From Petrimonas sp. IBARAKI (lineage in GTDB: Bacteria > Bacteroidota > Bacteroidia > Bacteroidales > Dysgonomonadaceae): a stretch of DNA of 64,000 nucleotides. The position numbers and the translations under genes are program-made. The first letter of the stretch is position 1. Each line of letters opens with the position of its first letter. Under the pieces are notes generated by a model. That model searched no databases. It was not told the origin of the DNA and was given only the letters and a program-made list of their open reading frames with translations. The DNA lies in assembly GCA_002356435.2 (NCBI GenBank), contig AP018040.2:3162001-3226000 (forward strand). The letters are read 5' to 3'. This document shows, piece after piece, positions 1 to 64,000 of this stretch.

Positions 1-1242
1 ATTGCACGAGTAACCGATGCTGACTATATCGCTGAAGCAAAGAAGAATTATTATCTGGGAATGGTATACGGGATACGCGCTTTCTATTATTTTGATCTGT
101 ACCGCATCTACGGAGGAGTTCCTCTGAGACTGGGAGTAGAGGTTGTTGATGGGGAACTGGATCCGACCAAGCTCTATATGCCCCGTGCAAAAGCTTCAGA
201 AGTAATGGCCCAAATCAAAAGCGATTTACAGAAATCACTCGATTATTTTGGCAGTGTGAATGATTTCAATCCGTACGGCATGGGCAAGAAAGTTTACTGG
301 AACAAGGCTGCCACAGAATCGCTGATCGGGGAGGTTTATCTCTGGAATGCGAAAGTGACAACCGGAGACAACACAGCGAACCAGGCTGATCTGGCTGTAG
401 CAAAACAACATCTGGAAAATGTGGTCAATAACTACGGATTAAAAATGCTGACGGAGTTTCCGAGGGTATTCGATGCTACCAATAAAGCCAATGACGAAAT
501 TATTTTTGCCATACGGTATGCAGAAGGAGAAGCTTCCAACGCAGTCAACCAGTACATCTATAATGTGGGTACCGGACAAACCAATAAAAATGCTTATCTG
601 GAAGATGGCACCCTTTTTGATGACCCTTTACAGATTGCAACCTCCTCTTCCCAACAACGCTACGAATACACCAAACAGTTTTTTGAGATATTCGACAAAA
701 AAGACTCACGACGAAATGCTACTTTCCTACCCTCTTATAATAAAGACAGCGATGGAAATCTTATTTATAGGGGAGTTTCCACGAAAAAGAACATAGGATA
801 CATCAACTCGAACGGCATCCGTCAATGGGTAGGCGATTTCGTGTTCTACCGCCTCCCCTGGGTTTACCTGTCCCTGGCAGAGATTGCCAATATGGAAGGA
901 GACAATACAAAGGTGGAAGAGTACATCAATAAAGTACGCCAGCGGGCATACGGCGCAAACTGGAGTAGTGAGTTTACCTTCACGGCAAGTGATTTCACTA
1001 CAAACGAATTAGCCATCCTGCGGGAGAAAGACAAAGAATTCGTACAGGAAGGTCAACGCTGGTGGGATTTACGCAGAATGACCCTCACTAAAGGAGGAAA
1101 ACACTTGGTTTTCACCCAGGAAGGAAGTGTCGACGGCAACCCGGTTCTAAATGAAGCCACAGAAACACACAAAGTATTGTGGCCGCTAGACAAGAGTCTC
1201 CTCGACAATGATGATGCCCTGGAGCAAACACCCGGATACTAA
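1..1242 (+). CDS. SusD/RagB-family glycan-binding lipoprotein, 5'-truncated
   Basis: The frame is open from base 1, so the gene begins upstream of the window; about 413 residues remain. The start holds the TPR-like helical region typical of SusD (an ALRAFYYFDLYRIYGGVPL-like stretch near residues 26-44). The end has the family's C-terminal signature EGQRWWDLRRM followed by a WPL segment. SusD proteins are surface lipoproteins that cap a SusC TonB-dependent porin and hand it oligosaccharides. The SusC partner should lie just upstream, outside the window. The downstream sialic-acid genes suggest a sialylated or amino-sugar glycan as ligand; this is inference. The lipobox cannot be seen because the N-terminus is missing. 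Confidence 0.93.
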   Translation: MARVTDADYIAEAKKNYYLGMVYGIRAFYYFDLYRIYGGVPLRLGVEVVDGELDPTKLYMPRAKASEVMAQIKSDLQKSLDYFGSVNDFNPYGMGKKVYWNKAATESLIGEVYLWNAKVTTGDNTANQADLAVAKQHLENVVNNYGLKMLTEFPRVFDATNKANDEIIFAIRYAEGEASNAVNQYIYNVGTGQTNKNAYLEDGTLFDDPLQIATSSSQQRYEYTKQFFEIFDKKDSRRNATFLPSYNKDSDGNLIYRGVSTKKNIGYINSNGIRQWVGDFVFYRLPWVYLSLAEIANMEGDNTKVEEYINKVRQRAYGANWSSEFTFTASDFTTNELAILREKDKEFVQEGQRWWDLRRMTLTKGGKHLVFTQEGSVDGNPVLNEATETHKVLWPLDKSLLDNDDALEQTPGY

Positions 1243-1265
1243 TCTTTTCATATATTAACTCAGGT

Positions 1266-1309
1266 CCAAAGATGGCGGTAATTATTTATCGCTATCTTTG
1301 GTTTCCTTT
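1266..1309 (+). terminator. Hairpin terminator after susD
   Basis: CCAAAGATGGCG (1266-1277) pairs with CGCTATCTTTGG (1290-1301) over 12 positions with one G-U pair, and a T-rich run follows. It sits 24 bases after the susD stop. It probably stops or attenuates transcription between the surface-binding genes and the esterase/catabolic genes. Confidence 0.6.
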
Positions 1310-1374
1310 CAATGAAGTAGTGCGTTTATTCTCACTTTCTGTACATACAGCGCACGACGCAAGCATTTACCCGA

Positions 1375-2031
1375 ATGAAAAAAATTCTGTTATTGTGTTT
1401 CATTACATGTACCACGGCAACAACCATTGCCCAACAACGAAACCACTCCACTTTCTACCATCAACGTGCTTCCCTGTTTGAGAAACTGCCAGTAACAGAG
1501 AAAGACATCCTTTTTGTTGGCAACAGCATCACCAATGGCGGTGAATGGGCAGAATTATTTAACGATCCGCGCATAAAAAACCGGGGAATCAGCGGAGATA
1601 TCTGCGAAGGGATACTGGACAGACTGGCCCCCTTGCTGCGTGGCAAACCGGCGAAAATATTCCTATTGATTGGTATCAACGACCTGGCCCGTAACACTTC
1701 CCCCGATACGGTTGTGTCAATGACTGCCGACATTGTAAACAGGATCAGGTGTGAGTCACCCGGAACAGCAATCTACCTGCAAAGCATACTTCCCGTGAAC
1801 GACTGCTACGGGATGTTTGAAGGACATACCAGACACGGGAGAGCCATTGCTTCGTTAAATGAGCGCTTGAAAGAGATAGCGACATCCCAATCGATCATAT
1901 TTGTAGACCTTTACAGCCATTTCATAATACCCGGGAGTGACAAGCTGGATCCCCGATACAGCAATGATGGTCTCCACCTGATGGGTGAAGGTTACCTGAA
2001 GTGGGTAGAGATTTTGAAACCTTATCTGTAA
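1375..2031 (+). CDS. Secreted SGNH/GDSL-family esterase
   Basis: 218 residues with an N-terminal signal peptide ending near AQQ (residues 18-20). The four SGNH blocks are visible: GNSITNGG (Ser, block I, ~49-56), GISGD (Gly, block II), GINDLARN (Asn, block III) and DGLHLMGEGY (Asp-His, block V, near the C-terminus). The family hydrolyses O-acyl esters in the periplasm. It lies 9 bases upstream of a two-domain sialate O-acetylesterase, so removal of O-acetyl groups from sialic acid or neighbouring sugars is the likely job. Other carbohydrate or phospholipid esters cannot be excluded from sequence alone. Confidence 0.85.
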   Translation: MKKILLLCFITCTTATTIAQQRNHSTFYHQRASLFEKLPVTEKDILFVGNSITNGGEWAELFNDPRIKNRGISGDICEGILDRLAPLLRGKPAKIFLLIGINDLARNTSPDTVVSMTADIVNRIRCESPGTAIYLQSILPVNDCYGMFEGHTRHGRAIASLNERLKEIATSQSIIFVDLYSHFIIPGSDKLDPRYSNDGLHLMGEGYLKWVEILKPYL

Positions 2032-2040
2032 GTATATCCC

Positions 2041-4122
2041 ATGATAAAGAAAAGTATACTGTTTGTTTTGTTTCTTATCCCGACACTGCTCTTTGCAGAA
2101 CGGACGAAAGTAGCCTGCGTGGGAAACTCCGTCACCTACGGCTACAAGATCGATGACCGGGCATTCACCTACCCTGCCCAACTGCAGCAACTGCTAGGCA
2201 ATACGTACCGCGTGGAGAATTTCGGACACAGCGGCGCCACCCTGTTACAAAAAGGCCACAATCCCTACCGGAAGCTGAAGGTATTTGAACAAGCACTCGC
2301 TTTCGAACCCGACATCGTGGTAATCCACCTGGGGTTGAACGACACCGATCCCCGCAACTGGCCAAAGTTTCGGGACGACTTTACCCGCGATTACATAGAC
2401 CTGATCCGTTCGTTCCAAGAGAAAAATCCGGCTACTAAGGTGTGGATCTGTCGCATGACACCCATCTTTAGCTGGCACCCCCGCTTCAAGTCGAGCACCC
2501 GGGTGTGGTACGAGCAAGTACAACAGGAAATTGAACGGGTAGCAGCAGTGACCCGTGTGCCGCTGATCGACCTGAACAGGCCTTTGTACAACCGGCCCGA
2601 CCTCTTTCCCGACGCGCTCCACCCCACAACCGAAGGAGCAGGCATCATTGCGCGGACAGTCTACGGAGCCATCACCGGTGATTACGGCGGCCTGCAGATG
2701 CCAGAGATATTCACTGACCACATGGTGATGCAGCGCAACAGGCCGGTAAAGTTTTGGGGAACCGCCGATGCAGCCACGAAAGTAACCGTCTGCTTTGCGG
2801 GAAAAACAAGCACTGCACAAACCGGCCACAACGGAAAATGGACGGTTGAATTTCCTCCGATGAAGGCAGGTGGCCCTTACAACGCTACCATAGAGAACCA
2901 GGGAAGAAGTATCCGCCTGACCGATATCCTGGTGGGCGAGGTGTGGATCTGCTCCGGACAATCGAACATGGCCTTTCGGCTACAGGATGCCTCTACAGCA
3001 CAGAAAGATATTCCTCGTGCCGCCAACAGGCAACTTCGCTTTTTCGACATGAAAGAGATTGCACCCACGGTGGCCATAGAGTGGAACGACAACGTGCTGG
3101 CAGAGGTGAACCGGCTGGGCTATTACCGTCCCGCAGCGTGGGCGCTGTCCGACAGCCTCACGGCAAGACAGTTCTCCGCTGTTGCCTACTATTTTGGCAG
3201 GATGTTGCAGGAAGAGCTAAATGTACCGATAGGATTGATACAGAACGCTATCGGAGGGTCTCCCACCGAAGCGTGGATTGACCGCAGAACGATGGAGCGG
3301 GATCCGTTGATGGCCGATTTCTTCACCAACTGGAACAGTAATGATTTTATCGACGGATGGGTACGTGAGCGGGGGATGCAAAACATTGCCCGTGCGAAAG
3401 AGAATCCCCTCCAGCAACATCCCTACAAACCCTCCTACTTGTTTGAAGCCGGAATGGCATCCATCAGCAAATATCCTGTTGCCGGAGCTATCTGGTACCA
3501 GGGTGAGTCTAACGCCAATAATGTGGAACTGCATGAACAACTACTCCCTATCTTGGTGGAAAGTTGGCGCAACGCCTGGGAAGAGCGCTTCCCTTTCTAC
3601 TACGTGCAGCTTTCGAGCATGGAGACGGGGCGTGAGTCCTGGGGACATTTCCGCGACAGTCAACGCAGGCTGATGGAACGGATTCCTCGCTCCGGAATGG
3701 TAGTCTCCTCTGATCTGGGTAACCGGACCGATGTCCACCCCAGACAAAAAAAGGAGGTGGGAGAGCGTCTGGCACGCTGGGCACTGGCCGACAGCTACGG
3801 AAAAAACATTCTGAAAAGTGGCCCGCTCTTCAGAGAGGTATTCTTTGAGAAAGAAAAAGCGGTTGTCACTTTTAGTGAAACAAAGCTTCTCCGTACGTCG
3901 GATAACAATGCTGTAAGGAATATCGAACTGGCAGGAGAAGACAAGGTTTTTTATCAGGCAAAAGCAATGATCAGGGCCAACCGTCTGGAGGTGACCTGCG
4001 AGAAAGTGTCCCGCCCCGCATTCGTACGCTATGGCTGGGATTCCTACACGGAAGGCAATCTGGTCAACGAGGCAGGACTACCCGCCTCCACCTTCTCATC
4101 AGAATTTCAGGACAAAAAATAA
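2041..4122 (+). CDS. estA: Two-domain sialate O-acetylesterase (SGNH + SASA/CE20 fusion)
   Basis: 693 residues with a signal peptide (cleavage near residue 20). Residues ~22-210 form an SGNH domain with VGNSVTYG (Ser30), GLND (Asn100) and DALHP (Asp191/His194). Residues ~220-690 form a second catalytic domain of the sialate O-acetylesterase family, with GEVWICSGQSNM (Ser307), WYQGESNA and a DVHP histidine near residue 570. Both active sites look intact. The same architecture is known from EstA-type sialate esterases of gut Bacteroides, which deacetylate 9-O-acetylated sialic acids so that sialidase and NanA can act. It lies in a tight cluster, 9 bases after the previous gene and 14 before the next. 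The symbol is by analogy. Confidence 0.88.
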   Translation: MIKKSILFVLFLIPTLLFAERTKVACVGNSVTYGYKIDDRAFTYPAQLQQLLGNTYRVENFGHSGATLLQKGHNPYRKLKVFEQALAFEPDIVVIHLGLNDTDPRNWPKFRDDFTRDYIDLIRSFQEKNPATKVWICRMTPIFSWHPRFKSSTRVWYEQVQQEIERVAAVTRVPLIDLNRPLYNRPDLFPDALHPTTEGAGIIARTVYGAITGDYGGLQMPEIFTDHMVMQRNRPVKFWGTADAATKVTVCFAGKTSTAQTGHNGKWTVEFPPMKAGGPYNATIENQGRSIRLTDILVGEVWICSGQSNMAFRLQDASTAQKDIPRAANRQLRFFDMKEIAPTVAIEWNDNVLAEVNRLGYYRPAAWALSDSLTARQFSAVAYYFGRMLQEELNVPIGLIQNAIGGSPTEAWIDRRTMERDPLMADFFTNWNSNDFIDGWVRERGMQNIARAKENPLQQHPYKPSYLFEAGMASISKYPVAGAIWYQGESNANNVELHEQLLPILVESWRNAWEERFPFYYVQLSSMETGRESWGHFRDSQRRLMERIPRSGMVVSSDLGNRTDVHPRQKKEVGERLARWALADSYGKNILKSGPLFREVFFEKEKAVVTFSETKLLRTSDNNAVRNIELAGEDKVFYQAKAMIRANRLEVTCEKVSRPAFVRYGWDSYTEGNLVNEAGLPASTFSSEFQDKK

Positions 4123-4136
4123 CTATTTCCCCGTAC

Positions 4137-6089
4137 ATGAAGATATTTACATACATCGTGCTGACCACCCTATTGCTTCTCTCCTGTAGCACGACAGAGA
4201 GGAAAGAAACATTTCAGCTGTTGCCGGAACCGAAGATGCTCACCATTGACCTCTCCGGAAAGCACCTCCTCCGTCTGGGAGTACCCGATTCCTCCCTCGT
4301 CTCCGAAAAATTGGTGAATGCTATCCCCAAAGCAATCATCAATCCCGATGAAGCCTATCGCCTCAGAATTACGCCCGACAGCATCCTGATCGAAGCCACT
4401 ACCGAAAAAGGTATCTATTGGGCGCGGCAAACGCTGGCGCAAATAGTGGAATCATCCGATGGGAACTCGGTTCCTGCTCTCGAAATTACCGATTGGCCCG
4501 CTTTCCGTATCCGGGGATTTATGCACGATGTGGGGCGCAGCTACATATCGGTTGATGAAATCAAAAAACATATCCGTTTGTTGTCAAAGTTCAAGATCAA
4601 CGTTTTCCACTGGCACCTGACCGAAAACCAGGGATGGCGGCTGGAGAGCAACGTTTTTCCGCAACTTAACGATCCTGTCCATTACGAACGCCATCACGCA
4701 CAATATTATACCGTAGCCCAGGCACACGAAATTGCCGAATATTGTCGCCAACACAACATGCTGCTGATTCCGGAGATCGATATGCCCGGTCACAGCGCTG
4801 CCTTTGTGCGGGCCATCGGACACGACATGCAATCGCCTGAGGGAATGAAAGTACTGAAGCGATTGATGGAGGAAATCTGTACCGAAGTGTTTCCCGATGC
4901 ACCCTGGATCCATATCGGAACCGATGAAGTGCAGTTCACCAACCCCTCCTTTGTCCCGGAAATGGTGGCACACGTCCGGGGGCTTGGCAAAAAGGTGATC
5001 TCCTGGAACCCCGGATGGGCATACAGGTCCGGGGAGATTGATGCCACACAGCTCTGGAGTTACCGCGGCAAAGCGCAACCGGGTATTCCCGCGATCGACT
5101 CCCGGTTCCACTACATCAACCACTTCGATGCGTTCGGCGACATCGTAGCACTATACAATAGCCGCATCGCCGATGCAGAAAAGGGATCCGACAACATCGC
5201 CGGCGGGATTGTCGCTGTCTGGAACGACCGTCTTTTACCCAACGACGAACAAATAGTACTGCAAAACAACTTCTACCCCTTAATGCTTGCCTTTGCCGAG
5301 CGGACCTGGTGCGGTGGCGGGAGTGAGTATTTCGACAAAAACGGGACTATCCTGCCAACCGACGAGAACGACGCAGTTTTCAACGGTTTTGTCGATTTCG
5401 AGAAGCGGATGCTCTGGCACAAAAAACACACATTCACCGATGAGCCGTTTGCCTACGTAAAACAAACCAACGTAAAGTGGCGGATTACCGACGCTTTCCC
5501 GAATGATGGCGATCTGTTGAAATCGTTTCCGCCCGAGACCGGAATTGACGACACCTATGAATACAACGGAATCGGATACGGTTCGCACAATGCCACCGGG
5601 GCGGGAATTTACCTGCGCCACGTGTGGGGAAAAACCGTACCTGCTTTCTATAAAAACCCGCAAGAAAACCACACGGCATATGCTTATACGTGGGTTTGGT
5701 CGCCCAAAGCGCAAACGGTCGGGCTATGGACTTCCACTCAGGATTACAGCCGCTCCGAGTCCGACCTGCCACCGCCACGGGGGAAGTGGGATTACCGGGA
5801 AAGTCGTATTTACGTGAATAACAATGAGATCATGCCACCCGTTTGGGAAAATACCCATACCGGCAGAACAAACGAAATAACGCTGAAAAACGAAAATTTC
5901 CAGGCCCGCCCACCCATTCCGGTAGAACTGAACAAGGGATGGAACAGCGTTTTGCTAAAACTTCCCGTTGGAACGTTCAGTCCGTCCGAGGTGCGTTTAC
6001 AGAAATGGATGTTCACGTTTGTCTTTGTGACTCCGGACGGAAAAGATGCGGTGGAGGAACTGGTATATAGTCCGGACAGGAAAAAATAG
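4137..6089 (+). CDS. GH20 beta-N-acetylhexosaminidase lipoprotein
   Basis: 650 residues. The N-terminus is a lipoprotein signal with lipobox LLSC (Cys17). A GH20 N-terminal alpha/beta domain (~25-120) leads into the TIM barrel: FHWHLTENQGWRLE (~157-170), IPEIDMPGHS (~211-220) and the catalytic Asp263-Glu264 pair in HIGTDEV. These enzymes use substrate-assisted catalysis through the N-acetyl group to remove terminal GlcNAc or GalNAc. The ~170 residues after the barrel form an extra beta-rich region that may bind carbohydrate. In this cluster it probably trims the hexosamine exposed after sialic acid removal. The 9-base gap to the next gene indicates one operon. Confidence 0.92.
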   Translation: MKIFTYIVLTTLLLLSCSTTERKETFQLLPEPKMLTIDLSGKHLLRLGVPDSSLVSEKLVNAIPKAIINPDEAYRLRITPDSILIEATTEKGIYWARQTLAQIVESSDGNSVPALEITDWPAFRIRGFMHDVGRSYISVDEIKKHIRLLSKFKINVFHWHLTENQGWRLESNVFPQLNDPVHYERHHAQYYTVAQAHEIAEYCRQHNMLLIPEIDMPGHSAAFVRAIGHDMQSPEGMKVLKRLMEEICTEVFPDAPWIHIGTDEVQFTNPSFVPEMVAHVRGLGKKVISWNPGWAYRSGEIDATQLWSYRGKAQPGIPAIDSRFHYINHFDAFGDIVALYNSRIADAEKGSDNIAGGIVAVWNDRLLPNDEQIVLQNNFYPLMLAFAERTWCGGGSEYFDKNGTILPTDENDAVFNGFVDFEKRMLWHKKHTFTDEPFAYVKQTNVKWRITDAFPNDGDLLKSFPPETGIDDTYEYNGIGYGSHNATGAGIYLRHVWGKTVPAFYKNPQENHTAYAYTWVWSPKAQTVGLWTSTQDYSRSESDLPPPRGKWDYRESRIYVNNNEIMPPVWENTHTGRTNEITLKNENFQARPPIPVELNKGWNSVLLKLPVGTFSPSEVRLQKWMFTFVFVTPDGKDAVEELVYSPDRKK

Positions 6090-6098
6090 AATTAACAC

Positions 6099-7310
6099 AT
6101 GAAAGAAAGCATTTTTTTTAGAACAAACAGAACACGAATACTGTCGGTTTTTCTTGTCGCATGCTTAATTTCGTGTGGCGACAATAATAACAGCAAACAA
6201 ATGAAACTTAAACTGACCCAATTACCCGTTAACGGATTGTACGGAGATCTCGCCAAAGGTGTTTCGGCTTCCTATGCGGCACTTATCGACCAAAAACTCA
6301 TCGTGGCTGGAGGCGCCAACTTTCCCGGAAAACTCGGATTTGAGGGTGGTTCGAAAACTTTTTACAACGAGATCATGCTGTACGACTCAACGGGAAATGA
6401 GTGGAAACTTATCGGACACTTGCCCGATTCATCGGCTTACGGTGTATCTGTCCCCATTTCAGACGGTGCGTTGTGGATAGGCGGGAACACCACTTCCCAA
6501 TCGCTGAAGAGCGTTTATCGAATCACCATGCCTGAAACCGGCGCAGTAGAACTGGAGCCGTTTCCGGAACTGCCTGCTGCCATGGATAACTTTGCAGGGT
6601 GCACCGTGGGAGATATGGTCTTTATTGGAGGAGGGAACGAGAACGGGAAGCCGGCAAACACTTTTTATTGCATCAATACAAAAGCTGATTCGGGCTGGAC
6701 GGCTCTGCCCGATTTTCCCGGACTGCCCCGAGTTCAGCCTGTGCTGGCAGCCGTAGAGCAGAAAAACCGGGTATTCGTGTATTTGTTCGGAGGTTTCTTC
6801 GGAGGAGATTCCGAAAACAAACCGGCTATGGCCACCGATGTGCTTCGTTACGACGTCACCACCGAGAAATGGGAGACAGCCGGTTGCCAAGTCGATGAAA
6901 AAACCGGAGAGCCTTTTTCGTTGACCGGTGCAACGGCAATGCCAGTGGACAACCGGTACATCCTTTGTTTTGGCGGTGTAAACCACGCTATTTTTCTCGA
7001 TGCTGTTACCACGCAATACAACATCGGAAACGACACCAGCATTTCGGCAGAAGAAAAATCCCGTTTGAATCTGGAGTTTTCGAAAAATTACATGACACAA
7101 CCCATCGAATATTACAAATTTAATCCCGAATGTCGTATATTTGACACGTTTACCGGCGAATGGGAAACCATTGAGGTTACGCCCTACACTGCCCGCGCGG
7201 GTGCAACACTCGCTTTCAGCGGAAAAACGTTCTATGCCGTACAGGGTGAATTGAAACCCGGCGTTCGTACACCGGTAACCATAAAAGGAGAGATAAAGTA
7301 TGAAAAATAA
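6099..7310 (+). CDS. nanM: NanM-type N-acetylneuraminate mutarotase/epimerase (kelch, cyclically permuted)
   Basis: 403 residues with a lipoprotein-like signal ending in LISC (Cys ~27). The rest is a kelch-type six-bladed propeller with repeated GG...Y...W segments: IVAGGANFPG, LWIGGNTTS, VFIGGGNENG, VYLFGGFFGG, ILCFGGVNHA, and FYAVQGELKPG near the end. This pattern matches the cyclically permuted mutarotase family of Bacteroidota, related to E. coli NanM, which speeds conversion of alpha- to beta-N-acetylneuraminate after sialidase release. Its placement just before a sugar-acid transporter and the lyase fits. The stop codon overlaps the next start by 11 bases, indicating translational coupling. 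Confidence 0.85.
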   Translation: MKESIFFRTNRTRILSVFLVACLISCGDNNNSKQMKLKLTQLPVNGLYGDLAKGVSASYAALIDQKLIVAGGANFPGKLGFEGGSKTFYNEIMLYDSTGNEWKLIGHLPDSSAYGVSVPISDGALWIGGNTTSQSLKSVYRITMPETGAVELEPFPELPAAMDNFAGCTVGDMVFIGGGNENGKPANTFYCINTKADSGWTALPDFPGLPRVQPVLAAVEQKNRVFVYLFGGFFGGDSENKPAMATDVLRYDVTTEKWETAGCQVDEKTGEPFSLTGATAMPVDNRYILCFGGVNHAIFLDAVTTQYNIGNDTSISAEEKSRLNLEFSKNYMTQPIEYYKFNPECRIFDTFTGEWETIEVTPYTARAGATLAFSGKTFYAVQGELKPGVRTPVTIKGEIKYEK

Positions 7311-8586
7311 CAAAGTCTATCCGTGGATACTCGTCGGATTGCTGTGGTTTGTAGCGTTACTGAACTACCTCGACCGACAGATGCTCTCCACCATGCAATC
7401 GTCCATGCAATTGGACATTAAAGAACTGGCCATCGCCGAGAATTTCGGACGGGTAATGGGTGTTTTCCTGCTCATTTACGGTTTAATGAGTCCTGTAGCG
7501 GGAATAATCGCCGACCGCATCAACCGCAAGTGGCTGATTGTAGGAAGCCTGTTTGTGTGGTCTGCCGTAACGTACGGGTTAGGATATGCGCAAACTTTCC
7601 AGCAGGTGTACTGGCTGCGTGCGCTGATGGGTGTCAGCGAAGCGCTTTACCTGCCCACGGGATTGGCTATGATTGCCGATTTTCACACATCGAGAACCCG
7701 GTCGCTAGCTATCGGAATCCACATGTCGGGACTTTATACCGGCCAGGCGCTGGGTGGGTTTGGAGCGACCATTGCTGCCAATTATTCGTGGAATACCGTT
7801 TTTCACTGGTTCGGAATTGTCGGAATTATATACGCCGTGCTGCTTATTTTCCTGCTGCACGACAAGGAGGGCCACGCGGGTACTACAACAGCCGGATTGA
7901 AAGCCGACCCGCAAGGAACGCTAATCAAAAAGGAATCTGTTTTCCGGTCATTAGGCATTATTCTGGGTACAGTTTCTTTCTGGGTCATGCTTTTCTACTT
8001 TATGGCTCCGAGTTTTCCCGGTTGGGCAACCAAAAACTGGCTGCCGACACTGTTTTCCGAGAATCTGGGAATTGAAATGGCAAAAGCCGGGCCCATGGCC
8101 ACCATTTCCATCGCTATAGCCTCGTTTATCGGCGTACTCATCGGAGGGCCGCTCTCCGACCGATGGGTGCAGAAAAACATCCGGGGACGTATTTACACGA
8201 GCACTATCGGTTTAGCCCTGACTATCCCTTCGCTCGTATTGTTGGGTTTCGGACATTCCCACACAGGATTGATCGGCGCAGCCATGCTCTTCGGCATCGG
8301 TTTCGGAATGTTCGACACAAACAACATGCCGATACTTTGCCAGATTATTCCGCAAAAATACCGCGCCACAGCGTACGGTATCATGAACATGATGGGAGTT
8401 TTTGCCGGATACGCCGTCACGCTGATGCTCGGTAGTTCCACCGATGCCGGAAGCTTGGGAACCGATTTCAGCAAGTTGGCCATCGTCGTACTGGCAGCGG
8501 TCGTTCTGATGCTGGCGTTTCTGAAACCCCGGCAAGACCTCACCTATCCGCAAGAAGAATTGAAGAATAAAAGCGAAGCGATTTGA
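7300..8586 (+). CDS. nanT: MFS sialic-acid transporter (NanT-like)
   Basis: 428 residues with about 12 hydrophobic helices. The N-terminal segment NYLDRQMLSTM followed by GLMSPVAGIIADRINRKWLI carries the major-facilitator loop 2-3 signature (G-x3-D-R-x-N-R). The charged GGPLSDRWVQ loop begins the second half. It starts inside the end of the mutarotase gene and is followed after 41 bases by the lyase gene. That context supports proton-coupled uptake of N-acetylneuraminate across the inner membrane. By sequence alone it could transport another sugar acid of the ACS/hexuronate class; the neighbourhood decides the call. Confidence 0.85.
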   Translation: MKNNKVYPWILVGLLWFVALLNYLDRQMLSTMQSSMQLDIKELAIAENFGRVMGVFLLIYGLMSPVAGIIADRINRKWLIVGSLFVWSAVTYGLGYAQTFQQVYWLRALMGVSEALYLPTGLAMIADFHTSRTRSLAIGIHMSGLYTGQALGGFGATIAANYSWNTVFHWFGIVGIIYAVLLIFLLHDKEGHAGTTTAGLKADPQGTLIKKESVFRSLGIILGTVSFWVMLFYFMAPSFPGWATKNWLPTLFSENLGIEMAKAGPMATISIAIASFIGVLIGGPLSDRWVQKNIRGRIYTSTIGLALTIPSLVLLGFGHSHTGLIGAAMLFGIGFGMFDTNNMPILCQIIPQKYRATAYGIMNMMGVFAGYAVTLMLGSSTDAGSLGTDFSKLAIVVLAAVVLMLAFLKPRQDLTYPQEELKNKSEAI

Positions 8587-8627
8587 CAACTGTCATCTAA
8601 CAATAAAACATCCTAAAAATCAACAAT

Positions 8628-9554
8628 ATGAAAAAATTTAAAAAAATTAAAGGGTTAATTGTGGCGCCTTTCACACCCTTTGACAAAAAAGGCGAAGTAG
8701 ATCTCGGCCCCATAGCAGATTATGCCGCCATGCTGCAAAAAAACGGACTGATCGGCGTATTTATCAACGGTTCCTCGGGTGAGGGCTATATGCTGACGGT
8801 AGAGGAGCGTATGAAGCTGACGGAGAAGTGGATCGCAGTCGCCCCGGAAGGATTCAAAGTAATCGTCCATGTTGGGGCCACCTGCATAAAGGACAGCCAC
8901 CGCATGGCACTGCACGCGCAGGAATCCGGCGCTTTCGGTATCGGAGCGATGGCTTCTCCTTTTCCCAAGGCGGGACGGGTGGAAGAGCTGGTGAAGTACT
9001 GCGAAGAAATCGCCTGCGGTGCACCAGAGCTGCCCTTCTACTTTTATCATATCCCGGCACTGAACGGCGTCTTCCTACCCATGCTGCCTTTTCTGAAAGC
9101 AGCCGACGGACGCATTCCCAACCTGGCGGGTATCAAGTATACCTACGAGAGCCTGTACGAGTATAACCAATGCATGTTATACAAAAACGGGAAGTTCGAT
9201 ATGCTGCACGGCCAGGACGAAACCATCCTCTCGGCGTTGGTAATGGGCGGTGCACAAGGCGGTATCAGCGGAACCGGCAGCTACATCGGCCGTTCGCTGG
9301 TGGGTGTGATTGATGCCTACAACAACGGTAAGCTGTATGAAGCGGTCGCCCACCAAAACTTTGCACAGGAGGTGATCAACGTCATTGCCCGTTACCGGGG
9401 AAACATCGTTGCCGGAAAGCGTATCATGAAACTGATCGGACTCGACCTGGGTATCAACCGCACCCCTTTTCAAAACATAGCAGACGAGGAAGAAGCAGTC
9501 ATCCGGAAAGAACTGGAAGCGATCGGTTTTTTCGAACGGTGCAACAGAGTGTAA
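8628..9554 (+). CDS. nanA: N-acetylneuraminate lyase
   Basis: 308 residues, typical for the DapA/NAL family. Seen: FINGSSGEGYMLT (pyruvate-carboxylate binding, ~46-57), Tyr140 in FYFYHIP, and Schiff-base Lys170 in LAGIKYTYES. The enzyme cleaves N-acetylneuraminate to pyruvate and N-acetylmannosamine in the cytoplasm. The GSSGEG motif and LAGIKYTY context fit the lyase rather than dihydrodipicolinate synthase. The next step in Bacteroidota, a NanE-type GlcNAc 2-epimerase, is not in this window and must be encoded elsewhere. A strong terminator follows. Confidence 0.92.
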   Translation: MKKFKKIKGLIVAPFTPFDKKGEVDLGPIADYAAMLQKNGLIGVFINGSSGEGYMLTVEERMKLTEKWIAVAPEGFKVIVHVGATCIKDSHRMALHAQESGAFGIGAMASPFPKAGRVEELVKYCEEIACGAPELPFYFYHIPALNGVFLPMLPFLKAADGRIPNLAGIKYTYESLYEYNQCMLYKNGKFDMLHGQDETILSALVMGGAQGGISGTGSYIGRSLVGVIDAYNNGKLYEAVAHQNFAQEVINVIARYRGNIVAGKRIMKLIGLDLGINRTPFQNIADEEEAVIRKELEAIGFFERCNRV

Positions 9555-9571
9555 GTTTAAACGTTAAGAAG

Positions 9572-9598
9572 CGCGACTCATCGATGTCGCGTTTTTTT
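9572..9598 (+). terminator. Rho-independent terminator of the sialic-acid operon
   Basis: CGCGAC (9572-9577) and GTCGCG (9586-9591) form a GC-rich stem with an 8-base loop, followed directly by seven T residues. It begins 18 bases after the nanA stop and marks the operon end. Confidence 0.88.
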
Positions 9599-9670
9599 AT
9601 TGACTTCATAAGCCGGCCATCCGCCGGTAACAAATATTCTTTCGGGTTCTTCCTTCTACTGTTCAGCACC

Positions 9671-9729
9671 TAAAATAGACGGTTGAGTATCTTTTTCGGG
9701 GCAGTCATCTTTGTTGTACGCTACCTTTG
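9671..9729 (+). promoter_or_regulatory. Promoter with putative LytTR-type site upstream of the barrel gene
   Basis: A -7 element TACCTTTG lies at 9722-9729 with no TTG at the usual -33 distance. Upstream, 9671-9697 matches 12434-12460 at 19 of 27 positions, and both copies sit exactly 51 bases before an identical TACCTTTG. The core ACGGTTGAG (9679-9687) differs at one position from the LytTR half-site consensus. An activator-dependent promoter under the adjacent LytTR regulator is the inference. Confidence 0.5.
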
Positions 9730-9769
9730 CAAGCGAGATAGTTTATAAACAATTTAAAACAACAGAAAA

Positions 9770-10381
9770 ATGAAAAAAACAATTTTAGCATGCTTGTCAT
9801 TTCTAATGGCTGCAGGTTTATTGAATGTGAACGCTCAAACCTCCGTTTCTTATGGGGTAAAAGGCGAAATGAACATGTCTAATTTTCTTTTGAAGGATTT
9901 AGACGTTCAAAAAAGCACAATGAAAGTGGGGCCTAATTTGGGAGGCTTTATGAAAGTGGACTTGCATCCTAACTTTGCCATTCAGCCGGAAGTGATGTTT
10001 TTTTACAGGAATTCGAAAATGGAGACCGGTCCCGCTGAAGATACCTTCAAACAGTGGGGAATGCAAATCCCGGTATATGCTTTGGGACAGACTTCCACGG
10101 ACAACGGCAGGTTTTACGGAGGTGTAGGGCCATTCGTAAGCCTCGGGTTTGATGCCCGCTACAAAGATGCTGATGTGAATCTGTACGACGAGGTGGCCGG
10201 TAAAACTCCAATGAACCGCTGGGATGTTGGCCTGGGAGCAATATTGGGTTATGAATTGGACAATGGAATTCAGTTGAACGCCGGGTACCAATTCGGATTT
10301 TTGAACCAATTGGATGCATTGAAGGATGTAGCCAAAATGCGTACACAGGCCGTATGTGTAGGCGTGGGATATCGTTTCTAA
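9770..10381 (+). CDS. Outer-membrane beta-barrel protein (PorT/OmpW-like fold)
   Basis: 203 residues with a signal peptide ending near NAQ (residues 21-23). The mature part alternates hydrophobic and polar residues and ends in GVGYRF, the aromatic C-terminus of an outer-membrane barrel. It fits the outer-membrane beta-barrel families common in Bacteroidota; about eight strands can be sketched. No specific function can be given. It shares its upstream element with the efflux operon and precedes the two-component genes, so it may be a membrane-stress or efflux-linked porin. A perfect hairpin terminator follows the stop. Confidence 0.75.
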   Translation: MKKTILACLSFLMAAGLLNVNAQTSVSYGVKGEMNMSNFLLKDLDVQKSTMKVGPNLGGFMKVDLHPNFAIQPEVMFFYRNSKMETGPAEDTFKQWGMQIPVYALGQTSTDNGRFYGGVGPFVSLGFDARYKDADVNLYDEVAGKTPMNRWDVGLGAILGYELDNGIQLNAGYQFGFLNQLDALKDVAKMRTQAVCVGVGYRF

Positions 10382-10404
10382 ACTCCGCAAGAATCCATAC
10401 CGGT

Positions 10405-10449
10405 AAAAAATGGTGCGAAAATTTTTAAATTGCATACGCACCATTTTTT
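10405..10449 (+). terminator. Perfect 13-bp hairpin terminator
   Basis: AAAAAATGGTGCG (10405-10417) is exactly inverted as CGCACCATTTTTT (10437-10449), giving a 13-bp stem ending in a T-run on the + strand. It lies 24 bases after the barrel gene stop. An ATG at 10410 falls inside the stem, which argues against using it as the kinase start. Confidence 0.85.
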
Positions 10450-10460
10450 ACTTACATTTG
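10430..10460 (+). promoter_or_regulatory. Bacteroidota-type promoter of the histidine kinase gene
   Basis: TTG (10430-10432), a 20-base spacer and TACATTTG (10453-10460) match the phylum's consensus. The -33 box lies inside the loop and the spacer covers the right arm of the preceding terminator. The start codon chosen for the kinase is 22 bases downstream. Confidence 0.6.
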
Positions 10461-10481
10461 AAGTTACAAACAAGAAGACGT

Positions 10482-11606
10482 ATGAAACTTCGGAAAAGAC
10501 AACCTTTCTTCCTCAACTACAACAAGAAAACAGCGTTGACAGCTGCAATCGTTATCAGTTTTATCCTGGCATTCGTCATGCTTTCTTCGTCCATATATGC
10601 GATATCGTTAGACAAAACAATGGGGATTAAAGCCGCCGACTTGATTTCTGTCAAGTCGATCGCAACGCTCCTTTTCAACACACTTCTGCTCTATTTCCTT
10701 TTCCGGCTTCAATTTTGGGCGATAACACATTTTCCGGCCAGCCGGTACAAAATTTGGCTTATTCTGATAGGATTGCTTGTCATAATCGCTATTTTGAGTC
10801 CTTTTTTTTCCCGGATGCAGTGGTGGTGGTTTCGGGAGGAGGTATCGCCCAAAGCCTATTCCACCATCCATTATGTAAAAGATTTAACGGTGCTTATCAT
10901 ATCTTTTTTGTTCACGGCTCTGATTTACCTGATCAATGAAAATCAGAAGAACATGACTGAGAATCAGAACCTCGTTATTGAAAATCTGCAGAACCGGTAT
11001 AACGCCCTTAAAAACCAAACCGACCCCCATTTCCTCTTCAACTCACTGAACACGTTGAACGGGCTTATCGGGTATGACGATGAGCGTGCGCGCGAATATG
11101 TAGAACAACTGTCTGCCGTGTTCCGTTATACCATGCAAGACCGTTCCGTGATAAAAGTTTCGGAAGAGCTACAGTTTGTGGAATCCTATATTTACTTGAT
11201 GAAAATCCGTTACAACGACGGGTTGAATGTTCACATACAACACGCAGGACTTTACCAAGAGTGTTATATTCTCCCCTTCGGGTTACAGATATTGATAGAA
11301 AATGCAATAAAGCACAACGTGATAAGCCGAAAGGATCCGCTATGCATTCTTATTGAAGCAACGGAAAACAATACTTTACGTGTTGAGAATAATCGGCAAC
11401 CCAAACAAGGCGAAAAAAATACTACCGGTCTGGGATTGGCTAACCTCAACGAACGTTACCGGTTGATGTTCGGGAAGGAAATAGAAATATATTCCGACGA
11501 TAAAGTTTTCGCCGTGGAGATTCCCTTAATTAAAAACAGGGAGATCCCCGACTCGGTAAAACAGGAAATAAGGACTTATGATCGCACCAACAGTGCCGTG
11601 ATCTAA
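10482..11606 (+). CDS. LytS/YehU-family sensor histidine kinase
   Basis: 374 residues from this ATG; the frame is open from 10410, but that ATG is inside a terminator and upstream of the promoter. Four transmembrane segments lie at roughly 20-40, 58-80, 90-108 and 134-150. A short coiled linker leads to the His_kinase domain with the phosphoacceptor in NQTDPHFLFNSLN (His183), then a HATPase_c domain (PFGLQILIENAIKHN, GLGLANLNERY). This class has no periplasmic sensor domain, so it senses at or in the membrane. It lies 18 bases upstream of its LytTR response regulator. Confidence 0.9.
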   Translation: MKLRKRQPFFLNYNKKTALTAAIVISFILAFVMLSSSIYAISLDKTMGIKAADLISVKSIATLLFNTLLLYFLFRLQFWAITHFPASRYKIWLILIGLLVIIAILSPFFSRMQWWWFREEVSPKAYSTIHYVKDLTVLIISFLFTALIYLINENQKNMTENQNLVIENLQNRYNALKNQTDPHFLFNSLNTLNGLIGYDDERAREYVEQLSAVFRYTMQDRSVIKVSEELQFVESYIYLMKIRYNDGLNVHIQHAGLYQECYILPFGLQILIENAIKHNVISRKDPLCILIEATENNTLRVENNRQPKQGEKNTTGLGLANLNERYRLMFGKEIEIYSDDKVFAVEIPLIKNREIPDSVKQEIRTYDRTNSAVI

Positions 11607-11624
11607 CTCTGAACTTTTAATTCA

Positions 11625-12392
11625 ATGAAAGCTGTAATTGTAGAAGACGAATTTGTTGCTGCACGTAGCCTCGAGCGGCTTATCGCAGCATCGGGAAGAA
11701 ACATCGATATTGTTGCCGTGCTGCAAAGCGTTGAAGAAAGTGTAGAATGGTTCTCGCTGAATACACACCCCGATGTCGTATTTATGGACATTCATCTTGC
11801 CGACGGAGACTCTTTTGCAATTTTCGAAAAAACCGACGTCCGCTGTCCGGTTATCTTCACAACAGCTTACGATGAATATGCCCTGAAAGCATTCGAGGTA
11901 AACAGCATCGATTACCTGCTCAAGCCCATCACCCGGAAAAGCCTTGAAAAGGCGTTGGACAAGCTTGCCCACTTTTCTCCCAAAAGCAACAATACCGACA
12001 TTGTTTCTCAAATCGTACAATCCATTCGTGAAATAAAAAACCCTTACAAAAAAAATTTCCTTATTCCTTATAGAGACAAACTTATACCGCTTGCGGCAGA
12101 AGATATCGCGTTTGTGTATTCCGAATTCAAGATGGCGAAAATTGTATGTTTTAACCGCCAGTCTTATTCAATGGATATTTCCCTCGATGAATTTCTCCGC
12201 CAGTTGAATCCGTCACTTTTCTATCGGGCCAACCGTCAATACATTGTCTCGCACCGCGCCATCACCGACTTATCGTTGTGGTTTAACGGCAAGTTATCGG
12301 TAAACCTTTCGGTAGCAACACCCGAACGGATAATTGTAAGCCGCGCGCGAAGCAATGAATTTAAAGCCTGGTATATGGAGAATGCGGAATAA
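11625..12392 (+). CDS. LytTR-family response regulator
   Basis: 255 residues. The receiver domain (1-~120) has the acidic pair Glu7-Asp8, phosphoacceptor Asp55 in VVFMDIHL, Thr in FTTAYDEYA and Lys in YLLKPI. A linker leads to a C-terminal LytTR DNA-binding domain (~150-250) with IPYRDKLIPLAAEDIAFVYSE, FYRANRQYIVS and KLSVNLSV, typical of the ten-stranded fold. LytTR proteins bind paired direct repeats upstream of promoters. The genes on both sides carry a shared upstream element close to a LytTR half-site, so they are the likely targets. It forms one unit with the kinase gene. Confidence 0.92.
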   Translation: MKAVIVEDEFVAARSLERLIAASGRNIDIVAVLQSVEESVEWFSLNTHPDVVFMDIHLADGDSFAIFEKTDVRCPVIFTTAYDEYALKAFEVNSIDYLLKPITRKSLEKALDKLAHFSPKSNNTDIVSQIVQSIREIKNPYKKNFLIPYRDKLIPLAAEDIAFVYSEFKMAKIVCFNRQSYSMDISLDEFLRQLNPSLFYRANRQYIVSHRAITDLSLWFNGKLSVNLSVATPERIIVSRARSNEFKAWYMENAE

Positions 12393-12433
12393 AAAAGCTT
12401 CGCTTCGGTATCTTCTTACTACGTTTCATCCCC

Positions 12434-12492
12434 TAAAAAGTACACTTGGGTAATTTTTTCCCAAAAGGCCACGCAACAGAGCAATACCTTTG
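12434..12492 (+). promoter_or_regulatory. Promoter with putative LytTR-type site upstream of the RND operon
   Basis: The -7 element TACCTTTG is at 12485-12492. The 27-base element at 12434-12460 resembles 9671-9697 (19/27) and keeps the same distance to the -7 box. ACACTTGGG (12442-12450) is one mismatch from the LytTR half-site consensus. No TTG occurs at the -33 distance, as expected for an activator-dependent promoter. Confidence 0.5.
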
Positions 12493-12522
12493 TAGCCGGT
12501 TTTTGAATTAAATTACAAACAG

Positions 12523-14031
12523 ATGAAAAAAATGAATTCAGAAAAAATACTGCTTATCTGTTTCCTCACCGTTTTTTCACTCCTGGCCGTGCCAATCTCC
12601 GCACAACAAGTGCTGACGCTGGAAGAATGCCGGAAAATGGCACTGGAACAGAATAAGAAAATCCGTATGGCAAAGGAGGACGCTCAAATGGCATGCCTGA
12701 CAAAAAAAGCCGCAGCCACCAAATATCTTCCCAGCATCAGCCTTAACGGAGGATACTTACGAACCAACAAAACATTAAAACCCTTAGGGAACGATCTGTT
12801 CCTGCCTGTAGTGCCGTTCAACGCCATCGACCCGCAAACGGGAGAATTCAATCCGGCATCGTTGCAAGATCCGGCAACCGCATTAAATACACTGGTCATT
12901 AATCCGCAGACAGGCCAGCCCCTGCTCGATGCTTCGGGAAATCCGGTGTTTAAAAATTATGCCTTGCTGCCTTCCGACAAACTAGTGTTTGGCAATAAGA
13001 ACAGTTATTACACCCGACTGAGTGTGAACCAGCCGCTTTTTACAGGATTTAAGATTACCGAAGCCAACAAAATCGCCCAGCATGCGGAAAACATAGCAAA
13101 AGAAAATGTAGTCCTCACCCAGGCGGAAGTGCTCGTCAAAACTGATGAAGCCTATTGGCGCACGATATCGTTGCAGGAAAAGGTTAGACTGGCAAATTCG
13201 TACGAGATATTGCTTAACCAATTGGTGGCCGATCTGGAAAACATGTATACCGAAGGTATTATCACCCGTAACGATCTGCTCAAAGCACAAGTAAGTCAAA
13301 ACGAAGCCAAGCTCAAAGTCATGAAAGCCGAAAATGGATTGGCATTATCCAAAATGGCTTTGGCGCAGATTATCGGTACGGAAAACGAAGATATAACGCT
13401 GTCCGAAAAAGCAATCGATAAGGATTTATCCGTCGCTTACAGTACAATCACCTCCGAAAATCCAATCGATAAACGAGCCGAAATAATCATGCTCAAAGAA
13501 AAACTCGCCATCACGGAATCGGGAAAAAACATAGAACGCTCCAAATTCATGCCCGACATCCTGCTTACCGGAGGATACGGATGGATGAATCCTAATCCGT
13601 ATAACGGGTTAAAAAAAGAATTTGGTGGCGACTGGAGCATAGGGGTGGTCGTTTCGATGCCCATTTTCACCTGGGGAGAAAGGAAGCACAATCTGAATAC
13701 AGCCCATATAAAGAAGCGGAAGGTGCAACTCGAACTTGACGAAGCACGTGAAATGATAGATTTACAAATTCGTCAAAACCGGTACAAGTACAACGAATCC
13801 ATCAGAAAAGCAGAGCTTACGCAACTTTCGAAAGCGCAAGCCGAGGAAAACATGAAGATAGCCAAAGAAAACCTGCTGGAAGGCAGGACTCGTCTGACCG
13901 AACTGCTGGAAGCTCAAGTACAGTGGGAAAACGCATCGTCAGAATACATCGACGCATTGATAGAAATAAAAACAACACGGTCGGAACTTGAAAAGTCGAC
14001 CGGGGAAATTTACAAGTATGTCGGCAATTAG
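12523..14031 (+). CDS. TolC-family outer-membrane efflux channel of the RND system
   Basis: 502 residues with a signal peptide ending in ISAQQ (~28). The duplicated TolC domain begins at LTLEECRKMALEQNKKIRMAKE and ends in LLEAQVQWENASSEYIDALIEIKTTRSELEKSTG, with long heptad-rich helices between. An unusually long loop (~residues 75-165, rich in Pro/Gly/Asn) precedes the first barrel strand LSVNQPLF. It forms the outer duct of a tripartite pump with the next two genes. The adaptor gene starts 50 bases later. The upstream element suggests control by the neighbouring LytTR regulator. Confidence 0.9.
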   Translation: MKKMNSEKILLICFLTVFSLLAVPISAQQVLTLEECRKMALEQNKKIRMAKEDAQMACLTKKAAATKYLPSISLNGGYLRTNKTLKPLGNDLFLPVVPFNAIDPQTGEFNPASLQDPATALNTLVINPQTGQPLLDASGNPVFKNYALLPSDKLVFGNKNSYYTRLSVNQPLFTGFKITEANKIAQHAENIAKENVVLTQAEVLVKTDEAYWRTISLQEKVRLANSYEILLNQLVADLENMYTEGIITRNDLLKAQVSQNEAKLKVMKAENGLALSKMALAQIIGTENEDITLSEKAIDKDLSVAYSTITSENPIDKRAEIIMLKEKLAITESGKNIERSKFMPDILLTGGYGWMNPNPYNGLKKEFGGDWSIGVVVSMPIFTWGERKHNLNTAHIKKRKVQLELDEAREMIDLQIRQNRYKYNESIRKAELTQLSKAQAEENMKIAKENLLEGRTRLTELLEAQVQWENASSEYIDALIEIKTTRSELEKSTGEIYKYVGN

Positions 14032-14081
14032 GCAACAGATATCCGATAGAAAGAGTGAAAAAAACGATAAAAATATAGACT

Positions 14082-15137
14082 ATGCAAACCAAGAGAACTA
14101 TTCTGTATGCAACATGCTTCGCCATACTGCTGATGGGGGGATGCAGCAAAAAAACAGGTTCCAACAACGCGGAAATAGACGAAAAAAAAGCCGTTATGGC
14201 TACTGTAAAAGAAGTTGTGGAAATGGAATACACCCCTGTGTTGAACTTTACAGGAACGGCTGAAGCGAACAAGGAAGTAAATTTGGGGTCAGCCATTCCG
14301 GGACGCGTGGAGAGAATTAATTTTCCAAAAGGCAGTTTTGTGTCCAAAGGTGCCGTAATAGCCGAGATGTCCGATGAAATGCTCATTCAGGCACAAATAG
14401 AACTGGAAGCTATTCGTAAGGACTTCGAAAGGATCAGCCGTTTGAAAGAAAAGGGCAGTGTCAGCGTAATGGACTACGATCACATAAAAGCCAAGTTTGA
14501 AGCCTCCCAAACCAAAGTGGAGATGTTGAAGAAAAACACTTCGATTATCGCCCCTTTCGGCGGGGTATTGGTCGATATTATGGTGAATGAAGGCGAAAAT
14601 TATTCGTTTGTACCTTCAGTAAGCCCCGATTTGAAAGTAAAGAGCGGTATTGCAACACTTATGCAATTGAATCCTCTGAAAGTAAAAATTGAGATAAACG
14701 AAAAAGAGCTTAACGCCATCCGTAAAGGGCAGACTGTTGAGGTTATCTTCGATGCTTATCCCGGCGAAAGCGTTTCGGGCAAGATAGCCCATATATCCCC
14801 CATACTGTCGCCCCTTACGCGGACATCAACCGTGGAAGTGGTGATCCCCAACAACGGGAGCAAATTGAAACCGGGCATGTTTTGCCGCGCTTCCATCGAA
14901 ATGCCGGCAGCCAAAGGCATATTCGTCCCCATCAACGCGATACACCGCCAGCAAGGCACAGGCGAAGATTTCGTATATGTTGTGAATACAGACAACACGG
15001 TTACCAGAACCCAAGTTACGCGGGGCGAATCGCAAAATGAACTTATCCGCATTCCTGAACTCGACAAGAGCGCAGTTGTTGTCATCGATGGAAAAAACAA
15101 ACTGGAAGACGGAGCCAAAATAGAAATAGTGAAATAA
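14082..15137 (+). CDS. RND periplasmic adaptor (membrane-fusion lipoprotein)
   Basis: 351 residues with lipobox LMGGC (Cys21), so it is anchored in a membrane facing the periplasm. The order is the usual one: beta-barrel/lipoyl half (GSAIPGRVERINFPKGSFVSKGAVIAEM, ~70-97), a short helical hairpin (~100-145), the second lipoyl half (IIAPFGGVLVDIMVNEGE), a beta-barrel domain and a C-terminal membrane-proximal domain. It links the RND pump to the TolC channel. The hairpin is short, as in adaptors of hydrophobic-compound or metal pumps. The 13-base gap to the permease gene indicates one operon. Confidence 0.9.
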   Translation: MQTKRTILYATCFAILLMGGCSKKTGSNNAEIDEKKAVMATVKEVVEMEYTPVLNFTGTAEANKEVNLGSAIPGRVERINFPKGSFVSKGAVIAEMSDEMLIQAQIELEAIRKDFERISRLKEKGSVSVMDYDHIKAKFEASQTKVEMLKKNTSIIAPFGGVLVDIMVNEGENYSFVPSVSPDLKVKSGIATLMQLNPLKVKIEINEKELNAIRKGQTVEVIFDAYPGESVSGKIAHISPILSPLTRTSTVEVVIPNNGSKLKPGMFCRASIEMPAAKGIFVPINAIHRQQGTGEDFVYVVNTDNTVTRTQVTRGESQNELIRIPELDKSAVVVIDGKNKLEDGAKIEIVK

Positions 15138-15150
15138 AACAGCAACAACA

Positions 15151-18100
15151 ATGAAATTACCTGAAATAGGCGTAAAAAGGCCAGTGGCTACGGTGATGCT
15201 CTTTGTAGCCATCATTATGCTAGGGCTGGTATCGCTGAAAATGCTTCCTTTAGATATCATGCCCGAAATGGAGTTCCCCTCCATCACCATAATCACCATT
15301 TATCCGGGTGCCTCGGCAAACGAAGTGGAAGAACAGGTCACCAAACCGTTGGAAACGATATTATCGGCAGCCGAACATCTCAGCGAAATAAAATCGACAT
15401 CTAAGGAGAATGTGTCGTTCATCCAACTCAGCTACAGTTGGGGCAGTGATGTAACTTCCGCAGCAAACAATGCCCGCGACCTCATCGAGTTGACGAAAAC
15501 AAAATTGCCGCAAGCAGCACATCAACCCATCATTTACAAAATAAACTCCTCAATGATGCCCGTGCTCGCCTACGCCGTAAATGCAGGTGTTAATTACAAC
15601 GGCATTGAAAATATTGTGGAAGAAGACATTGCCACAGTACTTCGTAAAGTGGATGGTGTCGGGACCGTGGTATATCTCGGACAACCCGAACGTGAAATAA
15701 AAGTGAGTGTGAATCCACAACGGTTATCGGCTTACGGTTTGTCGGCTACTCAGATCTCTACCATGCTCAAGGCAGATAACATCAGTGTGCCGGCCGGAAA
15801 TATCAACATGGGCGTTTACGATTTCTCGGTACGTGTGCCGGGAAAATTCGAAACGGTCGAAGAGATCGGGAACACCGTACTGAAAGCATTCAACGGACAG
15901 GTAATCCGGCTGAAAGATGTGGCAAAAGTTGAAGACACCTTCATGGAAAAAGAGGCTTTTGCCCGCAACCGTACCGGTGAAGGCGTAGCATTGATGATAC
16001 AGAAACAGTCCGGAAGCAACACGGTAGCCGTGGTGAATGCCGTAAGGGCCAAAATGGCAGAAATACAGAAAACGCTGCCATCCGATATTCAGGTACATGA
16101 AATAATCAGCACCGACGAAGTAGTTACCCAATCGGTCAATAACCTCACTTCTTCGATCTGGTATGCCCTGGTATTTGTCACATTGGTGGTATTGATGTTC
16201 CTGCGCGAATGGAAGTCGAGTCTGATAATTTTCATAACCATGCCTGTGTCGCTTATCAGTGCCTTTATCGCTATGTATGCCATGGGATACACCATTAATA
16301 TCTTTTCGTTGATGGCGTTGGTAATTGCTATCGGTATGGTGGTGGACAATGCCATTGTGGTGTTGGAAAACATTACCCAACACATAGAAAAAGGTTCAAA
16401 GCCCAAACAGGCAGCCATTTTTGGTGCCCTGGAAATGGGAATGGCTATCGCCGCCTCTACCGCCACAACATTAGTAGTTTTCCTACCCATGCTTTTTATG
16501 GGTGGAATTGTGGGCATCATGTTCAAACAGTTGGCCATACTCACTTCGGTTTGTTTGATTGTTTCGTTGTTTACCGCTCTGACACTCACCCCGATGCTTT
16601 CTTCAAAATTGCTGAAGGAAGCACCCCGCAACGGTAAAAAACAACATCGTTCCAAATTTTATGCGGCCAGCGAAAAGGTATTCACTAAAATTGAAAACGG
16701 GTACAAGCTGTTGTTGGGCTGGGTTGTTTTCCACAAAAGCCTGACCATAGTCATTGCCTTTGCCGTCTTTGTTCTTACGATGATCGTCGGGAAAAACATA
16801 GGCACCGATTATATTCCCGACTTCGATGCCGGAACGGTCTCTGTTGTCTTTGAAACCGAAGTAGGAACCAGCGCCCGGCAAACCGACAGCATCAGTCAGC
16901 AAATCTTGCAAATCATGCTCGAAGATATCCCCGAAATAGCCAATGAAGCTGCTGTTTCCATTGCCGGGCAAACAAAAACGGGCGCCCTGACCACCGTAGG
17001 ATTTAAAGAAGGGAAAAACGTAGGTACGGTACTTTGCCACCTTACCCCACCCGATAAGCGGGACCGCACGGCAGCCGAAATAGCCGGAGCCATCAGAGAC
17101 AGGGTGGAAAGCATTCCTCAAATTGAAAAATGCCGCGTGCAGGGCGGTAGTGCATTGGCTGCTGCGGTTACGGGAAACAAACGCCCCATCGAGATTATTG
17201 TTTCGGGAAACGATTTTAACCAATTGAACGCCGTAGCATCGGACCTTCAGGAAAAGATGCAAGCCGAAAAAGCATTTACCGATGTGGCAACCACCGTTGA
17301 TCCGGGGAAACTGGAAGTGCAGGTAATCGTAGACAAGGAAAAAGCATCGCAAATGGCCCTCAACACCGCTATGGTAGGCATGCAGGTAAGGCAAAACCTT
17401 TACGGAGCCGAATCGGGTGATTTCAGCGAAGACGGGAACGACTACGGTATCGTAGTGCAATATGCACCGGAACATCGGAATGAAGTGAACAAACTGAAAG
17501 AGATGCAGGTCTCCAACCTGTTGGGACAACAAATTCCGCTGTCCGCCATAGCCGACATAGTGGAAAGCCTGGGGCCGTTGGAAATACAGCGTCAATCGCA
17601 GCAACGATATGTTAAAACCACTGCCGACCTTAACGGAGTCTCGCTGGGTGAAGCTACCAAGACTGCACAAGAGATCATCGACAATACGGAAATTCCCGAT
17701 GGTATATCGGTTGAAATCGGAGGACAGGTAAACGACCAGAAATCATCGTTCAGCTCGCTCTTTTTGATTTTTTTCCTCGGCATTGCATTGGTTTATATGG
17801 TTATGGCAGCCCAATTCGAGTCGATGAAAGACCCTTTCATCATTCTGTTTGCCATTCCGTTTACATTGGTGGGAGTCATTCTGGCGTTCTTCGTAACGGG
17901 AATAACCCTGAGCGTTACCACGTTTATCGGGCTGATCATGCTTGTAGGTATTGTGGTGAACAACGGTATCGTTCTCGTGGACTACACCAACATGTTGCGA
18001 AAGCGTAATTATCCGCTCCGCGATGCCGTAATGGAAGCCGGACGTTCACGGTTGCGCCCCGTATTGATGACTTCACTGACAACCATCCTAGGCATGTTGC

Positions 18101-18309
18101 CTATGGCCGTAAGCAACGGCATGGGACGTGAAATGTATGCTCCCCTCGGAATCACCATCATAGGAGGATTGTTAGTATCCACCTTGGTTACGTTACTGCT
18201 GGTTCCGGCCATGTATACCTCGCTTTATCACCGCACACTGGCCAAAGACCGCACTACGGCAAGATTAAAAAAACAACACCAAGCGGAAAATAAAAAAAGC
18301 CTGGAATAA
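15151..18309 (+). CDS. RND efflux permease (AcrB/MdtB-like)
   Basis: 1052 residues, the full HAE-1 length. Twelve transmembrane helices are arranged as 1+5 and 1+5, with two large periplasmic domains. The start LPEIGVKRPVATVMLFVAIIMLG..LPLDIMPEMEFPSI is characteristic. The proton-relay acidic residue is in TM4 (GMVVDNAIVVLENI, ~residue 400) and the TM10-11 region has VGIVVNNGIVLVDYTN. The second half lacks the heavy-metal motif of CusA, so drugs, bile acids or fatty acids are likelier substrates. This is an inner-membrane antiporter working with the two preceding gene products. Confidence 0.93.
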   Translation: MKLPEIGVKRPVATVMLFVAIIMLGLVSLKMLPLDIMPEMEFPSITIITIYPGASANEVEEQVTKPLETILSAAEHLSEIKSTSKENVSFIQLSYSWGSDVTSAANNARDLIELTKTKLPQAAHQPIIYKINSSMMPVLAYAVNAGVNYNGIENIVEEDIATVLRKVDGVGTVVYLGQPEREIKVSVNPQRLSAYGLSATQISTMLKADNISVPAGNINMGVYDFSVRVPGKFETVEEIGNTVLKAFNGQVIRLKDVAKVEDTFMEKEAFARNRTGEGVALMIQKQSGSNTVAVVNAVRAKMAEIQKTLPSDIQVHEIISTDEVVTQSVNNLTSSIWYALVFVTLVVLMFLREWKSSLIIFITMPVSLISAFIAMYAMGYTINIFSLMALVIAIGMVVDNAIVVLENITQHIEKGSKPKQAAIFGALEMGMAIAASTATTLVVFLPMLFMGGIVGIMFKQLAILTSVCLIVSLFTALTLTPMLSSKLLKEAPRNGKKQHRSKFYAASEKVFTKIENGYKLLLGWVVFHKSLTIVIAFAVFVLTMIVGKNIGTDYIPDFDAGTVSVVFETEVGTSARQTDSISQQILQIMLEDIPEIANEAAVSIAGQTKTGALTTVGFKEGKNVGTVLCHLTPPDKRDRTAAEIAGAIRDRVESIPQIEKCRVQGGSALAAAVTGNKRPIEIIVSGNDFNQLNAVASDLQEKMQAEKAFTDVATTVDPGKLEVQVIVDKEKASQMALNTAMVGMQVRQNLYGAESGDFSEDGNDYGIVVQYAPEHRNEVNKLKEMQVSNLLGQQIPLSAIADIVESLGPLEIQRQSQQRYVKTTADLNGVSLGEATKTAQEIIDNTEIPDGISVEIGGQVNDQKSSFSSLFLIFFLGIALVYMVMAAQFESMKDPFIILFAIPFTLVGVILAFFVTGITLSVTTFIGLIMLVGIVVNNGIVLVDYTNMLRKRNYPLRDAVMEAGRSRLRPVLMTSLTTILGMLPMAVSNGMGREMYAPLGITIIGGLLVSTLVTLLLVPAMYTSLYHRTLAKDRTTARLKKQHQAENKKSLE

Positions 18310-18374
18310 ACGGGGAAAGGCGAAAGCCCGATTAGAAAAGAACATGTTTAACAAAAAACAAAAACAACATCAAA

Positions 18375-18692
18375 ATGAAATTCATATACATTACATGCAA
18401 CGTAAGTATGCTAGAGACTGTCACCAGTTTGCTTGATGAAGAAGAGATTACTGATTACCAGGTAATGGAACAGGTAACGGCAAAAAGCAACTACAGCCTG
18501 CCACGTTTAAACACGGCAGTTTGGCCCGGGTACAATTCCTCTGTATTTATACAGGAAAGCGATAAAAACAAAGTGTCCTCATTGATCGAAACAATAAACA
18601 GGATGAACCGGTCCGCATTCAATAACGGCGAGCGAATAGCCTTGTTTTCCTGGGATATACTGGCCTGTACGGAATCAGAAAACGGAAAGTAG
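18375..18692 (+). CDS. Small PII-like transporter-associated protein (PG0541 family)
   Basis: 105 residues, no signal peptide. The pattern MKFIYITCNVSMLETVTSLLDEEEITDYQVMEQV followed by VFIQESDKNKVSSLIETINRMN reads as the beta-alpha-beta, beta-alpha-beta ferredoxin-like fold of PII-type proteins. From memory it matches the PG0541 family found beside RND pumps in Bacteroidota. It starts 65 bases after the permease and is last in the operon. By analogy with PII proteins it may bind a small ligand in the cytoplasm and gate or report on the pump; no ligand can be read from the sequence. Confidence 0.7.
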   Translation: MKFIYITCNVSMLETVTSLLDEEEITDYQVMEQVTAKSNYSLPRLNTAVWPGYNSSVFIQESDKNKVSSLIETINRMNRSAFNNGERIALFSWDILACTESENGK

Positions 18693-18696
18693 TTCT

Positions 18697-18723
18697 GGAC
18701 ATCCTTATGTCCGCCCTTTTTTT
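18697..18723 (+). terminator. Terminator of the RND operon, overlapping the end of acs
   Basis: GGACAT (18697-18702) and ATGTCC (18707-18712) form a stem with a 4-base loop. A GCCC spacer and seven T residues (18717-18723) follow. The convergent acs gene ends within this hairpin (stop 18705-18707). Confidence 0.6.
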
Positions 18724-20609
18724 ATCTCTTCCACAATTTCAGGGTTGATCAATGTAGTGATATCGCCGAAATCTGATTCGCCCACGGCTATTTTTCGCAG
18801 GATGCGACGCATGATCTTTCCGGAACGGGTCTTTGGTAATCCACTTACGAACTGAATTTTATCCAGCTTAGCAATGGGGCCGATCTGGTCGGAGATAAGT
18901 TGATTGATCTCTTTCATAAGGTTTTGCCGGTCACGCCACAACCCGGTTTCTTTGAGCACTACGAAACCGTACAATGCATTGCCTTTGATCTCATGCGGAA
19001 ATCCCACGATAGCGCTCTCGGCTACTGTCTGGTGCTCGTTGATCGCATCCTCGATGGGTGCGGTACCCAGGTTATGCCCCGAGACGATGATCACATCGTC
19101 GACCCTTCCGGTGATGCGGTAATAACCCACTTCATCACGCAACGCTCCATCGCCCGAGAAGTATTTACCGGGAAACGCCGTAAAGTAGGTATCGATGAAC
19201 CGCTGGTGGTCACCCCAGATGGTTCGTGCCATGCCCGGCCAGGGATAGCGGATGCAGAGATGGCCGATCTGCTGGTTTCGTTCTATTTCGTTTCGCAACT
19301 CATCCATCAGGACCGGTTGAATTCCGGGAAAGGGAAGGGAAGCGTAAGTCGGCTTGGTAGGTGTCACGAAAGGGATAGGTGAGATCAGGATCCCTCCGGT
19401 TTCCGTTTGCCACCAGGTATCCACGAGCGGGCAGCGCTTGTTGCCCACATGATCGTTGTACCAGTGCCATGCCTCCTCGTTAATCGGCTCCCCCACCGAA
19501 CCGATCACCTTGAGCGAGTCCAGTCTGAACTCCTGAATGTATTCAATTTTCTCCCTGGCCAGGGAGCGGATCGCTGTTGGAGCGGTATAAAACTGGTTCA
19601 CCCGGTGTTTCTGTACCACCTCCCAGAAACGACTGTGAGTGGGATAGGAAGGGGTTCCCTCGTAAATAACTGTGGTAGCCCCATTTAGCAAGGGGCCATA
19701 GATGATGTAGGAATGCCCGGTAACCCAGCCGATATCGGCGGTACACCAGTAGACGTCGCCTTCATTGTATTGAAAGATATTCTTGAATGTGTACGCCGTG
19801 TAAACCATGTAACCTGCCGTAGTATGCACCATCCCCTTGGGCTTCCCGGTAGATCCGGAAGTATACAGGATGAACAGGGGATCTTCAGCGTCCATCATCT
19901 CTGCCCTACTGGTAGGAGGCGCTTCGTCCAGCAGTGGCTGCAACCAAAGATCCCGCCCCTCTCTCATTTCAATCTCCTGATGGGTACGCTTTACCACCAG
20001 CACTTTCTCAACGGTAGGCGATTTATGGAGGGCTTCGTCCACGATCCGTTTAAGGTCTATGGTCTTCGATCCGCGATAGCCTCCGTCCGCCGTGATCAGG
20101 AGCTTACAGGTAGAATCATTGATGCGTGTGGCGAGCGCGTTGGCCGAAAAGCCGGCGAAAACAACGGAGTGTATTGCCCCGATGCGCGCACAAGCCAACA
20201 CACTGAATGCCAGTTCAGGGAGCATGGGCAGGTAGATGCATACCCGATCGCCCTTCTCCACCCCTTGGGCTCTAAGCACATTGGCCATCTTAGACACCTC
20301 AGCATAGAGCTGGCTGTAGGTAAAATGTTGGGCCGGTTCGTTGGGTTCGTTGGGTTCAAAGATGATGGCGGCTTGGTCGCTCCTGTTGGCCAGGTGCCGG
20401 TCGATGCAATTCTTGGTAATGTTGAGCTTGGCATTCTTAAACCAGGTGAATTCCGCTCTCTCCATGTCATACTCCACCACTTTATCCCATTTCCGGTACC
20501 AGGTGAAATTGTTCTCTGCTATCTTACTCCAGAATTTCTTCGGTTTACGGACCGACTGCCGATACACCTTAAAATAGTGTTCTAAGGATTTGATGGAATA
20601 ACTACTCAT
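18705..20609 (-). CDS. acs: Acetyl-CoA synthetase (AMP-forming)
   Basis: 634 residues from MSSYSIKSLEHY; an in-frame ATG lies 7 codons further upstream, but this start matches the family better. Seen: the N-terminal ACAS_N segment (EHYFKVYRQSVRKPKKFWSKIA, FTWYRKWDKV), the AMP-binding core ILYTSGSTGKPKGMVHT, WWQTETGG, the hinge YYRITGRVDDVIIVSGHNLGTAPIE and the C-terminal PKTRSGKIMRR, whose Lys is the usual acetylation target. It activates acetate to acetyl-CoA with ATP. The order of motifs and length fit Acs rather than propionyl-CoA synthetase, though the latter is not excluded. Its end overlaps the terminator of the convergent efflux operon. Confidence 0.88.
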   Translation of the reverse strand: MSSYSIKSLEHYFKVYRQSVRKPKKFWSKIAENNFTWYRKWDKVVEYDMERAEFTWFKNAKLNITKNCIDRHLANRSDQAAIIFEPNEPNEPAQHFTYSQLYAEVSKMANVLRAQGVEKGDRVCIYLPMLPELAFSVLACARIGAIHSVVFAGFSANALATRINDSTCKLLITADGGYRGSKTIDLKRIVDEALHKSPTVEKVLVVKRTHQEIEMREGRDLWLQPLLDEAPPTSRAEMMDAEDPLFILYTSGSTGKPKGMVHTTAGYMVYTAYTFKNIFQYNEGDVYWCTADIGWVTGHSYIIYGPLLNGATTVIYEGTPSYPTHSRFWEVVQKHRVNQFYTAPTAIRSLAREKIEYIQEFRLDSLKVIGSVGEPINEEAWHWYNDHVGNKRCPLVDTWWQTETGGILISPIPFVTPTKPTYASLPFPGIQPVLMDELRNEIERNQQIGHLCIRYPWPGMARTIWGDHQRFIDTYFTAFPGKYFSGDGALRDEVGYYRITGRVDDVIIVSGHNLGTAPIEDAINEHQTVAESAIVGFPHEIKGNALYGFVVLKETGLWRDRQNLMKEINQLISDQIGPIAKLDKIQFVSGLPKTRSGKIMRRILRKIAVGESDFGDITTLINPEIVEEIKKGRT

Positions 20610-20742
20610 ACTAAGCTGGATTTTTAACAATCACAAATAAATAAAAAATATTTATTATTTATAACACTTCAACGCATTTTTCTCCCATTTTGTTTCAGTT
20701 TAAGCTTTTTTCGTCGTTGTTTTAACAATTAAGGCTGTTGTT

Positions 20743-20780
20743 AAAAAAAACAGCAGTCAAACCTTTTAGGCCTGCTGCTG
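20743..20780 (-). terminator. Terminator after dnaJ (- strand)
   Basis: On the - strand, CAGCAG (20777-20772) pairs with CTGCTG (20756-20751), followed by eight T residues (20750-20743). It ends the grpE-dnaJ transcript 35 bases past the dnaJ stop. Confidence 0.75.
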
Positions 20781-20814
20781 CTTTATTGGATATGTAATTG
20801 TGAAAATTCTGTTC

Positions 20815-21966
20815 CTAATCGAACATTTTCCGGAATTTATTGAACACACTCTTCCTGGCCGACTTCGACGGGGCAAAGTTGGGCGATTTATCCATCTCTT
20901 CTATTTTTTTCTTTTCGGCATCGCTCAGGTTTTCGGGAATATAAACATTCACGTTAATAAGCTCATCACCGGTACCGTAACCATTTATTGTCGGCAGCCC
21001 CTTGTTACGCAGGCGTAGCACTTTACCCGGCTGGGTTCCGGGATCGATTTTCACTTTGGCTACACCTTCAATGGTGGGAACCTCAACCGTTCCACCCAAT
21101 GCGGCTGTTGGGAAACTCACAAAAAGGTTATATATCACATCGTTGTGATCTCGGATCAAGTTCGGATCCTCCTCCTCCTCCACCAAAATAAGTAAATCAC
21201 CGTTAACGCCTCCTCGACGGGCTGCATTCCCTTTCCCCGACATAGACAGCTGCATTCCTTCTTCCACACCTGCTGGGATTTTGATGGAGATCACTTCCTC
21301 GTCGAGAACAATTCCATCACCGTTGCAATGCGCACATTTCTTGGAAATTGTCTTTCCCTCTCCGTTGCAGGAAGGACAGGTTGTTGTGGTTTGCATCTGT
21401 CCGAGAATAGTGTTCTGAACGCGCGTTACTACGCCCGATCCGTTACAGGTTGAACAGCTGGAAACAGAGTTCCCGTTTTCCGAACCGTTGCCGTTGCAGT
21501 GCGAACAGGCCACATATTTTTTCACCTTTATCTTCTTTTCAACCCCATTAAGAATCTCCTTCAGGTCTAGTTTCACCTTTACCCGAAGGTCGGAGCCGCG
21601 GTTGGTACGCCTACCCGGCCTGCCAAATCCGCCGAACCCGCCGAATCCGCCAAAATGACCGCCAAAGATATCGCCAAACTGAGAGAAAATATCCTCCATC
21701 GACATTCCGCCCCCAAAGCCACCACCCGATGCAGCACCTCCCATTCCTGCGTGGCCAAACTGGTCGTAACGGGCACGCTTGTTCTGATCGCTGAGTACTT
21801 CGTAGGCTTCGGCAGCTTCTTTGAATTTCTCTTCGGCTGTAGCATCTCCCGGATTTTTATCGGGGTGGAATTGAATGGCTTTTTTGCGATAGGCTTTTTT
21901 TATCTCTTCAGCTGTAGCCGTTTTTGAAACTTCCAGTACTTCGTAATAATCTCTTTTCGTTGCCAT
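20815..21966 (-). CDS. dnaJ: Chaperone protein DnaJ (type I Hsp40)
   Basis: 383 residues from [13 protein letters not shown]; the frame opens five codons earlier, but that would overlap grpE and add residues foreign to the family. The J domain (1-~70) has HPDKNPGD. A Gly/Phe region (~75-120, rich in GGFGG) follows, then four zinc-finger repeats [24 protein letters not shown] and CAHCNGDG (~150-215) and the C-terminal substrate-binding domains. It delivers unfolded clients to DnaK and stimulates its ATPase. The start codon lies one base after the grpE stop, so the two are co-translated. DnaK is not in this window. Confidence 0.97.
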
Positions 21967-21967
21967 C

Positions 21968-22558
21968 TTATTCCCCCACAATTACCTTCGGATAACGGAT
22001 AATTTTATCGTTCAGCTGATAACCTTTTTGCACGCAATCGATGATCACTCCTTTTTGCGATTTATCCTGAACAGGGACAGTTGTTATAGCTTCAAACTTG
22101 TCGGCATCAAAAGGCTGTCCAAGGGCCTCAATTTCTTTTACACCGTGTTGATTCAGGAAATTCAGGAATTTCGAATAAATCAAATCCATTCCTTCCACCA
22201 TAGCCTCCTTGTCTTCCGCCGTATGAAGAGCTTGCAGTGCACGTTCGAAATCATCGGCAAAAGGAAGCATGTCCGTAAGTACACGTTCTCCCCCGCTTTT
22301 GATAATGTCGGCCTTTTCCTTCATGGTCCGCTTGCGGAAATTATCGAACTCGGCATGAAGGCGTAAATAGTTATCGTTCAAGTCATCGTATTTCACCTGT
22401 AGTTCTTCTACAGGGTCGGCCTCATCTGACAAATTGTCTTCAACATTGGCCTTCTGTTCTTCAACCTCCTCTTTATCCTCCCGGGCCGGCTCCAGGTTCA
22501 TATCGTCTTCGTACAATTCTTCCGGGCCGGTATAGTCGTTATTTTTCTTCATAATCAT
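21968..22558 (-). CDS. grpE: Nucleotide exchange factor GrpE
   Basis: 196 residues; a second ATG two codons in is equally possible. The N-terminal ~55 residues are very acidic and disordered ([23 protein letters not shown]). A long coiled helix ([26 protein letters not shown]) and the beta-domain signature [49 protein letters not shown] follow. GrpE releases ADP from DnaK. It lies first in a grpE-dnaJ operon with its stop one base from the dnaJ start. No CIRCE-type inverted repeat was seen upstream. Confidence 0.97.
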
Positions 22559-22642
22559 CTAAAAAATATATGTGTCTGCCTTTCAGCAATAAAAAAATCT
22601 TGATCGTTCAGACTTCATCACTGCAAATAGTTTGCCAAACTA

Positions 22643-23179
22643 TTACAGAAACAACTCGCACCACTCATCAAATGTCTCTACCTGATGAGTACCGTGGTTC
22701 TTGAGGCTCTCCCGGATTTTTTTCAAGGGTTTCTCTTTTCCCAATTGAGATTTCGAGAAAAATTTATCGGCGAAACAGATGATTTTTTCCTCCAGGCTTT
22801 TAGGACGCATGTCCCTATGCGGAACAGGTAATTTTTTCTGGATGATGGCTTCCAAACTCAATCCTGTCCCTGTGTGCCGTTCACACACCATTCCGTGTCT
22901 GGGAAACCCTTCCATGGTAAGCAATTCCCTGCCTAAATAGCCGTGACAAATGTACGGCAAGCTCCCCTCGCAGGCAATATTCGGTGCCCGGGTTTTGAAG
23001 ATGCCAATGTCGTGCAACATGGCTGCTTCTTCAAGAAATTTCACATCTATTGCCAGCTCAGGATGCTTTTGTGCGACATGCAGCGCCTTGCCGGTTACAT
23101 CGGAAACGTGAGATATATAAATGTCGTATAACCTTGTTCCCGGTTTGTAATACTTGAGGATAATTTCGAGCGGATACAT
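22643..23179 (-). CDS. HD-domain metal-dependent phosphohydrolase
   Basis: 178 residues. HD-superfamily residues are visible: His24 (ISHVSDVTGKAL), the HD pair in AAMLHDIGIF (~53-62), a histidine in CHGYLGRELL, then RHTGTGL and FADKFFSKS (Asp). This matches small standalone HD proteins annotated as phosphohydrolases; the substrate, probably a nucleotide or phosphate ester, is unknown. The start codon comes seven bases after a -7 element (23187-23194), so the message is probably leaderless. It diverges from the small His-rich protein gene. Confidence 0.8.
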   Translation of the reverse strand: MYPLEIILKYYKPGTRLYDIYISHVSDVTGKALHVAQKHPELAIDVKFLEEAAMLHDIGIFKTRAPNIACEGSLPYICHGYLGRELLTMEGFPRHGMVCERHTGTGLSLEAIIQKKLPVPHRDMRPKSLEEKIICFADKFFSKSQLGKEKPLKKIRESLKNHGTHQVETFDEWCELFL

Positions 23180-23186
23180 AAGTTTG

Positions 23187-23194
23187 CAAAGGTA
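23187..23194 (-). promoter_or_regulatory. -7 promoter element of the HD-domain gene
   Basis: On the - strand it reads TACCTTTG, a full match to TAnnTTTG. The ATG follows after only seven bases, about where transcription should start. No exact TTG is found at the -33 distance. Confidence 0.5.
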
Positions 23195-23249
23195 ACAAAA
23201 GATTACGAAAAGAGAAACGGTTGTTATTTAGAAATATTCTATATAGTAC

Positions 23250-23280
23250 TTGTCGAATAAATTAAAAAAGTGTATCTTTG
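23250..23280 (+). promoter_or_regulatory. Bacteroidota-type promoter of the His-rich protein/TonB receptor pair
   Basis: TTG (23250-23252), a 20-base spacer and TATCTTTG (23273-23280) form a full match to the consensus. The ATG at 23288 follows after seven bases, implying a leaderless or nearly leaderless transcript. Confidence 0.7.
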
Positions 23281-23287
23281 CGCGGAT

Positions 23288-23638
23288 ATGGGAAAAGGCA
23301 ACCGACATATTGCGAAAAAATGGTTTCTGCTTGTCTTGTTCGCAAGTTATGTTACCGGTATTTTGTTTTTCACCCATACCCATGTCATTAACCGAATTAC
23401 GTATATCCATTCCCATCCTTTTAAAACGGATGGGAAAGCGCAGCATACACATACAGAAAATCAACTTTTCCTTCTTGCCCATTTTTACCACACGCCAATA
23501 ACATCGGACATTATTCCCGACTTCGATTTGTCCGGACTGTCCAAATCCTCGTTCATTAACTATACTATACTTTACGAAGGATTACATCCTGTTAAAAATC
23601 AAACCCCGACTCTCCTCAGAGCTCCTCCCGCAGCTTGA
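23288..23638 (+). CDS. Small His-rich single-pass membrane or secreted protein, function unknown
   Basis: 116 residues from the ATG at 23288; the frame opens 6 codons earlier, but that lies within the promoter. A basic start (MGKGNRHIAKK) and hydrophobic stretch (WFLLVLFASYVTGILFF) form a signal peptide or anchor. The following ~35 residues are rich in histidine (THTH, HSH, QHTHTE, AHFYHT), suggesting metal binding in the periplasm. The rest is Pro-rich and ends in APPAA. I do not recognise a family. It lies 224 bases upstream of a TonB receptor under one visible promoter, so a role in metal or metal-complex uptake is plausible inference. Confidence 0.6.
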   Translation: MGKGNRHIAKKWFLLVLFASYVTGILFFTHTHVINRITYIHSHPFKTDGKAQHTHTENQLFLLAHFYHTPITSDIIPDFDLSGLSKSSFINYTILYEGLHPVKNQTPTLLRAPPAA

Positions 23639-23862
23639 TTTTCTCCTGTTTTTAAGAAACAGTCTCTGAATCGTGTCCGTTTTCACAACGGGCAAGATCT
23701 TTTATGCGTGGCGACATGTAGGCAGCCACGGAAATTTTCAAATTACAATAAAACCAACTAAAAAACTGTTTTGATTTTTTTCATGTGCTGTTTCAGGTCT
23801 ATTTTTGGATGGATTTGAACGCGAAAAACAGCATGAAGAAAGTAGAAATAAATAGCATTCTT

Positions 23863-26238
23863 ATGAAAAAAAGATACATACTCCTTCTATGCCTATCCAC
23901 TCTTTTTATATGGAGACAAGCAAAGGGAAACGAACCCTATAAAACTGACGCAAACATCTTCGGACATGTGTTGGACAAAAATACAAAAGAGCACTTGCCG
24001 TACGTTACTGTACAGCTGAAAGGCACTACCCTTGGAACAACAACCGATGCAACGGGACACTACTTCCTGAAAAACCTGCCAACGGGCAATTTCACACTCG
24101 AAGTAAAAATGATCGGGTATAAAACCATCACGAAAGAGGTGAAGATCATAGCCAACACCACCCAGGAGATCGATTTCGAGATGGAAGAAGAAAGCATCCC
24201 GCTCAACGCCGTGGTTGTGTCGGCCAACCGGAACGAAACCAACCGGATGTTGGCCCCCTCGTTGGTGAGCGTGGTAGATATAAAGATGCTGGAAGCCACC
24301 AACTCGAAAAGCCTGGCACAAGCATTGAATTTCCAGCCCGGCTTACGCGTGGAAGACAATTGCCAGAACTGTGGTTTCTCACAGGTGAGGATCAATGGCC
24401 TTGAGGGGGCTTACTCGCAGATACTCATTGACTCCCGCCCCATTTATGGTGCATTGACCGGTGTTTACGGGCTGGAACAGATTCCCTCCAACATGATCGA
24501 CCGGATTGAAGTAATTCGCGGGGGAGGGTCCGCACTGTTCGGTTCGTCAGCCATCGGCGGTGTTATTAACGTGATAACGAAAGAACCTTCCCGCAACAGC
24601 GGGGATATTGTCCACATGTTCTCATCCATCAACGGGAAAGCTGCGGAAAACAATACAATGTTCAACGCATCGATCCTTACCGAAAACCGGAAAGCGGGAA
24701 TCATGCTCTACGGGCAAAACCGCGACCGCCAAGGTTATGATCACGACGGTGACAGTTTTACCGAGATGCCCATGCTCAAAAACCGATCGTTTGGCTTCCG
24801 GTCGTTCCTGAAAACAGGGCTATACTCCAAACTTTCCATAGAGTACCACAACATGCATGAGTTCCGCCGCGGAGGCGACAGCCTCAAGCTGCAACCGTTC
24901 CAGTCAAAAATTACCGAACAACTGGAACACTATATCAACGGAGGAGGCATCAATTATGTGCAAAATTCGGCAGATATGAAAAACAAGTTCAACCTCTACG
25001 CTTCGGCTCAGCACACCCTTCGCAAAAGCTATTATGGCGGGGGCGACCCGGTGGAAGTAATACCCGGGTCAAACCAAAACCAGGAAGTGATCGACAACCT
25101 GAACAACCGGTTAGGCTCGTTCGGGCGTTCCACCGAATTGATCCATCATCTGGGTGGACAATATACCCGAAGCATGGACCATCTTTTGTTTATGCCTGCC
25201 GAGCTGACTGCCGGAGCCGAGTACCTGAACAATACACTGACCGACGTAAGCGGATACCGCACCCACGATGTGGATCAGAAAACCCATACCGCGAGCGGTT
25301 TTCTACAAAATGAATGGAAAGACGACAGGTGGAGCATTCTTCTCGGCGGCCGCCTCGACAAGCACTCGCTGGTAAAATCGGCTATTTTCAGTCCCAGGGT
25401 AAACATCCGTTATAACCCAAACGGGAAAGTCAACTTCCGCCTGTCGTATAGCGAAGGATTCCGCGCGCCGCAGTATTTTGATGAAGATCTACACGTAGAC
25501 ATTGCCGGCGGAGAACACATCGTTCGTGTCCTGTCGAAAGACCTGCAAGAAGAGCGTTCACGCAGCGTGAGTGGCTCGATTGACTTTTACCACACCACGG
25601 ACAACCTCCAGTTAAACGCACTGGCGGAAGGTTTTTTCACGCACTTGAAAAATAAGATTACTGCCATTGACGACCCGGAGGTGGAAGGACAAAAACTGGT
25701 GGTAAATGCCAAAGGTGAAAACGCGAAAGTATACGGCATAAACCTGGAAGGAAGAATGGCATACGGCCGCCTGTTGGATCTGCAACTGGGGGTAACGTTT
25801 CAGAAAAGCTTGTTTGACCAGGCCCAGGAACCGATAGAAGGTGTAGGCGGGTATCGCGAGTTCATGCGCACTCCCGATACTTACGGGTATTTCGTCACCA
25901 CGTGGAAACCGGCGACCCGCTTTTCAGCAACGCTTTCGGGAAACTATACCGGGCGGATGTACGTGCCCCACGTGAAAGGGGAAGGCGACCCTGCCAAAGA
26001 CCGGTTTGCATCGGAAAATAAAATTGAAAGGGTAAATTCTTTTTTTGAGTTGCATACAAAATTGTCTTACGACATTCCCGTCCTCGAGTATTCCACGCTG
26101 CAATTGAACGCGGGAGTGCAGAACATTTTCAATGCCTATCAAAAAGATTTCGATACCGGTGCAGGAAGGGCATCCGATTATATCTACGGCCCATCAGCTC
26201 CGCGAAGCGTGTTTGCAGGGATAAAACTAACGCTTTAA
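23863..26238 (+). CDS. TonB-dependent receptor with N-terminal carboxypeptidase-like domain
   Basis: 791 residues from MKKRYILLLCLSTLFI; earlier in-frame ATGs add a tail before the signal peptide. After cleavage near residue 24 comes a carboxypeptidase-D regulatory-like beta-sandwich (~33-115: IFGHVLDKNTKEHLPYVTVQLKGT). The plug domain (~125-235) has VVVSANR, NCQNCGFSQVRINGLEG and IEVIRGGGSALFGSSAIGGVINVITK, and then the 22-strand barrel ends in AGIKLTL. The Cys-x-x-Cys in the plug is unusual and may hold a disulfide or metal. It is a single-component receptor (no SusD or DUF4249 partner). The upstream His-rich gene hints at a metal-related ligand. Confidence 0.9.
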   Translation: MKKRYILLLCLSTLFIWRQAKGNEPYKTDANIFGHVLDKNTKEHLPYVTVQLKGTTLGTTTDATGHYFLKNLPTGNFTLEVKMIGYKTITKEVKIIANTTQEIDFEMEEESIPLNAVVVSANRNETNRMLAPSLVSVVDIKMLEATNSKSLAQALNFQPGLRVEDNCQNCGFSQVRINGLEGAYSQILIDSRPIYGALTGVYGLEQIPSNMIDRIEVIRGGGSALFGSSAIGGVINVITKEPSRNSGDIVHMFSSINGKAAENNTMFNASILTENRKAGIMLYGQNRDRQGYDHDGDSFTEMPMLKNRSFGFRSFLKTGLYSKLSIEYHNMHEFRRGGDSLKLQPFQSKITEQLEHYINGGGINYVQNSADMKNKFNLYASAQHTLRKSYYGGGDPVEVIPGSNQNQEVIDNLNNRLGSFGRSTELIHHLGGQYTRSMDHLLFMPAELTAGAEYLNNTLTDVSGYRTHDVDQKTHTASGFLQNEWKDDRWSILLGGRLDKHSLVKSAIFSPRVNIRYNPNGKVNFRLSYSEGFRAPQYFDEDLHVDIAGGEHIVRVLSKDLQEERSRSVSGSIDFYHTTDNLQLNALAEGFFTHLKNKITAIDDPEVEGQKLVVNAKGENAKVYGINLEGRMAYGRLLDLQLGVTFQKSLFDQAQEPIEGVGGYREFMRTPDTYGYFVTTWKPATRFSATLSGNYTGRMYVPHVKGEGDPAKDRFASENKIERVNSFFELHTKLSYDIPVLEYSTLQLNAGVQNIFNAYQKDFDTGAGRASDYIYGPSAPRSVFAGIKLTL

Positions 26239-26254
26239 AACATATTGAATTCTG

Positions 26255-26283
26255 AACTCCAGGAAATTACAGCTCCTGGAGTT
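26255..26283. terminator. Hairpin between two convergent genes
   Basis: AACTCCAGGA (26255-26264) is perfectly inverted as TCCTGGAGTT (26274-26283), a 10-bp stem with a 9-base loop. It sits between the + strand receptor and the - strand DUF4249 gene. T-runs are short on both sides, so it may act as a weak bidirectional terminator. Confidence 0.6.
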
Positions 26284-26299
26284 TAGGTTTCGATCAGAC

Positions 26300-27352
26300 C
26301 TACCACTGTATTGAATAGCCTCCCTCCGCGTATTTTTCGAATCGAAAAACAAACCGGCTTGTGGTATATGCACCTAAAATCCCCAATCCGTTTTCCACGT
26401 TTGTCCGTACTTGCACCGGCTCCACAAAAGGGTTTTCATCCACATTATACGATTTGGCGGCAGAAACCACAAATTGATAATAATCGGAAGACATACTGGA
26501 TAAGGCGATAACATATTCTTTCGTGAAAGGACCACCGGCATTGATGATTTCTTCGTTTCCATTTGGCCTTTTCATGACGGTTTTGAGGTTCTCATAATAT
26601 TCAAAATTAAAGAACAGCTCTTTTCCGTTCACCAATGCATCGGAAAAAATATTCTCCAGTTGCCTTTTATAACCGGAATCTTCTTCTCCCCACAAAACTT
26701 CTTCGAGCGGGTTACCCGTATCCGAAATGTTTCCTTTCAACACTTTGCTCAACTCTACCTTTTGCAACTCTTTTCCGATGGACTTATCCTTATCGTACAA
26801 ATTGTGTTCGGCTTTGATAAAATAAAAATTCTCCTCGTTCTTTTCCTCTTTTAAGCGTAAGCGGATCTTGTTAACATGCTCCCATTGCTTAAATGTATAC
26901 CCCGGGTCATCGGTGAATTGGCTGGAAACATCTTTTACCGTATGCGTAAGGGTAGAATCCGCCAATTCAAACACCGGAGCCTGCGGAATCCCGGTTTTCG
27001 CTTTTACCGCTTCGAAACCCGGAGCCGATGCGCGGACTTCAATCTCATCGCCAATTCGCGGACGATATTGCCCGGCGTAATTCCCCTCATTGCCGTAAAC
27101 AAGCTTTTCCTTCAACACCCCGTTCACGTATAGCTCTACGGAAGCGTTTTCGATAGATACGTAGGGCGTATGGTCATCCATGACAAAACGGCTTTTTGAA
27201 AGATGTACCGTTACATTTTCATCGGGCGTGAGATAACCGTTCAATACCAGAACCGGTTTTTTTACATCTCCTTTAAATTCGATTTCTTTTTCGCAGGCGC
27301 AGAACAGGAGTGCGCAGAGCAAAATAATACAGGATATGGATTTTTTATTCAT
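26300..27352 (-). CDS. DUF4249-family lipoprotein, partner of a TonB receptor
   Basis: 350 residues from MNKKSISC; an in-frame ATG lies 6 codons upstream. Lipobox LFCAC (Cys20) is followed by EKEIEFKGDVKKPVLVLNGYLTPDENVTVHLSKSRFV, the recognisable N-terminus of DUF4249. The remainder is beta-rich. Proteins of this family are almost always encoded directly after a carboxypeptidase-regulatory-domain TonB receptor, as here (12-base gap to the receptor frame or 32 to this start). They are thought to act as surface lipoproteins for the receptor, in the way SusD serves SusC; the substrate is not known. Confidence 0.85.
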   Translation of the reverse strand: MNKKSISCIILLCALLFCACEKEIEFKGDVKKPVLVLNGYLTPDENVTVHLSKSRFVMDDHTPYVSIENASVELYVNGVLKEKLVYGNEGNYAGQYRPRIGDEIEVRASAPGFEAVKAKTGIPQAPVFELADSTLTHTVKDVSSQFTDDPGYTFKQWEHVNKIRLRLKEEKNEENFYFIKAEHNLYDKDKSIGKELQKVELSKVLKGNISDTGNPLEEVLWGEEDSGYKRQLENIFSDALVNGKELFFNFEYYENLKTVMKRPNGNEEIINAGGPFTKEYVIALSSMSSDYYQFVVSAAKSYNVDENPFVEPVQVRTNVENGLGILGAYTTSRFVFRFEKYAEGGYSIQW

Positions 27353-27384
27353 TTTTGATTGTTGTTTCATTGACCGTTAACTGT

Positions 27385-29832
27385 TCAAAACCTTACCACA
27401 TACGTCACCGACGGCAATACCGGAAAGATGGACACCTGCTTGAGCACCGTTTTCGAACGGCTCTCGCTTGGCCCCGTCTGTTCCGTTTTTGACGAAGGAT
27501 ACACGAAAAACGGATTCAGCTGATTATACACGTTATATACGCTGATGTTCCACGTACGCTTCCACCCGCGTCGGGTAGTTTTGTGAAAGTTTACGCCCAA
27601 ATCCATGCGGTGATAGTTATTGTACCTAAAGTTGTTGCGGCTCTCCACGTAAGTGACAGATTGCAAGGCATAATACGATTCCTGATAATTGGGTGCGGGC
27701 ACAGTGCGGTAGGACTGATAGCCGAACGTGGCAGCGTTACCCGTGCTATAAACCCAAGATCCCGAAATATCAAACCGGTCAGAGAACTTATGCATGAGGG
27801 TAAGGCTCACATCGTGCCTGCGGTCATACTTGGCAGGAAAAACCTTTCCGTAGTTTATTTCATGTCCGGGCCGATCAAAAATACGATCGGCTTTCGACCA
27901 CGTGTAGCCCAACCATCCCGAAGTATTTCCAAACGACCGCTGCGCCAGGAACTCCACGCCGTAAGCCACACCACGCCCCATACTTACCTTGTCTTCCCAA
28001 TTGGACGATGCTCCCATGAACGACGCTCCATCTTTGTACTCCAACAGGTTGTCCATGGTTTTGTAATACCCTTCTACGGAAAAATCGGCCACGTGCGGTA
28101 CTGTATAAAACAGGCCCGCCGAATATTGGTGTGACGACATGGGTTTTATCTTTTTCGTAACGGGAACCCACAAATCGGTAGGAAGACTCACCGAACTGTT
28201 CGAAAGCAGATGGATATATTGGTTCATATAGGCGTAACCGGCTTTTGCTGAAAAGTTTTCGCCCAACATTACCCGCATTCCCGCACGCGGTTGCACCGAG
28301 AAGTAATTTTCCTTTTGCACGTGGAACGACGAAAAATGCACACCCAGGTTCACCTTAAACAATTCCCCCAACGCAATATTGTCTTCGATATAGCTCATGG
28401 TCTCGTGCGCATACACGTTAGGACTTCCCACAATCGTATCGATTTTTTGCGTATTGGGGTCGGTATCGTTTACCTTTATCGACGACACATCCGGTGAAAA
28501 CGTGTGATACGTGTAGTTTGTGCCGAACTTGATATCGTGCGACGGGCCGGGCGTATAATCAAAGTCAACCTTAGCCGTCCAATCGTGGATACCCGAATCG
28601 TATTTCAGAGCAATTTCCGATTTACTCGTTTTATGGGGCGTCACGGATTTATCCACGTATTGATCTTCGTAGCCCATTTTCAGGTCAGACCTGTATCGCG
28701 TGAATGCCGCAGTAGTATTCATAAACAGTTTGCTGCCCACCACACGGCTCCACCGTAATGACGTAACCAGGTTGCCCCAACCCCAGTTCATTTTTTGCCA
28801 TTCTTTGCTTTCATACGTTGAACTATTGGCAGATTTTGTACGCATTTTGGTATGCATGGCATCATCTCCCGTGTAAATACTGAGATAGAGTCGGTCACGG
28901 TCGGAAAACTTGTGTGTAAATTTGGCGTTAATGTCATAAAAATAATATCCGCCACCGTAATTCGTATCGTCCTCCTCCTGCCTGGCGGCGTACTTGATAA
29001 GCGGCTGGGCCAAAATATCGAAGTAAGTACGGCGCAACGAAACATTAAATGTGGTTTTTTCTTTCACGATGGGCCCTTCCACCTGGAGTTTCGCCGAAAG
29101 TGTCCCGATGCTGGCTGTCCCGCTGATCTTTTTATCGTCGCCGTCCTTCATGCGCACATCCACCACGGAGGAGAGCCGTCCTCCGAAACGTGCCGGGAAG
29201 CTACCTTTATAAAGCGTTACGTTTTTAAGCGCATCACTGTTGAAAACGGAAAAAAAGCCCATCATGTGATTCACGTTGTAGAGCGGGATACCGTCCAGGA
29301 GTAACAAATTTTCATCGGGCCCACCGCCCCTCACATACAAACCGGCCGATCCTTCTGTGCCCGACTGCACGCCGGGCAACAGCTGCAAGGCTTTAATGAT
29401 ATCGTTTTCACCCAATAACGATGGAATATTTTTGATTTGTGCGATGGGCACTTCCACGGCGCTCATTTGCGAACCGCGTACTCCCGTTTCGGAGCGGTGC
29501 CCTACCACGGTCACTTCTTGCAACACGTTTTGCAAGGTGAGTTGAATATTGACAACCGTGTCGCGTTGCAACACAAACGATTGCTTTTCGGGCTGGTAAC
29601 CGATATAGGAAAAGGCCAAAGAAACCTTGCCTTTAGGCAAGGTGAGGGAAAAAAAGCCAAAATTGTTCGTGGCGTTTCCTTTAGCCGATAATTCGTCAAA
29701 GACGGTAGCGGAAATCAGTTGCTCGCCGGTTTCCTTGTCCGTAATATATCCGCTAATGGTGTAATGCTGTGCCGACACACCCAGCGCCGGCAAAATAAAA
29801 AACAAAAGTAAGATCCTTTTTAATGTCGTCAT
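27385..29832 (-). CDS. TonB-dependent receptor of the DUF4249-associated type
   Basis: 815 residues with a signal peptide ending in VSAQ (~22). A carboxypeptidase-regulatory-like domain (~25-100: YTISGYITDKETGEQLISATVF) precedes the plug (~115-225: VTVVGHR, LLGENDIIKALQLLPGVQSGTEGSAGLYVRGGGPDENLLLLDGIPLYNVNHMMGFFSVFNSDALKNVTLYKGSFPARFGGRLSSVVDVRMKDG shortened here). The barrel ends in VLPSVTYVVRF with the expected terminal Phe. It forms a pair with the downstream DUF4249 lipoprotein. The GGGPDENLLLLDG stretch distinguishes this class from SusC and from siderophore receptors. Its ligand is unknown. Confidence 0.9.
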   Translation of the reverse strand: MTTLKRILLLFFILPALGVSAQHYTISGYITDKETGEQLISATVFDELSAKGNATNNFGFFSLTLPKGKVSLAFSYIGYQPEKQSFVLQRDTVVNIQLTLQNVLQEVTVVGHRSETGVRGSQMSAVEVPIAQIKNIPSLLGENDIIKALQLLPGVQSGTEGSAGLYVRGGGPDENLLLLDGIPLYNVNHMMGFFSVFNSDALKNVTLYKGSFPARFGGRLSSVVDVRMKDGDDKKISGTASIGTLSAKLQVEGPIVKEKTTFNVSLRRTYFDILAQPLIKYAARQEEDDTNYGGGYYFYDINAKFTHKFSDRDRLYLSIYTGDDAMHTKMRTKSANSSTYESKEWQKMNWGWGNLVTSLRWSRVVGSKLFMNTTAAFTRYRSDLKMGYEDQYVDKSVTPHKTSKSEIALKYDSGIHDWTAKVDFDYTPGPSHDIKFGTNYTYHTFSPDVSSIKVNDTDPNTQKIDTIVGSPNVYAHETMSYIEDNIALGELFKVNLGVHFSSFHVQKENYFSVQPRAGMRVMLGENFSAKAGYAYMNQYIHLLSNSSVSLPTDLWVPVTKKIKPMSSHQYSAGLFYTVPHVADFSVEGYYKTMDNLLEYKDGASFMGASSNWEDKVSMGRGVAYGVEFLAQRSFGNTSGWLGYTWSKADRIFDRPGHEINYGKVFPAKYDRRHDVSLTLMHKFSDRFDISGSWVYSTGNAATFGYQSYRTVPAPNYQESYYALQSVTYVESRNNFRYNNYHRMDLGVNFHKTTRRGWKRTWNISVYNVYNQLNPFFVYPSSKTEQTGPSESRSKTVLKQVSIFPVLPSVTYVVRF

Positions 29833-29991
29833 ACCCTTTAGTTATGGTGTTGGAATTTTGATAAGCTTGAAATTGTTTTGCCGAAAGGTATATGTGTCTC
29901 GGTACAGCAATGATGCAAAGCTGCACAAAATCACGGCACGAGACTTAGTTAAAAAAATAAAATAAAAGGTGTAATTTCGTTCTAATGGTAC

Positions 29992-30128
29992 TTATCTCTT
30001 CTTCTCATCCACCCAAACTTTCAAGGTTTTAGGAGAATCCGTCACAAAACCACCATCCGCTATAAAAAAAGAAAGCAATATTTCGCTATTTATACCTGAC
30101 TGTGTTAAAGAAGCGTCGCGGCCTGTCT
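29992..30128 (-). pseudogene. Possible remnant of a protein C-terminus between oxyR and a TonB receptor gene
   Basis: A - strand frame without a start codon stays open from inside the oxyR 3' end to a TAA at 29994-29992. Its last 22 residues read ADGGFVTDSPKTLKVWVDEKKR (two pieces: ADGGFVTDSP, KTLKVWVDEKKR), which looks like coding sequence in composition. I cannot name a family. It may be a decayed gene end left by rearrangement, or chance. The rest of the 295-base gap (29833-30128) is AT-rich and should hold the promoter of the receptor gene; I could not assign its boxes. Confidence 0.2.
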
Positions 30129-31070
30129 CTACAACGGAATCACATATTTTTTCAGTGCAGGATCTTTGAGTGAATTTGGAACGGCGCTTTTTACTTCATC
30201 CACAATGATGTGAATTAACCGCTCCCGTATAAATTCTTTCCGGGTAATAAGGCTGATTTCGCGTACGGGAGTAACGTTTTTAAACGGCCGCACATTTTTC
30301 TTTTGTTGTTCACTGAGATTATATGTCGCCATTTCGGGAATAACGGTCAACCCGTCGTTGTCATCCACTATTTTTATAAGCGTATCGATGCTACCTGCTT
30401 CAAAGGCAAAAATGGAATTCGACCTGCGTCTTTTTCTCATGCTGCAGAGGTGTAAAATCTGTGTCCGGAAACAATGAACTTCATCAAGCATCCAAAGCTT
30501 CCCGTTGTTTAAATCACTCTCGTCCAGCTCATTTTTAACGTAAAGCGAACGTTCTTTAGGGGAAACATAAGCAAAAAACCTTTCGTAATAGAGGGGTCTC
30601 TCGGTAACGGAGTCATCGTTGAGCGGAGTGGCCAGGATTCCACCGTCCAGCGAATCGTTTGCCAGGCCGCGAAGGATATTATCGGTTGTCAGCTCCCTGA
30701 CGACTATGCTTATATCGGAATTTCCCTGCGTATGTTCGTCCATCAATTTCGGCAGCAGGTACGGCGAAACAGTCGGAATAATTCCCAGCCTGAATGTTCC
30801 TTTTATAATGCCCTTTTCTTCCTGGATAATCTCTTTAATCTGGTTTATCTGAGCGACCGAAACACGTGCCTGATCGATTATTTTTCTTCCTATCTCGGTA
30901 GGCTGAACCGGAAGCTGGGTACGGTCAAAAATTTTCACTCCCAACTCATCTTCCAGCTTTTGAATCATCATACTGAGGGTGGGTTGCGTAACAAATGAGG
31001 CTTCGGCCGCTTTGGAAAAATGGCGATAATTGTCAACTGCAATTATATACTCGAGTTGCTGGATGTTCAT
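30129..31070 (-). CDS. oxyR: OxyR-type LysR-family peroxide-sensing regulator
   Basis: 313 residues. An N-terminal winged helix-turn-helix (MNIQQLEYIIAVDNYRHFSKAAEASFVTQPTLSMMIQKLEDELG) is followed by a LysR substrate-binding domain. Cys200 and Cys209 in HCFRTQILHLC have the same nine-residue spacing and context as the redox pair Cys199/Cys208 of E. coli OxyR, so a disulfide switch by hydrogen peroxide is well supported. In Bacteroidota OxyR activates catalase, ahpCF and dps; none of those is in this window. The start codon overlaps the stop of the upstream dihydroorotate-dehydrogenase-like gene by 4 bases (ATGA). Confidence 0.9.
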   Translation of the reverse strand: MNIQQLEYIIAVDNYRHFSKAAEASFVTQPTLSMMIQKLEDELGVKIFDRTQLPVQPTEIGRKIIDQARVSVAQINQIKEIIQEEKGIIKGTFRLGIIPTVSPYLLPKLMDEHTQGNSDISIVVRELTTDNILRGLANDSLDGGILATPLNDDSVTERPLYYERFFAYVSPKERSLYVKNELDESDLNNGKLWMLDEVHCFRTQILHLCSMRKRRRSNSIFAFEAGSIDTLIKIVDDNDGLTVIPEMATYNLSEQQKKNVRPFKNVTPVREISLITRKEFIRERLIHIIVDEVKSAVPNSLKDPALKKYVIPL

Positions 31071-32044
31071 TGCTGATAATTTGAAAAGTACTTCATAAAC
31101 TGAACGCGTTCGTACAGTGACGGGCTCGCAATATTGGCATAATTAAGTTTTCCTTTAAAATCGGATATACGTTCGTAATTATTCTGCTCCATCCATTCTT
31201 CCACACACGTGATCATGTTACCAATCACCTCCACCCCCTGCTCGTAAAGCACGCTGCAAAGCTGTACTCCCGATGCGCCAGCCAAAATTCCTTTAATGGT
31301 ATCTTCCCAGGAGTGGACTCCGGTTGAACAAAGTATGTCCATCTCTTTAACGCGTCCCGAGACGATGGCAGTCCAGCGCAGTGTCTCGTGAAAATCGGCC
31401 GGGTTGCTGAAAACGGTTCCGGCTGTAATCTCCATTTTGTTGATATCAATATCAAGCTGATAAAACCGGTTAAAAAGCACAATTCCATCTGTACCCAATG
31501 CTTTCAGTTTACCGACCAGGCCGGGTAAATTACCCATATTCTTGGCCATTTTTACCACAACAGGGATTTTCACCGTTTTTTTCAATTGCTTCACGATGCT
31601 GATGTAGGAATCCTCCAAATAGGTATCCCCATATTCTCCGGCGTTGAGCAAAAACACATTCAACTCAATAGCGTCCGCCCCGGCAGCCTCAATACTTTTG
31701 GCGAAATCCGTCCATCGGGTCAGTTTATAACAGTTGATGCTTGCCACAACGGGGATAGTGCATTCTGCTTTAACCGAACGGATCAGGTCGAGGTATTTCT
31801 CCACGTGGTTCATCTGGATATACGCGTTGATATAGTCCGCTGCCTCGGGATAATCAGAGATTTGTGTCAGTTTTTCGGTGTGATTTTCTATTTGTTCTTC
31901 GAACAGGGATTTAAGCACCACCGCTCCAATTCCGGCTTTATCGAGCTCTTTTATTTTCGACAAAGAGTTTGTTAAACCGCTGCTGGCAGCAATAAACGGG
32001 TTCTTCAGCGTCAATCCGGCGAATGTTGTTTGTAAGTTTACCAT
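31067..32044 (-). CDS. Dihydroorotate dehydrogenase-like flavoprotein
   Basis: 325 residues from MVNLQTTFAGLTLKNPFIAASSGLT; a further ATG 7 codons upstream is less likely because family members start at this point. It is an FMN-binding TIM barrel with KNPFIAASSGL (phosphate/FMN region), VVLKSLFEEQI, ELNVFLLNAG and GVHSWEDTIKGILAGASGVQLCSVLYEQG. The catalytic cysteine loop of class 1A DHODs (N-x-S-C-P-N) is replaced by ELNVFLLNAGEYGD, so dihydroorotate is probably not the true substrate. Such proteins are widespread in Bacteroidota without a proven reaction. It overlaps oxyR by 4 bases and has its own -7 element TATTTTTG (- strand, 32086-32079). Confidence 0.8.
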   Translation of the reverse strand: MVNLQTTFAGLTLKNPFIAASSGLTNSLSKIKELDKAGIGAVVLKSLFEEQIENHTEKLTQISDYPEAADYINAYIQMNHVEKYLDLIRSVKAECTIPVVASINCYKLTRWTDFAKSIEAAGADAIELNVFLLNAGEYGDTYLEDSYISIVKQLKKTVKIPVVVKMAKNMGNLPGLVGKLKALGTDGIVLFNRFYQLDIDINKMEITAGTVFSNPADFHETLRWTAIVSGRVKEMDILCSTGVHSWEDTIKGILAGASGVQLCSVLYEQGVEVIGNMITCVEEWMEQNNYERISDFKGKLNYANIASPSLYERVQFMKYFSNYQQ

Positions 32045-32078
32045 GTTGAGTGAATGTTTTTTCAATTATCAAGCGAGA

Positions 32079-32086
32079 CAAAAATA
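32079..32086 (-). promoter_or_regulatory. -7 promoter element of the DHOD-like/oxyR operon
   Basis: The - strand reads TATTTTTG, matching TAnnTTTG, 34 bases before the chosen ATG. No exact TTG was found at the -33 distance, so this is a partial match. Confidence 0.4.
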
Positions 32087-32118
32087 ACTATTTTAATTGA
32101 TAAAAGTGATTGTTTATA

Positions 32119-32781
32119 TTACCTTTCCCCAAAAATCAACGTTCCCACCCGGATGATCGTAGCACCTTCTTCTATAGCAATGGGGTAGTCGCCAGACATT
32201 CCCATGGAAATCTCTTTAAAATGATCGTCGTCGGGGAAATAATCCGATTTGAACTCACCGAACAGCGATCGAATCAACCGAAACTCTTTTCTCACCTGCA
32301 TCTGGTCGTCTGTATAGGTGGCCATACCCATTACACCGGCAAGTTGCACATGTGTGCAGTCGCGCCACTTGCCCCGGGCAAGAAAACGGCGGCATTCATC
32401 GGGTGAAAAGCCCGATTTTGTCTCTTCATCGGCTACATGTAGCTGCAACAAACAAGGTATTGTCCGATGATTAGCTGCGGCCTGCTTCTCAATTTCAAGC
32501 ATCAACCGTTCACTATCCAAACTGTGTATAAGGTGAATAAATGGAGCGATAAACTTCACCTTGTTACGCTGCAGATTGCCTATAAAATGCCATTCGATAT
32601 CTCTGGGGAGACCCGGTTGTTTTTCAACAAGCTCCTGCACACGGCTTTCACCGAAACTCCGCTGGCTACCGTTGTAGGCTTCCAAAATCTCTTCATTGGG
32701 ATGGAACTTGGAAACGGCTACAATTTTAACACCCGCCGGAACCGATACCCGCAGTTTTTCGATATTGGAATCTATGTTCAT
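32119..32781 (-). CDS. YggS/PLPBP-family pyridoxal-phosphate homeostasis protein
   Basis: 220 residues. PLP-binding Lys25 lies in KIVAVSKFHPNEEI, followed by FGESRVQELVEKQ, EWHFIGNLQRNKVK, the SMGMSGDYPIAIEEGATIIRVGTLIFG phosphate-binding end, all diagnostic of this family. It binds PLP on an alanine-racemase-like barrel without known catalysis and affects vitamin B6 and amino-acid homeostasis. It overlaps the upstream DUF4494 gene by 4 bases (ATGA), so the two are translated together. A 74-base gap separates it from the next - strand gene. Confidence 0.93.
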   Translation of the reverse strand: MNIDSNIEKLRVSVPAGVKIVAVSKFHPNEEILEAYNGSQRSFGESRVQELVEKQPGLPRDIEWHFIGNLQRNKVKFIAPFIHLIHSLDSERLMLEIEKQAAANHRTIPCLLQLHVADEETKSGFSPDECRRFLARGKWRDCTHVQLAGVMGMATYTDDQMQVRKEFRLIRSLFGEFKSDYFPDDDHFKEISMGMSGDYPIAIEEGATIIRVGTLIFGER

Positions 32782-33230
32782 TCCTCCGCTTTTGAGTTAT
32801 CCCCTGCACTATATTTAAACACATCCATTATGGCTGTCTCGTTTACCGACGCAAAAGTGTAATCCACCATCGTCTTTTTCATTTCGGTTTCCACGATCTC
32901 CACCGCTTCTTTAAGCACTGAGGCCTGCACGAGCATATTGACTGCTGTTTTCTTTTCCGAACCGCTTTTCTCGTCAAGCGTGATGAAGTAAAGCTTTGCT
33001 TTGTAGTAACGGTCTCCCGTTTCGTTAAAAAAAGTATCGGAGAACCTCGCCCTTTTAATATCGGAAACGGTAAAATCGCCCGATATATAGGGCTTCATCT
33101 CTTCAATAATCCTCGCTTCCGCTTCGGTGAACGACATCGCGTCCACCAGATAAGGTTCAGTTACCGTTTTTATCATACCCGTATCCAGGGTTTTATCGTA
33201 CCGCACTTTGCATTCGAACCAGTTGTACAT
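32778..33230 (-). CDS. DUF4494-family protein, function unknown
   Basis: 150 residues, no signal peptide. It begins MYNWFECKVRYDKTLDTGMIKTVTEPYLVDAMSFTEAEARIIEEM, the recognisable opening of DUF4494, a family of Bacteroidota. It has two alpha-beta halves with acidic and Lys-rich patches. The 4-base overlap with the yggS-like gene suggests a joint role in the cytoplasm, perhaps linked to PLP or translation; this is inference only. A -7 element TACCTTTG (- strand, 33265-33258) lies 27 bases before the start. Confidence 0.8.
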   Translation of the reverse strand: MYNWFECKVRYDKTLDTGMIKTVTEPYLVDAMSFTEAEARIIEEMKPYISGDFTVSDIKRARFSDTFFNETGDRYYKAKLYFITLDEKSGSEKKTAVNMLVQASVLKEAVEIVETEMKKTMVDYTFASVNETAIMDVFKYSAGDNSKAEE

Positions 33231-33257
33231 ATTGTTTTTTAATTTTATATAGGATCA

Positions 33258-33265
33258 CAAAGGTA
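33258..33265 (-). promoter_or_regulatory. -7 promoter element of the DUF4494/yggS operon
   Basis: The - strand reads TACCTTTG, a full TAnnTTTG match, 27 bases upstream of the ATG. A TTTC occurs where a TTTG -33 box would be expected. Confidence 0.45.
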
Positions 33266-33399
33266 CAATTTTTTTTACAGTTTTGCTTTGAAACGATCGT
33301 TGTGGAAGTTTACGTACCTCGATTTTTTAGTCGATAAAAAGTAACTATCGGGCCTTTGTCGTGAAAATTTGATATTTTTGCAATTTATTGGCTAACGAG

Positions 33400-34077
33400 A
33401 TGATTGGGACCCTTGTAAATACAGCTGCCGTACTAGGTGGCGGAGTGATCGGGCTGCTGTTGAAAAAACGGATGCCGGAGCGTGTGACCACCATTTATTT
33501 TCAGGCGATAGGCCTCTTTACGCTGGCTATCGGCGTGGATATGGCTGTTGAGATGGAGAAGATTCTCATTGTGGTGAGCAGCCTTGCCATCGGCTCTCTT
33601 TTGGGAGAGTGGTGGAACCTGGAAAGGGGTGCTGAACAGATCAGTGACAACCTGAAGAAACGCTTTCGTATTGGAAGCGAAAAATTTTCGGAGGGGCTAG
33701 TCACTGCCTTTTTACTGTTTTGCGTGGGCTCCATGACCATCCTCGGTACTATACAGGAAGGCACTGGCGGTTCACCCGACCTGCTCTTTACGAAATCGTT
33801 GATGGATTTTTTCTCGGCTATTCTGCTGGCTTCGGCCTTTGGCCTGGGAGTAGTATTTTCGGCTTTGCCCCTGTTTATCTTTCAGGCTGCCCTCACCCTA
33901 CTTGCCGGATACGCCGGGAGCCTCTTCACCGACGAAATCATCCTCGGACTGACCAGCGTGGGGGGTATACTGTTGATCGGACTGGGTATCAACATTCTTG
34001 GGATAAAAAAACTCCGCATCATGAATATGCTGCCCTCGCTGGTTGTCGTCGTGCTGCTGATCTGGATTTTTGGATAA
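33400..34077 (+). CDS. DUF554-family membrane protein
   Basis: 225 residues from the ATG MIGTLVNTAAVLGGGVIGLLLKKRMPE; the frame extends to a TTG four codons upstream. Six or seven hydrophobic segments are visible, with the family's opening Gly-rich helix and the LLGEWWNLE and FCVGSMTILGTIQEGTGG motifs. DUF554 (YdfK/YqgA-like) proteins are inner-membrane proteins with no settled function. The stop codon is one base before the next start, so it is probably co-transcribed with the permease gene. A possible -7 box TATTTTTG is at 33373-33380. Confidence 0.85.
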   Translation: MIGTLVNTAAVLGGGVIGLLLKKRMPERVTTIYFQAIGLFTLAIGVDMAVEMEKILIVVSSLAIGSLLGEWWNLERGAEQISDNLKKRFRIGSEKFSEGLVTAFLLFCVGSMTILGTIQEGTGGSPDLLFTKSLMDFFSAILLASAFGLGVVFSALPLFIFQAALTLLAGYAGSLFTDEIILGLTSVGGILLIGLGINILGIKKLRIMNMLPSLVVVVLLIWIFG

Positions 34078-34078
34078 C

Positions 34079-35500
34079 ATGCAACAAAAAGAGGAGAAAC
34101 TGGGATTATGGCTACTGGTTTTTGTGGCGCTGGGTTCCATGATAGGCTCCGGTATCTTTAATTCTCCGAAAGATCTTATCCGGGTGGCCAATCCGCAGGG
34201 CACCTTGGTTGCCTGGGTGACCGGAGGGCTTGGCGCACTTATGCTTGCACTGGTGTTCGTATATCTTGCCACGCGTAAGCCCGGATTAAAAAGCGGCATC
34301 TACGCCTATGCACGGGATGGATTCGGTGATTACATGGGCTTCAACTCAGCCTGGGGCTATTGGTCAGTAGGCTGGCTGGGGAATGTGAGTTATCTGGCAC
34401 TCTTTTTCAAGACGCTGAACGACCTGTTGGGAGAACGTGCACTTTCACCCTTCACCGCTTTTCTAATAGGGTCGGCACTGCTGTGGTTCTTCTATGCCAT
34501 TCTGATGGCCGGCATCCGCGAGGGAGCCATCCTTAATTTTATTGTGACAACCGCTAAACTGATCCCTATTCTTCTGATTATATTCCTCGGTATATCCCTG
34601 GTAAAGAATGATCTTTTTCTAACCACAGACTGGCAAAGCAGGCTGGCATCCACAGGCGAACCCACCTCTCCCCTTCTACAGGTGAAGGAGGCCATGGCGG
34701 TTATCCTCTGGTGTTTTGTCGGTGTGGAAGCAGCTTCTGTCCTGTCAGCCAGGGCAAAGAGCCAGCAGGTCGTACGGCTGAGCATCATTCTCTCCCTGTT
34801 GATTGTCCTTGCTGTGTATATGCTGATTACCTTTATTGCCATGTCATCGGTCCCGGCCCGGGAGCTGGCCGACTCACAGACACCGCTGGCCCTGATACTG
34901 GAGCGAACAGTTATCGGGGTTGCAGGCGGCACGATCATTAAATTGGGGATCATGGTCTCCGTGCTGGGAGCCAGCCTCTCCTGGATACTGTTATCCGTTG
35001 AGACATTATACGCCGCGGCTAAGGACGGCGTGTTGCCCCAAACCTTCCGGAAGATAAACCGGAAAGGAACCCCCGTCAATGCTCTCCTGCTCACACAATG
35101 CTTCACTCAGCTTTTTCTCCTTTCCATCCTGTCGCCACAACTCAACGAAACCTACCTTGCCGCCATTACCATTGCCACCACCCTGGTGCTGATTCCCTAC
35201 CTGCTCTCATCACTTTATGCCGTGAAAGTTACCCTAAGCCGATGGAGGAAAGAGTCTCACCACCACCTGGTCATAGCACTACTCGGCACCCTCTATTCTC
35301 TCTATGTGATCTATACTGTGGGCCTAAAATACCTATTCCTTTCCGTTCTCTTTTACGGTATCGGCTCACTGCTGTTTATTGCTGCAAAGCGAGAACAAAA
35401 ACAACAGCCCAAACACTGGGAATGGGCTGTCATTATTCTTCTCCTGGCAGGATCAACAGGGATAATCGCAGGGATCCTGACCGACAGGATCCAACTTTGA
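34079..35500 (+). CDS. APC-family amino-acid permease or antiporter
   Basis: 473 residues from ATG at 34079; a TTG three codons earlier is the only alternative. About 12 transmembrane helices. The first has the APC signature GLWLLVFVALGSMIGSGIFNSPKDL (GSGIF is the unwound helix that binds the amino group). Helix 6 reads AVILWCFVGVEAASVLSARAKS. Both fit the basic amino acid/polyamine antiporter branch. No decarboxylase or deiminase lies next to it, so the substrate cannot be assigned. It follows the DUF554 gene by one base and its stop abuts the convergent receptor stop with no spacer. Confidence 0.87.
   Translation: MQQKEEKLGLWLLVFVALGSMIGSGIFNSPKDLIRVANPQGTLVAWVTGGLGALMLALVFVYLATRKPGLKSGIYAYARDGFGDYMGFNSAWGYWSVGWLGNVSYLALFFKTLNDLLGERALSPFTAFLIGSALLWFFYAILMAGIREGAILNFIVTTAKLIPILLIIFLGISLVKNDLFLTTDWQSRLASTGEPTSPLLQVKEAMAVILWCFVGVEAASVLSARAKSQQVVRLSIILSLLIVLAVYMLITFIAMSSVPARELADSQTPLALILERTVIGVAGGTIIKLGIMVSVLGASLSWILLSVETLYAAAKDGVLPQTFRKINRKGTPVNALLLTQCFTQLFLLSILSPQLNETYLAAITIATTLVLIPYLLSSLYAVKVTLSRWRKESHHHLVIALLGTLYSLYVIYTVGLKYLFLSVLFYGIGSLLFIAAKREQKQQPKHWEWAVIILLLAGSTGIIAGILTDRIQL
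35472..35492. terminator. Hairpin inside the permease 3' end at a zero-gap convergent junction
   Basis: GGATCCTG (35472-35479) and CAGGATCC (35485-35492) form a perfect 8-bp stem with a 5-base loop, 6 bases before the permease stop. There is no intergenic space, so any terminator must lie inside coding sequence. T-runs are weak. Confidence 0.4.
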
Positions 35501-37894
35501 CTATCGGTTGATGGTGTACCGCAAGGTAACTCCGAAACGGGTAGGATATCCCCGTTGCACAAACTGGTTCACCTTTCCGGTGGTCATGTCCGACGCTTCG
35601 AAAAGAAACGAATGGTAATCGGTATTGAACAGGTTCTTTGTCCAGAGTTCAAGCGAGAACGCACCCTTCTCCGCAGAAATGCTGCCGTTAACCAATCCGT
35701 AAAAAGGTTGATAAAGCTCTTCTCCACTACCGCCGTTTTGAGGGGTGGTTTTATTCGACTCTGTCCAGTAAATTTTCCCGACTCCAGCATACTGAATGTT
35801 TCCTACCAGGCGATCAATAAGCGGACTGTTGGCAAAATCATACACATAACTGGCTCCCAGGCTTAGTGTGTGTCGTGGAGCAAAGGGAACATAATTTCCG
35901 GAATAATCCACATCCTCCGAAGCATCATATTTCACGAATCGTGCATCAGCAAATCCATAATCACCGTATAACGAGAAATTGTTCACTGGGGTATATTTCA
36001 CACTCAGTTCGAAACCGCTGCTTTTCGATTTCCCGGCATTTTTTACCGTGCGACCCGATGTCCCCTGATCTTCCAGCTTGATGATCTGAATGTTGTTTAC
36101 CCGGGTATAAAACAGGGCATAGGTAAGTGAGAGTTTCCGGTCGAGCATCTCATAACGTCCTCCCAACTCATACGTCCAGCTGGTTTCCGGATCATAAGAG
36201 AGCTGTTCTTCTAGCGGCACCACTTCTGCTGTTCCCGGGCCGCCAGGAGCTCCGGTTCCTCCACCCGGCATACCGCTCATCGCGTTTCGCATGATTGATT
36301 CCGCAAGGGCACCTTGCAATATTTTGGAGAATGCCTGTTCATTGTATCCTCCTGTTTTATATCCTTTCGATGCCGACAGGTAAACCAAGCCTCCGGATGA
36401 GAGTTGGTATTTCAGGGCAAACTTGGGCAAAATTTTCCAGAAGTCTTTGCTGTAACTTCCCGTCAGCAACGTATCACCTTCTATAAACATGGGAGGCATG
36501 GGGCGGTTGGGTATATTAAATACAAGATTTACATCACCGCCCTCGCTTTCCGTGGAAAAATCGATGCCGGTGTGCTCATAATCCAGCCTTAACCCTGCAG
36601 TGGCAGACAACCCTTCTAATCCGAAAAGCTCCGTAAGCGTGGACTGGTGGAAGAGCGCAGCACCCCGGGATGGTTTTGTATAAATACCGGGAAGATCAAT
36701 CCTGTCGTTGGCGTATACAATTCTCAACGGAGCACCCGTCCGCTGCATAGCCGCATCCAGGTGTCCCTGCATGGCAGCCATTCCCTCCTCTTTGATGGCG
36801 ACGGGCGTATCGATCACCCGGTGGTCATAGAACCCGAAGGCACCCACTACCCAGCGGTATTTCCGTTGTGTGCCGGACTTCACGGTAATCTCCTGGCTCA
36901 GGGAGTGTTGTTCCTGCATCTGACGAATGGAGAATACCGATTTGGGAGAGTAATCCTGATCCATCTTCATATCGTCTTTGAGGTATTGAAATCCTGTAGT
37001 AGAGTGTATACTGTAGCCGTTCCCGGTATAATCCAACGACAAACCGTTTGTAAACAAATGACGATTGTAGGAGGAGGGCTCGTTAAAGTTTGCTGCGGTG
37101 GAATCTTTATGCATATACGGGAAAGCACCTCCGGAAACATAGTCGTAATTTCCGAAGAGCAACGCTTTAAATGATGGAGTAATCTCCCAATCCAGCTTCA
37201 CCCTTCCTCCGGCATTTTCAGAAGCATCTACTTTTTTACCGGTATGGCTATTCATGAAATACCCATCATCACGCTTGTAATAGGCACCCACGGAGATTCC
37301 GAAGTTATCCGTCAGCTTGCTGTAGTTAGATGCTTTTGTCGAAAACTGGCCGTAACTTCCACCGCCTATCGTCAGGTTAGTACCCTGAAAAGTGAGCGGC
37401 GACAGCGTGTAGAGATTCACTATTCCCCCAATGGCATTTCGTCCGTAGAGTGTTCCCTGGGCACCTCGGAGAACCTCTATGCGTTGAATATCTTGAAACT
37501 CAAAATCGAATGCCGAAGGATTAAAGCTGGGCACATTATCCACGTACATGCTTACCGTCTGCGCTCCCAATCTTGCTCCGATACCACGGATGTAGATGGG
37601 AGTAGAGACTTTGGAGCCGTAAGAAGGGATAAAGAAGTTGGGGATAAATGAGCTTAAGCCCGGCAACGATTCAATCTGAGTATCGCGCAACTGTTTCGGA
37701 GAAACCACAGATACGGCAGTGGGCATATTCTTCAACTCGTTGGTTTCCTTTACAGATGAGGTAACAACCACTTCGTTCAGGTAATACACTTTAAGCGTAT
37801 CCTGTGGGTTATCGTCTTTTTCAGGCTCAATATTCCTGGAGTATGAAATAAAAATCTGGCTGACTGCCAATACAATCATTGCTAATCTTTTCAT
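35501..37894 (-). CDS. TonB-dependent receptor, FecA/CirA-like
   Basis: 797 residues, signal peptide ~1-19. No carboxypeptidase-like domain; the TonB box region (LNEVVVTSSV, ~39-48) comes straight before the plug: VSVVSPKQLRDTQIESLPGLSSFIPNF, YIRGIGARLG and IQRIEVLRGAQGTLYGRNAIGGIVNLYT. The barrel ends in GVTLRYTINR. This plug form (RGAQGTLYGRNAIGG) is that of FecA-like siderophore or small-molecule receptors. An odd Gly/Pro-rich segment near residues 535-560 (SGMPGGGTGAPGGPGT) interrupts a surface loop. It stands alone, with its own promoter, and its ligand is unknown. Confidence 0.88.
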   Translation of the reverse strand: MKRLAMIVLAVSQIFISYSRNIEPEKDDNPQDTLKVYYLNEVVVTSSVKETNELKNMPTAVSVVSPKQLRDTQIESLPGLSSFIPNFFIPSYGSKVSTPIYIRGIGARLGAQTVSMYVDNVPSFNPSAFDFEFQDIQRIEVLRGAQGTLYGRNAIGGIVNLYTLSPLTFQGTNLTIGGGSYGQFSTKASNYSKLTDNFGISVGAYYKRDDGYFMNSHTGKKVDASENAGGRVKLDWEITPSFKALLFGNYDYVSGGAFPYMHKDSTAANFNEPSSYNRHLFTNGLSLDYTGNGYSIHSTTGFQYLKDDMKMDQDYSPKSVFSIRQMQEQHSLSQEITVKSGTQRKYRWVVGAFGFYDHRVIDTPVAIKEEGMAAMQGHLDAAMQRTGAPLRIVYANDRIDLPGIYTKPSRGAALFHQSTLTELFGLEGLSATAGLRLDYEHTGIDFSTESEGGDVNLVFNIPNRPMPPMFIEGDTLLTGSYSKDFWKILPKFALKYQLSSGGLVYLSASKGYKTGGYNEQAFSKILQGALAESIMRNAMSGMPGGGTGAPGGPGTAEVVPLEEQLSYDPETSWTYELGGRYEMLDRKLSLTYALFYTRVNNIQIIKLEDQGTSGRTVKNAGKSKSSGFELSVKYTPVNNFSLYGDYGFADARFVKYDASEDVDYSGNYVPFAPRHTLSLGASYVYDFANSPLIDRLVGNIQYAGVGKIYWTESNKTTPQNGGSGEELYQPFYGLVNGSISAEKGAFSLELWTKNLFNTDYHSFLFEASDMTTGKVNQFVQRGYPTRFGVTLRYTINR

Positions 37895-37925
37895 CGGACA
37901 AAAAATATACTGTTAAATTATCATG

Positions 37926-37956
37926 CAAAGTAACACGATAATCGAAAACGAAACAA
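37926..37956 (-). promoter_or_regulatory. Promoter of the FecA-like receptor gene
   Basis: On the - strand: TTG (37956-37954), a 20-base spacer, then TTACTTTG (37933-37926), one mismatch from TAnnTTTG. The ATG is 31 bases downstream. The remainder of the 235-base gap up to 38130 is AT-rich; I see nothing else in it that I can name. Confidence 0.55.
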
Positions 37957-38129
37957 TCACCACAAATAGTGATTTTTTTCATCAATATGGAGAAAATCAG
38001 CCAAAATGTCTGTTTTTTTGAAAATTTTTCGATTTTTGATGCAACGTTTTGGCGTTTTTTCCATCTATTAGGAAACAGTTTTGATTTTTTATCGTTTAAA
38101 TCAAGTACACCCAAGTAAATGATGATTCT

Positions 38130-38594
38130 ATGAAAAAAGTTGTATTGAAAACCTATGCAAAAGTATTGACTGCATTTTTCACTTTACTGGGAACAATAAC
38201 CGGATGCGATTATTTTGAACCCCGATGCGAATACGGAACACCTTCCGCAGACTTCGTGTTTAAAGGAAAAGTGGTCGACAAATCATCTCAAAAACCGATA
38301 ACAGATATCCGGATAATCCATAAGACAGGCTATGCACCGGCAAACGACACGGTAAAAACCAACGCCAATGGCGAATTTGAGTTGAAATTCAATGATTTTC
38401 CGGGAGGAAACCACTGGATTTATGCCGAAGATTTAGACGGAACAGAAAATGGTGGATTGTATGGCTCGGACTCCCTGACGGTTAACTCATCGCAAATGAA
38501 AAGAATCAAGAAAGGGGATGGAAGCTGGTATCAAGGTGCTTTTGAAAAGACCGATGCAAACTTCTCTTTACAAAAATCGGACAAGAAAGAATGA
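38130..38594 (+). CDS. Radical-SAM-associated putative lipoprotein
   Basis: 154 residues. Signal peptide with lipobox TITGC (Cys26), then DYFEPRCEYGTPSADFVFKG with a second cysteine at 33. Residues ~43-150 look like a carboxypeptidase-regulatory or transthyretin-like beta-sandwich (VFKGKVVDKSSQKPITDIRI, NANGEFELKF). From memory this is the lipoprotein family always found next to a particular radical SAM/SPASM enzyme in Bacteroidota. The stop overlaps the enzyme start by 4 bases (ATGA). The conserved C-x-Y-G-x-P-x-A-D-F segment is a candidate site for modification; that is inference. Confidence 0.75.
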   Translation: MKKVVLKTYAKVLTAFFTLLGTITGCDYFEPRCEYGTPSADFVFKGKVVDKSSQKPITDIRIIHKTGYAPANDTVKTNANGEFELKFNDFPGGNHWIYAEDLDGTENGGLYGSDSLTVNSSQMKRIKKGDGSWYQGAFEKTDANFSLQKSDKKE

Positions 38595-39715
38595 GACTCC
38601 GGAAGAACATGATCCTCTCGCTCTATCACGAGCATAAAAAGGCACAAGCCAAACTGCACAACCTCACTTATCTGTTTTGGGAATGCACGTTGCGTTGCAA
38701 TTTCAATTGCGTGCATTGCGGAAGCGACTGTGCCAAAGAGAACATCGTTCCCGACATGCCCAAGGAAGATTTCCTGAAAATACTGTCGGATATTCGCCCA
38801 CACGTAAATCCGCACAAAACAATGGTCGTCATTACCGGTGGGGAACCGCTAGTACGAAAGGATCTCGAGGAAACAGGCAGTGAGATGTACAACATGGGAT
38901 ATCCGTGGGGGTTCGTCACCAACGGATGGGGGTTATCACAGGAACGGCTCGATTCGCTCCTCCATGCGGGACTACGTTCCGTAACCGTAAGCCTGGACGG
39001 ATACACCGAAGAGTCGCACGAGTGGTTTCGCGGCAAAAAAGGATCGTGGCTCAGGGCACTGAACGCCATTTCACGGGTAGCCGGAACGCCGGGATTGAAA
39101 TACGACGTGGTGACGTGCGTAAATAAAAAGAACATCAACGATCTCCACAAGTTAAAGTCAATGCTTGTTTCGTTGGAAGTCAAACACTGGCGGCTGTTTA
39201 CCGTTTTTCCGAAAGGAAGAGCCAAAGATAACCCGTTATTGAAATTATCCACCGAAGAGTTTGTGCAATTGATGGAGTTCATCCGCGACACCCGAAAAGA
39301 AGGGAAAATAATCGCCAGCTACGGATGCGAGGGATACCTGGCTGATTACGAGATGGAGGTGCGTGACGCACCCTTCTTTTGTCGGGCAGGTATTCACATT
39401 GCTTCGGTGTTGGCAAACGGGGACATCAGTGCGTGTCCCAGCCTCCGGGGCGATTATGTCCAGGGCAACATCTACAAAGACAATTTCTGGACGGTTTGGA
39501 ACACCCGCTACCAGGTGATGCGCGACCGCCGATGGACCAAAACCGGAAAATGCGCCACCTGTAAATCCTATAAATTCTGTCAGGGGAACGGATTACACCT
39601 CCGGGATGAAAAAACGGGAGAGTTACTACACTGCCATCTGGAGATGATGGGGAAATTACAACCCGCCATAAAACAAAGGAGCATCTTCTCCAAAGCCGTG
39701 AGTTTCTTTACGTGA
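38591..39715 (+). CDS. Radical SAM/SPASM-domain enzyme paired with a lipoprotein
   Basis: 374 residues, cytoplasmic. The 4Fe-4S site is C36-x3-C40-x2-C43 (with C32 before it), followed by ITGGEPLVRKD for SAM binding. The C-terminal SPASM region has Cys264, Cys282, Cys321, Cys324, Cys330 and Cys348, enough for auxiliary clusters. Radical SAM/SPASM enzymes usually modify peptides or proteins, for example by thioether or oxidation chemistry. The only partner gene is the upstream lipoprotein, translationally coupled by a 4-base overlap, so this lipoprotein or its precursor is the likely substrate. No peptidase or exporter lies beside them. The reaction is unknown. Confidence 0.82.
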   Translation: MRLRKNMILSLYHEHKKAQAKLHNLTYLFWECTLRCNFNCVHCGSDCAKENIVPDMPKEDFLKILSDIRPHVNPHKTMVVITGGEPLVRKDLEETGSEMYNMGYPWGFVTNGWGLSQERLDSLLHAGLRSVTVSLDGYTEESHEWFRGKKGSWLRALNAISRVAGTPGLKYDVVTCVNKKNINDLHKLKSMLVSLEVKHWRLFTVFPKGRAKDNPLLKLSTEEFVQLMEFIRDTRKEGKIIASYGCEGYLADYEMEVRDAPFFCRAGIHIASVLANGDISACPSLRGDYVQGNIYKDNFWTVWNTRYQVMRDRRWTKTGKCATCKSYKFCQGNGLHLRDEKTGELLHCHLEMMGKLQPAIKQRSIFSKAVSFFT

Positions 39716-39822
39716 TCGGGGGTGAACCCAAATGCTTTTTCTTTGTTATAGAGGTTGGAATCACGAAAGTATTAGCGATTTCGGCTCTTGATTCTTTTAT
39801 CTAAAAAGTCTATAAAAAAACA

Positions 39823-40371
39823 ATGAAAAAAGCATTATTGATCGTGGATGTCCAGAACGATTTTTGTCCCGGCGGCGCACTGGGCGTAAAAGAGGGGGAC
39901 AAAGTGGTTTCCGTGATAAACAGCATTATCGATAAATTCGATTTTGTAATTTCATCACAAGACTGGCACCCCGAGGAATCCATTCATTTTGAGAAGTGGC
40001 CTCCGCACTGCATCGCCAATACGTACGGTGCTGATTTCCATCCCGACCTGAAAACAGAAAAGATCGGTCTTAAACTACAAAAAGGCACGGCCAACAAAGA
40101 CGACGGCTACTCCGCTTTCGAAGCGACCAACGTTTCCTTTTCCGATTTTCTCCGCAAAAACAACATCACCAACCTGTATGTGTGTGGGTTAGCCACCGAT
40201 TATTGTGTAAAGGCATCGGCTCTAGATGCTGTAAACCACGGCTTACACACATTTGTGATAACCGATGCTATAAAACCGGTGAATATACATCCGGGCGACG
40301 ATAAAAAGGCATTGGATGAAATGTACCGGAACGGATGCGTACTGGTAGAGTCTAACGCGTTGGAAGCATGA
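39823..40371 (+). CDS. pncA: Nicotinamidase (PncA)
   Basis: 182 residues of the isochorismatase-like hydrolase fold. The catalytic triad is visible: Asp9 (LIVDVQNDF), Lys87 (LQKGT) and Cys128 (GLATDYCVKASA). Metal ligands Asp47 and His49 lie in SSQDWHPEESIHF, with a further His near WPPHC or DFHPD. The motifs WPPHCIANTYGADFH and CVKASALDA fit nicotinamidase rather than isochorismatase. It converts nicotinamide to nicotinate for NAD salvage. It overlaps the following HipA-like gene by 4 bases (ATGA), which ties NAD salvage to that kinase in one transcript. Confidence 0.9.
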   Translation: MKKALLIVDVQNDFCPGGALGVKEGDKVVSVINSIIDKFDFVISSQDWHPEESIHFEKWPPHCIANTYGADFHPDLKTEKIGLKLQKGTANKDDGYSAFEATNVSFSDFLRKNNITNLYVCGLATDYCVKASALDAVNHGLHTFVITDAIKPVNIHPGDDKKALDEMYRNGCVLVESNALEA

Positions 40372-41150
40372 AAAAGGATCTTTCACTCCGCACCGTAACC
40401 GTAATGCGTTATATCCTGCCGTTGAGGGAGGGTGGTTCGTTGCCGGCGTTGGCGGAAGCTGATGACGATTTCAAGTATGTGTTGAAATTTCGCGGTGCGG
40501 GGCACGGCACCAAAATGTTGATTTCGGAGTTGCTGGGCGGACAAATTGCCGTCAAACTCGGATTAAATGTTCCCGAACTGGTGTTTGCCCGTCTCGATGT
40601 GGATTTCGGACGAACCGAAGGAGATGAAGAAATTCAGGATTTGTTAAAAGGAAGCGAAGGACTTAATCTCGGCCTGCATTATCTTTCAGGAGCGATTGCT
40701 TACGACCCATCTGTAAAAATAGATCCGTTGTTGGCGTCGAAAATTGTGTGGCTCGATGCATTTATTACCAATATCGACCGTACCTTTAATAACACCAACC
40801 TGTTGTTGTGGCATCGTGAATTATGGATCATCGATAACGGCGCGTCGTTCTATTTTCACCATTCCTGGAAAGATTTCGAGAAACACGCGCTCAACCCCTT
40901 TCCGCACATCAAAAATCACGTCTTGTTGCCGCAGGCTACAAAACTGGATGAAACGGACAGGTGGGCAAAGGAACATTTATCGGATCATTTTTTCCTCGAA
41001 CTCACCCGGCTTATCCCTGACGAATGGTTGCAGTGGCGTGATACGAATGAGACTCCCGAAGAAATCCGCCACAGATACTACCTTTTTCTGAAAACACGAT
41101 TGACGCATTCTCATCACTTTTTAAACGAAGCCCGACATGCAAGAGGTTAA
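40368..41150 (+). CDS. HipA-like kinase-fold protein
   Basis: 260 residues, shorter than HipA (about 440). Kinase features: Lys40 in YVLKFRGAGHGTKM, Glu54 in LISELLGG, catalytic Asp137 and Asn142 in TNIDRTFNNTN, and metal-binding Asp156 in WIIDNGAS. The set is complete, so it should bind ATP and phosphorylate something. From memory it fits the HipA-like kinase family (HipA_2) of standalone proteins. It starts within the nicotinamidase stop and overlaps the next gene (DUF3037) by 14 bases. There is no HipB-type helix-turn-helix antitoxin nearby. The target is unknown; HipA itself phosphorylates glutamyl-tRNA synthetase. Confidence 0.75.
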   Translation: MKKDLSLRTVTVMRYILPLREGGSLPALAEADDDFKYVLKFRGAGHGTKMLISELLGGQIAVKLGLNVPELVFARLDVDFGRTEGDEEIQDLLKGSEGLNLGLHYLSGAIAYDPSVKIDPLLASKIVWLDAFITNIDRTFNNTNLLLWHRELWIIDNGASFYFHHSWKDFEKHALNPFPHIKNHVLLPQATKLDETDRWAKEHLSDHFFLELTRLIPDEWLQWRDTNETPEEIRHRYYLFLKTRLTHSHHFLNEARHARG

Positions 41151-41520
41151 GTTGTACGAATATGCCGTCATCCGCCTGGTGCCAAGAGTGGAGAGGGAAG
41201 AGTTTTTCAATATTGGGTTGATTCTTTTCTCGAAGAAGGAAAGGTATATCCGGCTGGAGTATTACCTCTGTACGAAGAAATTTGGATTGATGCACTCGGG
41301 TCTGGATTACGAGGAGGTTATCCACCACCTCGATGCATTTAAGCAAATCGCCGCAGGCAACAAAGATTGTGGCCCCATTGCGCTTTTGGATATCGCCGAG
41401 CGATTCCGCTGGCTGACCTCCGTTCGCAGTTCCGTATTACAGACATCGCGCCCGCATCCCGGAAAAACCGTTGACCTCGATAAAACGTTTGTGCGGCTCT
41501 TTGAAGAGTTGGTTAAATAA
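41137..41520 (+). CDS. DUF3037-family protein
   Basis: 127 residues, cytoplasmic. It begins LYEYAVIRLVPRVEREEFFNIGLILFSKKERYIRLEY, the recognised start of DUF3037, then helices up to TFVRLFEELVK. It overlaps the HipA-like kinase by 14 bases. This pairing recurs in bacteria by my recollection, which suggests the two proteins work together, perhaps as effector and regulator. No DNA-binding motif is seen. The gene converges on the DUF486 gene with a 15-base gap. Confidence 0.78.
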   Translation: MQEVKLYEYAVIRLVPRVEREEFFNIGLILFSKKERYIRLEYYLCTKKFGLMHSGLDYEEVIHHLDAFKQIAAGNKDCGPIALLDIAERFRWLTSVRSSVLQTSRPHPGKTVDLDKTFVRLFEELVK

Positions 41521-41535
41521 GTGCCAAAGTCCTCT

Positions 41536-41901
41536 TTACCCTTTAAAAATAAAATAGACTGCCAGTACCAGAAATATAAACCCTATCAGGTGATTCATCT
41601 TCAATGGGGTTTGAAAAGCAACGGAAGAGAAGACAACAAAGACCACCAATGTGATAACCTCCTGAATAACCTTCAGCTGGACGAGCGAAAACGCTCCGCC
41701 GTTTCCTTCAAACCCGATCCGGTTTGCCGGAACCTGAAAGCAGTATTCAAAAAAAGCGATTAGCCAGCTGAAAACAATTACACCAAAAAGCGGGAGTTTG
41801 CTTAACCACGAATTTTCAGCAAGTCTGAGGTGCCCGTACCACGCAAAAATCATAAAGATATTGGAGCAGACCAGAAGCCCGATAGTGAGAAGATAATTCA
41901 T
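41536..41901 (-). CDS. DUF486-family small membrane protein (DMT superfamily)
   Basis: 121 residues with four transmembrane helices: MNYLLTIGLLVCSNIFMIFAWYGHLR, LFGVIVFSWLIAFFEYCF, QEVITLVVFVVFSSVAF and HLIGFIFLVLAVYFIF. The FMIFAWYGHL and VPANRIG stretches match DUF486, a small relative of the drug/metabolite transporters. It probably forms dimers in the inner membrane. No substrate is known. A -7 element TACTTTTG (- strand, 41932-41925) lies 23 bases upstream, separating it from the epimerase gene. Confidence 0.82.
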   Translation of the reverse strand: MNYLLTIGLLVCSNIFMIFAWYGHLRLAENSWLSKLPLFGVIVFSWLIAFFEYCFQVPANRIGFEGNGGAFSLVQLKVIQEVITLVVFVVFSSVAFQTPLKMNHLIGFIFLVLAVYFIFKG

Positions 41902-41924
41902 AACCGTTACTTAAAAACCGGGCG

Positions 41925-41932
41925 CAAAAGTA
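41925..41932 (-). promoter_or_regulatory. -7 promoter element of the DUF486 gene
   Basis: The - strand reads TACTTTTG, a TAnnTTTG match, 23 bases before the ATG. No clear -33 box. Confidence 0.4.
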
Positions 41933-41958
41933 ATGAAAATCCAGGTTAAAACAGCCTC

Positions 41959-42996
41959 TTAACGGGTAAAATTTATTTTCTGATTGGGCACTACACCAAT
42001 TCCCGACAGATCGTTCGCGATAATTTTGCCGTTCTGCAAACGGGCTCCGTCAAAACAATCGTTAGCAATCAGCAGGGCTCCGTCCAAATCGGCAAAATCC
42101 ATTCCTGAACAAAGTTGAGATGCAGCAGAAATAGCACATGACGTTTCAGTCATACATCCCATCATCACTTTCATTCCCAATGACTCGGCAACTCTACGCA
42201 TCTTCCAGGCCTCGCGCATACCAGTGCATTTCATCAACTTGATGTTAATGCCCGAGAACACCCCTTTCAACCGCTCGACATCGGTTAACCGCTGAAGCGA
42301 CTCGTCTGCAAAAACAGGCAGCGGACTCTCTTCCGTCAATCGGGAAATATTGTCCAGATCCGACTTCGGCATTGGCTGCTCTATCATTACAACCCCTTGG
42401 TCCTTCATCCAGTGAATCATGTCGAGTGCCGCTTGACGGTCTTTCCAACCCTGGTTAGCGTCTACCGCCAGCGGCAGGCCGGTAACGGAACGGATGGCTT
42501 CAATCATGCGCTTGTCGTCCGGGCCGCCCACTTTTACCTTCAAGATGTTAAAGCGTCCCATTGCTTCGCGTGTTTTTTCACGCACCACATCATCGGTATC
42601 AATACCGATGGTAAAAGTAGTATCGGGAACATCCATTCTGTCCAGTCCATACCTCTTATACCACGTCACGCCGGCAATTTTCCCGGCTAAATCATGCAAC
42701 GCTATGTCCACGGAAGCTTTGGCCGCCGTATTGTTAACCGAAATACCATCCACATATTCTAGAATCTCATCCAGACATAAGGGATCGGGGAAGGCAGACA
42801 GATCGACTTTCTTCAGGAATTCAATAACCGAAGCCTGCGTCTCACCCAAGTACGGAGGTAGCGACGCCTCACCGTAACCCGTAAGCCCGTCGTATTCAAG
42901 TTTAGTGAGTACAACCGGCGTTGTTTTACGGGAGAAACCCGATATGGTAAACGTGTGCCGCAGTTCAAGGTCGTAAGGAGCCCAGAATAAATTCAT
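41959..42996 (-). CDS. L-Ala-D/L-Glu (dipeptide) epimerase
   Basis: 345 residues of the enolase superfamily, muconate-lactonising subgroup. Acid-base Lys153 and Lys155 are in ILKVKVGG, metal ligands Asp179 (AVDANQ), Glu206 (MIEQP) and Asp231 (FADES), and Lys253 in NIKLMKCTG is the second catalytic lysine. The spacing matches dipeptide epimerases, which convert L-Ala-D-Glu from murein to L-Ala-L-Glu for peptide breakdown. The upstream NlpC/P60 endopeptidase supports this: the pair matches the YkfB/YkfC recycling route. The gap to the upstream gene is 64 bases. Confidence 0.88.
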   Translation of the reverse strand: MNLFWAPYDLELRHTFTISGFSRKTTPVVLTKLEYDGLTGYGEASLPPYLGETQASVIEFLKKVDLSAFPDPLCLDEILEYVDGISVNNTAAKASVDIALHDLAGKIAGVTWYKRYGLDRMDVPDTTFTIGIDTDDVVREKTREAMGRFNILKVKVGGPDDKRMIEAIRSVTGLPLAVDANQGWKDRQAALDMIHWMKDQGVVMIEQPMPKSDLDNISRLTEESPLPVFADESLQRLTDVERLKGVFSGINIKLMKCTGMREAWKMRRVAESLGMKVMMGCMTETSCAISAASQLCSGMDFADLDGALLIANDCFDGARLQNGKIIANDLSGIGVVPNQKINFTR

Positions 42997-43060
42997 TTAG
43001 GAAGAACTGTTTTTTTCGTTGTCATTGTCGCTGTCTGGATAAAATTCTGCCTGCCTGGAT

Positions 43061-44032
43061 TCATGGTTTGTAAAAAGCATTGTCCGGAACTCCTTCGATA
43101 CCGTCCGTGTTTACTTCACCGATAATTCTTCGGGCACACAGATAACGACCGGCATTATATTCATCGTAAAGCGGATCGGCAGGATCAAAACTGCCTATCT
43201 GAACATAATCCGACGCATGTATAAACCGTCGGTTCCCGATATAAATGGCTACGTGGACAACCCTTTCTTTCGGATTTTCCGCCGTCGCCTTCGTCCCGAA
43301 AAAGAGCAAATCACCCGGTTCCAGGTTTGAAAAATTGCCGTTATCATCCACCGGTCTTCCGGTCAACACCTGCTGCGAAGCATCCCGCTGAAGAATAACC
43401 CCGTGTAGGAAATAGACCAGTTTGGTCAACCCACTGCAATCCAAACCCTTGAATGAAGTGCCGCCCCAAACGTAAGGAATTCCCATAAATTGCCTAGCGA
43501 CCCTCACTATGCTTTTCGGGGTAAGTTCCATTTCCTGCAGCCACTTCTTCAACTCCTTGGCATCGGACTGCCGTATATAGGCTTCACGCCCATCGGGATA
43601 CCCTACCCGATAAAAACGGCCTTTCTCTCCTTTCAGTACAAGCATATCCCCGATCACCAAATCGGATACCGTTTGCGATTTAACATCCGCTTTTTCGTAG
43701 GAAAATGCATACAACGCAATTACTACCACCTTTTCTTTTTTGTTGTATTCATGTAGCTCTGACTCAGTCATTGTTCTTACAGCATCAGAAACCCATCCGA
43801 CGTATCCGTCCGGCGCCTGCACGCGTCGCCAACCGCCCTGTTTATCCAGGAGCCTGACTGGCATCCCCAGCAAAACTTCCGATACAGTCTCACTGCCATG
43901 GGAACTGCCGGAGTGCATTTTTTCTACCGAATTGTAGATCACTCCCCAACATTTTTCACCAACGGCATCATCGGGCACATGTTTTTCCCTGACCTGTTCT
44001 ATAATGTGTTGCATACCGCTTTGCTGAGCCAT
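43061..44032 (-). CDS. NlpC/P60 gamma-D-glutamyl-L-diamino acid endopeptidase (YkfC-like)
   Basis: 323 residues. Two SH3-like domains (~25-160: VSEVLLGMPVRLLDKQGGWRRVQAPDGYVGWV, then SDLVIGDMLVLKGEKGRFYRVGYPDGREAYI) precede the C40 peptidase with Cys199 (GLDCSGL), His260 (RVVHVAIYIG) and His272 (FIHASDY). No signal peptide is present in this start and the only closer upstream ATG is out of frame, so it should be cytoplasmic, like YkfC. It frees L-Ala-D-Glu from imported murein peptides, which the next gene product epimerises. Operon with the epimerase on the - strand. Confidence 0.88.
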   Translation of the reverse strand: MAQQSGMQHIIEQVREKHVPDDAVGEKCWGVIYNSVEKMHSGSSHGSETVSEVLLGMPVRLLDKQGGWRRVQAPDGYVGWVSDAVRTMTESELHEYNKKEKVVVIALYAFSYEKADVKSQTVSDLVIGDMLVLKGEKGRFYRVGYPDGREAYIRQSDAKELKKWLQEMELTPKSIVRVARQFMGIPYVWGGTSFKGLDCSGLTKLVYFLHGVILQRDASQQVLTGRPVDDNGNFSNLEPGDLLFFGTKATAENPKERVVHVAIYIGNRRFIHASDYVQIGSFDPADPLYDEYNAGRYLCARRIIGEVNTDGIEGVPDNAFYKP

Positions 44033-44178
44033 AAAACATAATGTTGAAATATCTACAAAAGGAACAAAGAAATTACTTTTCCATCCTTTGCCGGATAAAT
44101 TAACAGAGCGAATTTACAATTTTTATTTCAATTGAAGCATAATACCGGCAAAATTTAGTATAAAATACAGAAAATCAC

Positions 44179-44205
44179 TATCTTTGATCTCAGAAGAAAA
44201 GGAGG
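44179..44205 (+). promoter_or_regulatory. -7 element and Shine-Dalgarno site of the exported PIMT gene
   Basis: TATCTTTG (44179-44186) matches the -7 consensus. A GGAGG at 44201-44205 lies 7 bases before the ATG at 44213, a strong ribosome-binding site that is rare in this window. Together they fix the start at 44213 rather than at the internal ATG at 44330. Confidence 0.6.
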
Positions 44206-44212
44206 AAAATAC

Positions 44213-44974
44213 ATGAAAACAAGGATAAAAAAAGACCTGTCCTTTATTTTAATTGGCTTTTGCTGTGCAGGATCAGTCGCTTGTGGGCAACCTCAAAAAA
44301 AACTAAGTGAAAAAACCGAAAATCGTGTAATGGACACATCTCAACACCCCAACAATGAAGCAAGAAAACTTGCCGAAGGACTTAAAAGAAAAGGCATTTC
44401 CGATAAGCGGGTTTTAGCTGCCATCAGTAATGTTCCCAGACACCTTTTCATTGATGAACGTTTAGCGGAATATGCCTATCTCGACCGTCCACTGCCTATC
44501 GAAAAAGGGCAGACCATTTCCCAACCTTACACGGTAGCCTTTCAGACGGAACTGCTACAGCTGAAACCAGGCGAAAAGGTACTGGAGATTGGTACAGGAA
44601 GCGGATATCAGGCAGCCGTACTGTGTGAAATGGGTGCTGATGTTTACAGCATAGAGCGTTATCAGGAGTTACACCTTCAAGCGAAAGAAACACTCAATAA
44701 GCTGGGTTATTATCCCCGTTTATTTTTCGGTGATGGTTTCGAGGGGCTACCTCAACATGCACCTTTTGACAAAATATTGGTTACGGCAGCTCCTGAAAAA
44801 ACCCCTGAAAAACTGTTGAATCAGCTCAAAATAGGTGGCTGGATGGTGGCACCCATAGGCGGCCGGCAAGGGCAAAGAATGACGGTTATAAAACGCATAA
44901 GCAACGATAAATTCAGGGAATCCGAACACGGCGATTTCATTTTTGTCCCCATGCAAAAAGGCACGGACGAATAA
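44213..44974 (+). CDS. pcm: Protein-L-isoaspartate O-methyltransferase with an export signal
   Basis: 253 residues, about 40 longer than cytoplasmic Pcm. The extension MKTRIKKDLSFILIGFCCAGSVACGQ looks like a signal peptide, perhaps a lipoprotein signal with Cys24. The enzyme follows: GISDKRVLAAISNVPRHLFI, ISQPYTVAFQTELLQL, SAM-binding VLEIGTGSGYQAAVL (~109-123), FGDGFEGLP and LKIGGWMVAPIG. It methylates isoaspartyl residues in aged proteins for repair. Export would be odd, since SAM is cytoplasmic. An internal Met40 (44330) would give a normal cytoplasmic form. Alone, between divergent and tandem neighbours. Confidence 0.85.
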   Translation: MKTRIKKDLSFILIGFCCAGSVACGQPQKKLSEKTENRVMDTSQHPNNEARKLAEGLKRKGISDKRVLAAISNVPRHLFIDERLAEYAYLDRPLPIEKGQTISQPYTVAFQTELLQLKPGEKVLEIGTGSGYQAAVLCEMGADVYSIERYQELHLQAKETLNKLGYYPRLFFGDGFEGLPQHAPFDKILVTAAPEKTPEKLLNQLKIGGWMVAPIGGRQGQRMTVIKRISNDKFRESEHGDFIFVPMQKGTDE

Positions 44975-44981
44975 AATGCAC

Positions 44982-44989
44982 TATCTTTG
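44982..44989 (+). promoter_or_regulatory. -7 promoter element of the BtuB-like receptor gene
   Basis: TATCTTTG begins 8 bases after the pcm stop and 34 bases before the receptor ATG. No clear TTG at -33. I found no cobalamin riboswitch in the 41-base gap. Confidence 0.5.
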
Positions 44990-45015
44990 TCGCTTCATTT
45001 CTAAAATTTTATAAA

Positions 45016-47085
45016 ATGAACAGACAAAAACAATTTTCAGACCGGAAAACGTTTCGTTTTAAACGATTTGCCCGAAGATCGTACAGCGTTTTCAACAGTA
45101 TTCACAAATCCGTCACCATCGGTGTACTTTCGGGTTGTGCATTATTAAGTGCCCACGCCGCATCGGTAAATCCTACGGAAAAAACAGGTATTCAGGCAAA
45201 ACCGGACACCATTCCCGTAAAAGAACTGGATGAAGTGGTGGTTACCGCTTCAAAAGCCCCACTGCCACTGAATATGGCAGCCAAACTGGTAACTGTAATC
45301 ACGAGCAAGGAGATTGAGCGGGCGCCCGTCAGAAGCACCGAAGACCTTCTCAATTACATAGCAGGCGTAGATATCCTGCAACGCGGACCGCACGGCGTAC
45401 AGGCGGACATATCCCTCCGGGGTGGCTCATTCGACCAGGCCGCCATTTTACTTAACGGTGTTAACCTTACCAATCCCCAGACCGGACATTACAGTTTCGA
45501 CATTCCCATCAACCTTTCCGATATTGAGCGTATAGAAATTGTTCAAGGCCCATCATCGTTGATTTTCGGCGCCGGCGCATTTTCAGGTGGAATAAACATC
45601 ATTACAAAGAAAGACACCCACTCAAACGCTTTCTTCAAAACGGAAGGTGGAATGCACGGGCTTTTCGGCGCGGAAGCACGGGGGGCATACAAGACGGCCA
45701 ATTCCGTACACCGTTTGTCGGCAGGCTACAAACACTCCGGCGGATATATCAAAAACAGCGACTACGACATCGTCAACCTACTGTGGCAAAGCCGGTTCAA
45801 TTTCGACAACTCCACAATCGACGTCCAGGCGGGAGTGAACGATAAAAAATACGGTGCCAACACGTTTTACACGGCCGCATACCCTCAACAATACGACGAC
45901 ACACGTGGAGTATTCGCATCGGTAAAAGGCGAAACGGGTGGAAAACTTAAATTTATTCCGCAGTTGTATTGGAGCAGGCATTACGATGTGTATCATTTGT
46001 TCAGGCCCGGGACAACCGACATACCATCGTGGTACACAACACCAAACTACCACCGCAGCGATGTTTATGGCCTTAACTTGAACATGCAATATGCTTCGGA
46101 TCTGGGTATAACAAGTTTCGGAGGCGAATTCCGCAACGAAGGCATCTTGAGCAGCAACCTGGGTCGTTTGATGCGTCAAAAATCCGGCAATTACAACAAA
46201 TGGGATAACCGCTCGAACATCAGCTTTTTTGTCGAACACAACTTTGTTTTCGATAAACTCACACTCTCCGTCGGTGGGCTTTATAACTACAACACCGCCC
46301 TTGCCGACACACTTAAAGCCAGTGGTTTTTATCCCGCAATAAACGTATCTTATCGTACAAACGATGCCGTGAGCCTTTACGCGTCTTGGAGCAAATCCAC
46401 ACGCATGCCTACCTTTACTGACTTATACTACAAGGCAGGAAAACACCGTGGTTTTGCTGGATTAACACCCGAATACTCACAATCCGTAGAAATTGGATGG
46501 CGGTACAAAAACAGTGTTTTAACCGCTAACCTGAATGTTTTTTACACCAAAGGGGATAATCTTATCGACTGGATATTAAACCCCCTGGATGGATTTTACC
46601 ATGCTCAAAACCTTGCCTCCCTCGGCACTTACGGAGCAGGTTGGGATGCCACTGTAAATATGCATCAATGGCTGGGCGAACAACAACCTCTGCAGTCCAT
46701 ACAAATAGGCTATCAATATATGTCGCAAAAAAGCGACGAGGCCCGCCAGAACAACCCCGTTTCGGCGTATGTATTTAACTATTTGCGGCACAAATTTACC
46801 GTTGGCGTGCAACACCGGATTGTTAAAAATCTCTCGCTATCTTGGAACCTGCGTTGGCAGGACCGCGCCGGAAATTATTTAAAGTACATCACCGAGATAA
46901 AAGAAGAGCAGCCAACAGCCTACCAACCGTTCGGATTAGTGGATGTCAAAGCCAATTACGCTTTACACAACATAAACATTTTTGTTAATGCCAATAACAT
47001 TTTCAACACCACGCATGTGGATTTTGGGAATATTCCGCAACCGGGATTCTGGCTGACGGGAGGCATGAGTTATACGTTAAGATAG
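45016..47085 (+). CDS. TonB-dependent receptor, BtuB-like
   Basis: 689 residues. The leader is long, with a basic stretch RKTFRFKRFARRSYSVFNSIHKSVTIGVLSGCALLSAHAAS (in pieces: FKRFARRSYS, HKSVTIGVLS), cleaved near residue 50. TonB box ELDEVVVTAS (~70-79), plug with VQADISLRGGSFDQAAILLNGV and IERIEIVQGPSSLIFGAGAFSGGINIIT, and a barrel ending in TGGMSYTLR. No carboxypeptidase domain and no SusD partner. The plug is closest to BtuB/vitamin B12-type receptors, but no B12 riboswitch or Btu transport genes are present, so the ligand stays open. Confidence 0.86.
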   Translation: MNRQKQFSDRKTFRFKRFARRSYSVFNSIHKSVTIGVLSGCALLSAHAASVNPTEKTGIQAKPDTIPVKELDEVVVTASKAPLPLNMAAKLVTVITSKEIERAPVRSTEDLLNYIAGVDILQRGPHGVQADISLRGGSFDQAAILLNGVNLTNPQTGHYSFDIPINLSDIERIEIVQGPSSLIFGAGAFSGGINIITKKDTHSNAFFKTEGGMHGLFGAEARGAYKTANSVHRLSAGYKHSGGYIKNSDYDIVNLLWQSRFNFDNSTIDVQAGVNDKKYGANTFYTAAYPQQYDDTRGVFASVKGETGGKLKFIPQLYWSRHYDVYHLFRPGTTDIPSWYTTPNYHRSDVYGLNLNMQYASDLGITSFGGEFRNEGILSSNLGRLMRQKSGNYNKWDNRSNISFFVEHNFVFDKLTLSVGGLYNYNTALADTLKASGFYPAINVSYRTNDAVSLYASWSKSTRMPTFTDLYYKAGKHRGFAGLTPEYSQSVEIGWRYKNSVLTANLNVFYTKGDNLIDWILNPLDGFYHAQNLASLGTYGAGWDATVNMHQWLGEQQPLQSIQIGYQYMSQKSDEARQNNPVSAYVFNYLRHKFTVGVQHRIVKNLSLSWNLRWQDRAGNYLKYITEIKEEQPTAYQPFGLVDVKANYALHNINIFVNANNIFNTTHVDFGNIPQPGFWLTGGMSYTLR

Positions 47086-47114
47086 TTAATTATTCATAAT
47101 TTTTATAACTTTAC

Positions 47115-47140
47115 TAGTATTATGTATTGCATAGTATTAT
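47115..47140 (+). repeat. Pair of 9-bp direct repeats upstream of the ABC export operon
   Basis: TAGTATTAT occurs at 47115-47123 and again at 47132-47140, start to start 17 bases, in the 137-base gap between the receptor and the ABC operon. The gap is AT-rich and I could not find a TAnnTTTG box. The repeats could be an operator or chance in AT-rich DNA. Confidence 0.3.
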
Positions 47141-47222
47141 TCAAAGCATTAATTTTGTTCCATTGATAGAATAGTTGTATCCGAATTCAATTAGAATACT
47201 TCAATTTAATTAGATTCTCTTC

Positions 47223-47930
47223 ATGATTAAACTCAAAAAAATAAACAAATCGTACCACACCGAAGCCATTTCTCTGCATGCCCTTAAAGATATCGATCTG
47301 GAGATTGAGTCCGGTGAATACGTCTCAATTATGGGAGCCTCCGGTTCCGGGAAATCCACATTATTAAATTTAATGGGAATCCTGGACAGTTACGATTCGG
47401 GCGAATATCGCCTTAACGGTACTTTGATCAGAAACCTGACCGAGACACAAGCAGCCAAATACCGCAACGAGCTGATAGGATTCGTGTTTCAATCGTTCAA
47501 CCTGATCAACTTCAAAAACGCGTTGGAAAACGTGGCTCTCCCTCTCTACTACAAAAATGTCAGCCGGAAAAAGCGAAACATTATCGCAATGGAACACCTC
47601 GATAGGATGGGGTTAAAAAACTGGGCACACCACTTGCCCGGCGAATTATCGGGTGGGCAGAAACAACGGGTTGCCATTGCACGCGCTATGATATCGAATC
47701 CAAAAGTGATCCTTGCCGACGAACCTACTGGCGCTCTTGATAGCCAAACCACCGTTGAAGTAATGGATGTCCTTTCCGATTTAAACAGACAGGGCATCAC
47801 CACCATCATTGTCACTCACGAACAGTCGGTCGCCGATGCCACCAATCGTATTATCCGGCTAAAAGACGGGGAAATAGAATCGGAACTTCGTAAAGACGGC
47901 GCGCACCGTTTTTACACTCTCAACTCGTAA
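47223..47930 (+). CDS. ABC transporter ATPase, MacB/LolD type
   Basis: 235 residues. Walker [10 protein letters not shown] (38-46), Q-loop FQSFNLI, signature LSGGQKQRV (~140), Walker [13 protein letters not shown] and switch His in IVTHE. The length and sequence place it in the MacB/LolD/FtsE group, which powers mechanotransmission permeases. It is the first gene of a five-gene export operon and its stop is five bases before the permease. Confidence 0.95.
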
Positions 47931-47935
47931 CAAAT

Positions 47936-49198
47936 ATGAACGACCACCTTCAGGAAATACTTCAAACCCTGCGTAAAAATAAGCTACGTACGGCGCTCAC
48001 CGGACTTTCGGTTTCTTGGGGAATCTTCATCCTCATTGTTTTGTTGGGTGCAGGGAACGGATTGAAAAACGGGGTCATGGAAAACTTCAGCGACAGGGCT
48101 GTAAACCGCATAACACTCTGGTCAGGGACAACATCCATGGCACATAACGGGCTTAAATCGGGGCGAAACCTGCAGTTTGCGAACAAAGAAGTAGACCTTA
48201 TCAGAACCGATGTAAACGAAAGCCGTCTTATTGCTGCACGTGTAGACAGGACACAAACCATCTCCTTCGGTCCGGAATATGGCTCATACAACGTCCGCGG
48301 CGTAATGCCCGATTACCGGGAAATAGAAAGGCTGGTGATTAAACCCGGCGATGGGCGTTTTATCAACGGCCTGGATGTAAAAGAGACCAACAAAATAATT
48401 ATCCTAGACAATAAAATTGCCGAAACGCTCTTCAAAGGAGAAAAGGCGTTGGGAAACTATGTGAAGGTAGGGGAACTGATGTTTAAAGTTGTTGGCATAA
48501 ACACCAAAAAAGAACGTTGGGGAACGCCAACCGCCTACATTCCGTTCTCAACGGCACAGGCTATTTTTAATCCGGACAAGAAGTTCAATCAGATTACGTT
48601 CACCGTGGACGGACTGGAAACGAAAGAAGAAAATGACCGTTTCGATAAATCCCTACGTAGCTTGCTGGGAAGAAGCCTTAATTTCAATCCGGAGGACAGG
48701 CAGGCTCTGTGGGTAAACAACTCACAGGCCGAATATATTGAAACGCAAAAGATTTTTGGAGGAATCACTTTGTTTGTCAGCATCATCGGGATCCTCACCC
48801 TAATTGCAGGCATTGTCGGAGTAAGCAATATCATGCTGGTCTCCGTCAAAGAGCGGACAAGGGAGATCGGAATCCGGAAAGCTATAGGCGCATCACCGTT
48901 GTCTATACTGAAAACCATCATTCTGGAATCGCTGATCATTACGGCTATTTTCGGATATATCGGGATGATCCTGGGGGTCGGGTTAACCGAGCTGATAAAC
49001 TTCGTAATGGAACAGTCCGCCAACGGACAACCCGTTACCGACGAAGTCCAGATGTCGGTTTTTAAAAACCCCACAGTCAACATGGGATATGCCATTTTCG
49101 CTACCGTTGTCCTTATTATCGCGGGCATCGTTGCCGGATACCTGCCTGCCCGAAAAGCGGTCAGAATAAAACCGATTGAAGCCATGCGCCAGGAATGA
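47936..49198 (+). CDS. MacB-type ABC permease
   Basis: 420 residues: one N-terminal transmembrane helix (LTGLSVSWGIFILIVLLGAGNG), a periplasmic MacB core domain (~45-275) and a FtsX domain with three helices (SIIGILTLIAGIVGVSNIMLVSVKERTREIGIRKAIGA onward). It ends in PARKAVRIKPIEAMRQE, the coupling-helix tail of this family. It works by mechanotransmission rather than transport through the membrane. The second permease of the pair follows 25 bases later; the two probably form a heterodimer with the ATPase. Confidence 0.93.
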   Translation: MNDHLQEILQTLRKNKLRTALTGLSVSWGIFILIVLLGAGNGLKNGVMENFSDRAVNRITLWSGTTSMAHNGLKSGRNLQFANKEVDLIRTDVNESRLIAARVDRTQTISFGPEYGSYNVRGVMPDYREIERLVIKPGDGRFINGLDVKETNKIIILDNKIAETLFKGEKALGNYVKVGELMFKVVGINTKKERWGTPTAYIPFSTAQAIFNPDKKFNQITFTVDGLETKEENDRFDKSLRSLLGRSLNFNPEDRQALWVNNSQAEYIETQKIFGGITLFVSIIGILTLIAGIVGVSNIMLVSVKERTREIGIRKAIGASPLSILKTIILESLIITAIFGYIGMILGVGLTELINFVMEQSANGQPVTDEVQMSVFKNPTVNMGYAIFATVVLIIAGIVAGYLPARKAVRIKPIEAMRQE

Positions 49199-49223
49199 TT
49201 GCTGAAACTCGTCAAAGAAAAAA

Positions 49224-50546
49224 ATGAATAACAAATTGCAAAAAGATAACGGTATTCGTGTAACCAAAACTTCCCTTTGGAGGCGATTGGGCGGGGCTTT
49301 ATTCGACCTCGACCGCTGGTACGAGATATGGGTAACCATTACCCACAACAAATCGCGCAGTTTCCTCACGGCATTCGGGGTATTCTGGGGGATGTTTATG
49401 CTTGTATTGATGGTTGGAGCGGGAAACGCGTTGAGTAAAGGCATCTCCTCCCAGGTAGAAGGGTTTGCAGGCAACTCCTGCTTTTTCTGGACACAAAACA
49501 CATCGGAAGCGTACAAGGGGTTCCGCAAGGGACGCCGATGGGACATGTTGAATAGCGATGTGGAAATCATCCGCAGCAAAGTACCTGAGTTGCAACACCT
49601 CTCGCCCATGCTCTTTGGCGGTTCTAACGATAAGAATGTGGTTCGTGGGGAAAAAGGCGGATCGTACCAGGTAAAAGGGTGCTACCCCGAATACGACCTG
49701 ATTGAAAAAAGTAAAATAATCAGCGGAAGATTTATCAACGATATAGATATTGCCGAAAACCGCAAGGTATGCATTATCGGTGAACGTGTTTACGAAGTGT
49801 TGTTTCAAACCGGAGAAGACGCCATTGGAAAACTGGTAAAGGTGAACGGTATTTATTTTCAGGTTATCGGCGTGGCCCGTAGAATGGCCAATGCAAGCAT
49901 TGGTGGCTCAACCGATGAATCGGTCATCCTGCCTTTCAGCACCATGCAAAAAGCATTTAATCAAGGCAACATCATCCATTTTCTCGGGGCGACCTCCCGG
50001 CCGGGAGTAAAAGTAAAAGTGGTGGAAAATAAAATTAAAGAAACGCTCAGGAGTGTCCACCAAATCAGTCCCGATGACAAGGATGCCATCGGTTCGGTGA
50101 ATATTGAAGATCAGTTTACGATGTTCAATAACCTGTTTATCGGTATCAACGCGCTCATCTGGATTGTGGGACTGGGAACATTGCTTGCCGGCGCTATCGG
50201 TGTAAGCAACATCATGCTCGTCACCGTTCGGGAACGGACAAAAGAGATCGGCATTCGTCGGGCATTGGGTGCAACGCCGTCAAACATTATCGGGCAAGTG
50301 CTGACGGAAAGTATAGTGCTTACCGTCCTGGCCGGGATCGGAGGAATCGTGCTGGGGGTCGGACTGTTGTCCGCAATTGGGGTTGCACTAAGTCAGGGCG
50401 ATCAGTTTTTCAAAGATCCTCAGATCGGATTCGGCATGGCAGTAGGCTCGCTAACGATATTGCTGGTCATCGGCACTTTTGCAGGATTTATCCCTGCCCA
50501 GCGCGCGATAATGATCAAACCTATTGAGGCAATCCGGGAAGAATAA
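49224..50546 (+). CDS. MacB-type ABC permease, second subunit
   Basis: 440 residues, parallel to the preceding gene: cytoplasmic N-terminus of ~40 residues, TM1 (FLTAFGVFWGMFMLVLMVGAGNA), MacB core domain, and a FtsX domain with GVSNIMLVTVRERTKEIGIRRALGA. It ends PAQRAIMIKPIEAIREE. The extra ~25 N-terminal residues (LWRRLGGALFDLDRWYEIW) form an amphipathic segment seen in paired permeases of Bacteroidota. The pair arose by duplication. The adaptor gene follows after 47 bases. Confidence 0.92.
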   Translation: MNNKLQKDNGIRVTKTSLWRRLGGALFDLDRWYEIWVTITHNKSRSFLTAFGVFWGMFMLVLMVGAGNALSKGISSQVEGFAGNSCFFWTQNTSEAYKGFRKGRRWDMLNSDVEIIRSKVPELQHLSPMLFGGSNDKNVVRGEKGGSYQVKGCYPEYDLIEKSKIISGRFINDIDIAENRKVCIIGERVYEVLFQTGEDAIGKLVKVNGIYFQVIGVARRMANASIGGSTDESVILPFSTMQKAFNQGNIIHFLGATSRPGVKVKVVENKIKETLRSVHQISPDDKDAIGSVNIEDQFTMFNNLFIGINALIWIVGLGTLLAGAIGVSNIMLVTVRERTKEIGIRRALGATPSNIIGQVLTESIVLTVLAGIGGIVLGVGLLSAIGVALSQGDQFFKDPQIGFGMAVGSLTILLVIGTFAGFIPAQRAIMIKPIEAIREE

Positions 50547-50593
50547 ATGTGTTAAATTAAACATCAAACTTTAAATATCAAACGATAACTCAA

Positions 50594-51697
50594 ATGAAAA
50601 AAGTACTTAAAATCGCCGGTTTAGTTCTCCTGGGACTATTGGTAATCTGGACGTTTGTATTTTTATATCAAAAATCGCGCCCAAAAATAAAAACGTACCG
50701 GATTGAAACCGTTACTAAAAACAATATCGAGAAACGAACGGTAGCAACCGGAAAGGTACAGCCGCGAAATGAGATTCTCATTAAACCGCAAATGTCTGGT
50801 ATTATCTCGGAGATTTACAAAGAGGCGGGCGAGAAAGTGGTTGCCGGCGATGTTATCGCCAAAATACAGGTGATTCCTGACATGGTCAACCTGAGCGGTG
50901 CTGAATCGCGCGTTGAAAGAGCTCAACTGTCCGCCGATCAAAGCCGGAGCAACTACGAGCGTGACCGGAAACTGTACGAAAATCAAGTAATTTCGAAAGA
51001 AGAATTCGAGAAGGTACAACTTCAGTACAGAAACGATCAGGAAGAGCTTCGGGCAGCCACCGACAACCTAAGCCTGGTACGTACGGGAATTACCAAAAGC
51101 TCGGCCAAATACAGCAATACCCTCGTTCGTGCCACCGTGAGCGGAACAATCCTTGATGTTCCTGTGAAGGTAGGAAACTCGGTTATACAGTCCAACAACT
51201 TCAACGACGGCACTACCATCGCATCCGTTGCCAACCTGAGCGATATGCTTTTCGTAGGAAAGATTGACGAAACCGAGGTGGGAAAACTGTCTGTGAATAT
51301 GCCTATGGAAATCACCATCGGAGCCATTCAGGACAAGAAAATTCCGGCAAAACTGGAATATGTTTCTCCCAAAGGCGTGGAAGAGAGCGGAGCTATCCTT
51401 TTTGAGATGAAAGCCGCCATGGAGATGCCGGCGGATGTCTTTATCCGTGCCGGATACAGCGCCAACGCCGATATCATCCTCGACCGTCGCGACAGTGTGC
51501 TTTCCATTTCCGAGAGCTGTGTTGAGTTCAGCAATGATTCGGCGTTTGTGTATACCGTAAAAAGCGAGAAGCCACAGGAATTTGACCGCAAGTACGTAAA
51601 AGCGGGCCTTTCTGATGGGATCAATATTGAAATCCTTGAAGGGTTGAAAATGAATGATAAGGTACGTGGCAATGAGATCATTGAAACGAAGAAATAA
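50594..51697 (+). CDS. MacA/HlyD-type periplasmic adaptor
   Basis: 367 residues with one N-terminal transmembrane helix (KIAGLVLLGLLVIWTFVFLYQ). Then come the barrel/lipoyl half (VATGKVQPRNEILIKPQMSGIISEIYKEAGEKVVAGDVIAKI), a coiled-coil hairpin (~95-155: ESRVERAQLSADQSRSNYERDRKLYENQVISKEEFEKVQ), the second lipoyl half (VRATVSGTILDVPVKVGNSV) and C-terminal beta domains. It bridges the MacB-type permeases to the TolC channel encoded five bases downstream. It is membrane-anchored, not a lipoprotein, unlike the RND adaptor of this window. Confidence 0.93.
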   Translation: MKKVLKIAGLVLLGLLVIWTFVFLYQKSRPKIKTYRIETVTKNNIEKRTVATGKVQPRNEILIKPQMSGIISEIYKEAGEKVVAGDVIAKIQVIPDMVNLSGAESRVERAQLSADQSRSNYERDRKLYENQVISKEEFEKVQLQYRNDQEELRAATDNLSLVRTGITKSSAKYSNTLVRATVSGTILDVPVKVGNSVIQSNNFNDGTTIASVANLSDMLFVGKIDETEVGKLSVNMPMEITIGAIQDKKIPAKLEYVSPKGVEESGAILFEMKAAMEMPADVFIRAGYSANADIILDRRDSVLSISESCVEFSNDSAFVYTVKSEKPQEFDRKYVKAGLSDGINIEILEGLKMNDKVRGNEIIETKK

Positions 51698-51702
51698 GAA
51701 GT

Positions 51703-53004
51703 ATGAGGACATTTACCATTATCGCTATTTTTTGTTGTTTGTCAACGATGGCCCAAGCGCAGCAATATACGCTTGAAGAGTGCATCAATATTGCCTTGCA
51801 AAACAACAGAAACATCAAGCAGCAAGAGCTGAGCAAGGCACAGCGCCAAATCGCATACTCACAAGCAAGAAACGATCTGTTACCCAGTGTAAACGCATCC
51901 GCAGGACAAAACTTTGTTTTTGGCCGATCTATAGGACTTGACAATACCTATCAAAACACCAACTCATCTCAGAGCTCGTTTGGAGTGGGCGCGGACATTA
52001 CGTTGTTTGACGGATTGCGGATGAAACACAATATCGATGCTAAACGCGCCGATTTAAGTGCTGCCGAAGCCGATCTGGAGAAGTTTAAAGACGAAATAGA
52101 AATGAGCGTGGCGACCGCTTTTCTACAGGTGCTGCTGCAAAAGGAGCTGTTGCAGATTGCCAGCGAACAAATTCAATTGACGGACTCCAATATGAATCGC
52201 CGGAAGGAACTGATCAAGAGTGGCAAGATGGCTCATGGCGAGATTTATGAACTGGAAGCCCAGCGTGCCCGAGAAGAACAGAACAGGGTCCAGGCAGAAA
52301 GCAACCTCAAGCTGGCGTTGCTTGATCTGGCCCAGATTATGGAGCTGGAGGATTTTTCAGATTTTAATGTCTCGGCACCATCGGTGGAGTCAATTCTCAG
52401 TGAAGGAGTACTACTCTCAACCTCCGATATTTTTCAAACTGCGTTGCTTACCCGTCCCGAAATCAAAGCAGCTGAATACCGGCTTCAAAGTAGCGAAAAA
52501 GAAGTATTGATGGCTAAGTCGCAACTCTACCCCTCACTCTCTTTCGGCGCTAACTTCGGAACCGGATACTACAACATGAGCGGACGCTCGAACGATCCGT
52601 TTCACACTCAAATCCGGAACAACATGAGCAATTCGCTCGGGTTCAGCCTGCGAATCCCTATCTTCAATAAATTCCAGACAAAAAACAGTATCCGCACGGC
52701 AGAACTTGCCGCAGAAAACAACCGGTTGGAGATAGATAAAGTGAAAATCGATCTCCGCAAACGCATTGAGCAGGCGTACCACAACGCCTTAGGTGCTCAA
52801 AGCAAATGGAAAGCAACGCAAAAATCAGAAATATCGGGACAGGAAGCGTTCCGTTTCGCACAAGAGAAATTTGATAACGGACGCGCTAACTCCTACGAAC
52901 TTTTTCAAGCGAAAAGCAACCTCACACAAACATTATCCGATCAGGCGCAGGCAAAATACGAATATGCTTTTCGCCTAAAGATACTGGAATTGTTAAAAAA
53001 ATGA
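51703..53004 (+). CDS. TolC-family outer-membrane channel of the MacAB-type system
   Basis: 433 residues with a signal peptide ending in AQAQQ (~18). The duplicated TolC domain starts at YTLEECINIALQNNRNIKQQELSKAQ, with strand VNASAGQNFVFGRSIGL, and repeats around RLQSSEKEVLMAKSQLYPSLSFGANFG. It ends in AKYEYAFRLKILELLKK. It completes the tripartite exporter; together the five genes (47223-53004) encode a whole MacAB-TolC-like machine. The cargo, possibly a peptide, antibiotic or lipid, is not indicated. Confidence 0.93.
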   Translation: MRTFTIIAIFCCLSTMAQAQQYTLEECINIALQNNRNIKQQELSKAQRQIAYSQARNDLLPSVNASAGQNFVFGRSIGLDNTYQNTNSSQSSFGVGADITLFDGLRMKHNIDAKRADLSAAEADLEKFKDEIEMSVATAFLQVLLQKELLQIASEQIQLTDSNMNRRKELIKSGKMAHGEIYELEAQRAREEQNRVQAESNLKLALLDLAQIMELEDFSDFNVSAPSVESILSEGVLLSTSDIFQTALLTRPEIKAAEYRLQSSEKEVLMAKSQLYPSLSFGANFGTGYYNMSGRSNDPFHTQIRNNMSNSLGFSLRIPIFNKFQTKNSIRTAELAAENNRLEIDKVKIDLRKRIEQAYHNALGAQSKWKATQKSEISGQEAFRFAQEKFDNGRANSYELFQAKSNLTQTLSDQAQAKYEYAFRLKILELLKK

Positions 53005-53064
53005 TTTTTTGTAACCGAAACTGAAAACCGAACGTCTTATATGTAAACATTAATGACTCCCATT

Positions 53065-53790
53065 ATGAAACATCTCGTATTTACAAATCTATTGATTTTC
53101 TCCTTTGTGCTCTTTGCGAACAACGCATGTGCTCAAAGCAACCGTATCACGAACAGAAATTACGATGTGACGGCATTTTCCGCCATGGTATCAAACACGG
53201 TCGGCAATATAGAATACACTCCGTCTTCCCATTACAGTGTAAGCGCCGAAGGCAACGAAGAGATGGTTAACAACTTGGTGGTAACCGTACAAAACAGCCA
53301 ACTCAACCTATCGATGAAGAAAAACCTAAAAAGGCTATTCGGCAACCGGCGATCCGGAAAACTGGTCATCAGGATAAGCTCACCCTCACTCAATTTTATT
53401 GAATCAAACGGCGTGGGAAACATTGAATTGAAAGGGACCCTGGATACACCTCAATTCAAGATTGTCTCCACGGGCGTGGGAAACATCGCTGCTCAACATT
53501 TTACCTCCGGCAATATCGACATTACTTCTGAAGGGGTAGGGAATATAGAAATAAAGGGATCGGCCACTTCGGTATCTGTCGTATCAAAAGGCGTGGGAAA
53601 TGTAAAGCTTGAAAACCTGAAAGCCGCTCGTGTGCGAATCGAATCGGATGGTGTGGGAAATGTTTCGTGCCACGCTACAGAATCGGTGGACATCAATACA
53701 GACGGAATCGGGAATGTCACTTACTACGGCAACCCACGCACCAAAAACATCAGCAAGGGAGGAATCGGGAAAGTAAGGCCAGGAGATTAA
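53065..53790 (+). CDS. DUF2807 (head-GIN) repeat protein, secreted
   Basis: 241 residues from MKHLVFTNLLIFSFVLFANNACAQ; an ATG four codons upstream is possible. After a signal peptide (~23) a DUF2807 domain holds eight copies of a GVGN(I/V) motif (SNTVGNIEY, SNGVGNIELKG, STGVGNIAAQ, SEGVGNIEIKG, SKGVGNVKLEN, SDGVGNVSCH, TDGIGNVTYYG, GGIGKVRPGD) every 18-22 residues. This is a right-handed beta-solenoid pattern. The family is common in Bacteroidota envelopes and its function is unknown. It starts 60 bases after the TolC gene, so it may be part of the export operon. Confidence 0.85.
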   Translation: MKHLVFTNLLIFSFVLFANNACAQSNRITNRNYDVTAFSAMVSNTVGNIEYTPSSHYSVSAEGNEEMVNNLVVTVQNSQLNLSMKKNLKRLFGNRRSGKLVIRISSPSLNFIESNGVGNIELKGTLDTPQFKIVSTGVGNIAAQHFTSGNIDITSEGVGNIEIKGSATSVSVVSKGVGNVKLENLKAARVRIESDGVGNVSCHATESVDINTDGIGNVTYYGNPRTKNISKGGIGKVRPGD

Positions 53791-53831
53791 CGAACAATAT
53801 AACACTCTACTTTTAGATTAAACTCTAATCA

Positions 53832-53870
53832 AAAAAACGGGCGCTTGTTTGAAAGCTCCCGTTTTTATTT
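53832..53870. terminator. Bidirectional terminator between DUF2807 and the esterase gene
   Basis: AAAACGGG and CCCGTTTTT arms plus an inner GCTT/AAGC pairing (53834-53866) form a long stem with A- and T-runs on both sides. It ends the + strand DUF2807 gene and can also end the - strand esterase gene. Confidence 0.8.
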
Positions 53871-53891
53871 GTATGGCACTATCACGATCCG

Positions 53892-54761
53892 TCACTCCAC
53901 CATTTTTATATCGTGCAGCCAACTCATGACACGAAAAGGCCATTCATTTACCAGATCGCCCGTGTTCCGCAGTCCATAACCGTGCCCTCCTGACGGATAC
54001 AAGCTCATAGCAACAGGGGCTTTTGCTTCTTTGAGCGCATAGTAGTAGAAGAGGCTGCTGTTGAGCAACCGATGGTCGTCCTGGGTTTGAACGATGAAAG
54101 TGGGCGGCGTCTTTTCGGTAACTTTCAATTCGGGTGAGATGGAGAAATTTTCGCCGTCGAGGTATGCCGGATAGATCAGGACACAAAAATCGGGACGGAG
54201 GCTCGCATTGTCCGCCGCATCCACGGCCGGATAGGTGCGTTCATCGTACGCCGTGCTCGCCATGGCCGCTAAATGGGCGCCGGCTGAGAATCCCATCACG
54301 CCTATCCGGTTTGGATCGATTTTCCACTCACCTGCGTGCGAACGTGTGTAGGCAATGGCTCGCTGCAGGTCCTGCAACGGCGCCTGATGCTTCTCAAGGC
54401 CTTCGCGTCGGGGCACGCGGTATTTCACCAGCACACAATTAACTCCGTGGCTGTTGAACCGCTTGCAGATTTCCGTCCCTTCCAGGTTGTACGCCAAAAT
54501 ATTGTATCCTCCTCCCGGATTCACAATGATGGTGGCGCCCGAGTTATTATCTGCAGGAGCCGGGAAAAACGTCAGTGTAGGCTCGCTCACATCGCTGATG
54601 CGGAGCACCGGACATCCGGCTACCTTGTTGCCCGACAGATCGTCTTTTTGCTTCATTTTTGTTGTTTCTCCGGGAGCGCCATCGGGGAAGAGGAGGATAG
54701 GAGTTTCTTGAGCCATAACCATGGTGGATAGTAAGCTGAAAATAAACAAGTATTTTTTCAT
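53892..54761 (-). CDS. Secreted alpha/beta-hydrolase esterase
   Basis: 289 residues with a signal peptide ending VMAQ (~18). The fold shows oxyanion NPGGGYN (~81-87), nucleophile Ser159 in GFSAGAH, acid Asp228 or 229 in QTQDDHRLL and His260 in PSGGHGYGL. It resembles secreted carbohydrate esterases of the BD-FAE/acetylxylan type. It lies 30 bases downstream of the sialidase on the same strand, so it probably removes acyl groups, perhaps O-acetyl, from sialoglycans. A xylan role is less likely here because no xylan genes are nearby. Confidence 0.85.
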   Translation of the reverse strand: MKKYLFIFSLLSTMVMAQETPILLFPDGAPGETTKMKQKDDLSGNKVAGCPVLRISDVSEPTLTFFPAPADNNSGATIIVNPGGGYNILAYNLEGTEICKRFNSHGVNCVLVKYRVPRREGLEKHQAPLQDLQRAIAYTRSHAGEWKIDPNRIGVMGFSAGAHLAAMASTAYDERTYPAVDAADNASLRPDFCVLIYPAYLDGENFSISPELKVTEKTPPTFIVQTQDDHRLLNSSLFYYYALKEAKAPVAMSLYPSGGHGYGLRNTGDLVNEWPFRVMSWLHDIKMVE

Positions 54762-54791
54762 ATGTTGTTGATGTTAAATGAGCCTGAATAT

Positions 54792-56450
54792 CTATTGCCT
54801 GGGACCTTTAATAATATCCCTTAGCTTCACTGCCTGGAAAGTCATGTGTGCCACGCTGCTTTCGTAAAGGATTCCAACGGTTTCTTTATCAATCACAGTC
54901 AGGCAAGAGTAGCCCCAACCGGGATCTTCATCCAACAGCACCTGGTATTCTTCGGGAAACGATAATCCTCCGTCCAGGCTGGCTTTGATGGTAATGTGAT
55001 GTCTTCCTTCGGTGGTGTTGGGATTGGAGAACAGCAATATATCCTTACCCAGTACATTTTCATTGGCATCCACTTTTATCAGGCTTGCCATGCAAACCGG
55101 TTCCTGCAAGACGCTTCTGTTTGACGGGTGCTCCGTCCAAGTTTTGCCTAAATCCTTCGTTATGGAAACGGCACGGCTTCCTCCGCGATTATCGCGCATA
55201 TTAAGCATCAAAACGCCGGGCTCGACTTCCGCCACTTGCGCTTCCGTTGTGTTTGTACGGGCGTGATTATGAATTTTCCAGGTCTGTCCGCTGTCCTTGC
55301 TGTACATGATGCCGGCGTTGGGTATCCGGGTAGAGTCAATAAACTGAATGGGGAAAACCAATGTTCCGTCCTGCATGGTGATTCCCCTTCCGGGACCCTG
55401 TAGCAATAAATGCCACGAAGGGTCTTTTACCTGAGAAGTGATGTTGATGGGTTCCGACCAGGTCTTACCGTCATCCATGCTTTTTGTCAATATCAGCTGC
55501 CCCGTCCGTTTTTCATCCATGCCGGCTTGCGAGTTGTGCCATGCCCTGTAATTTCCCATGCCGTGCGTCCACAGGGCGGCAATCCAGATTGTCCCTGTCT
55601 TCCTGTCCACCAAAATGGATGGGTCCCCCACTCCATTCTGGGCCTTGGGTAATCCGCCATATTCACCGAACGCAACCGGAATACGCATCTTCTCCCAGGT
55701 CTGGCCCTTGTCGGTACTCCGGCTCAACCCTATATCAACGTGTTCTTGTAAATCCACACTGTTGTTGTACCGGACGTCGTAAACACCCAGCAACGTTCCT
55801 CTATTGCTGGTGACCATGCCTGGAATACGGAAGGCGGCAACGCCATCGTCTCCTGCATGGCGAACCCCCACTCCCATCCGGTGTGTTTCCGTATTATTGG
55901 CAAACGATATGGGAGCATCTCTTCCGTCGAGCTTTGCTGAAACCAGATTCACATCAATTTTCGACAACAGGGAGGTGGTGGGTTTCATCTGAAGGCTGAT
56001 CCAGAAATAGTTGATCCCCGGGAAAAGGGGGTAATTTGCCGAAAAGGCCACTTCGATCCCTGGCGATTTTTGTTCAACAACCTTCACCGAATAGGAAGGA
56101 TTTGCCTCGCGGGTTTTACCCGGCGTGAATCCCGACAGGTATTGTACAGGATGATAAAATGTTTGTCCTTTACGCTGAACGGCTTCGGTTCCTCCATAAT
56201 AAAGTTTTAAAGACTCCACCTCGTTCAGGTTTGAGCTTTCGGAGAACTTAAGTTTCAATTCGGTCAATTTTACAGCCTCCCTCGCATCGATACTGATATA
56301 AAAAAGGGCATTATCAATGCGGTCTATCAATATAGGAACTTGCGTTTGTTTCACACGAAGGGTGTCACCTGCCTGCATAAACCCCAGCGACAAAAGCATA
56401 AAAACGGGGAATACCAGAATTTTTTTTATTAAAATGGGATTATAAGTCAT
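54792..56450 (-). CDS. nanH: GH33 exo-alpha-sialidase
   Basis: 552 residues; signal peptide ~1-27. An N-terminal beta domain typical of Bacteroidota sialidases (~30-185) precedes the six-bladed propeller. FRIP (207-210) has the first catalytic arginine (Arg208). Asp-boxes occur at ~244-252, 324-331, 384-391, 430-438 and 491-498 (S-x-D-x-G-x-T-W type). The acidic EVEPG region, Arg419 (NMRDNRGG) and Tyr514 (GWGYSCL) complete the active site. It frees terminal sialic acid from glycans, feeding the nan cluster at 6-9.5 kb. It overlaps nothing: 30 bases to the trmN6-like gene upstream and 30 to the esterase downstream. Confidence 0.93.
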   Translation of the reverse strand: MTYNPILIKKILVFPVFMLLSLGFMQAGDTLRVKQTQVPILIDRIDNALFYISIDAREAVKLTELKLKFSESSNLNEVESLKLYYGGTEAVQRKGQTFYHPVQYLSGFTPGKTREANPSYSVKVVEQKSPGIEVAFSANYPLFPGINYFWISLQMKPTTSLLSKIDVNLVSAKLDGRDAPISFANNTETHRMGVGVRHAGDDGVAAFRIPGMVTSNRGTLLGVYDVRYNNSVDLQEHVDIGLSRSTDKGQTWEKMRIPVAFGEYGGLPKAQNGVGDPSILVDRKTGTIWIAALWTHGMGNYRAWHNSQAGMDEKRTGQLILTKSMDDGKTWSEPINITSQVKDPSWHLLLQGPGRGITMQDGTLVFPIQFIDSTRIPNAGIMYSKDSGQTWKIHNHARTNTTEAQVAEVEPGVLMLNMRDNRGGSRAVSITKDLGKTWTEHPSNRSVLQEPVCMASLIKVDANENVLGKDILLFSNPNTTEGRHHITIKASLDGGLSFPEEYQVLLDEDPGWGYSCLTVIDKETVGILYESSVAHMTFQAVKLRDIIKGPRQ

Positions 56451-56480
56451 TCGGCAAAGATAAAAAATAAAAATTTCATT

Positions 56481-57197
56481 TCATAAATAGAGGTAGAAAT
56501 CCTGTACCAGGTGGATAAATTCAGGTGTGTAAACATGACGCTTCTCCTCAATAACCAATTCGTTCCTATCCGTCTCCGTTTCGCTTCGGGTAGTAAACTC
56601 CAATAAAATTCGCTTGGGAGAAGCAGACCGGGTCGGAAGAACAACCGTTTCACGGGATAAATGGAAATTTTCTTTTTCAGACACGGTCATTATATTGTTC
56701 CTTTCCGAAAACGGATAGATCAGCGAAAGGGTTCCCGTATCATTAAGAAGCTTCCTGCTCATTTTGAAAAGTTCAGCCGGAGTAAGCGAATCCATATGCC
56801 GGGCACCGGTTCTTTTCAGATCGGGCGATGGCAGCGAATTAACAAAAAAAGGAGGGTTGGAAACAATCGAGTCAAATTTCCCTGTCACTGTTGGGAAAAA
56901 ATCCCGGAACGAAACAGGCAACACCTCTATGCGCTCTTTAAAACGAGAATTATCAACGTTCTCCCTGGCCTGCAAAGCCGCATCTGCATCCATCTCGATA
57001 GCTGTAATTTTTGCCAGACTGTTTCGTTGTGCAGCCATTAAGGCAATTAAGCCTGAGCCCGTTCCCACGTCCAGGATCGATTGGCAATCGATAAAATCTG
57101 CCCACGCACCCAACAGGACGCCATCGGTGCCGACTTTCATGGCACACCTGTCGTGAAAAACAGTAAATTGCTTAAATTTAAAAGAGTTGTTCCCCAT
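56481..57197 (-). CDS. trmN6: tRNA1(Val) (adenine37-N6)-methyltransferase
   Basis: 238 residues. SAM-binding ILDVGTGSGLIALMAAQR (~41-58) and the N6-adenine methyltransferase motif NPPF (114-117) in IVSNPPFFVNSLPSPDLKRTGARH are clear. N-terminal FKFKQFTVFHDRCAMKVGTDGVLLGAW is diagnostic for the YfiC/TrmN6 family, which methylates A37 of tRNA1(Val). It is the first gene on the - strand before the sialidase (30-base gap). Read-through into nanH is possible, but a functional link is not expected. Confidence 0.9.
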   Translation of the reverse strand: MGNNSFKFKQFTVFHDRCAMKVGTDGVLLGAWADFIDCQSILDVGTGSGLIALMAAQRNSLAKITAIEMDADAALQARENVDNSRFKERIEVLPVSFRDFFPTVTGKFDSIVSNPPFFVNSLPSPDLKRTGARHMDSLTPAELFKMSRKLLNDTGTLSLIYPFSERNNIMTVSEKENFHLSRETVVLPTRSASPKRILLEFTTRSETETDRNELVIEEKRHVYTPEFIHLVQDFYLYL

Positions 57198-57328
57198 AAA
57201 CGGTAAAAATCAATATTTGGCACGGAATTTGGTGTAAGATATAGGCATTGCGACAACAAAAATAACACATATTCTGTTTTTCCGAAATAAAATATGAATT
57301 GAACCGTACCGAAGATAAGTAAATAAAT

Positions 57329-59797
57329 ATGTTTCAAAATAAATTATCCGTATTAAAACCGGAAGAGAGCGAAAGCAACGTCATATCGTTTATTGCCGGA
57401 GATTTCCTGGACGGCAGCCAGGAGATCGATGAAAGTTCCCTGAAGGAAAGCCTTCCTATATTACCGTTACGTAACACCATCGTTTTCCCGGGAAGCGGGC
57501 TCCCCATCTCTGTAGGACGGAGCAAGTCACTCAAGTTAGTCCGGGCATTGGGCAAAAAACACCGCTATATCGGTCTGGTCTGTCAAAAAGACAACAACGT
57601 CGAAGAACCTGAGAAGGAAGATCTATATTCAATAGGTGTCATCGCCGAAGTAATACGCGTGATTGAGCTCGACAAAAACAACCTGAGCATCATTGTCCAG
57701 GCAAAGAAAAGATTCGAATGGACAGAGTTCACGCAAACCGAGCCCTATTTTGCGGCCAACTACAGGATCCTGGAATCGAAAAGAGCGGAGAAAGACGACA
57801 AGGAGTTCAGCGCCATTCTGGATTCCATAAGGGACGCTATGAACCATATGCTCAACATTCTTGGCGATCCCCCCAAGGAGCTGCTGCAAACCATCAATCA
57901 CGAGTCGTTCACCGGTATGTTGGTAAGCTACAGTGCCACCAACCTGCCCATTGAAAACAGGGAAAAACAGGAGCTGTTGAGTATAAGTGACGAAAAGGAA
58001 CAAGCATACAGGCTGCTGATGATCCTTAACCGCGAGACACAAGTACTGGAGTTGAAGATGAATATCCAGATGAAAACCCGCGAGGACCTCAACCAGCAAC
58101 AGAAAGAATATTTCTTACAACAACAGATAAAAACCATTCAGGAAGAACTGGGCGGCAACACTCAGCAAATAGAGATCGCTGAGTTTCGTAAAAAGGGAAA
58201 AACGAAGAAGTGGAGCCAGGAAGTAGCTGATATTTTCGAAAAAGAAATCAGTAAACTGGAAAGGTTACATCCGCAGTCACCCGATTATTCGGTCCAGTTC
58301 GGCTACCTTCAGACCATTGTGGAGTTGCCGTGGAATGAGTATACCAAAGACAGCTTCAACCTGAAGAATGCACAGAAAATTCTCGATCGCGACCATTTTG
58401 GAATGGAAAAAGTGAAAGAGCGCATCATCGAGCATCTGGCTGTTTTGAAACTGAAAGGCGATTTAAAATCTCCGATATTGTGCCTTTACGGCCCTCCCGG
58501 GGTAGGTAAGACATCTCTCGGAAAATCGATTGCCGAAGCATTGAACAGGAAGTATATCCGCGTTTCACTGGGTGGTCTGCACGATGAAGCTGAAATTCGC
58601 GGCCATCGCCGCACCTATATCGGGGCCATTCCCGGAAGAATTATCCAGAACATTCAAAAAGCAGGAAGTTCAAACCCGGTTTTTGTGCTGGATGAAATAG
58701 ATAAAGTGGGTAACGACTTTCGGGGCGATCCGGCATCGGCGCTGCTCGAAGTGCTTGATCCTGAACAGAATTTTGCATTTCACGACAATTACCTCTCCAT
58801 CGATTACGACCTTTCAAAAGTGATGTTCATCGCTACGGCAAACAACCTGAACACTATCCCCCAACCTCTTCTCGACAGGATGGAGTTGATAAACGTTGGG
58901 GGCTACATCAGCGATGAAAAAATAGAAATCGCCTATCGTCACCTCGTCCCAAAACAGCTGGAAAATCACGGCATAAAGAAGAAGGCTTTCAGCATTTCTA
59001 AACCGGCCTTACTGAAGATCATCGAAGATTACACCCGCGAATCGGGGGTAAGGGAACTGGACAAGAAAATTGCAAAGGTAACCCGGAAAATTGCCCGGAA
59101 GATAGCTGGAAATGAAGAGTATCCCAAGGTATTGAAACCTACTGATGTCACGGAGTACCTCGGCATGGAAGAATACAGCAAAGACCGTTACCAGGGCAAC
59201 GACTATGCCGGAGTGGTTACAGGGTTGGCCTGGACAGCCGTAGGGGGAGAGATCCTTTTTGTGGAAAGTTCGCTAAGTCGAGGAAAGGGCTCAAAACTTA
59301 CGCTCACCGGAAACCTGGGCGACGTGATGAAGGAGTCGGCTATGCTGGCGATGGAGTACATACACGCCAATGCCGACCTGCTGGATATTGACCCCGCTAT
59401 TTTTGAGAACTGGAACACGCACATTCACGTTCCCGAAGGCGCCATGCCCAAAGACGGGCCATCGGCAGGAATAACCATGATCACATCACTGGCCTCAGCC
59501 TATACGCAACGTAAAGTGCGGAACAATCTGGCCATGACGGGAGAAATCACGCTGCGGGGAAAAGTACTACCGGTTGGTGGAATTCGGGAAAAAATTCTGG
59601 CAGCAAAGCGTGCCGGAATTACCGACATCATCCTCTGCAAAGAGAACGAAAAAGATATTCTTGAAATCAAACCCGAGTATGTGGCAGGTTTGAACTTTCA
59701 CTATGTGGAAGATGTGAAGCAAGTGCTGGAATTTGCCCTGCTGGAAGAAAAAGTGGAAAACCCCAAGAATTTTATCGTTCCGGCAGAAAAAGAGTAA
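57329..59797 (+). CDS. lon: ATP-dependent protease Lon
   Basis: 822 residues. LON substrate-binding domain (~40-250: [21 protein letters not shown]), a coiled helical part, AAA+ domain with Walker [10 protein letters not shown] (388-396), Walker B VFVLDEID (~452-459), and the protease domain with catalytic Ser712 (PKDGPSAGI) and Lys755 ([14 protein letters not shown]). It degrades damaged and short-lived regulatory proteins. The N-terminal ~40 residues are acidic and longer than in E. coli, as usual in Bacteroidota. It stands alone; a weak hairpin overlaps its stop. Confidence 0.97.
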
Positions 59798-59812
59798 GGC
59801 GACTATCCTTAC
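59794..59812 (+). terminator. Weak hairpin at the end of lon
   Basis: GTAAGG (59794-59799, containing the stop) pairs with CCTTAC (59807-59812); CCGAACTTTTG follows. The stem is short and the T-run brief, so termination is uncertain. Confidence 0.35.
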
Positions 59813-59834
59813 CCGAACTTTTGTTCATCAATTA

Positions 59835-59866
59835 TTGGGAAAATCGTTCCGAGGAGGTTATATTTG
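59835..59866 (+). promoter_or_regulatory. Promoter of the helix-hairpin-helix protein gene
   Basis: TTG (59835-59837), a 21-base spacer and TATATTTG (59859-59866) match the Bacteroidota consensus. The ATG lies 30 bases downstream. Confidence 0.6.
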
Positions 59867-59896
59867 TAAAAATCCCGGCTTTTAGCTCAGTGATGA

Positions 59897-61942
59897 ATGA
59901 AATTTTGGGTTTTTCATATCATTCTTGCCGTTACTCTTTGTGCAAAATGCTCTTTTGCCAAGTCGCAATCAAACGATTGGCGCTCCTATCTGGAACAGCT
60001 TGCAGAAGAGGGAATGGACGATACCACCATCGAAAACATGTTTCAGGAACTAACGATGCTGGAGGGCAACCCCATGAATTTAAACCGGGTTTCCCGCGAA
60101 CAACTGGAGCAGTTTCCACTGATCAATTTTGAACAAGCGGCTCACATAGCCGAATTTCTGGATAAGAACCGGCCGGTCTACACGGTATTTGAACTCCGGA
60201 ATGTCTCTTTTCTCGATTTTAAAACTGTAGAACTGATCCTGCCGTTTTTTTTCGCGGGCAAAGCGGAGGAAGAACAACCAACGGTGCAGGAAATGCTCAG
60301 TCGGGGGCGACACGAAGTTCAATCCCGGTTCGACAAGACCCTTCAGAGCCGGGCAGGATACGGAGAGTTTGCCGACAGCATTCTTCAGCGTTATCCCAAT
60401 CGGAAATACCGGGGAGAGGATTTTTATACTTCGATGAAATACGCATTCACTTATCGCGATAAAATTCAGTTTGGGTTGGTGGGCGAAAAAGATCCCGGCG
60501 AGCCGTTTTTGCAGAAAAACTATCCCGTGGGATACGATCATTACGGACTGCACCTGATCATTCGCGAACTGGGAAAGCTTAAAACCCTTGCCGTGGGCGA
60601 TTATCGCCTATCGTTCGGACAAGGATTAATACTCAACAACGACTTTATGATCTCCAAATCCTGGGGCACCAACACCATTATCCGCCGGACACAGGGACCT
60701 AAACGACATTTCTCCACCGCCGAAAGTGGATTTTTTCGTGGTGCAGCTGCTGTCTTCCAGGCAGGGAAAATAACCGTTATCCCTTTTTACTCCAACAAAA
60801 GATTTGATGCCAATCTTTCCCGCGACGGAGAAATAACCTCGTTCAAGACCGATGGGTATCACAGAACGCCTTCGGAAATAGAGAAAAAAAACAATTCGCG
60901 TGAACAGGTAACGGGGGTGAATATCAACTACCACAACGAGCAGCTTCAGTTAGGCGTGAGCGGTGTATATCACGCCTATAGCCGTATGTATTGCCCGGTT
61001 GTTCGCGAATACAACTATTACAGTTTGCGGGACTCGTCCCATTTCAATGCAAGCATTGACTACTCGTACCGCTTAAACCGGTTGGCGTTTGCCGGGGAAA
61101 CCGCAGTGGCCAGAAACGGAGCCACAGCAACCACCCACATGATTCAATATACACCGTCCGGGCTTTTCTCCCTGTCGGCGCTTTACCGCCATTTCCCCAT
61201 TTCTTACAACGCAATGCATGCGCAGGCATTTTCCGAAGGGAGCCGGGTTCAAAACGAGAACGGATTCTATTTAGGCGTCACCTTCAGTCCGCTGCAAAAG
61301 GTATCGGCAACAACGTATATTGACCTTTTCCGTTTCCCCTGGCCGAAAGGCCAGGTAGATAAGCCGTCGGCAGGCTTCGACTTCTATTTTTTAGGTACGT
61401 ACGCCATGGATCGAAACTCCAACTTCGAGCTGCGGTACAAAATAAAACAGAAAGAGCAGAACACCGACTATCCCGAAAACTCCAGAAAAGTATTACCCTA
61501 CAACACACAAAAGATCAGACTCAGATATAATCACGCACTAAACAACGGGTGGGACTTCCGGACTACTTTAGATGCCGCTTTGTTCCGCAGGAAATTTTTT
61601 CCGCTGGAAAAAGGGTTTATGCTCTCTCAACATGCCGGCTATCGCGGCGGCAAAAAGATCCGGGGCGACCTCTTCGCCGGATATTTTAAATCAGACACCT
61701 ATGCCACCAGGCTCTATTCTTACGAAAGAAACCTCCTGACGACCTTTTATATGCCATCGCTCCACGGCAAAGGCATAAGACTTGCAGCATCAGGCAGATA
61801 TGCTTTCACCCCCCGGCTGTCATTCTCCGTAAAGATCGGGCATACACGTTATTTCGACCGTGAAACCATAGGCTCGGGAACAGAGCGGATCAGCGGCAAC
61901 CGCCGAACAGACCTGTTTACTTATTGGCAATGGCAATTTTGA
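59897..61942 (+). CDS. Secreted helix-hairpin-helix protein with a probable barrel domain
   Basis: 681 residues; signal peptide ~1-21. Residues ~54-115 hold ComEA-like helix-hairpin-helix repeats (NLNRVSREQLEQFPLINFEQAAHIAEFLDKN, VYTVFELRNVSFLDFKTVELILPFF). The remaining ~550 residues are beta-rich with many aromatic-ended strands (e.g. IQFGLVGEKD, KTLAVGDYRLSFGQGLIL, FDFYFLGTYAMD) and end in FTYWQWQF, the aromatic terminus of outer-membrane barrels. This combination, a DNA-binding-type motif exported with a barrel, recurs in Bacteroidota but its role is unknown; DNA uptake or envelope attachment are guesses. It has its own promoter after lon. Confidence 0.75.
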   Translation: MKFWVFHIILAVTLCAKCSFAKSQSNDWRSYLEQLAEEGMDDTTIENMFQELTMLEGNPMNLNRVSREQLEQFPLINFEQAAHIAEFLDKNRPVYTVFELRNVSFLDFKTVELILPFFFAGKAEEEQPTVQEMLSRGRHEVQSRFDKTLQSRAGYGEFADSILQRYPNRKYRGEDFYTSMKYAFTYRDKIQFGLVGEKDPGEPFLQKNYPVGYDHYGLHLIIRELGKLKTLAVGDYRLSFGQGLILNNDFMISKSWGTNTIIRRTQGPKRHFSTAESGFFRGAAAVFQAGKITVIPFYSNKRFDANLSRDGEITSFKTDGYHRTPSEIEKKNNSREQVTGVNINYHNEQLQLGVSGVYHAYSRMYCPVVREYNYYSLRDSSHFNASIDYSYRLNRLAFAGETAVARNGATATTHMIQYTPSGLFSLSALYRHFPISYNAMHAQAFSEGSRVQNENGFYLGVTFSPLQKVSATTYIDLFRFPWPKGQVDKPSAGFDFYFLGTYAMDRNSNFELRYKIKQKEQNTDYPENSRKVLPYNTQKIRLRYNHALNNGWDFRTTLDAALFRRKFFPLEKGFMLSQHAGYRGGKKIRGDLFAGYFKSDTYATRLYSYERNLLTTFYMPSLHGKGIRLAASGRYAFTPRLSFSVKIGHTRYFDRETIGSGTERISGNRRTDLFTYWQWQF

Positions 61943-61971
61943 GTTTAATCCCAAATAGTTTCGTACTTTTG
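61938..61971 (+). promoter_or_regulatory. Promoter of the ABC-F gene
   Basis: TTTTG (61937-61941) at the end of the previous gene, a 22-base spacer and TACTTTTG (61964-61971) form a near-consensus promoter. The ATG at 62045 is 73 bases downstream, giving a leader of about 65 bases. Confidence 0.45.
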
Positions 61972-62044
61972 TACCGGCGTTTATCGCACAAAATACAGGG
62001 TCCACACTAACGTGACGATCGCCAAAGACAAAATTTACTCAACT

Positions 62045-63916
62045 ATGGCAAATCCATTATTGCAAATCGATACGCTAACCAAAAGCTTCGGCGATCGGAT
62101 GCTTTTCCGCAACATCTCTTTCGGGGTTGCCGAAGGCGACAAAATCGGTCTGATTGCAGGAAACGGCGCGGGAAAGACCTCATTGCTGAACATCATCGCC
62201 GGAAAGGAACCCAGCGATAATGGGAGAGTTGTTTTCCGAAACGATATCCGGTTTGCTTACCTGGAACAATCGCCGCAGTTTGATCCCGGACTCACGGTAC
62301 TCGAAGCTTGTTTTCAAACCGAAAACGAAGCGGTGAAAGTAATTGCGCGATACGAAGAGATCATGGAATCCGGCAATCATCTGGAGCTGGATGAAATTTT
62401 AGCAAAAATGGATTTGCTCAAAGCCTGGGACTACGAACAGCGCATCCGGCAGATTCTCAGCCAGCTGAAGATCTTTCAGCTCGATCAGAAAATCGGCGAA
62501 CTTTCCGGCGGGCAAGTCAAGCGGGTAGCGCTGGCAAACACCCTTATCTCGGAGCCGGAACTGATCATGCTGGACGAACCGACCAACCACCTCGATCTGG
62601 ATATGGTGGAATGGCTGGAGGAGTATCTTTCCCGCTCGAACATCAGTTTACTGATGGTTACCCACGACCGCTATTTTCTCGATAGGGTATGTACGCAAAT
62701 CATCGAAATTGACGATCGTCAAATCTACTCCTACAAAGGCAATTATGCCTATTACCTGGAAAAGCGCGGTGAACGCATCGTCGTACAGAATGCCGAAGCT
62801 GACAGCGCACAAAACATCTACCGCAAAGAGCTCGACTGGATGCGCCGGCAACCGCAGGCCCGTGCTACCAAAGCAAAATCGCGCATTGACGCGTTTTACG
62901 AACTGGAAGAGCAGGTCAAACAACGCAACCAAGCCAACGACATAAAACTCTCGGCGAAAGGTTCGTATATCGGCAAAAAAATATTCGAAGCCAACCACAT
63001 TACCAAAAGTTTTGGCGACATTAAGATTACCGACGACTTCAACTATATTTTCACCCGGTACGAAAAAATGGGGATTATCGGTAACAACGGCACCGGCAAA
63101 TCGACGTTCATAAAAATGTTACTGGGGATCGAACAACCCGATTCAGGCAACTTCGATATCGGAGAAACGGTGAACTTCGGGTATTACAGTCAGGAAGGGC
63201 TGCAGTTTGATGAACAGACCAAGGTCATTGACGCCGTCCAGAAAATAGCCGAAGTCATAGATCTGGGCAATGGGAACAAACTCACGGCATCACAGTTCCT
63301 GCAGCATTTTCTCTTTGCTCCGGCCAAGCAACACGATTTCGTCTACAAGCTGAGCGGTGGTGAAAAACGCCGACTGCACCTCTGTACCGTGCTTATCAAA
63401 AACCCCAACTTCCTGATCCTTGACGAGCCTACAAATGATCTCGATATCATTACACTCAACATACTGGAAGAATACCTCATCGGATTTAAAGGCTGCCTGA
63501 TCGTTATTTCCCACGACCGCTATTTTATGGACAAGGTGGTGGATCACCTGCTCTGTTTTCACGGAGACGCCGAGATCCGGGATTTTCCGGGGAACTACAC
63601 ACAATACCGCGACTGGAAATCATTGGAAGACAAACGGGTTGCCGAAGAAACAAAACCACCAAAGCCGATAAAAACTTCAGAAAAACCTGTCCAACAAGAG
63701 AAGACCAAACTCACGTTCAGGGAAAAACAGGAATTTGAGGGGTTGGAGGCAGAAATCCAACGCCTTGAAACGGAAAAAGAACAATTGGCACAACAACTCT
63801 CATCGGGGAATCTCTCGTCAGAAGAGCTAATCAACGCATCAAACCGCATATCGCAAGTCGTCAGCCTGATTGACGAAAAGACCTATCGCTGGCTGGAGCT
63901 GAGCGAATTCGCCTGA
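62045..63916 (+). CDS. ABC-F family ATPase (Uup/EttA type)
   Basis: 623 residues from MANPLLQIDTLTKSFGDR; a GTG eleven codons earlier is the other possibility, but the ATG aligns with the family start. Two ABC domains without membrane segments: Walker A GNGAGKTS and GNNGTGKST, signatures LSGGQVKRV and LSGGEKRRL, Walker B IMLDEPTNHLD and LILDEPTNDLD. They are joined by a P-site tRNA-interaction linker with RQPQARATKAKSRIDAF. The C-terminal ~80 residues are a basic then coiled-coil tail (FREKQEFEGLEAEIQRLETEKEQLAQQL), as in Uup. ABC-F proteins act on the ribosome E-site in translation or assembly. Antibiotic protection cannot be excluded but the tail favours a housekeeping role. Confidence 0.92.
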   Translation: MANPLLQIDTLTKSFGDRMLFRNISFGVAEGDKIGLIAGNGAGKTSLLNIIAGKEPSDNGRVVFRNDIRFAYLEQSPQFDPGLTVLEACFQTENEAVKVIARYEEIMESGNHLELDEILAKMDLLKAWDYEQRIRQILSQLKIFQLDQKIGELSGGQVKRVALANTLISEPELIMLDEPTNHLDLDMVEWLEEYLSRSNISLLMVTHDRYFLDRVCTQIIEIDDRQIYSYKGNYAYYLEKRGERIVVQNAEADSAQNIYRKELDWMRRQPQARATKAKSRIDAFYELEEQVKQRNQANDIKLSAKGSYIGKKIFEANHITKSFGDIKITDDFNYIFTRYEKMGIIGNNGTGKSTFIKMLLGIEQPDSGNFDIGETVNFGYYSQEGLQFDEQTKVIDAVQKIAEVIDLGNGNKLTASQFLQHFLFAPAKQHDFVYKLSGGEKRRLHLCTVLIKNPNFLILDEPTNDLDIITLNILEEYLIGFKGCLIVISHDRYFMDKVVDHLLCFHGDAEIRDFPGNYTQYRDWKSLEDKRVAEETKPPKPIKTSEKPVQQEKTKLTFREKQEFEGLEAEIQRLETEKEQLAQQLSSGNLSSEELINASNRISQVVSLIDEKTYRWLELSEFA

Positions 63917-63922
63917 CTTCTT

Positions 63923-64000
63923 ATGCCAGAGAAAAACTATACATCCTTCAGAAAAAAGAGGAACTTCTTCGGAGTAGAAATTCTCACAGCCGGTTATGTC
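63923..64000 (+). CDS. Start of an unidentified gene, cut by the window end
   Basis: Six bases after the ABC-F stop an ATG opens a frame that runs to the end of the window (26 codons: MPEKNYTSFRKKRNFFGVEILT and on). The start is basic with no signal peptide visible. The spacing suggests it is co-transcribed with the ABC-F gene. Too little is present to name a family. Confidence 0.4.
   Translation, partial: MPEKNYTSFRKKRNFFGVEILTAGYV

Follow-up and report, generated by a model that had tools for sequence, protein, structure and literature searches.

Backbone splicing that excises the bulk of a tyrosine has so far been known from small peptides. The described systems most relevant to this locus are the PlpX-type spliceases, in which a radical SAM/SPASM enzyme acts on an X-Tyr-Gly target in a neighboring substrate. 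PlpX corresponds to IPR026482 (PMC11002830), and passages of the published work describe it as working together with PlpY. Those passages give MYG and LYG as natural splicing sites and GYG as an engineered one. Tags derived from the PlpA2 core have the sequence PIRP-GYG-LPI or PIRP-LYG-LPI, and in FtsZ 2 of the 16 placements listed there were accepted, both as GYGLP, with no LYGLP form; the natural PlpA2 site is presumably LYGLP. Another PlpX tag in the same passages, AVAA-GYG-VVFPG (GYGVVFP), lacks proline at the YGxP place. Spliceotides are reported to be protease inhibitors (PMC11117315, PMC10373908, citing Scott et al. 2022).

Within the window (the whole 64,000-nucleotide stretch of Petrimonas sp. 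IBARAKI DNA that was analyzed), a lipoprotein gene is followed on the same strand by a radical SAM/SPASM enzyme gene (Table 1). Both open reading frames are intact, and they share an ATGA overlap at positions 38591 to 38594, as the original prediction had stated. The lipoprotein scored against TIGR04134 (lipo_with_rSAM) far above the curated NCBIfam cut-off of 39.8 bits, and the enzyme scored against TIGR04133 (rSAM_w_lipo) far above the curated cut-off of 425 bits, which made each a member of its family. Because both thresholds are curated and the two families are named as partners, the pairing stands above chance, and the earlier proposal of a substrate and its enzyme gained support. A lipoprotein signal (lipobox judged by eye) and adjacency to a TIGR04133 gene were both present, and no difference was found between the window pair and the TIGR04133/TIGR04134 pair, whose members are annotated as adjacent in Parabacteroides and Treponema plasmid records, where the lipoprotein gene comes first. 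Both families are of the kind 'hypoth_equivalog' and neither name carries a reaction; the pairing is therefore already catalogued and its function is not, so that the pair could no longer be called undescribed. No publication was found on the names of the pair, none of the papers listed for wider terms or for spliceases concerned the lipoprotein family, and the passages of PMC8939145 and PMC7159879 held nothing on the lipoprotein family. Scott et al. 2022 (Chem), whose title refers to 'peptides and proteins', may already include this family.

Table 1. Features of the lipoprotein-enzyme pair (positions are those of the window)
Feature	Coordinates	Strand	Size and basis
Lipoprotein gene (TIGR04134), putative substrate	38130..38594	+	154 aa; ORF and NCBIfam, 108.9 bits
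Signal peptide, residues 1-25, with conserved Gly21; possible recognition (leader-like) element	38130..38204	+	Alignment and hhGh pattern counts
Lipobox Cys26 (lipidation site)	38205..38207	+	Sequence
X-Tyr-Gly-x-Pro-x-x-x-Phe motif, E34 to F42 (EYGTPSADF); predicted modification site Tyr35	38229..38255	+	Locus counts, alignments, AlphaFold2
Beta-sandwich domain, residues 39-147 (CarboxypepD_reg/transthyretin-like)	38244..38570	+	Pfam below cut-off, AlphaFold2, fold matches
Radical SAM/SPASM enzyme gene (TIGR04133)	38591..39715	+	374 aa; NCBIfam, 541.9 bits
Radical SAM cluster motif C36-x3-C40-x2-C43	38696..38719	+	Sequence, alignment of relatives
SPASM region, Cys264 to Cys348; Cys246 upstream of region	39380..39634	+	Pfam, alignments

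The lipobox of the lipoprotein reads TITG-Cys26, and Cys33 follows within CEYGTPSADF. AlphaFold2 (mean pLDDT, 90.0) predicted a helix at residues 2 to 25 (the signal), a coil at residues 26 to 38 linking the signal helix to the sandwich, and strands from residue 39, in agreement with the beta-sandwich that had been predicted. Pfam CarboxypepD_reg matched only below its cut-off (21.9 versus 32.3 bits), and a fold search returned general beta-sandwich matches. TIGR04134 was the sole NCBIfam match at E<=1, with no Nif11 or nitrile-hydratase-like leader, and the sequence had no PDB match at E<=1. In the enzyme, Radical_SAM and SPASM both scored above their Pfam cut-offs, and the three cluster cysteines and six C-terminal cysteines expected from the prediction were all present, the latter being Cys264, Cys282, Cys321, Cys324, Cys330 and Cys348, with Cys246 as an additional one. 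All seven from Cys246 to Cys348 were invariant in the 167 of 171 relatives that aligned (Cys348 was readable in 165). Between positions 35501 and 44974, the ORF translations of the neighbors, read by eye, resembled a TonB-dependent receptor (minus strand), a nicotinamidase, HipA, a dipeptide epimerase, an NlpC/P60 protein and a PCMT-like protein with a signal peptide; a nicotinamidase-like ORF was found 3' of the enzyme in 6 of 171 loci. The same genome encodes a second TIGR04133 enzyme (G000:C1:3049291-3050316) with its own lipoprotein (pair at G000:C1:3049291-3050648; L118, about 4280-5705). The lipoprotein of this second pair, on the minus strand, reads QAC-YGTPQDF, so that the lipobox Cys is itself the X of X-Tyr-Gly.

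Enzyme loci were gathered from a scan of one collection (54 loci), genome searches, stretches and plasmids, which yielded 173 places and, after identical ones were removed, 171. These rows include close relatives and the window itself, and the counts below, being drawn from related rows, are not independent. Of the 161 loci with enough sequence, 127 had a YGxP motif in an ORF on the strand of the enzyme no more than 1 kb upstream, and 11 had one on the opposite strand; in other, more distant zones of the enzyme's strand the proportions were 17/125, 14/109, 17/166 and 11/117. Many of the 34 loci with no upstream YGxP had a Cys-Tyr-Gly, another Tyr-Gly, or the motif further up- or downstream, and some (L129 and L134) had nothing. 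Among lipoprotein-like ORFs, YGxP no more than 50 residues from the lipobox (or a CYG lipobox) was carried by 151 of 212 near the enzyme. Farther away on that strand, where arrays continue, it was carried by 32 of 190, and on the opposite strand by 1 of 163. One locus (L054) held five motif lipoproteins. At two others (L156 and L166), two consecutive TIGR04133 enzymes each had a lipoprotein of their own upstream, in KYGDI and CYGTP forms. In a near-identical relative (L044:2208-2694), the lipoprotein gene carries its signal stretch twice and is shortened in its 3' part, which makes it either an assembly fault or a decayed copy. No third gene recurred among same-strand ORF families within 600 bases downstream in the 171 loci, the largest family occurring in 6, a result consistent with the absence of an exporter or protease stated earlier.

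An alignment of 42 lipoproteins (A1) was drawn from a list chosen for YGxP, and the invariance of Y35, G36 and P38 in it is therefore no evidence. As the profile made from A1 itself holds the motif, the search was repeated with a sandwich-only profile taken from behind F42. With this profile, 168 of the 179 unique cis rows that could be read had Tyr-Gly ahead of the domain, 146 of them as YGxP, and 5 further rows could not be read. The corresponding proportions were 13 of 14 for rows in trans and 2 of 6 for enzyme-less genomes, the ORFs of these two groups still stemming from the A1-profile search. The motif-containing profile, read by eye, gave 5 of 184 cis rows with no Tyr-Gly, and the sandwich-only figure of 11 is preferred. 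Those 11 included six Alistipes-type array members (PYYV/EYYV), three with Tyr-Ala, and one weak match to another protein at L078. The Alistipes-type arrays (L057, L063, L069, L070, L071 and L073) hold one PYYV/EYYV sandwich lipoprotein each, perhaps a non-substrate.

From 249 unique lipoprotein-like ORFs with any Tyr-Gly, 201 were kept (YGxP or CYG lipobox), with 219 YGxP motifs among them. The residue X was E in 72, C in 41, M in 34, K in 21, A in 16, V in 16, L in 15 and others in 4; thus X varied and Y and G were constant, as they are in published splicing sites, and the residue between G and P was also widely variable. At +7, F or Y occurred in 138 of the 219 motifs, which had been selected to contain P. 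Cys occupied position 33 in 7 of the 42 aligned lipoproteins and 31 of the 219 motifs. Of the CxYGxPxADF element in the original prediction, X-Tyr-Gly (usually with x-Pro) proved to be conserved; the part assigned to Cys33 did not stand, and Cys33 as the modified residue, in a sactipeptide-like thioether, was rejected for that reason. Judged from the sequences, the conserved element is X-Tyr-Gly, usually X-Tyr-Gly-x-Pro (E34-Y-G-T-P in the window), between the lipid anchor and the beta-sandwich.

The carriers of this element were unlike one another. In 35 of the 201 lipoproteins the mature part was shorter than 85 residues and domain-less, and 14 of the 166 longer ones had the motif in a C-terminal tail. 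A proline-rich ORF adjoining the enzyme at L153 repeated the motif three times in tandem, twice as IYGPPPG and once as VYGPPPG, and two small ORFs beside the enzyme at L078 had MYGGP, LYGGP and VYGAP; by eye, no lipobox was seen in the motif proteins of these two loci. At L130, L140, L273, L274 and L276 there was a secreted, non-lipoprotein form in which the signal ends in IA, LA or similar and QYGxP follows, and the motif would be the mature N terminus if the cleavage site, judged by eye, is right. Since the motif moves among unlike carriers yet stays beside one enzyme, it is most simply explained as the target of that enzyme. Conservation of Tyr-Gly marks a constrained site; it does not say which reaction takes place there.

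The enzyme probably edits this short Tyr-Gly signature in an anchored surface protein, perhaps by cutting the bulk of the tyrosine from the backbone. In the reading that we favor, with a probability of about 0.55, it would act at Tyr35 before export and excise tyramine, leaving a surface-anchored ketoamide that is perhaps a protease inhibitor. Here the cytoplasmic radical SAM/SPASM enzyme would act on the unexported lipoprotein at X-Tyr-Gly-x-Pro, directly behind the lipid anchor, and would excise tyramine (about 135 Da) at X-Tyr-Gly, which we infer to be the modified site; the product would then be exported and lipidated at Cys26, and a ketoamide electrophile would be displayed on a stalk at the cell surface. 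That modification would precede export, as originally proposed, follows from a cytosolic enzyme and an exported lipoprotein. A plausible role would be that of a tethered inhibitor of proteases with X as the P1 residue, and arrays with differing X would broaden the range of proteases.

For comparison with the spliceases, we take TIGR04103 to be the same family as IPR026482. A Nostoc plasmid encodes a TIGR04103 enzyme (853 bits) 3' of a Nif11 precursor ending in ALYGLPPELF, which is a full xYGxPxxxF with Y, G, P and F spaced as in EYGTPSADF of the window. As in the window pair, X-Tyr-Gly sits in a putative substrate next to a radical SAM/SPASM enzyme, and YGxP is found both in this precursor and in the accepted PlpA2 tags. 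The two types differ in their substrates, since the putative one of the window is a lipoprotein exported by means of a signal peptide, whereas the PlpX type has a Nif11 or proteusin leader. They also differ in that PlpX uses PlpY, whereas no recurring ORF family that could be a PlpY or RRE partner was found downstream in the 171 TIGR04133 loci. The window enzyme was 26.8% identical to the Nostoc enzyme, which has one SPASM cysteine that is absent from TIGR04133, Cys246 being extra in the latter. In a Bacteroidales locus, KYGYP occurs six times in a protein (L218:2948-3596) encoded beside a TIGR04103-like enzyme (218 bits, under the cut-off), which makes this protein a candidate precursor of a multi-site spliceotide. 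The L218 enzyme resembles that of the window in having Cys at the places of Cys47 and Cys246; it groups, however, with PlpX relatives and not with TIGR04133, and its carrier is unlike the lipoprotein. No convincing XYG peptide was seen beside the other TIGR04103-like Bacteroidota loci (L213-L217 and L219-L224). Three tandem DUF1843 peptides lie beside PlpX-like GDL enzymes at L204:2156-2869 and L205:2028-2743, each with a near-N-terminal Tyr followed by G, A or M (MYGGA, PYGVA, MYAAG, MYMAT), possibly a target site.

The enzyme itself was less telling. Its NCBIfam scores outside its own family were 135 bits for TIGR04053, 129 for AhbD, 117 for NirJ2 and 112.8 for TIGR04103, the last far under a cut-off of 725 and therefore not a membership. 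Because these scores do not put PlpX nearest, the proposed chemistry rests more on the substrate motif than on the enzyme. In a tree of 55 sequences, drawn without AhbD and NirJ2, TIGR04133 formed one clade (99/99) on a long stem, separate from PlpX. A wider group (96/95) took in this clade, PlpX with its relatives, and a single ACGX enzyme on a long branch; MftC, PqqE, NirJ, pseudo-SAM and TIGR04053 fell outside it, with long branches among them, and the ACGX enzyme was the first to join TIGR04133 (92/85). When 10 TIGR04133 enzymes were aligned with 23 others, they had two features in common with most of the PlpX side, namely HCGS following the cluster (HCAS in L219-L224) and a GY(Y/F/L) segment ahead of the SPASM part; W200 was common to them, the PlpX side and also TIGR04053. 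By molecule name, no splicease was present among the PDB sequence matches of either enzyme searched, which were BlsE, SkfB, PqqE and others. The best 50 fold matches in the PDB, which included anSME, leave the reaction unsettled.

Those fold matches bear on the possibility that Tyr35 (or X34) is modified with no excision, by epimerization to D-Tyr or by an intrapeptide bond between Tyr and a neighbor. The epimerase EpeE was among them at rank 28, and the cross-linkers SuiB, SkfB and PqqE ranked higher, at 1, 4 and 10. Epimerases use extra cysteines as hydrogen donors, and three conserved cysteines outside the clusters, Cys47 and Cys246 (167 of 167 relatives each) and Cys176 (166 of 167), could serve in that way. 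The glycine kept after the tyrosine, in contrast, is the mark of a splicease, and a cross-link needs a second fixed residue, for which neither the variable X, nor the variable spacer between G and P, nor the F/Y at +7 qualifies. We consider such a modification rather unlikely. The SPASM enzymes PqqE, MftC, NirJ and TIGR04053 have fold and clusters in common with the window enzyme; PqqE and MftC act on Tyr in peptides, and the substrates of enzymes of this type have fixed partner residues. For lack of a second fixed residue, a three-residue cyclophane or a PqqE-like cross-link is disfavored.

A further question concerns the signal peptide. Gly21 was present in all 42 rows of A1, for which it was not a selection criterion, and the pattern hydrophobic-hydrophobic-Gly-hydrophobic (hhGh), picked after inspection, occurred in 153 of 201 substrate signals, whereas of the remaining lipoproteins at these loci 15 of 59 had it. 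Two further clades had different conserved signals by eye. The enzyme may thus read the signal peptide as a leader. The same Gly21, together with D101, which was likewise in 42/42 aligned lipoproteins and not a selection criterion, would also suit a scheme in which Tyr-Gly-x-Pro, adjoining the lipobox as it does, serves only for recognition or docking and the change is made elsewhere, for example in the signal peptide, the lipobox Cys or the beta-sandwich. Against this, the motif is shared by short lipoproteins that have no room for a sandwich and by the L153 and L078 proteins with no visible lipobox, and tandem copies fit a target better than a dock; we regard docking as improbable.

Co-occurrence was counted in 393 sampled genomes of the order, which are relatives and include many MAGs. 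The enzyme was found at E<=1e-80 in 94 of them. With the lipoprotein profile at E<=1e-8, 66 genomes had both genes, 6 the lipoprotein only, 28 the enzyme only and 293 neither; at E<=1e-5 the numbers were 69, 15, 25 and 284, and the nine lipoprotein-only genomes thereby added had ORFs of 385 to 1,076 residues. The close association anticipated by the original prediction was thus observed. Several enzyme-only genomes hold motif lipoproteins of another shape that the profile missed (e.g., L119, L131, L136, L137 and L141). In five of the six lipoprotein-only genomes (E<=1e-8), no radical SAM protein exceeded 55 bits to TIGR04133, and in four of these five the homologue had no Tyr-Gly (L259, L262, L264 and L265): two kept the flanks with Tyr replaced by Asn (GNGSPYAKF and DNKTPHADY), and two were distant. 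Tyr-Gly was likewise missing from one homologue, L271, whose genome does have the enzyme but at a distant place. Genome G618 counts against a strict rule, as it has no TIGR04133 enzyme and yet keeps Tyr-Gly in two proteins. In G416 (L263:5370-5782), an intact CYGTP lipoprotein gene adjoins a TIGR04133 gene reduced to the first 42 residues and roughly the last hundred; it lacks its middle and is not truncated by the contig end, and is either a decayed copy or an assembly fault. G124 scored over the TIGR04134 cut-off, with no TIGR04133 match among the matches listed. It is very unlikely that the motif serves the mature lipoprotein (as a turn, in sorting or in partner binding) and that the enzyme acts on something else: homologous proteins have many features in common anyway, and motif proteins do occur in G618 and beside the shortened G416 copy, but the motif tracks the enzyme across unlike carriers, with regular adjacency, and of the 5 enzyme-less genomes with a homologue, 4 lack it.

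Excision of tyramine at Tyr35 is thus the reading that we carry forward for the window pair. Its extension to a large and so far unrecognized class of lipoproteins, spliced in Bacteroidales and also in some Treponema, is more tentative. In this class, TIGR04133 enzymes would cut out tyramine with the signal peptide as leader and no RRE partner, arrays would present tethered ketoamides with different P1 residues, and proteins with a CYG lipobox would carry the ketoamide directly on their lipidated N-terminal cysteine. The proposal offers a concrete test of function for an enzyme family present in 94 of the 393 genomes. If it is true, such enzymes may supply spliceases for protein labeling that need no RRE partner, and backbone splicing by radical SAM enzymes would extend beyond secreted small peptides to anchored surface proteins with a built-in electrophile.
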